A DNA stretch of 21,961 bases, taken from positions 1 to 21,961 of IMG/VR virus record IMGVR_UViG_3300021371_000114. The stretch is one strand, 5' to 3'. The DNA comes from a virus. The notes under the pieces are model-generated. The model was not told the origin of the DNA. It saw nothing but the letters and a program-made list of their open reading frames with translations, and searched no databases. A program made the translations under genes and the position numbers. Of the stretch, positions 1 through 21,961 are shown piece after piece. Within the stretch, counting starts at the first letter, position 1; every line of letters begins with the position of its first letter.

Positions 1-1
1 T

Positions 2-523
2 ACGGCAACGGTGGCATCGGATTTATATACGACTAAAGCGATTGATCGAATAGTCATTACTCGTCCTCATGTAGCCGTAGGTAAGGAGCTAGGCTTTCTT
101 AAGGGTGACCTTACAGAGAAGACTATGCCTTGGGCCTTGCCTGTATTAGACGTATTGGAGAAGCACCTTGGTAAAGGAACAGTGGAGACAGGGATCAAGA
201 ATGGTAACATTGAGATGGCACCTCTTGCACTTATGCGTGGGCGTAGCTTCGATAATGCCTTCATAATCGTGGACGAGACACAGAACATCACCACTCATGA
301 GTTAAAAATGTTGCTCACACGGGTGGGGGAGGGTTCAACTATCGTTCTTAACGGAGATGTCCAACAGTCCGACCTGAAGGAGGCTGATGGCCTCTCAAAG
401 GTCATACACCTAGCTAAGAAACATATGCTACCTGTGCCTATCATTGAGTTTGGCGTAGAGGATATTGTCAGGAGTGACATATGTGCTCAGTGGGTCAAGG
501 TCTTCATGAAAGAGAATCTATAA
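2..523 (+). CDS. phoH: PhoH-like ATPase, 5'-truncated by the window edge
   Basis: This is the C-terminal 173 codons of a PhoH-family P-loop ATPase. The reading frame is open from base 2, and the first residues (TATVASDLY) are what normally follows the Walker A loop in this family, so Walker A lies just outside the window. The GTG at 11 is therefore an internal valine and not a start. Visible motifs are ITRPHVAVG, the Walker B box FIIVDETQN (about residues 87-95 of the visible part) and the downstream GDVQQSDL motif. PhoH is common in marine phages, where its role is unsettled; RNA metabolism and phosphate-stress functions have both been proposed. It is the only convincing plus-strand gene, and it runs towards the minus-strand late operon with a hairpin between them. 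Family call is firm; biological role is unknown. Confidence 0.93.
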   Translation, partial: TATVASDLYTTKAIDRIVITRPHVAVGKELGFLKGDLTEKTMPWALPVLDVLEKHLGKGTVETGIKNGNIEMAPLALMRGRSFDNAFIIVDETQNITTHELKMLLTRVGEGSTIVLNGDVQQSDLKEADGLSKVIHLAKKHMLPVPIIEFGVEDIVRSDICAQWVKVFMKENL

Positions 524-531
524 CAAAAGTA

Positions 532-559
532 AAGCCCCTTGGATTTCTCCTTGGGGCTT
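532..559. terminator. Intergenic hairpin between convergent transcription units
   Basis: AAGCCCC (532-538) pairs with GGGGCTT (553-559). The interior has a TT/TT mismatch and then GGA/TCC closing a small TTTC loop. On the minus strand the stem is followed by a T-rich run (TTTACTTTTG); on the plus strand it is followed by a less regular AT-rich stretch. It lies 9 bases after the phoH stop and 15 bases beyond the last minus-strand gene. It is probably a bidirectional intrinsic terminator, better formed for the minus-strand operon. Confidence 0.7.
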
Positions 560-574
560 ACTCATTTAATAATT

Positions 575-697
575 TTACTTACCTTTATAGCCTGAGGCTT
601 TTATGGCCTTCCCTTGCTTCTTAGCTTGGGCCTTCGTTGGGTAGCATTTACCAGACTTACCCCATTTCCATCCGCCTTTGCACTTCATCACAGGCAT
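575..697 (-). CDS. Small basic protein (40 aa), conserved marine-phage type
   Basis: The frame encodes 40 residues starting MPVMKCKGGWKWGKSG and ending ASGYKGK. It is rich in Lys and Gly and has two cysteines (C6, C18). ATG at 697 shares one base with the upstream TAA (TAATG), and a GGGGAG ribosome-binding site lies at suitable spacing. The pattern YPTKAQAKKQGKAI..SGY resembles tiny ORFs I associate with marine phages; I know of no function. It is the last gene of the late operon, with the terminator hairpin immediately downstream. Overlap, ribosome-binding site and sensible composition make it a likely real gene despite its size. Confidence 0.72.
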   Translation of the reverse strand: MPVMKCKGGWKWGKSGKCYPTKAQAKKQGKAIKASGYKGK

Positions 698-885
698 TAG
701 GCACTCTCCCCTACTTTAAAACAATTTGGTTTAGCATAGATACCATTACTTATGAGGGTAGCAGCCATGTTAACTGCATCCTGCTCACACTCTAAACGTG
801 TGTACCATAGGTTCTTCTCGTTACCCATAACAATACAAGATGAAGCCTCTAAGGTCTGACAAGCCATGACAACAGCTAACCACAT
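697..885 (-). CDS. Small putative exported protein (62 aa)
   Basis: The N-terminus MWLAVVMACQTLEASS looks like a short signal peptide, and the remainder is small and soluble-looking with several cysteines (C9, C17, C33, C55 by this start). I chose ATG at 885 over the GTG at 891. It forms TAATG with the upstream stop and has AAGGTG about 8 bases ahead, whereas for the GTG this site would be too close. It lies among membrane proteins of the lysis-proximal cluster. A periplasmic or outer-membrane role in lysis, for example o-spanin-like, is possible, but C9 lacks a clear lipobox (VVMAC is only loosely like one). Function unknown. Confidence 0.68.
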   Translation of the reverse strand: MWLAVVMACQTLEASSCIVMGNEKNLWYTRLECEQDAVNMAATLISNGIYAKPNCFKVGESA

Positions 886-1148
886 TACCACTTCACCTTG
901 TTAGCCCAATAGGCAGCTGACATCTTACCCTTGGCAATGTTCTTAGCATGACGAGCCTTGAAGGCTTTGTTCCTAGCTGTCCCATCAGGACTACCCTTGA
1001 CACCCTTCTGCCCAAAGCGGATAGTCTTAATCTTGTCACCCTCTTTAGCAACAACAACATGAGATTTAGTCTTATGGCTAGGTGTAGCCTTAGGCTTATT
1101 GTAACCTGATACACCTGCTCGTTCTAGTCTTGGGTCTTTCTTAGCCAT
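885..1148 (-). CDS. Conserved basic phage protein (87 aa)
   Basis: A strongly basic 87-residue protein starting MAKKDPRLERAGVSGYNKPK and ending SAAYWANKVKW. The middle contains HVVVAKEGDKIKTIRFGQKGV and a Lys/Arg/Ala-rich stretch with ARHAKNIAKGK. I recognise the overall pattern (DPRLERAG.SG.NKPK, ARHAKNI..GKMSAAYWA) from many marine and environmental phages, where it is annotated as hypothetical. The charge suggests nucleic-acid or virion association, but that is inference. ATG at 1148 directly abuts the upstream TAG, with AAGGA about 9 bases ahead. Confidence 0.85.
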   Translation of the reverse strand: MAKKDPRLERAGVSGYNKPKATPSHKTKSHVVVAKEGDKIKTIRFGQKGVKGSPDGTARNKAFKARHAKNIAKGKMSAAYWANKVKW

Positions 1149-1619
1149 CTACCATTTTCCTTGTGATTTACCTAACAAGTATATGACGAAAGCTAAACCT
1201 GCCATACCAGCCAGAGCTACAGTTATACCTACACCCCAGTTTATACAGTTATCTATGAACTCTTGTTTCTTGTACACTTGTTCTCTTTGTTGTTTACGCA
1301 TCTTTGCCTCTGTCCGTACTATCTCATCCCATGCTGATGGCCCATGTACGAAACTGATATAGCTTCGCAGTTCCTCTCGCATCTCTTGTGCTTGTTTCTT
1401 ACATGACCAAGCCTCAAGAGCCTGACTCTGTGTGTCAGAGAACATCTTGTACATAGGCGGTTTAGATGCCTTCTCATGGGCATAATCTAAATCAGAGATA
1501 GCCTTAGACCATTGCTGTAGCTGGCTACCCATGGAGGATATTTCCTTGCCTACCTCAAAGCCTTTCTTGATGGCCTTGTAGGCTGTGCTGGCAGCAGCTA
1601 TGCAAGTAAGAGGGTCCAC
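1149..1619 (-). CDS. Tail-anchored membrane protein with coiled coil (156 aa)
   Basis: The N-terminal third (MDPLTCIAAASTAYKAIKKG) is amphipathic. The central part, about residues 60-125, is charged and helical with a likely coiled coil (KKQAQEMREELRSYI, KMRKQQREQVYKKQE). A single hydrophobic segment spans about 128-150 and is followed by a short basic tail. Translation begins at GTG 1619, which shares its first base with the upstream TAG (TAGTG), and AAGGGTGG precedes it. Similar MDP...TAYK.IKKG.E.GKEI proteins occur in marine phages without known function. Its position after the holin candidate suggests a lysis or virion-membrane role, which is inference. Confidence 0.82.
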   Translation of the reverse strand: MDPLTCIAAASTAYKAIKKGFEVGKEISSMGSQLQQWSKAISDLDYAHEKASKPPMYKMFSDTQSQALEAWSCKKQAQEMREELRSYISFVHGPSAWDEIVRTEAKMRKQQREQVYKKQEFIDNCINWGVGITVALAGMAGLAFVIYLLGKSQGKW

Positions 1620-1975
1620 TACTTCATACCACCCTTAATATCCATGTGGTCTCTCCCAATATACTTAATGTCATTCTCAATAATGGCTACACGTTGTTTG
1701 ATCTTGTTGATCTCGTTGATGGTCATAGCCATACTCGCAAGTTCGTCCCAGATTTCCTCTAACTCGTTCCATGTATAATCAAGTTCCATTGAGTTATCCA
1801 GAACATCACGCTTTAGATTTACATTATCCTCAATAGCCATACGAGAACCTAGCTGGCTTACTGTCTCCTCAAGGTCAGCTATTGTAGATGCTTGTTGTGA
1901 CACCCACCACACACCAGCAGCAAGCTGTGCTGCCATTGCTAAGACAAGGGCAATAGGGAGTTTGATGTTGTCCAT
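1619..1975 (-). CDS. Membrane-anchored coiled-coil protein (118 aa), paralogue 2
   Basis: One N-terminal transmembrane helix (about residues 5-22) ends in GVWWVSQQASTIADLEETV and is followed by a long, mostly helical, acidic region with coiled-coil character (INEINKIKQRVAIIENDIKYI). The topology would place the C-terminal part in the periplasm, as in an inner-membrane spanin (Rz-like), though no spanin signature is decisive. It shares a Q..A..VW[WY]VS..AS.I block with the neighbouring 81-aa protein, so the two look like tandem duplicates. ATG at 1975 overlaps the upstream stop by one base (TAATG), with AGGGGTG ahead. Confidence 0.82.
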   Translation of the reverse strand: MDNIKLPIALVLAMAAQLAAGVWWVSQQASTIADLEETVSQLGSRMAIEDNVNLKRDVLDNSMELDYTWNELEEIWDELASMAMTINEINKIKQRVAIIENDIKYIGRDHMDIKGGMK

Positions 1976-2220
1976 TAATCAACACCCCTACTTGATTCCA
2001 TCATTTCACGAATGGACTTTATGTTTTCATCCATACGTCCTAAGGTAACTGCCTGAGACTGGATAATAGTTGTTAGGTTGGTAATCCTAGCTTCGTGCCT
2101 CCCAATGTCACGAGCGTTCAGGTCAATAGCACTAGCTAGGCTAGACACATACCACACCAAAGCACCCGTCTGGAACAGAATACCAACAAGAAAAGAGATT
2201 GATACACTTTTGTCTTTCAT
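1975..2220 (-). CDS. Membrane-anchored coiled-coil protein (81 aa), paralogue 1
   Basis: A single transmembrane helix (about residues 6-25, within SVSISFLVGILFQTGALVWY) is followed by a short predicted coiled coil ending in DENIKSIREMMESSRG. The frame stays open upstream to 2322, but that extension would run about 100 bases into the holin gene and has no hydrophobic or conserved character. ATG at 2220 lies one base after the upstream TAA and places the transmembrane helix at the N-terminus, so I start there. The ribosome-binding site is weak, so translation is probably coupled. Related in sequence and topology to the next gene. Function unknown; spanin-like or holin-partner roles are conceivable. 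Confidence 0.78.
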   Translation of the reverse strand: MKDKSVSISFLVGILFQTGALVWYVSSLASAIDLNARDIGRHEARITNLTTIIQSQAVTLGRMDENIKSIREMMESSRGVD

Positions 2221-2221
2221 C

Positions 2222-2644
2222 TTACTTAGAAAACCCCGCACCAAAGTATAGTCCAACGATAGCAGACACGATGTGTGTGTCCAGTGGTGTGATAACGAAC
2301 CCTTGTGCTGACTGCCATACAATCTGCTTGTCAGGTCCGAACAGGAAGTTCCAGAAACCCCCTTGTACTTCTGTGTACCCTACAAACACGGGTACTTCTG
2401 GATACCACACAGCTACTAGCTTGGGTAGTACGATGATTGAAATGACAGCTGAGAGTGCTATGATCCTACGAGTCCAAGCAAAATGCTTGTCCTTTGATCC
2501 GTACTCTCTGGCTGTGTTAGTTGCTCCAATGAGCATGGCCTGTTGTTCAGCCTTGTTCTTGTTGCTCTGACCCCAGATGGACATGACACCACCAAGGATC
2601 GTAGAGAAAAGCATAGTTAGTAATTCTAAAGGAAGTCCGAACAT
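2222..2644 (-). CDS. Putative holin with three transmembrane segments (140 aa)
   Basis: Three hydrophobic segments are visible at about residues 5-24, 61-80 and 122-137. The linker between the first two is charged (SNKNKAEQQAMLIGATNTAREYGSKDK), and W57-T-R-R leads into the second helix. Topology and the TRR...W pattern resemble the three-TM holin families of phages and gene-transfer agents. The gene lies directly downstream of a lysozyme-like gene and upstream of the membrane coiled-coil genes, as expected for a lysis cassette. ATG at 2644 forms TAATG with the upstream gene, and AGGT lies about 9 bases ahead. Holin is the best call but is not proven; a virion membrane protein is the alternative. 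Confidence 0.68.
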   Translation of the reverse strand: MFGLPLELLTMLFSTILGGVMSIWGQSNKNKAEQQAMLIGATNTAREYGSKDKHFAWTRRIIALSAVISIIVLPKLVAVWYPEVPVFVGYTEVQGGFWNFLFGPDKQIVWQSAQGFVITPLDTHIVSAIVGLYFGAGFSK

Positions 2645-3408
2645 TACAGTTTACCTAAGTTAATAACCATCTCTGATTCAAAAGGTTCTCCTTTTTCTTT
2701 CAACTCTTCCTGCCTTGCGTAACCGATTATAGAGGCTGCTTCAACGGGGTTAGTCACTGCCTGAGAAAGTATCTCCAGTGCTTTAAGGTTATCGCCGTTC
2801 TTCTTAGCTTCGTAATAGGCTACTCGTTTTGGACCTTTATTAAAATTGTACGTGTTTCTGATGACAGTGTCCCCGTCCTCCTCTGTGAAGTTTAGGCCAC
2901 CTAAAGTACGTGCTAATCTTAGGTCTGGGTTGAACAAACCAGCCAAAGGTCCAGACTTTAGAACCTCACTTTCAGAAGTTCCAAAGTCTTCGTAGTCTAG
3001 TGATGCCCTGCCTTCTGCCTTAGCCTTCGCTACAGCCTTAGCTAAAGTAGCTAAGTCCTTTTCGTTAAGATCATCTTGAGTTAGATTACCCCCCGAATTA
3101 AAAAGATTAGCGGCGAAGAATCTATACTCAGACGTTCCAAAATCAGAAGCTGCATCTGACACAATACCAGCACGTTCCTTAAGGTTCTCTACAACCTCAG
3201 GTGCAGTCTCTACAACCTCAGAAGCAATGTCAGAAACAAACTCTGTGCCTGTTTCCATAGCATTTGCAGCGCCTTCTACTACCTTTTGCCACAGGGGAGG
3301 CAACTCAAAGTCGCCCCCTTGAGCCACAGGTCTAGGTGTTACTTTAGGTGCAGAAGGTTTTGATGTTGCATCACCTAATGTTTCTGAGGCTTGACTTGAG
3401 AAGTCCAT
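2644..3408 (-). CDS. 254-aa protein with N-terminal DFSSQA tag, probable virion or lysis-associated
   Basis: The protein opens MDFSSQASET, almost identical to the start of the upstream gene product (MLDFSSQATET), then has a Pro/Ser/Thr linker to about residue 35. An acidic helical region (about 40-90) follows, with two copies of DFGTSE at 89-94 and 141-146. The C-terminal part contains NPDLRLARTLGGL, a TYNFN motif at 186-190 and PFESEMVINLG near the end. The LG..F...DxYDFN-like pattern reminds me of a module found in some phage virion proteins and colicin M-like proteins, but catalytic Asp positions appear replaced by Asn here, so I assign no activity. Start codon overlaps the previous stop (TGATG). 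No transmembrane segment or signal peptide. Function unknown. Confidence 0.8.
   Translation of the reverse strand: MDFSSQASETLGDATSKPSAPKVTPRPVAQGGDFELPPLWQKVVEGAANAMETGTEFVSDIASEVVETAPEVVENLKERAGIVSDAASDFGTSEYRFFAANLFNSGGNLTQDDLNEKDLATLAKAVAKAKAEGRASLDYEDFGTSESEVLKSGPLAGLFNPDLRLARTLGGLNFTEEDGDTVIRNTYNFNKGPKRVAYYEAKKNGDNLKALEILSQAVTNPVEAASIIGYARQEELKEKGEPFESEMVINLGKL
3379..3408 (-). repeat. N-terminal tag coding repeat, copy 2
   Basis: The first 10 codons of the 254-aa gene encode MDFSSQASET. The core GACTTCTCAAGTCA is identical at DNA level to the start of the upstream lysozyme-like gene (3930-3962). Confidence 0.75.
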
Positions 3409-3962
3409 CAGTTGCTTACCTCTTCAATTAGGGCGTCAAGAGTAGCGTTGTCTACCTTTTTAAAACCTTCCCAGATACTACGGAGGTTGTTGCGCTTTTG
3501 CGCCTGTGTTTTACCCTTAGCTATGTTTTCTTTAGCTAAGAAAAGAAACATCCGGTCCTGTGTAGCCTTGTTGAACACAGTATCTTTAGGTAGTTTCATA
3601 CGATTTACTAAATCACGAAGTGTTCCACCTACAATCTGGTACTTACCCATAGGGGTAGAGGTTAGACCTTTCTTATAAGCCTCTGTGTTTTTAGGTAGTC
3701 GAGGTTTAACGTAACGCCCATAGTCCCCTGATGGATTAGAAAAGTCTATCAACTCACCTACTGTTTTAGTTGAGACAGCGTAACCCTTGAAAGGCGTATC
3801 GCTGGACTCGTAATTATTAAAGAGTGTGTCGTATCCTCTAGCTTCTACCGCAGACAAGGTACTCTGGGTAACAGAGGAGGGGTCAAGGCTTGTAGAAGAA
3901 GGTGCCTTAGGTGTAGTTTTCTCAGGCGGTGTCTCAGTAGCCTGACTTGAGAAGTCTAACAT
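3408..3962 (-). CDS. Lysozyme-like (lambda R / GH104-type) muralytic protein with N-terminal tag (184 aa)
   Basis: After a tag (MLDFSSQATET) and a Pro/Ser/Thr linker to about residue 33 comes a compact lysozyme-like domain. It has an early glutamate in LSAVEARGYDTLF (E40, candidate catalytic acid), then STKTVGELIDFS, the fold signature STPMGKYQIVGGTLRDL at about 102-118, then LPKDTVFNKATQDRM. This order matches the lambda R/GH104-like lysozyme superfamily, which cleaves glycan strands of peptidoglycan. The frame continues upstream to 4073 with a hydrophobic stretch overlapping the 682-aa gene, but ATG 3962 has a strong AGGGAGG site (3971-3977) and puts the shared tag at the true N-terminus. 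It could be the endolysin or a virion-associated enzyme; position next to ejection proteins and the holin fits either. Confidence 0.8.
   Translation of the reverse strand: MLDFSSQATETPPEKTTPKAPSSTSLDPSSVTQSTLSAVEARGYDTLFNNYESSDTPFKGYAVSTKTVGELIDFSNPSGDYGRYVKPRLPKNTEAYKKGLTSTPMGKYQIVGGTLRDLVNRMKLPKDTVFNKATQDRMFLFLAKENIAKGKTQAQKRNNLRSIWEGFKKVDNATLDALIEEVSN
3930..3962 (-). repeat. N-terminal tag coding repeat, copy 1
   Basis: The first 11 codons of the lysozyme-like gene encode MLDFSSQATET, matching the start of the next gene (3379-3408) apart from one inserted Leu and a Ser/Thr change. Confidence 0.75.
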
Positions 3963-3970
3963 ATTTACTA

Positions 3971-3977
3971 CCTCCCT
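3971..3977 (-). promoter_or_regulatory. Strong ribosome-binding site deciding the 3962 start
   Basis: AGGGAGG on the minus strand lies 8 bases ahead of ATG 3962 and overlaps the stop codon of the upstream internal virion gene. It is among the strongest Shine-Dalgarno sites in the window and argues against the longer upstream reading frame. Confidence 0.8.
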
Positions 3978-6024
3978 ACTCAGCTGCTTTTTTGTAAAGA
4001 ACTCTACCGTCAGCTGGGTTAATAAAAGGAGCACCAACAGGTAGGGAATCAAAGAAAGTTTGTTGCGCCTCATCTGTATCTCCTTTGATAATATATGGTT
4101 TTACTTGGGAGTTTCCTTGAGGGTCAATGTATGTCTCACCTTCTTCGATTAGAGCGAGAGACTCTTGGTTTGCAGTTTTAGGCCCTTCAAATTCAGGTGC
4201 AGGTAGTTCTGTCTCCTGCCTATTGAGTATTAGGTTTTCAAACTGAGTTGTATCAACGCCTAATTTTTTCAGTGCGTTTGCGAACTTCTTGTTCACATCG
4301 TTAATACGGGTAATCTCTGCATACTGCATTGACAAAGCAGCTACTGGGAAACCCTTTCCACGAAGCCTTGTTTTTTCTTCTGTACTCAAGGCGGCACCTT
4401 TGTCCTTAAGCATGTTAAAGACGTTACCGCCGTAGTGTTTGTCAGCGAAATCTTTAGCAAGACCCCCTGCAAGATTTTCGAGAGGTACTTTAAGTCCTAT
4501 TTTACCTACCCCCTGAAGTTCAAAGACAGTGTCTGCCACCACCCCAGATTGACTTGTTGAGAAGATTGTAGCCTGTGCTTGTATAGCTTGTGTCAGCTGC
4601 GCCCTAGCGCCTTTTGCTGCGGCTGGGTCTAACTGTTCTACTTTCTTGAGCAGAGCGAAAGTGTTTTCACCGAAGATGCCAGTACGGGGGTGGAACATTG
4701 TCGCACCATCCATCAGCTGAGTAGCTGTGGTGACGTTCAAGGACACCTTATCAATACCCTCAAGAAAAGCCTTACGTGCGTCCTCTTGGTTCATAGCCTC
4801 AGGTTTAAAAGAGTTTACGTTAAGGAACAAAGAGTGTTGGATAACAGCCAGTCGTTCAGAGGCTGTCCTTGTAGTTGCCTTATCAAATTCATCTTGGTCA
4901 TGGAGTAAGGCCCCAGCTTCAGGTCCATTCTCCGTAGCTGCGTTAAGTTCAGGCTCTAACATACTAGAAAAGTCAACAGATGTATACGGTACATCATCCA
5001 TCTTTACATTACTAAGGATAGATGCAATCTCTTGGAACTGTTTGTTACCAAAAACCTCTGTGAGTTTATCGAGGTTTTGTAACATGGCCCTTGCTAGAAG
5101 TGGATCAGCATCTTCGTTAGCTTCAATTTGTTGGATAATTGCTGCATCAACTTTATTAAGTATGCCTTGTTTAGTATTGGCTATTACATTTGTGTCGTAC
5201 TTCTCAATTGATTCAACCAGAGCATCTAATGCGTCTAGCCGTGTTTGCACACCTGAGTAAGATTCGGTTGAAACATAGGTAGGTTTTGGAAAGCTTGCTC
5301 TAACTTTTACTATCTCTGCCTTAAGTCGTTCTAAACTTTCTGGGCTAACATTACCGCCACCAATCTCGATCTCAAGCTGTTTAAGACCTACTGTACGGAT
5401 GGTATCAAGGGCTAGGATAGCTGTATTGTTACCTGTACGATCCCACTGGGCTTGTGACATAGTTGCAGCGTTTGCAGAAATAAGACTAGCTGCCTCAGTC
5501 TGCATGATAAGACTCATTGTCTTCTGCGTTATCTCTTCTTGGGTGGGGTTAGCATTACCTGATGCGTTTAATTCGTCTATAGCTATGAAATTCCATGCAG
5601 GATTCTCTGCGATAACAGAGGCAACTTTGTTTTGTACAGCTATTAAAGGGTTAGAATTAATATGTTTGAGGTCAACCCCTGTTATAGCCATTGTTGCGTC
5701 AAAGACTTGTTGGTTTGCTTTCAAACCATTTGCGGCAGCTTGAGCGAAAAGAGTGTCCACTTTACTGCGTAACAGTGTTGGGTCAGTACCTTTTAGATTG
5801 TTTAGTTCAGTAGCATACGCAGCATACTTTGCATCCTGAATAGCGGAAGCTGAGGGTACGCTACTAGCCACATCTTTAGCGTAGCTATCTAAAACACTGA
5901 ACAGCCCTTTACCTATAGCCGCTGTCTGGTTTGAAGCACTATCGTAAATTCTGTAGCTTGGGGTTGCAACGCCACGATTCGCAGCTGTTCCTGCATCGCC
6001 AATATCTACCGCAAAACCTGCCAT
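3976..6024 (-). CDS. Internal virion / ejection protein (682 aa, T7 gp15 position)
   Basis: A 682-residue, largely helical, Ala/Asn/Gln-rich protein without signal peptide or transmembrane helix. It opens MAGFAVDIGDAGTAANRG and ends in a small module (LPVGAPFINPADGRVLYKK) of the sort often found at the end of phage virion proteins. Position next to the 1494-aa protein and the gp14-like protein matches the T7 trio of ejection proteins (gp14, gp15, gp16), although here the largest protein comes before this one in transcription order. By analogy it would be packaged in the capsid core and enter the cell envelope during DNA delivery. ATG at 6024 has AAGGA at good spacing. Assignment rests on size, composition and order, not on a sequence motif. 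Confidence 0.78.
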   Translation of the reverse strand: MAGFAVDIGDAGTAANRGVATPSYRIYDSASNQTAAIGKGLFSVLDSYAKDVASSVPSASAIQDAKYAAYATELNNLKGTDPTLLRSKVDTLFAQAAANGLKANQQVFDATMAITGVDLKHINSNPLIAVQNKVASVIAENPAWNFIAIDELNASGNANPTQEEITQKTMSLIMQTEAASLISANAATMSQAQWDRTGNNTAILALDTIRTVGLKQLEIEIGGGNVSPESLERLKAEIVKVRASFPKPTYVSTESYSGVQTRLDALDALVESIEKYDTNVIANTKQGILNKVDAAIIQQIEANEDADPLLARAMLQNLDKLTEVFGNKQFQEIASILSNVKMDDVPYTSVDFSSMLEPELNAATENGPEAGALLHDQDEFDKATTRTASERLAVIQHSLFLNVNSFKPEAMNQEDARKAFLEGIDKVSLNVTTATQLMDGATMFHPRTGIFGENTFALLKKVEQLDPAAAKGARAQLTQAIQAQATIFSTSQSGVVADTVFELQGVGKIGLKVPLENLAGGLAKDFADKHYGGNVFNMLKDKGAALSTEEKTRLRGKGFPVAALSMQYAEITRINDVNKKFANALKKLGVDTTQFENLILNRQETELPAPEFEGPKTANQESLALIEEGETYIDPQGNSQVKPYIIKGDTDEAQQTFFDSLPVGAPFINPADGRVLYKKAAE

Positions 6025-6033
6025 TTCTTTTCC

Positions 6034-9000
6034 TTACTGCATCTGATGAGACAAGAAACTTGACTCACGTTCTAATTCTAGCCTATGTGCATTTCTAAAA
6101 ATGTCTGGAATCTGACCTACATTAATTAGGCTATTCTGAAGGGACATTTTTAGTTCGTTTGAAAGACGCGACGCCCATAGTTCATCTGTGATTTCTGTCC
6201 AAAGGCTATCACCCCTAATCATATCATCTTTGTCCCCATTTGTCAAGAGGTCCATTGCTAGTGTAGCTTTTGATTTTAACTTCGTGGAGATTTCTTTAAA
6301 ATCTTGGTTCTTTTTGTAAACCATTTCTCTGTAATCGTAGTAATTCTGGACAGGCGCAGGGGTAGCGCCGACTAAAACAGCTGCCGCATCATTAGGGGCT
6401 AGGCCGCTGACAGACAGTTTGTAGGTCTTACTGCGGTAGTTACCTGTCTCAATCAACTCAGCAATTTTGTACCCCTTATCTACAGTGGAAAGGTTACGAA
6501 GCAGCTGGGTTAAGTCTTCTCTGACCATTGAGGTTCTACCAGAGACCATTGATTTAACAGCGTTAGAGCCTACCTTGTACATATCGTTTGCGATTTGACC
6601 CGAAGGTCCAAACAAAGTTGATAACAGAGGGTCTTCAAATAGCTTACGGTAGGTGTCCTTAACCTGTTCAGCTGGGGCTACACGGGTAGCGTAAGCTGTC
6701 TCAGTTCCAAGGGTCCACCCAAGTAGCTGGTCAAACAAACCATACTTAACTCTGTTAAACATCTTAACTGATTCAGGGTCTTCGGCAGAGTACCCAAGTT
6801 TTTCTGTAACGTAACCCGCTGTTTGACCTAAACCTAAACCTGTAAGACCCCATATAGGACCAAGAGTGACGAACATACCTAAGCGTTCACCAGCGGTAAA
6901 GTTTCGACCTACGGCAATGTTCTCTAAACTCCTTAAAGAATATGATAGCCATTGAGTTGGTACTCGCATTGGACCAGACTGAGCAAAACTACGGGAGCCA
7001 GTGGTCATACGGAAGGTGAGGTCTTGCTCACGGTTAGTGATCCATCGTTTACCTTCAGGGGAGAAGGGGCTAATATCTGGACGTTTGGCTTGGTGCTCCA
7101 GAAAAGCTGTCACCAGACCTGTCAAACGAGAAGATCGTTCACCTTCCTTGAAGAACAGCGTAGAGAAGTCTAGGAATTTACCGACACCTTCTTGGCTCTT
7201 ACCCAACAAAGTGCTTGACGCACCGAACTTCTGTGGACCTTGAAGTTCTATAACCTGATTGTCAATAATATTACGTCCACTCTCATCTATATAACGAACC
7301 AAGTCGTTTAATTGGTCTACAGATAACTTGGTATAATTAGACAGGCGTTGTATTGCAAGGTCACGTGCAGGTTTGCTAAGGTTAGGGTGCATTATAGCAA
7401 GCATTGGTGCAGTAAGGCCCATAGCTTTAGCACCATACTTAGGAGAAATACCTACAATTACAATACTGTGTAGAGCCTGAAGCATAAACTGGTCAGGGTT
7501 GAAGAAGCCGAACTTAGAGTAGAAGCCTACTTGGAGTAAACGAGAGGCAGGGTCAGTCTTAGTTAGGTCGAGGCTAAAACCTGCGATACTCTTCTTGCCT
7601 GTTTTTTCAAAGATTGCTTCGGTAGCTTGCGTAGTGAAAACTTCCCAAGCTTTAGAGGCTAAAGTAGGTTGGTTTAATCTACGTTTTATGACAGCCTGTT
7701 GCTCACGTAGCTGTGTGGCTATGTCATTAAACTTTCCTGTGGTTGTTACTTCAGCCTGAAGGAACCTCTGCATAGGGTCAAGCCCTTTGATGTCGTCCCA
7801 GTTTTTAATTAAGCCGTTGTTGGCTTCAGCTAGGAGACCCCAGCCCTCGATTGCATCCTTAGTGGCTGCACGGTTTGCGTACCCGTAGACTTCACTACCG
7901 AACTGGTCTGCAATAGCCGCCAGAGGACTATCGTTAGTAGCCTTCTTACCTCCGTACTCCATCAAAGGAGTGTCTCGACGCTTCATACCCTGCCCGTTAA
8001 GAGTTGTGGAAACGTCTTCTCCAACAGTAAGACCTATACGAGTGGGATTTTGACCAGCCATATCGACTGTAACTTTTTCATCCCTTGCTTTAAGGACAAA
8101 CTTTTCATTGAAGTTAAAATTGTATTCTCTACCTAATTTCTGTAGGTCTTCTAGGTCAGTTACGTGTTTATTCCAGTCGTTGTTAGCCCGTATAAGATCA
8201 CCTAATTCTTCGTAGTCAGCTTTACTCAGAGTTAAATCTTCAAGCTTTGTTACACCTGCGTTCTTCATTAACTCGTCGATCTTAATCGCTATGGTGTTCA
8301 GTTGGAACTGTGCAGTTTCAGCTTGTTTCTTACCGAAAGAACCCAACATTGTTTTGAGTCCGGTAGAAATAGTCTTACCACGAATAGCTTGTTCTTTAAT
8401 CGTACCTACAAACCAACGGAACTCAGCGTTTGTTCTTGGGCCACCTACGTTGTAAGGCATGACATCAACACGTTCAAGTACACGAGTTGACTTTACGTTA
8501 GTAACATAGACATGATCCATTAGGGGTTCTTCTAGCCTAAAGATAATCAAATCACCGTCAAGTTTTTCTTTAAGAATAGGCCGACCAGTAACTAAGTCTA
8601 AGACCTGATCGTCTACGCTACTTGCCCGAACACGGTAAGCTATAGATGAAAGACCGTCAGTTAGCTGTGCGAAGACACCTCCACCCTCTACAGCACGTTT
8701 AAGCCTAGCGGATGACTGGATGTGCCAAGACGCATCATTGATGTCTACAAGGGCCTCATATGCGTCCCCTACTTTTTTACTAGGTACCATCCCGTAATCC
8801 TTCTGGTACCTTGCTTCAAATGCTGCTCTTGTAGGGGTCTTCCTTTCGTGAGAGTATTTACCATCACGAAGCTGTGTGAAGAAGTCAGACAGGTTTTCTA
8901 GTTCTTTACCTTTAACAGCCCGGATAGTTTTTTCATAAGGCTTAACTATATTTCCAATAAGAGCCTGTCCAGCCTCAGCTTGAAGGAACTTAGCACCTAA

Positions 9001-10518
9001 CCTGTCACCTAAGCGTACTGTTGCGGCTCCGATAACTTTATTTATTGCATCTGAAACGATGTTATTTTTTGCAAGTATCTCTGCTTGAGGGGATTTATCA
9101 GCTAGGTTTAAACGTTGCTCAGTTTCAATCCACCAACCACGTCCTTGTTCTTTCTTGACAACACGAAGAGATGGGTCTTTAGCTGCAATAGCTTCAGCAT
9201 CCATCTTGCGACGGAAGGCTGTACCTGATCCGTCCTTACCCATACGGACAACAACTTTAAAATCTTCTGAGCCTTCATCGACCAATGTACTTGTCTTAAC
9301 AACGACGTTGTTTGTTCTACTAGCGACTTTCTTAGCTGTTTCTTCAGCCACCTGTTCAATAACAGCACGGGGAAGGTACTCACCGAAAGAACCGTTCCGG
9401 TTAGCTGTCTCTAATTCTTCGATAATGTTATTCTTGTTTGTGTTCTCTCGAACAGCAGCTAGACTAGGTCTTTCAATCGGACCTTTAACTGGGTCTAGGT
9501 CTTCAGGTAAGCTACGTCCAGCATTTACCTTATCTGTCTGTACCCCTGTGTCGTCTACAATCTTAGTTAAGACATTGGCTGCGTTAACCTCGTCTGACAT
9601 AACAGCTACAGTGTCGATAGGTTTACGTGACTTGGCAAGACTTGTTAACTTACTTGCAATCTCAGGGGCTGAGGATATTGTTGCTTTGGTTCCAGTAACC
9701 GCACCCCTAACAGCACCCCTAGCAATCTTCGTAGAGCCTAGGGTAGCAATATCAGCAACACCGAACAAAGCATTAAGCCCAGCCATAGGGTCAGACCCTA
9801 GGTAGGTTGCGTCGTTAGCTTGTTTATAGAGGTTCCAGATACTGTCCCTAGAAAAGAAACCTTCGTCCCGACGTTCAACGATATACTCTTTAGCCCACTC
9901 TTCAAACTCAGCGGGGGTTTTACCGTTAAAGGCTTCACGTATCTCAGAGCCTTCACGGTTAGAACGAAAGGTGACATTCTCAAAGGCACCTAATGTAATT
10001 TCCCGTAGGACGTTTACGTCAAGGAACGTCAAGAACTTAGAAAAACCTGACTGGTCATTCTCTTCGATGGCCTTGACCATGAGGTTGTTCCAGATTGTCA
10101 TGTTTGACAAAGTTCTGGCTGCGTATGGGTTTACATCACGATCACCTAGCATAAGGTTTTGGATCATCAGGTATTCACTTACCGTCATGTCCTTACCTTT
10201 TTCAGCCTTCTCTTGGATTATTGTAGCGACATCGTCTGAAGTCATACCCTCATTATATGCTGCGTCAATATCGGCAGAGAAGTCTGTCTTGAGGTGGTTG
10301 ACCTTAGCTTGTGCCTCAGCACTACCGTCCCCTAGTTCACGCTTGGTCTCTACTTCGTCCAAGGCTTCACCAGTTGTGATAGATATTTCTTGAGATTTAT
10401 TACGCTCGACCTCGCTGAGAGGATTGAATGGCTTCTCCTCCAGCTGTGCAGCTGAGGTATCCCTCAAGAAAGATTCGTTGAAGACCTGATCGCTTAGTGT
10501 TAGTAGAGGTGATCTCAT
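6034..10518 (-). CDS. Giant internal virion / DNA-ejection protein (1494 aa, T7 gp16 position)
   Basis: The largest gene in the window. I start it at ATG 10518 (MRSPLLTLSDQVFNESF), because the open frame further upstream lies inside the gp14-like gene and has no credible composition. The protein is helix-rich, with an N-terminal region rich in Glu/Ala, an amphipathic Gly/Ala stretch at about residues 250-285 (GLNALFGVADIATLG...) and a more hydrophobic late region with GMFVTLGPIWGLTGLGLGQ. Size and position fit the gp16-class ejection protein that helps form the DNA conduit across the envelope. I find no lytic transglycosylase signature at the N-terminus, unlike T7 gp16; a separate lysozyme-like gene lies downstream. 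The ribosome-binding site is weak (GGAAA). Confidence 0.82.
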   Translation of the reverse strand: MRSPLLTLSDQVFNESFLRDTSAAQLEEKPFNPLSEVERNKSQEISITTGEALDEVETKRELGDGSAEAQAKVNHLKTDFSADIDAAYNEGMTSDDVATIIQEKAEKGKDMTVSEYLMIQNLMLGDRDVNPYAARTLSNMTIWNNLMVKAIEENDQSGFSKFLTFLDVNVLREITLGAFENVTFRSNREGSEIREAFNGKTPAEFEEWAKEYIVERRDEGFFSRDSIWNLYKQANDATYLGSDPMAGLNALFGVADIATLGSTKIARGAVRGAVTGTKATISSAPEIASKLTSLAKSRKPIDTVAVMSDEVNAANVLTKIVDDTGVQTDKVNAGRSLPEDLDPVKGPIERPSLAAVRENTNKNNIIEELETANRNGSFGEYLPRAVIEQVAEETAKKVASRTNNVVVKTSTLVDEGSEDFKVVVRMGKDGSGTAFRRKMDAEAIAAKDPSLRVVKKEQGRGWWIETEQRLNLADKSPQAEILAKNNIVSDAINKVIGAATVRLGDRLGAKFLQAEAGQALIGNIVKPYEKTIRAVKGKELENLSDFFTQLRDGKYSHERKTPTRAAFEARYQKDYGMVPSKKVGDAYEALVDINDASWHIQSSARLKRAVEGGGVFAQLTDGLSSIAYRVRASSVDDQVLDLVTGRPILKEKLDGDLIIFRLEEPLMDHVYVTNVKSTRVLERVDVMPYNVGGPRTNAEFRWFVGTIKEQAIRGKTISTGLKTMLGSFGKKQAETAQFQLNTIAIKIDELMKNAGVTKLEDLTLSKADYEELGDLIRANNDWNKHVTDLEDLQKLGREYNFNFNEKFVLKARDEKVTVDMAGQNPTRIGLTVGEDVSTTLNGQGMKRRDTPLMEYGGKKATNDSPLAAIADQFGSEVYGYANRAATKDAIEGWGLLAEANNGLIKNWDDIKGLDPMQRFLQAEVTTTGKFNDIATQLREQQAVIKRRLNQPTLASKAWEVFTTQATEAIFEKTGKKSIAGFSLDLTKTDPASRLLQVGFYSKFGFFNPDQFMLQALHSIVIVGISPKYGAKAMGLTAPMLAIMHPNLSKPARDLAIQRLSNYTKLSVDQLNDLVRYIDESGRNIIDNQVIELQGPQKFGASSTLLGKSQEGVGKFLDFSTLFFKEGERSSRLTGLVTAFLEHQAKRPDISPFSPEGKRWITNREQDLTFRMTTGSRSFAQSGPMRVPTQWLSYSLRSLENIAVGRNFTAGERLGMFVTLGPIWGLTGLGLGQTAGYVTEKLGYSAEDPESVKMFNRVKYGLFDQLLGWTLGTETAYATRVAPAEQVKDTYRKLFEDPLLSTLFGPSGQIANDMYKVGSNAVKSMVSGRTSMVREDLTQLLRNLSTVDKGYKIAELIETGNYRSKTYKLSVSGLAPNDAAAVLVGATPAPVQNYYDYREMVYKKNQDFKEISTKLKSKATLAMDLLTNGDKDDMIRGDSLWTEITDELWASRLSNELKMSLQNSLINVGQIPDIFRNAHRLELERESSFLSHQMQ
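6218..6246 (-). promoter_or_regulatory. Promoter-like sequence inside the 1494-aa gene
   Basis: TTGACA (6241-6246) and TATGAT (6218-6223) are separated by 17 bases on the coding strand of the late operon, an 11/12 match to the sigma-70 consensus. It would start transcription about 190 bases ahead of the 682-aa gene. It lies wholly within coding sequence and one such match in a window this size can arise by chance. Confidence 0.25.
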
Positions 10519-10534
10519 ATTTATTTTTCCAGTT

Positions 10535-11050
10535 CTAACTAAACGCGCCTTTGAAAATAGAGGGGGTTCCTGTACTACCAAAATTAGTCCCGCCGAAGGC
10601 ACTAAACATACTGAAGCCCCCTCCTGAGAGTTGACCTGCTGAGGCCGCTTGTTGCTGGAAGATACCTGCCTGTGCATTATAGGTAGCAGCACTCATAGAA
10701 GCTTGGGAGAACCTTTGACCTAGACCTGACATTTGAGTACCAAAACCTAAGTTACTTCCGACCTGTGAACTTACGCTTGATCTAACGCCCCCTGCGGCGG
10801 AAGTTTCACCGACCCCAGCGCCTTGCATCTGAGCCGCCTGTCTTTGTCTAAGTACTATACTTTGACGAATAGCTTGTCGCCGTTCACGTCGGGCAGCTAA
10901 GTCTTGTTGCTCTTGTTGGGCTGCTATAGCTTGCTTCTGAGAGTCAGCTGCCTTTAGTGACGCTTCTTCAGCCCGTGCCATAGCGTCTTGTTGTGCCTGA
11001 TAGCCAGCGAAGCCTATGACTAACCCTATTACTTGTAAAGCTGGACCCAT
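10535..11050 (-). CDS. Internal virion protein, T7 gp14-like (171 aa)
   Basis: A hydrophobic N-terminus (MGPALQVIGLVIGFAGYQAQ) is followed by an Ala/Gln/Arg-rich helical region (AARRERRQAIRQSIVLRQRQ) and a Gly/Ser/Phe-rich C-terminus. Size, composition and position, between the tail tube genes and the very large ejection protein, are those of T7 gp14 and its podovirus counterparts, which are ejected first and embed in the outer membrane. No enzymatic motif is seen. ATG at 11050 lies 3 bases after the upstream gene. Confidence 0.83.
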   Translation of the reverse strand: MGPALQVIGLVIGFAGYQAQQDAMARAEEASLKAADSQKQAIAAQQEQQDLAARRERRQAIRQSIVLRQRQAAQMQGAGVGETSAAGGVRSSVSSQVGSNLGFGTQMSGLGQRFSQASMSAATYNAQAGIFQQQAASAGQLSGGGFSMFSAFGGTNFGSTGTPSIFKGAFS

Positions 11051-11053
11051 AAC

Positions 11054-11353
11054 TTAATCCTTATATACCATGATATGATTTTTTTCGTACTCGCCAAGAT
11101 AAACAAACTTCAACATAGACGCTAGTTTCTTAGCTTTACTTTCAGGAGACACTACAGCGTACAAACCTTTGTAACCAGCTGTTTTAAAGAAACCTGTCCA
11201 GTCTTCTAGTAGATAGGACATCTCTATAAAAGTCTCTTTAGTCATCTTTTCTACAACAGGTAGGTGTACGATGACGTACTCTTTGTTGTACTCTAAACGA
11301 ATATCAAAGCAAGAACCTCTGATACCATTTAAGCTTTTGGACTGTGCTTGCAT
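11054..11353 (-). CDS. Small protein with GNAT acetyltransferase-like features (99 aa)
   Basis: A 99-residue protein whose C-terminal pattern (SPESKAKKLASMLKFVYLGEYEKNHIMVYKD) resembles the last strand-helix-strand of GNAT acetyltransferases, where a helix leads into an LGF..vge.. turn. The canonical acetyl-CoA loop (R/Q-x-x-G-x-G/A) is not obvious and the protein is short, so it may be a degenerate or structural derivative. GNAT-like small genes are often found beside podovirus tail and ejection genes. It is translationally coupled to the tail tubular gene by TAATG. Activity is not claimed. Confidence 0.7.
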   Translation of the reverse strand: MQAQSKSLNGIRGSCFDIRLEYNKEYVIVHLPVVEKMTKETFIEMSYLLEDWTGFFKTAGYKGLYAVVSPESKAKKLASMLKFVYLGEYEKNHIMVYKD

Positions 11354-13497
11354 TAGAACCTTGGGTTACGGCCTTGGACAATACCCCAACCCAAAAGATT
11401 AAAGTCCTTACCTGTTTGACTTTCGTAACGTAGTCTCATAGACCGACCTGTCCCACGCATCTTCAATCGGGTTGTGATTACTTCCTCAGGGTAGGGGAAG
11501 CTGTTGATGTTGTTTGGGTCAACTACGATAGGAAATTTATGACGGTATACTTGCTGGGCTGTACTAAAGGTTTTGTTAAAGTCCCACGCAACGGATACCG
11601 TAAGTGATGATGGTCTTATAGCTTCATAGCCAGCTAGTTCTGTACCTGTAAAGCCTGTCTCAGTTAATCGGCAACTTGTTACAATGTAAGGCGCTGACTT
11701 CTTGGTGATAAGGTCTCCGATAAAGTCGTACCCAGTTTCTGCAAAAGAAACGTAGTCCGTTGAACCCCAGTCTAAGAAACTTAGTCCTGTGAACCCACCC
11801 ATAGTTACCTTGTTTGTATCTCCATCACGGCAGATTAAAATGATGGCTGGGTCACCTGTGGTGAAAGAAGATATACGTGTATTGACAACATCGTCACCGT
11901 TTGATAGGACGACATCATCTACTCCATTGTTTGCTGTAACGTCTAACGCAAGATCGGTTGCACCGAATCCTGTGTAGAAAGACATACCTATAACACAGTC
12001 ACTGTTCGTTGTCTGATCGCTGATCTTCCACGGGTAAAATGCTTGGAGCGGAATGTCAAGGATTAAAAAGTTATTTAACTTGGATGTAACAGTTTCGTCT
12101 GCGTCAGGATAGGCCCAGTAGATACGTCTGTTAATGTTATCATACGCAGCTGTAACCTTAAGCTTCTCGTCGCTACCGATTTTGTCCCACAAACTTTGGA
12201 TTGTAGGTAGGCTGAGGTTTTGTTCTTGACCTTGTCCTGAAACTGGGTCAGTCTGTAAAGTGTGTATACCATAGGAGGACCACCAGAAAGGAGTACCCTC
12301 TGCTTCAACAAAAGTTTCTGGTGACAAGATACCTACACGAGACACCCTGTTGACTGAGAAGGCGTCAGCTGTAAAGACCCCGTCTAGTCCTGTAATCTGC
12401 CAGACACCGTTCTCAGCGAATACAAAGAGAGAGTTTTGGAAGGCATATAGTTTTTGGATTTTAACTGCGTCGGGTATACGGATTTCACCACCATCAGTAG
12501 CGAGGAGATCGGAAATATCCTCACCTGTAGGGTCGTTCTGTTGGTGACAGGTACCTAGGTCACCGATAGTGTCTGCTAGTTTTGAGAAGAGGATTGTACC
12601 TGCGTTACGGCTACTATCTAAACCAGCATAGAACACACGACCAGAGAAGGAAGCTACGCAACGGAAGCGACTTGTTTCAGGCTCAGTCATTTTAGTTAGA
12701 CCTGTTAGACCTGAAACTGTGCCACGGGCCTTCTCAAAGAAATCTAAAATGTAGTGTCCGTGACCTGTTAAGGTTGTACCTTGGTATACCTTGTTAAACT
12801 CACTTTCACTGTAGTTACCACTTGAGTCTTTACCTGAGTACCACGGGTGAGTAAGACGTTTATTTAAATCCGAGGGTGCGGGACTTCCGGTGTTCCAACC
12901 GGAATTTTGAGCATCGTACTTACGGTCCTGACTTGGGTTTGAATCGTCCTCGTAGTAAGTTGAGGTGTCTCCTTGCCACTCAAAGTCTCTAACCTTAAAC
13001 TCAATCTGAGAAACTGTTAAGGTTCCTGCATTGTACGCGACAGCTATTGTATTGATAGCTTTAGAAGAAACTATAAGGTTTCCTTTAAGGCTGGTGAACT
13101 GGCACTTTTCAGTTTCTGCCCCTGATGAACCTGCGTACTCGTAAGAAGATAAGTCAATTGAATTAGCCTCTTGCTGTCCTGAATAAGGTAGTTCACCTTT
13201 GTTATAGAAGTAAAGAGTAGTCCCCTTTTGAATAACAAGGAACTCTAGGTCTCCCGAACCACCCACGTTTATCCAACTACCTGTAGATATTAAGTCAGTG
13301 TCAGATACAGTAAATGTAGAAAGTACGTGGCTTTCCTCATAAGACGCACCTAACCGTCTACGTCGAGAACCATCCCTACGTAGGTCGCAGTTAAGTTCAT
13401 CTACAGAGGCACCCTCAGGAAATGTTAATTCACCTGCTTCAGTAATTAAACCTCTGACAAATGTATTAACTGCTTTCTGATTCAGACTTTGCGGCAT
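11353..13497 (-). CDS. Tail tubular protein B-like (714 aa, T7 gp12 position)
   Basis: A 714-residue beta-rich protein starting MPQSLNQKAVNTFVRGLITE, with ELTFPEGASVDELNCDLRRD and DGSRRRRLGASYEES soon after. The interior has WSSYGIHTL, YAFQNSLFVFAENGVWQITG and a C-terminal region ending in LLGWGIVQGRNPRF. The early L...AG.L..PEGAS....N......G....R.G pattern and the length match the T7 gp12/tail tubular B class that forms the nozzle of the short tail. It follows the tail tubular A-like and 99-aa genes and overlaps the latter by 32 bases. Residue-level homology was not tested, but order and length are consistent. Confidence 0.82.
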   Translation of the reverse strand: MPQSLNQKAVNTFVRGLITEAGELTFPEGASVDELNCDLRRDGSRRRRLGASYEESHVLSTFTVSDTDLISTGSWINVGGSGDLEFLVIQKGTTLYFYNKGELPYSGQQEANSIDLSSYEYAGSSGAETEKCQFTSLKGNLIVSSKAINTIAVAYNAGTLTVSQIEFKVRDFEWQGDTSTYYEDDSNPSQDRKYDAQNSGWNTGSPAPSDLNKRLTHPWYSGKDSSGNYSESEFNKVYQGTTLTGHGHYILDFFEKARGTVSGLTGLTKMTEPETSRFRCVASFSGRVFYAGLDSSRNAGTILFSKLADTIGDLGTCHQQNDPTGEDISDLLATDGGEIRIPDAVKIQKLYAFQNSLFVFAENGVWQITGLDGVFTADAFSVNRVSRVGILSPETFVEAEGTPFWWSSYGIHTLQTDPVSGQGQEQNLSLPTIQSLWDKIGSDEKLKVTAAYDNINRRIYWAYPDADETVTSKLNNFLILDIPLQAFYPWKISDQTTNSDCVIGMSFYTGFGATDLALDVTANNGVDDVVLSNGDDVVNTRISSFTTGDPAIILICRDGDTNKVTMGGFTGLSFLDWGSTDYVSFAETGYDFIGDLITKKSAPYIVTSCRLTETGFTGTELAGYEAIRPSSLTVSVAWDFNKTFSTAQQVYRHKFPIVVDPNNINSFPYPEEVITTRLKMRGTGRSMRLRYESQTGKDFNLLGWGIVQGRNPRF

Positions 13498-13765
13498 TAC
13501 GTTGTTTCTTTCTTTCGTCTGCGTGTTCCCGTACCCTCTTAATTTTAGATACTGGTTGCTTCCGCAAGTACTTTTCTAAGTGGCTTTGGGCAGAGGATAT
13601 AGTTGAGTAACGTCCAGATAGTTCTTGAGGTGTCTTACCTTTTGTGTATCTTAAAGTAAAGAACCTGTAGCCACCTGCTTCTTTTTCAATAATAACATCT
13701 GTAAGTAATTTATCTGACTTACAGACACAGTATTGGTTGGCTGTGTCGTGGTCATATTTAATCAT
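13466..13765 (-). CDS. Hypothetical small protein between the tail tube genes (99 aa)
   Basis: A 99-residue protein with MIKYDHDTANQYCVCKSDKL at the start, an apparent alpha/beta middle (YRFFTLRYTKGKTPQEL) and a very basic, then Ser/Glu-rich C-terminus (RVREHADERKKQRNAAKSESESS). The start forms TAATG with the tail tubular A-like gene, while the last 32 bases overlap the start of the tail tubular B-like gene in another frame. I do not recognise the family. Coupling to both tail genes suggests a structural or assembly accessory. Confidence 0.72.
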   Translation of the reverse strand: MIKYDHDTANQYCVCKSDKLLTDVIIEKEAGGYRFFTLRYTKGKTPQELSGRYSTISSAQSHLEKYLRKQPVSKIKRVREHADERKKQRNAAKSESESS

Positions 13766-14490
13766 TAGGTTCTTCCGTAGCTATTCCGCTTGTTTGATTT
13801 GCGAATTTTAAATTGATCGTTCTGGATGTAGGACTTTAACCGTCGTGCTGCTTGTTCTACCTTAGGGTCTGAACCACCCTTGAACAATGAGAAACAAGTT
13901 GACTTAGCCTCAGCGAGGAGTAACGGCATAAGTGTATTATCCAGATCAGGTTCAAAGGAATCTGTCTGACTGAAAGATGGCATACTTTGTCCGTAGGCTC
14001 TTACCTTATACTCACCTAAGGTAGCCTCTACGGAACTATCGTATGCGTCCATGATAATGTTGTTGTCATCAAAGGAAGTGTAGTAAGTTGGAGGTCTGTC
14101 AGTAGAAACAAACAAGTCCACCCCGTTAACTACGGAGTAAACTTTAAGACCATTCTCATTCATACGGTCAAGAAATTCAGCTGGCTCAAGAAAGAATATT
14201 TCTTTATAGTTGCTGTTAGCAGCCGTGCCTATGTTGTATTCGAGTCTCTCTAGGCTTTTAACATTAGTAGGGTACCTAAAGTGAGTTGGTTTAGACGAGT
14301 CATTTAAAGAAGTAATTCTGAGAAGAGCGTTATGCTCAGGGATGTACCTTGCGGATACAATATTGTAATAGGTATCCTCAACAACAGAAGCTACTTGCTG
14401 TGCTTCAATTGTATCTGAAAGACTGTTGACATCCTCTGAGTCCATATCAGAAAGAATAGACTGCACTATCTGAAGAAGAGTAGTTTTCAT
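13765..14490 (-). CDS. Tail tubular protein A-like / head-tail adaptor (241 aa)
   Basis: The N-terminus (TTLLQIVQSILSDMDSEDVN) and the block SDTIEAQQVASVVEDTYYNIVS are typical of podovirus adaptor/tail tubular A (T7 gp11-class) proteins, and 241 aa is close to the T7 length. The C-terminal part has FEPDLDNTLMPLLLAEAKSTCFSLF followed by a basic tail (RLKSYIQNDQFKIRKSNKR). The product would form the ring between the portal and the nozzle. ATG 14490 shares one base with the upstream stop, and the gene is the second of the transcription unit that begins at the 15080-15108 promoter. Confidence 0.82.
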   Translation of the reverse strand: MKTTLLQIVQSILSDMDSEDVNSLSDTIEAQQVASVVEDTYYNIVSARYIPEHNALLRITSLNDSSKPTHFRYPTNVKSLERLEYNIGTAANSNYKEIFFLEPAEFLDRMNENGLKVYSVVNGVDLFVSTDRPPTYYTSFDDNNIIMDAYDSSVEATLGEYKVRAYGQSMPSFSQTDSFEPDLDNTLMPLLLAEAKSTCFSLFKGGSDPKVEQAARRLKSYIQNDQFKIRKSNKRNSYGRT

Positions 14491-15053
14491 TAAACTGGTA
14501 CTCCTCGTATAGTTAACGAAGCAGATGCTATTTCAAGAGAAAAAGCAGAACTACCTTTTACAAAAATTTCTATGTAGTCGTTCTGTGCTAATGACAGAAC
14601 ATCTGTCAAAACCGATGTACGCCACTCACCTGACGCAGCTGTATTAATAGTATGAGATGGTGTAGCTATACCGTTTTTGTAGAAAACCATTTCAAGGTCT
14701 TCTGCCGAACCGGAAGCGTTTTTAAAGTTAATAGTAAAAGTACAGAAACCAGTTAAATTATTAGTGTCCGAATAAATTAAACGAGCATTAGGTGAACTCG
14801 CGGCAGTAAATCCATCGACATTATTCGAAGTAAAAGTTGGATTAAAAGCTGTAAAACTTGTTGTCACACTGTGTGTATACGCAGGAGTGGTAGCGTCAAA
14901 AGGTATGTACCCATTAATATGAGCATGGTCTTTAGTCCATGTTCCAGAACCCGCACCATTAGAAATATATACGTTACCTGCCCCTGCACTTGCGATACCC
15001 TTAGGTTCGTGTAAGTAAGGATCAGTTAGAGTAGAATGATTTACGTTAGCCAT
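14490..15053 (-). CDS. Putative head-fibre / decoration-like protein (187 aa)
   Basis: The N-terminal segment (about residues 5-40; LTDPYLHEPKGIASAGAG, VYISNGAGSGTW) matches a short anchor motif (LHEPKG..A..G.VY...G.GSG.W) that I associate with phage capsid decoration or fibre proteins. The rest, about residues 50-187, is Ser/Thr/Asn-rich and beta-predicted, resembling a TNF-like or jelly-roll sandwich, and ends in SLEIASASLTIRGVPV. It follows the major capsid gene but is cut off from it by a terminator and served by its own promoter, with an AGAGG ribosome-binding site 6 bases from ATG 15053. Role as an exterior capsid protein is inference. Confidence 0.72.
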   Translation of the reverse strand: MANVNHSTLTDPYLHEPKGIASAGAGNVYISNGAGSGTWTKDHAHINGYIPFDATTPAYTHSVTTSFTAFNPTFTSNNVDGFTAASSPNARLIYSDTNNLTGFCTFTINFKNASGSAEDLEMVFYKNGIATPSHTINTAASGEWRTSVLTDVLSLAQNDYIEIFVKGSSAFSLEIASASLTIRGVPV

Positions 15054-15079
15054 TAGGAACCTCTGCCAGTGTTAAAGCT

Positions 15080-15108
15080 ATTATAAGGTACATAATAACT
15101 TTTGTCAA
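15080..15108 (-). promoter_or_regulatory. Perfect-consensus sigma-70 promoter
   Basis: On the minus strand TTGACA (15103-15108) and TATAAT (15080-15085) are separated by exactly 17 bases (15086-15102), a 12/12 match with ideal spacing. The predicted start is about 15073, giving a leader of about 20 bases before ATG 15053. It lies in the longest intergenic gap of the window, 7 bases beyond the foot of the capsid-gene terminator. It should drive the neck, tail, ejection and lysis genes through host RNA polymerase. Confidence 0.92.
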
Positions 15109-15111
15109 GAG

Positions 15112-15135
15112 AAAAGATGGCCCCGAAGGGCCACC
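15112..15135 (-). terminator. Intrinsic terminator after the major capsid gene (UUCG loop)
   Basis: On the minus strand GGTGGCCC and GGGCCATC form an 8-bp stem (one G-U pair) closed by a UUCG tetraloop, followed by TTTTCTCTT. The stem is at 15116-15135 and the first T run at 15112-15115. It lies 9 bases past the capsid stop codon. A GC-rich stem, extra-stable loop and T tract make this a convincing Rho-independent terminator, immediately followed by the promoter for the next genes. Confidence 0.92.
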
Positions 15136-15144
15136 CTTTACATT

Positions 15145-16119
15145 TTATACGTCAGGATCAGATACGATTGTAACGATACCTTCTGGACGGTACTTCTTGA
15201 CACCATAACGAGAAGTAGTTACATACTCGTGACGTTGGTAGTCTTTGTTGTACTCGTAGTCTACCTCAGGCATTTGACGCCACGCACCCACGAATGGGTT
15301 AGAACCTGCGTCAGCTGAGAAGAACAAGTTTGCAACACCGTTACTTGAAGAGAAGTCGTTAGCTGTTGTGCCATCTTTTTCCAAGAGTGCAGCATCAGCA
15401 ACAGTTTTCTTCAAGTAGTTGGATGTGTATACATCGAAGCCATAGACGTTAGCTACGAAACGCATACCTGTTGCAATACCGTCACGTACAATACCTTCAA
15501 ACATTGGGTTGTTTGACACGTTGGTCAAGTTAGTCAATGTGTTGAGTTGGTACTCTACGGATGGGTCCACAATAGCAACCAAACCACGGTCAGCAACTTT
15601 AGACTTCTTCAATGCGTAACGTGCATATGCGAAGTCAGAAAGTTCCAACTTACCAGCATTACCACCGGAGATACGGTGCGCTGCCCCGTCAAGTGTTTCT
15701 GCGGAGTTTGCAGACACGCCGACTTCTGGTGCAGCCATAGTGGTCGATTCAAAATGCTCCATAATAGCACGGGCTTGTTCTGGAACAAAACGTGCTTCAA
15801 GCTGTGCTGCATAGAACGAATCCTGTGCGGCCTTCTTGGTGATGTAAGAAGCAGATTGCAGATACTTGTCAATGCTGAATTGGAACTCAGCTGTATCCAT
15901 TGGAACGTATGAAACAGCAGCATCTTCAGTGTAGTCTGCTACAGTTGTTTCACCGATGGTTGGGATAGTGAATGTGTCACCATCTGGGAATCCATCCAAC
16001 ATACGAACGACAGACTGTGCCATCATTTCGTCACGAAGGATTTCTTTAAGTTCTGAGGAGTAAACCTCAGCACGGATTAAGCGTTGCATATCCGTGTTGG
16101 AGGAAATCATACCAGCCAT
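15145..16119 (-). CDS. Major capsid protein (324 aa)
   Basis: A 324-residue protein with features of an HK97-fold podovirus capsid subunit. It has a helical N-terminus (IRAEVYSSELKEILRDEMMA), then FTIPTIGETTVADYTED (E-loop region), a spine-helix-like SAYITKKAAQDSF region, and a C-terminal end typical of T7-like coats (RQMPEVDYEYNKDYQRHEYVTTSRYGVKKYRPEGIVTI). It directly follows the scaffold gene, as expected, and is the last gene before a strong terminator. Translation starts at ATG 16119 with AGAAAGGA ahead. No frameshift site giving a minor coat form was seen. Confidence 0.93.
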   Translation of the reverse strand: MAGMISSNTDMQRLIRAEVYSSELKEILRDEMMAQSVVRMLDGFPDGDTFTIPTIGETTVADYTEDAAVSYVPMDTAEFQFSIDKYLQSASYITKKAAQDSFYAAQLEARFVPEQARAIMEHFESTTMAAPEVGVSANSAETLDGAAHRISGGNAGKLELSDFAYARYALKKSKVADRGLVAIVDPSVEYQLNTLTNLTNVSNNPMFEGIVRDGIATGMRFVANVYGFDVYTSNYLKKTVADAALLEKDGTTANDFSSSNGVANLFFSADAGSNPFVGAWRQMPEVDYEYNKDYQRHEYVTTSRYGVKKYRPEGIVTIVSDPDV

Positions 16120-16132
16120 TTGCTAGTCCTTT

Positions 16133-16903
16133 CTAAGTGTTTCCGAACTTGTCGCCCATTTTTACTCTGTCCTGCATAAGCTGTTGTTGGACTTTGGGCG
16201 TATAGTATTGATTTGGGTTTTCCCGACGTAAGCTTTGGTAATACTGCCAATTGCGTACATTCGAGGCTTGCATGTTGACACCTTCGGTACGGACAGAGCC
16301 TTGAACCATAGGGTTAAAGGTTTTCTGGGGTTGACCGATAAGAGAAAAGAAAGCTGTGGGAGACTCAGCTGCAATGTCACGCAAGCGTTCCATAGACATA
16401 CCTAACTCTTGGGCCTTCTCCCGTACCTTAGCTTCCGCTTCGGTTCCGAAAGAATTAACTAACTCTTGATCTACTTGTGAAAGGTTCTGTTTTACAACAG
16501 AGTCCTTCTCACGTTTAACCAGTGTCTTCTCAACAAGGCTTTCAAGATCGTTCTCACTAAGACTCGCAGTGGTGTTCTGTGTCTCTGTGCTACCATTATT
16601 ATTAGGCATTGCAGTTTCTACTGTGGTAGAGTCAGTAGCCTTGTTCTGCAATTGTTCAAGAATTTGGGCCTGATAGTCTTGCTTCTTGATGTCCTCTCGC
16701 ATTTGGTTTAATTGATCCTCTAGGGTCTTTATATAACCGTCTGCTTCAAGTTTACCTTTAGCTAAAGTTTCAGGGTCTCTCCAATTCTCTCCCTTTGCCT
16801 CAACGAGTTTCTGCAAAAAAGATTCCTGTGGTGGGGTTTCAGCTTGCGTTTGCTCTGTTACCTGTTCAGTCTGTGCGGTTGCAGCACTGTCAGAAAATAC
16901 CAT
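16133..16903 (-). CDS. Scaffolding protein (256 aa)
   Basis: A Gln/Glu/Thr-rich, highly charged 256-residue protein, mostly helical. It has a disordered N-terminus (TAQTEQVTEQTQAETPPQES), an apparent coiled coil (about 75-105, IKTLEDQLNQMREDIKKQDY) and a basic C-terminus (QQQLMQDRVKMGDKFGNT), the part that contacts coat in many scaffolds. Placement between portal and major capsid protein and this composition are characteristic of T7 gp9-class scaffolds. ATG 16903 has AAGGA 7 bases ahead, overlapping the end of the 80-aa gene. Confidence 0.9.
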   Translation of the reverse strand: MVFSDSAATAQTEQVTEQTQAETPPQESFLQKLVEAKGENWRDPETLAKGKLEADGYIKTLEDQLNQMREDIKKQDYQAQILEQLQNKATDSTTVETAMPNNNGSTETQNTTASLSENDLESLVEKTLVKREKDSVVKQNLSQVDQELVNSFGTEAEAKVREKAQELGMSMERLRDIAAESPTAFFSLIGQPQKTFNPMVQGSVRTEGVNMQASNVRNWQYYQSLRRENPNQYYTPKVQQQLMQDRVKMGDKFGNT

Positions 16904-16905
16904 TG

Positions 16906-17148
16906 TTAATCCTTATCTAAGTTGATTATATCAAGCACTAGGTTTAGTGCTCTGTTATAGCCGATACGATCAGCTTCCTTATACGCCCATGACGGACTAT
17001 CATAGTCAGCTGTCGAAGGGGTATCTTTTAGTAATGACTCAAGAATATGTTCAAGACGAATGAGGCTTTCTTGATTTGAAAGAATAACCTGTTTAACCTT
17101 AGTCTTTTCTTCTTTAGTCTTACATTGTTTGAACCAGTGGGATTTCAT
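16906..17148 (-). CDS. Conserved small protein between portal and scaffold (80 aa)
   Basis: MKSHWFKQCKTKEEKTKVKQ, then a helical middle (LIRLEHILESLLKD) and the terminal block WAYKEADRIGYNRALNLVLDII. I recognise this architecture from marine podoviruses, where it lies in the same place and is unannotated. A helical accessory of head assembly is plausible. The start ATG directly follows the TAA of the 17-codon mini-gene, and the poor ribosome-binding site suggests it depends on coupling. Confidence 0.82.
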   Translation of the reverse strand: MKSHWFKQCKTKEEKTKVKQVILSNQESLIRLEHILESLLKDTPSTADYDSPSWAYKEADRIGYNRALNLVLDIINLDKD

Positions 17149-17202
17149 TTATTTCTTTTTAATTGGTTTCTTTTTGGTTGGTTTCTTCATTCCGTAACCC
17201 AT
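17149..17202 (-). CDS. Lys-rich mini-protein (17 aa)
   Basis: A 17-codon frame encodes MGYGMKKPTKKKPIKKK. Despite its size it has a near-perfect GGAGGT site 5 bases ahead of the ATG, formed from the last two Gly codons of the preceding mini-gene, and its stop directly abuts the start of the 80-aa gene. It fits exactly between two other genes with no spare sequence. Ten of its seventeen residues are Lys or Pro. It may be a real polycationic peptide or a leader that carries ribosomes to the next start. Confidence 0.6.
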   Translation of the reverse strand: MGYGMKKPTKKKPIKKK

Positions 17203-17203
17203 A

Positions 17204-17329
17204 TTAACCTCCACATCCACACATACATTTAACTTTATTTTTTACAACCACAGATGTTTTAGTAGTCGTAGGTTCCTTTTTCTTAGCCCCTTTGCCGTAG
17301 GCTGTCTTTGTTCCGTTTTGATAGGGCAT
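17204..17329 (-). CDS. Small basic protein with Cys-rich C-terminus (41 aa)
   Basis: A 41-residue frame starts MPYQNGTKTAYGKGAKKKEP, continues with a Thr/Val stretch and ends KCMCGCGG. The CxCxC cluster at residues 35, 37 and 39 is striking in such a short protein and could bind metal or form disulphides. ATG 17329 lies one base after the portal stop, with AAGGA ahead of it inside the last portal codons. Short MPYG/KGAKKK-type ORFs beside the portal gene occur in other marine phages, to my recollection. Function unknown. Confidence 0.68.
   Translation of the reverse strand: MPYQNGTKTAYGKGAKKKEPTTTKTSVVVKNKVKCMCGCGG
17207..17212 (-). promoter_or_regulatory. Strong ribosome-binding site for the 17-aa mini-gene
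   Basis: GGAGGT on the minus strand lies 4-5 bases before ATG 17202 and doubles as the GGA-GGT codons at the end of the 41-aa gene. It is the main evidence that the 17-codon frame is translated. Confidence 0.65.
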
Positions 17330-17330
17330 C

Positions 17331-19076
17331 TTACAATCCTTGTTCCATTGCGATTTGTTGTTCTTCCTCGAATTGAACTTGTGCTTCAGTAGCCATACGT
17401 TGTGTCTGCATTTGTTCTGTAACGCTTATGTTTTCTGAGAACAATTTAGGTTCACCAAGTTCCTCAGCGAGAAGACGTGCAAACTCTTTACCTGACAAGT
17501 GCGCTGCCATTGTAGGGTCGGACAGCTTTAGTTGATAAAGTTGTGTTAAGTTCTGTACACGGTTAGCACGTTCCGCATAGTGACGAGCACCCATAGGGAC
17601 TAGCTTACCGTTAGCAATAATATCTTCCTTAGATATTTGTTCAAAGAAAAACAAACCTGAGTCATCGTTAAGAACACGAATTGTATCTGCATAGTCCATG
17701 TTTCGCCGTGCTGCCTCAAGCATCGCGTTAAGGATTGGTTCTAGGAAGACCCGCTCAAAGTGTGCAGTCTTATGTTGGAAGATACGCCCAGCCGCTGTCA
17801 TCAACTGCTGAACTTCGAAGGCTGTCTTCTCACCTGCACTACGGATACCCATAGCTTCACGAGGCGCACCTGCAAGCATCTCCATTTTATTTTCTAAAGT
17901 CTGGATTTGGAAGTCAGCGTTAAGTGCCGTAGCGTCTGGAGCCAAGTAAGCTACATCACCCTCTTCACCCATGTATATACGGGCAGCTGGTTCGAAGTCG
18001 AAGTCTTCTACGTCACCTCTGATCTTAATAATTGGGTAAGCAATCTGGTCAAAGACATCTGCCTTGAGGTTCTCTAGGTGGTCAATACGGTACTGCATAC
18101 CGACAAGATTATCTAGTGGACCCATGGCATACAGGTTGTCTGGACGTTCACGCCAACCTGCGTGGAAGATAGATGCTTTACCTAGCCAACTGGGGTTCTG
18201 TTCGTTAAGCAACACGTAGGAACGATCAACAACTGTGATGACACGGTTCTTATGGAACTTGCCAGATTCTGCGTCATGGATGTCTCCGTAGAATGTAAGA
18301 AGTTCTACATAGTTAGACTCGTAGTACTCCTGAAGAGTGGAGAAACCATCAGCTGTGTAGGCTTGAGATTTGTTAGTATCTACATCTTGACCTGACATGG
18401 CTGACCGATTGGCAAGCATCTTGTCGAGAATTTCTTTCATGTAGTTGTTATCTACTGTCTCTTCTACCTTACGGGCAACTTCCCCTAGGGTTAGAATTGA
18501 ACGGATAACTTTAGGGCTATCTCCGAAACTTGGGGAGAGAGGATTGAAACAGATGTCAAAGGGGCTGATACGGACAAGCTTAGGTCCAATATAGTTGACA
18601 ATACGTTCTCCGTCTTCGTACTCAGTATAATCACGGGAGAAGTCAACGGTTGCAAAACAGTTTCCGTACTGAATATAGTCATTGATTAATTTACTCACAG
18701 TGTTTTCAAAGTCTGACTGACGTACTTTGTTGTCCATGTAAGATTGAATAGCATCACGCTTACGTTTTACATTGCCGTCATCGTCATGCGCCTCAAACTT
18801 AAACCATTTTTGTTGAGGAAATAACGCAGAGAAATAGTTAGCGTGGAGGTTGTCTGCTATCTGAGTTAACTTAGGAGTTGTCGTGCTGTTAGTCCAAGGC
18901 AGTTTATTATTAGATGTTGTTCGAGTATCTGTTGCGTAAATATAATTACGGACTTCTTTCCACTCTTCAATCTTAGTCTGACGAGCGTTATTCCAGTTTG
19001 TCCACCGATCAGAAATATCTGATGCAAGAGCATGAGGCTCAATCAGCTGATCTATGTCAATAGTTGTTCCAGCCAT
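17331..19076 (-). CDS. Portal protein / head-tail connector (581 aa)
   Basis: A 581-residue T7 gp8-class portal, slightly longer than the T7 protein. It opens MAGTTIDIDQLIEPHALASD, has an early RWTNWNNARQTKIEEWKEVR helix, ANYFSALFPQQKWFKFEAHD, the ISPFDICFNPLSPSFGDSP region and MGPLDNLVGMQYRIDHLENL, then APREAMGIRSAGEKTAFEVQ in the stem/crown part and a Gln/Glu-rich C-terminus. The dodecameric ring occupies one capsid vertex and is the site of terminase docking and tail attachment. The gene follows large terminase with a one-base TAATG overlap. The pattern G.RS..EKTA.EV is characteristic of podovirus portals. Confidence 0.93.
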   Translation of the reverse strand: MAGTTIDIDQLIEPHALASDISDRWTNWNNARQTKIEEWKEVRNYIYATDTRTTSNNKLPWTNSTTTPKLTQIADNLHANYFSALFPQQKWFKFEAHDDDGNVKRKRDAIQSYMDNKVRQSDFENTVSKLINDYIQYGNCFATVDFSRDYTEYEDGERIVNYIGPKLVRISPFDICFNPLSPSFGDSPKVIRSILTLGEVARKVEETVDNNYMKEILDKMLANRSAMSGQDVDTNKSQAYTADGFSTLQEYYESNYVELLTFYGDIHDAESGKFHKNRVITVVDRSYVLLNEQNPSWLGKASIFHAGWRERPDNLYAMGPLDNLVGMQYRIDHLENLKADVFDQIAYPIIKIRGDVEDFDFEPAARIYMGEEGDVAYLAPDATALNADFQIQTLENKMEMLAGAPREAMGIRSAGEKTAFEVQQLMTAAGRIFQHKTAHFERVFLEPILNAMLEAARRNMDYADTIRVLNDDSGLFFFEQISKEDIIANGKLVPMGARHYAERANRVQNLTQLYQLKLSDPTMAAHLSGKEFARLLAEELGEPKLFSENISVTEQMQTQRMATEAQVQFEEEQQIAMEQGL

Positions 19077-20611
19077 TAGAAGGAAACTCCACCAAATCTT
19101 GAGTTAAATTGCACTACATTACTTTTATGCCGACGTACTGATCGTGCAGGTTTTACAGCCATGTCTACTACTGAGGCGAGGGCATCTATCACGTCGTCGT
19201 GTGCAGGGTTACGTGACGATAGTTCTTCTTCTAGTATTTGAGAGTTACCACCACGGTAATGCCAGATACTCATGTTGTCGTACCTAGGTTCTAAGATAGA
19301 GGATATACGCTCTTGCTTGTTACCTTGGCTTTTGTTGGGTCTGAACTCATCAATGCTAATCGACAGACCATGCTGTTTGATTAATTCTTTTAACTGTCTG
19401 ACGATTGCCATCTGAGCAACAGTTGTTTCTGCTCGTAGTTTTCTGAAAGACCACTTAGTAGATAGTTGAAGGATGTGTTCGAAGTACTCAGAAATCCTAT
19501 CTGTTTTAAACCTGTCGATGTCTAAGACGTATACGTTATTATCGGAGTCAATTCCTACGACAACAATTGCAGTATAGTCTGCCCGTTTACTTAAGCTGAA
19601 AGCAAAGTCTACAGCTGCAAATACGTTGAGGCGATTGTCCCTGTAGTAAAGGTAGCCGTTATCCTCTTTGATATGTTTACGGTCATAGTACTGGAACTTG
19701 TCTGGGCTGACAGGCACGTTGTCTGGATCAGAGGGGTCGTTATAGTACTGCGCTCTGAACTGGCCTTTGTCGAGATACTGCCCACGTTTTTTAGCTAGAA
19801 TTTTTAGATCGAATCCAAACCACTTACCGTCCTTGCGTTGGCTACGGGGCCAAAGAAACTCGCCTGTACCGTCTCCGCAATCTTCTACAGGTTTTTCAAA
19901 AACTTCATAGATGTTGTCTTCACCTATCTTTTCACCCTTGTCGTCGTACTGGTCTTCTACCATTTGAAGCAAATCGTTATACAGATCAGCTGGGTGGTAG
20001 CGAGTACCTACGACCCATTCTTTTGCTTCAGCCCCTTCAATAGACGAGAGAAGAGAGTATTGACTTTTAACTTTATTACGTCCTTCGCCTGTGTAAGCAT
20101 TTTCGTACACAACGACATCGTCCAAGACAGCAATGTCGCAATGAAGTCCTGTAAGTGACGTAGTAAGACCACCAGTGAAGACCGAAGGGTCTCTAACATT
20201 TTCTTTCCTCCGCAAGGGGTGGTCTAACATAATCTCTGAGTTAGTCCACCTAGTTCGTTTTCCTTCGTCTGCATGAACGTGTTCAGGCCAGTACCTACGG
20301 TATATCTCTGAGGTAAGGATACCTTTGATAAACCCTAGTTGTTTCTCCGCTAGGTTAGCGGTAGCAGATATGTATAGTATACGCAATGTCGGATTCTTTG
20401 TCAACTCCCAAGCAACACGAAATGCTATTAGTCTTGACTTGCCGTGGTCCCGTGGAAATAGAAGAAGCTGATGAGACTTATGATCTTCCCGTGTCCACCA
20501 GTTACAGACATCCTCATGGCATTGTCCTAGAACTTGCTCAGGGGCAACCAACTTGATGAAGGTTACCAAGTCAGTTTCTGCCGCCTGTTTAATTTGTTCT
20601 AGGGTTGCCAT
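19076..20611 (-). CDS. terL: Terminase large subunit (511 aa)
   Basis: ATP-driven packaging motor and headful or site-specific nuclease. Walker A-like loop FPRDHGKSR lies at residues 52-60, the coupling region ILYISATANLAEKQ at 78-91 and Walker B DIAVLDDVV at 159-167. The C-terminal RNase H-like nuclease shows acidic residues in FAAVDFAFS (D335), YVLDIDRF (about D364-366) and AHDDVIDAL (D472-473). All key positions appear intact. The gene lies upstream of the portal gene, unlike T7, where it is near the genome end. No small subunit gene was recognised in the window; it may lie to the right. ATG 20611 has only a weak ribosome-binding site. Confidence 0.95.
   Translation of the reverse strand: MATLEQIKQAAETDLVTFIKLVAPEQVLGQCHEDVCNWWTREDHKSHQLLLFPRDHGKSRLIAFRVAWELTKNPTLRILYISATANLAEKQLGFIKGILTSEIYRRYWPEHVHADEGKRTRWTNSEIMLDHPLRRKENVRDPSVFTGGLTTSLTGLHCDIAVLDDVVVYENAYTGEGRNKVKSQYSLLSSIEGAEAKEWVVGTRYHPADLYNDLLQMVEDQYDDKGEKIGEDNIYEVFEKPVEDCGDGTGEFLWPRSQRKDGKWFGFDLKILAKKRGQYLDKGQFRAQYYNDPSDPDNVPVSPDKFQYYDRKHIKEDNGYLYYRDNRLNVFAAVDFAFSLSKRADYTAIVVVGIDSDNNVYVLDIDRFKTDRISEYFEHILQLSTKWSFRKLRAETTVAQMAIVRQLKELIKQHGLSISIDEFRPNKSQGNKQERISSILEPRYDNMSIWHYRGGNSQILEEELSSRNPAHDDVIDALASVVDMAVKPARSVRRHKSNVVQFNSRFGGVSF
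20376..20404 (-). promoter_or_regulatory. Promoter-like sequence inside terL
   Basis: TTGACA (20399-20404) and TATACT (20376-20381) are 17 bases apart on the minus strand, an 11/12 sigma-70 match. It lies within the terL coding region, over 1 kb ahead of the portal gene. It may be chance; no supporting feature such as an extended -10 was found. Confidence 0.25.
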
Positions 20612-20614
20612 TAG

Positions 20615-20869
20615 TTACTCAGGCTTAGTCGGCCATGTGATGTCGATTGGAAAGCCAGCTTGATCTGGGATGTCACGCAGGGCTTGGCGGTATGCTGTTT
20701 GCTCTGCGGTCATGATACGGTCAGATAGCGCCCATACGTCTGTTTCTGTGAGAAGTCGGTCACGTTGGTCCCGGATTTGGCCCTCTGTCGCTGGAGGATT
20801 ATAGCGTGTTGCAGCAACATCTTCATCTGTTACTTCTGTAAGAACACCGTTTATATACGCATTAGGCAT
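20615..20869 (-). CDS. Small tail(-fibre) assembly chaperone-like protein (84 aa)
   Basis: The C-terminal half, RDRLLTETDVWALSDRIMTA then YRQALRDIPDQAGFPIDITWP, matches the short domain seen in phage tail assembly chaperone-like proteins (Phage_tail_APC / XkdW-type), where RD.LL..TDW....D..........YRQ.LRDIP......P..I.WP is diagnostic. The usual Trp in TDW is here V-W shifted (TDVW). The N-terminal part (MPNAYINGVLTEVTDED) is variable in the family. It overlaps the fibre-like gene upstream by 8 bases, so it probably assists folding or attachment of that fibre. It lies directly ahead of terL. Confidence 0.85.
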   Translation of the reverse strand: MPNAYINGVLTEVTDEDVAATRYNPPATEGQIRDQRDRLLTETDVWALSDRIMTAEQTAYRQALRDIPDQAGFPIDITWPTKPE

Positions 20870-21500
20870 TTACCGCTCCCCATACCATTATTTTAGTTCC
20901 AGCTTTTGCAGTATATGCGCCATCATCATAAATTCTTATTCCTGTGTTTGCTGTTTTGTACGTCAACTGGTGTGTTATATTCTTTCCAAATGCGTAGGGA
21001 CCATAGCCTGTTTGAAAGTCTCCATAGCAATGACTTGCTGCTTCCACACGAGTAGTATAATTACTGTCCCGTGGCTTATACACGTCCATAACCAGCTGCG
21101 CACCGTTAGTTGATCCGGAAATAAAAGCCCTAAGTTCAAGTGTTATACGATTAGAATTACTGCCGGAAGGATCAGAAAGGTGCATATAGTGGTACATATA
21201 ACTAGAACTTGTTATTAAGTTTCCACCGCTGTCCTTTAACCTTGCTTGAAAAGTTCCGCTATATTGACTGTCGGTTACACGGAGTTCCGACACAATAATT
21301 TTAAACCAATCATAGCCTGTAGGAAAATCAATGTCGAAGTAAGTTGCATTCGATGTAGTTGTATAATTTTGAAGCAACTTTAAGCCACCACCTACACCCG
21401 CAGCCCCCATAGCCGCCACTGTAGTCGCATCCACAGACGCAATGTTACTCAGCGCCCTGCTGTCATTAATAACCGTAGTACCATTAATTTTAATCGCCAT
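20862..21500 (-). CDS. Putative tail-fibre / receptor-binding protein (212 aa)
   Basis: The N-terminus MAIKINGTTVINDSRALSNI then ASVDATTVAAMGAAGVGGG is a recurrent beginning of marine-phage fibre proteins. The remaining 165 residues are beta-rich with FDIDFPTGYDWFKIIVSELR, aromatic-rich strands and a closing GAYTAKAGTKIMVWGAVNA, compatible with a lectin-like or jelly-roll receptor-binding domain. No depolymerase motif is seen. ATG 21500 has GAAGGA at good spacing. It is followed by its probable chaperone, overlapping by 8 bases. Fibre role is inferred from pattern and neighbours. Confidence 0.78.
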   Translation of the reverse strand: MAIKINGTTVINDSRALSNIASVDATTVAAMGAAGVGGGLKLLQNYTTTSNATYFDIDFPTGYDWFKIIVSELRVTDSQYSGTFQARLKDSGGNLITSSSYMYHYMHLSDPSGSNSNRITLELRAFISGSTNGAQLVMDVYKPRDSNYTTRVEAASHCYGDFQTGYGPYAFGKNITHQLTYKTANTGIRIYDDGAYTAKAGTKIMVWGAVNA

Positions 21501-21530
21501 CTTCGTGTCCTTCCACTATTAGCGTTTAGA

Positions 21531-21833
21531 TTACCAAGGAAGCCCAGCGGTAGTCGTTGGGTTCAACTCAGCGTTGATCTTGTCAGCAATTGCTGTCTCA
21601 ACGTCAGCCTTCACGACAGTGTTCCAGACCCAAGCAAGCACGTTGGCTTGAGTTAAGTCAGCAAATGCAATGAAGTCAGAAGCAGATGCGTCCGGTGTCC
21701 ATGAGGTTGTCCCGTATGAGGAAGCAGTAGTTTCCCCATCAACACCCTCGCACCGCCAGTGTGCCACTGTGACACCACCGTCTGCTGTGTTGCGTTCAAG
21801 TTCTGCGATAGTCCATGTGTATGTGATAGCCAT
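21531..21833 (-). CDS. Conserved fibre-region protein, DUF7936-like (100 aa)
   Basis: A 100-residue protein starting MAITYTWTIAELERNTADGG and ending NPTTTAGLPW. The pattern TYTWTIA.LER...DGGV.VAHWR, then DASASDFIAFADLTQA.VLAWVW, and the NPT...G.PW end is one I recognise from many marine phages as a domain of unknown function (DUF7936, name from memory) encoded beside tail-fibre genes. A strong AGGAGAG site precedes ATG 21833. Its location between the S74 fibre and the next fibre-like gene suggests an adhesin or fibre accessory; molecular role unknown. Confidence 0.83.
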   Translation of the reverse strand: MAITYTWTIAELERNTADGGVTVAHWRCEGVDGETTASSYGTTSWTPDASASDFIAFADLTQANVLAWVWNTVVKADVETAIADKINAELNPTTTAGLPW

Positions 21834-21835
21834 GA

Positions 21836-21961
21836 TTACTCTCCTAGTTTAGCTTTAAGCTCGTCAATCTGAGCCTGTTGTTCCTTCATGGCTTCAATCA
21901 AGAGGGCCACCATGTTTCCGTATTTAACTGACTTGATGCCTTGGTCATTTGTGCTGACTAC
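21836..21961 (-). CDS. C-terminal end of a fibre with intramolecular chaperone (Peptidase S74-like), truncated by the window edge
   Basis: Only the last 41 codons are present and the frame is open at the right edge. The visible part contains TNDQGIKSVKYGNMVALLIE then AMKEQQAQIDELKAKLGE, the helical tail typical of the S74 intramolecular chaperone domain at the end of phage fibres and spikes (y-x-nLvallieAikEq..qid.Lk..L). In that family the C-terminal part trimerises, assists folding of the fibre and then cuts itself off; the catalytic residues would lie outside the window. It is therefore probably a tail fibre or spike. The stop lies 2 bases ahead of the next start codon. Confidence 0.82.
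   Translation of the reverse strand, partial: VVSTNDQGIKSVKYGNMVALLIEAMKEQQAQIDELKAKLGE

Follow-up and report, generated by a model that had tools for sequence, protein, structure and literature searches.

A genome-matched N-terminal peptide shared by a predicted cell-wall hydrolase and its neighbor in cobaviruses, a putative docking signal for the ejection complex

Short N-terminal peptides common to otherwise unrelated proteins of one phage are known from T4, where the capsid targeting sequence (CTS) of IPI, IPII, IPIII and Alt carries diverse internal proteins into the head core and is removed by the prohead protease (PMC5694885, PMC3012670). In the giant phages, the diverged head proteins gp53 and gp54 of SPN3US have identical N-termini, which were read by the authors as reminiscent of the T4 CTS (PMC5694885). 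The T4 CTS is the closest known signal to the peptide described here, referred to as the tag, although the likeness is one of logic and no sequence resemblance is claimed. The statement in an earlier note on this DNA that no signal of such form had been described was thus wrong. There are also clear differences. The T4 CTS is cleaved by the prohead protease, unlike anything seen for the cobavirus tag, and no protease gene is named in the gene tables of CRP-4 and ICBM1. The cobavirus tag, unlike the T4 CTS, changes its sequence type inside a single subfamily, is present in two copies in some proteins and is associated with the tail of an ejection protein rather than with a scaffold. The SPN3US N-termini are long cleaved propeptides on two proteins that are 34% identical, whereas the cobavirus proteins are unrelated to each other. 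Another comparison is with T7 gp16 and the gp15-like proteins of phiM1 and K1E, in which a wall-cutting enzyme is delivered with the ejection complex (PMC8954989, PMC11440229), as we infer for cobaviruses. In those phages the enzyme lies covalently within the ejection protein, while here it is a separate tagged protein and other cobaviruses use a fusion. The literature searched, mostly non-subscription papers, held no description of the cobavirus tag.

The window, by which we mean the whole stretch of DNA analyzed, is a viral record of 21,961 bases. Its capsid protein is identical over its full length at 89% of positions to that of Roseobacter phage CRP-4 and at 86-88% to those of CRP-5 and ICBM2, with 55-57% identity to SIO1 and ICBM1. 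Due to the close match to CRP-4, the window is assigned to the cobaviruses (Cobavirinae, Zobellviridae). Its open reading frames (ORFs), compared with the CRP-4 and ICBM1 records, follow the same gene order (PhoH, lysis genes, gp15-like, gp16-like, tail tube, capsid, portal, terminase). The features discussed here are collected in Table 1. The predicted lysozyme-like hydrolase is the orthologue of SIO1 gp24 and of ICBM1 gp36, the latter annotated as "endolysin, lysozyme-like domain". It shares 65-80% identity with its cobavirus homologues and matches a PHROG endolysin (E 3.7e-10) and phrog_14527 (E 2.5e-18); a Pfam match was looked for and none was found. The gp16-like protein, encoded next to the gp15-like gene, is annotated in ICBM1 as internal virion protein D. 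The ejection genes show strong mosaicism: the last 700 residues of the gp16-like protein (6034-10692 in the window) are 65% identical to CRP-5 and only 30% to CRP-4, although the capsid protein is about equally close to both.

Table 1. Features of the tag locus in the window
Feature	Position	Strand	Basis or remark
Shine-Dalgarno AAGGAG of the long start	4080..4085	-	sequence
In-frame upstream extension of the hydrolase ORF, MRRNKLSLIPYLLVLLLLTQLTVEFFTKKQLSREVVN, predicted signal-anchor	3963..4073	-	ATG start at 4073; overlaps the 3′ end of gp15
Shine-Dalgarno GGAGGT of the short (tag) start	3970..3975	-	sequence; directly behind the gp15 stop codon
Short form of the lysozyme-like peptidoglycan hydrolase, 184 aa	3408..3962	-	PHROG endolysin/lysozyme matches; cobavirus homologues
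Tag 1, MLDFSSQATET, N-terminus of the short hydrolase form	3930..3962	-	sequence; match to tag 2 scores 41-42
Neighbor protein, 254 aa: tag, ~90 disordered residues, folded C-terminal domain 91-254	2644..3408	-	tblastn; AlphaFold2 model
Tag 2, MDFSSQASET, N-terminus of the neighbor	3379..3408	-	sequence; co-varies with tag 1 across cobaviruses
gp15-like ejection (outer core) protein, 682 aa	3976..6024	-	adjoins the gp16-like gene; AlphaFold2
Tail of the gp15-like protein: C-terminal mini-domain, residues ~620-682, candidate tag receptor	3979..4167	-	AlphaFold2; co-variation with the tag

By tblastn, the protein encoded next to the hydrolase, here called the neighbor, is orthologous to SIO1 gp23; within phage records, matches came only from the SIO1, ICBM and CRP-4 group. 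AlphaFold2 predicts its first 90 residues to be disordered and its C-terminal domain to be folded. Its PHROG matches were weak and inconsistent, and Foldseek against a viral library returned only homologues without a named function, while against solved structures nothing usable was obtained for either the neighbor or gp15. Compared with the window neighbor, those of several relatives (L008, 6564-7427; L026; L037; L039) keep a tag and an INLG-type C-terminal end, and the middle domain is replaced, with several versions present. The version in L036 has a C-terminal domain that resembles (26% identity, E 2e-4) part of a very large Pelagibacter phage protein, HTVC115P gp40 (L271, 1654-7335).

The hydrolase and the neighbor begin with MLDFSSQATETPPEK and MDFSSQASETLGDA, respectively. 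Both N-termini, on the minus strand, lie where the earlier note had placed them, and its observation holds and reaches well past these two genes. The tags are followed by low-complexity linkers rich in Pro, Ser, Thr and Ala and then by unrelated folded parts; the note had reported Pro/Ser/Thr-rich linkers and unrelated domains. Among the 276 pairs of N-terminal 15-mers from window genes, the tag pair scores 41 and the next best pair 24. A score of 41 was reached by none of 150,000 random 15-mer pairs taken from different window proteins (maximum 34), and these two comparisons rule out chance as the source of the match. The identity of the DNA core also holds: the 14 bases GACTTCTCAAGTCA occur exactly at 3943-3956 and 3392-3405, and no other window site has fewer than three mismatches to them. 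When the proteomes of the complete relatives CRP-4 and ICBM1 were searched for further copies, as had been suggested, the tag was found only on the hydrolase and the neighbor, with no third tagged gene.

Relatives drawn from phage records and viral contigs provided 31 distinct tag pairs, 29 from cobaviruses and two from more distant phages. The tag classes (DFSSQA, KDYS, SSWNxG and NFWxKD) switch jointly between genomes. The hydrolase and neighbor tags read DFSSQATET/DFSSQASET in the window, L008 and L009, DFSNQATEYKP/DFSSQAKEFKP in CRP-4, SAWNKG/SSWNLA in SIO1 and ICBM1, PSSWNTG/ASSWNTG in L013, KSSWNTGKL/KSSWNTGKR in L026, NFWEKDKPA/NFWDKDKPA in L110 and GKDYSDQ/AKDYSKV in L031, with AKSKWNTGTLL twice in L052. 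Across the 31 pairs the mean score is 41.1 when matched by genome and 23.4 (sd 1.9) when shuffled, with a maximum of 31.9 in 20,000 shuffles. The control segment directly behind the tag shows no match (14.2 vs. 13.3 shuffled). Within the SSWN class alone the matched mean is still 46.3 vs. 37.5, and 0 of 20,000 shuffles were as high. In a partial Mantel analysis the two tags correlate at r = 0.86 given the lysozyme core, the lysozyme C-terminus, the gp15 tail and the N-terminal body of the neighbor, with a permutation maximum of 0.33; since the genomes share descent, which inflates significance, the permutation figures should be taken as strong but not as exact probabilities. The lysozyme core, which lies between the two tags, correlates with either of them at only 0.34-0.36, so simple linkage cannot yield the correlation between the tags and was rejected as its sole cause. 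The earlier note had proposed an alignment of homologues, in which relatives with unlike N-termini would have counted against a common signal. The tags proved to be alike within genomes and to co-vary between them, and its reading of a shared docking or targeting signal is well supported on both grounds. We regard the tag as a short, rapidly diverging docking peptide of cobaviruses.

The similarity could in principle reside in the DNA rather than in the peptide. Among 215 residues that are identical in both tags of a genome (Met and Trp excluded), the codons are the same at 117 and differ at 98, where codon usage predicts 83 identical ones. In L047, 10/10 tag residues are kept while 7/9 informative codons have changed. 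Since different codons specify about half of the residues that the two tags share, it is the peptide that is kept. In the window the core GACTTCTCAAGTC is a small inverted repeat beside both starts, which might point to a signal acting on translation or in the RNA where the two genes start. However, the DNA core is not conserved, since other genomes encode the peptide with other codons, and with residues kept while codons differ a DNA- or RNA-level signal is ruled out for practical purposes; we give it almost no weight. Neutral sequence copying is a further alternative, in which short homology at gene starts would arise by gene conversion or act as recombination joints for gene swaps and would have no protein function. 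The genes of the region are clearly shuffled as modules, and recent copying of tag DNA does occur occasionally, with near-identical tags in L174 (9/10 codons), L112 and L113 (7/8). This reading is nevertheless very unlikely, given the 98 differing codons, the recurrence of tags within one protein and the lack of any match in the control segment directly behind the tag.

The hydrolase gene occupies a slot after gp15 which in other cobaviruses holds an SLT transglycosylase, Amidase_2, Phage_lysozyme (GH24), GH19, a pesticin-like protein or, with an assignment below the curated cut-off, CHAP. Many of these slot hydrolases start with a tag-like peptide such as NFAKYGKIV, NISITGGTLV or MFGDRSQVV, while a few, e.g. 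that of L115, have no recognizable tag. A loose consensus of about [DNS]-aromatic or aliphatic-x-x-x-[GAS]-x-[LIV]-V can be read by eye, which describes a similar form of the tag classes and does not imply common descent. Judged from these N-termini, the tag is a property of the gene slot that is reused on unrelated hydrolases and not a feature of the lysozyme. The tag can also be doubled within one protein, as in CRP-5 (MANFWDNDEVVP...ANFWDKDEVIP), L119 (FAKYGKIVQE...FGKYGKIIEE) and L151 (NISITGGTLVVEK...NVSVKRGTLVIKR). A clear second tag is present in 12 of 37 hydrolases without a neighbor gene vs. 2 of 28 with one. Many neighbor-less hydrolases (25/37) have only one recognizable tag, and we therefore dropped the idea that every genome must have exactly two tags.

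The tail of the gp15-like protein is the candidate receptor of the tag. The body of the gp15-like protein is mostly helical in the AlphaFold2 model, and its tail forms a separate alpha/beta unit behind a disordered linker. The tag correlates with the last 45 residues of gp15 at r = 0.62 and with the body at 0.30, the body adding nothing once the tail is given, and the correlation declines gradually along gp15. The tail adjoins the tag gene, so the correlation partly reflects linkage. As the tail and the tag of the hydrolase gene are adjacent, the neighbor tag, which lies beyond the lysozyme gene, provides the sharper test. It correlates with the gp15 tail at a partial r of 0.505 given the lysozyme core and end (permutation maximum 0.29) and with the gp15 body at 0.045. 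L110 is a natural recombinant in this respect: its gp15 body resembles that of ICBM1 (51% identity), its tail resembles that of CRP-5 (67% identity), and its tags fall in the CRP-5 class. Between the window and CRP-4 the gp15 bodies are barely similar (27%), but the tails are 63% identical and the tags are of one class; with CRP-5 the window has the gp15 body in common (39% over 276 residues) but neither tail nor tag. The presence of the tail also follows the arrangement of the hydrolase. A leave-one-out profile built without close relatives finds it in 68 of 69 split genomes, i.e. those with a separate hydrolase, whereas the tail profile did not detect it (E above 0.5) in the gp15-hydrolase fusions of the cobaviruses L165, L166, L168, L175, L183 and L188. 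The hydrolase is thus either fused to gp15 or separate and tagged, with a gp15 tail. In L065, L179, L180 and L182, which have a fused hydrolase together with a neighbor, the gp15 tail is not recognizable, which counts against docking of the tag on that tail. The major capsid protein was also considered as receptor and is unlikely, since the CRP-4 and CRP-5 capsids are 89% and 88% identical to that of the window and the tags differ in class.

Two further observations concern these proteins. The neighbor-like proteins of phages with a fused hydrolase have N-termini of their own, with YKVLGS occurring twice in L065 (6885-7778) and VLGTFS in L179 and L180 (12725 onward), which possibly represent another tag type. 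The gp15-like protein of L184 (815 aa) has two tandem copies of the tail mini-domain within its last 120 residues, with profile matches of 1.3e-10 and 1.1e-6.

The hydrolase gene is predicted to have a second, hidden start inside the end of gp15. In 53 of the hydrolase genes examined, 30 or more codons upstream of the short start, inside the gp15 3′ end, are free of stop codons in the hydrolase frame, vs. 17 genes expected under synonymous recoding of gp15, and across cobaviruses the upstream extension is strongly hydrophobic, beyond what synonymous recoding leads one to expect. In 35 of 57 genes (3.3 expected) the hydrophobic stretch is preceded by a start codon that has a Shine-Dalgarno match of four or more bases, and the short start has such a match in 47 of 57. 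The SIO1 record gives gp24 as the long form and the ICBM1 record gives the short form. Some genomes, e.g. L050, L129, L151 and L185, have no upstream extension, and in some a lipobox-like leader takes the place of the signal-anchor. The predicted long form, with its N-terminal hydrophobic signal-anchor, resembles SAR (signal-arrest-release) endolysins. Unlike in those, the signal-anchor here belongs to one of two predicted starts and is encoded in another reading frame inside the 3′ end of the gp15-like gene. Our hypothesis is that one gene may serve both lysis, through the long form, and entry, through the short, tagged form. Cobavirus endolysins are said to lack membrane anchors (PMC6775973); given the hidden signal-anchor start in the hydrolase genes, that statement needs revisiting, and the start, if real, would change the published view.

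We propose that a genome-matched docking peptide tethers the hydrolase and the neighbor to the ejection complex via the gp15 tail, a mechanism in which we infer the receptor, the binding, the packaging and the ejection, and whose chances we consider evenly balanced. The tag would act from the extreme N-terminus of the short form of the slot hydrolase and of the adjacent non-enzymatic protein, and both copies would be kept alike because both must bind one partner. That partner would most likely be the gp15 C-terminal mini-domain, with the tail as socket and the peptide as plug. Hydrolase and neighbor would dock onto the internal core and leave with it at ejection, and the ejected hydrolase would open the peptidoglycan. 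By analogy, it is plausible that both proteins are packaged into the core of the virion. Relatives contain this lysozyme family as fusions with a gp15-like ejection protein, and in phiM1 the homologue of gp15, located inside the virion, has a lysozyme-like domain (PMC11440229). Mass spectrometry of virions of the N4-like roseophage RPP1 detected gp63, described as perhaps resembling SIO1 gp24 (PMC4193335), and the gp63 counterpart in DSS3phi2, orf61, carries the domain matched by the window lysozyme. No virion proteome of a cobavirus was found in the literature. Virion packaging with the gp15 tail as receptor is the best current hypothesis, at about even odds.

Its chief rivals are homotypic pairing of the tags and a role in lysis. 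If the tag bound itself, lysozyme and neighbor, or the two tags in one hydrolase, would associate, and the neighbor would be a partner, chaperone or regulator of the hydrolase. That the copies are alike and not complementary, and that tags occur as one plus one or two plus none in many genomes, fits such pairing. It leaves unexplained, however, why the gp15 tail co-varies with the neighbor tag, which lies beyond the lysozyme gene, and why 25 of the 37 neighbor-less hydrolases have a single recognizable tag, and we consider it improbable. The tag could instead serve lysis and not the virion, controlling the endolysin through timing or through contact with the membrane or holin, with the neighbor as a lysis accessory. 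Holin-like and spanin genes adjoin in the same operon, ICBM1 gp36 is annotated as an endolysin, a holin-endolysin pathway has been described in which the hydrolase is called an endolysin (PMC6775973), and the hydrolase has a predicted signal-anchor form. Against this, relatives have members of this lysozyme family fused to gp15-like proteins, and the RPP1 homologue is associated with virions (PMC4193335). In addition, the neighbor has no apparent exported form, so a tag shared with it should act in the cytoplasm or the virion. We consider a purely lytic role unlikely.

Docking on the gp15 tail may be part of a wider system. Tentatively, the gp15 tail and the genome-matched tag could be a co-evolving, swappable peptide-receptor code by which unrelated wall hydrolases plug into the ejection machine without fusion, and one hydrolase gene could yield two products, a tagged one for the virion and, from the hidden start inside gp15, a signal-anchored one for lysis. 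If true, this would explain how phages freely exchange virion-borne cell-wall enzymes, with a plug of about ten residues and a socket of about sixty replacing covalent fusion. It would also provide a directly testable cargo-loading signal for short-tailed phages, and the natural plug and socket variants could be used to map specificity.

Repeated short N-terminal peptides were also seen in the more distant phages L089, L085, L092 and L060. In these, the genes after the lysozyme-bearing gene encode the N-terminal peptides SDDEFFGT, INPYK and TYEEFMKRT, which may be further tags of the same logic.
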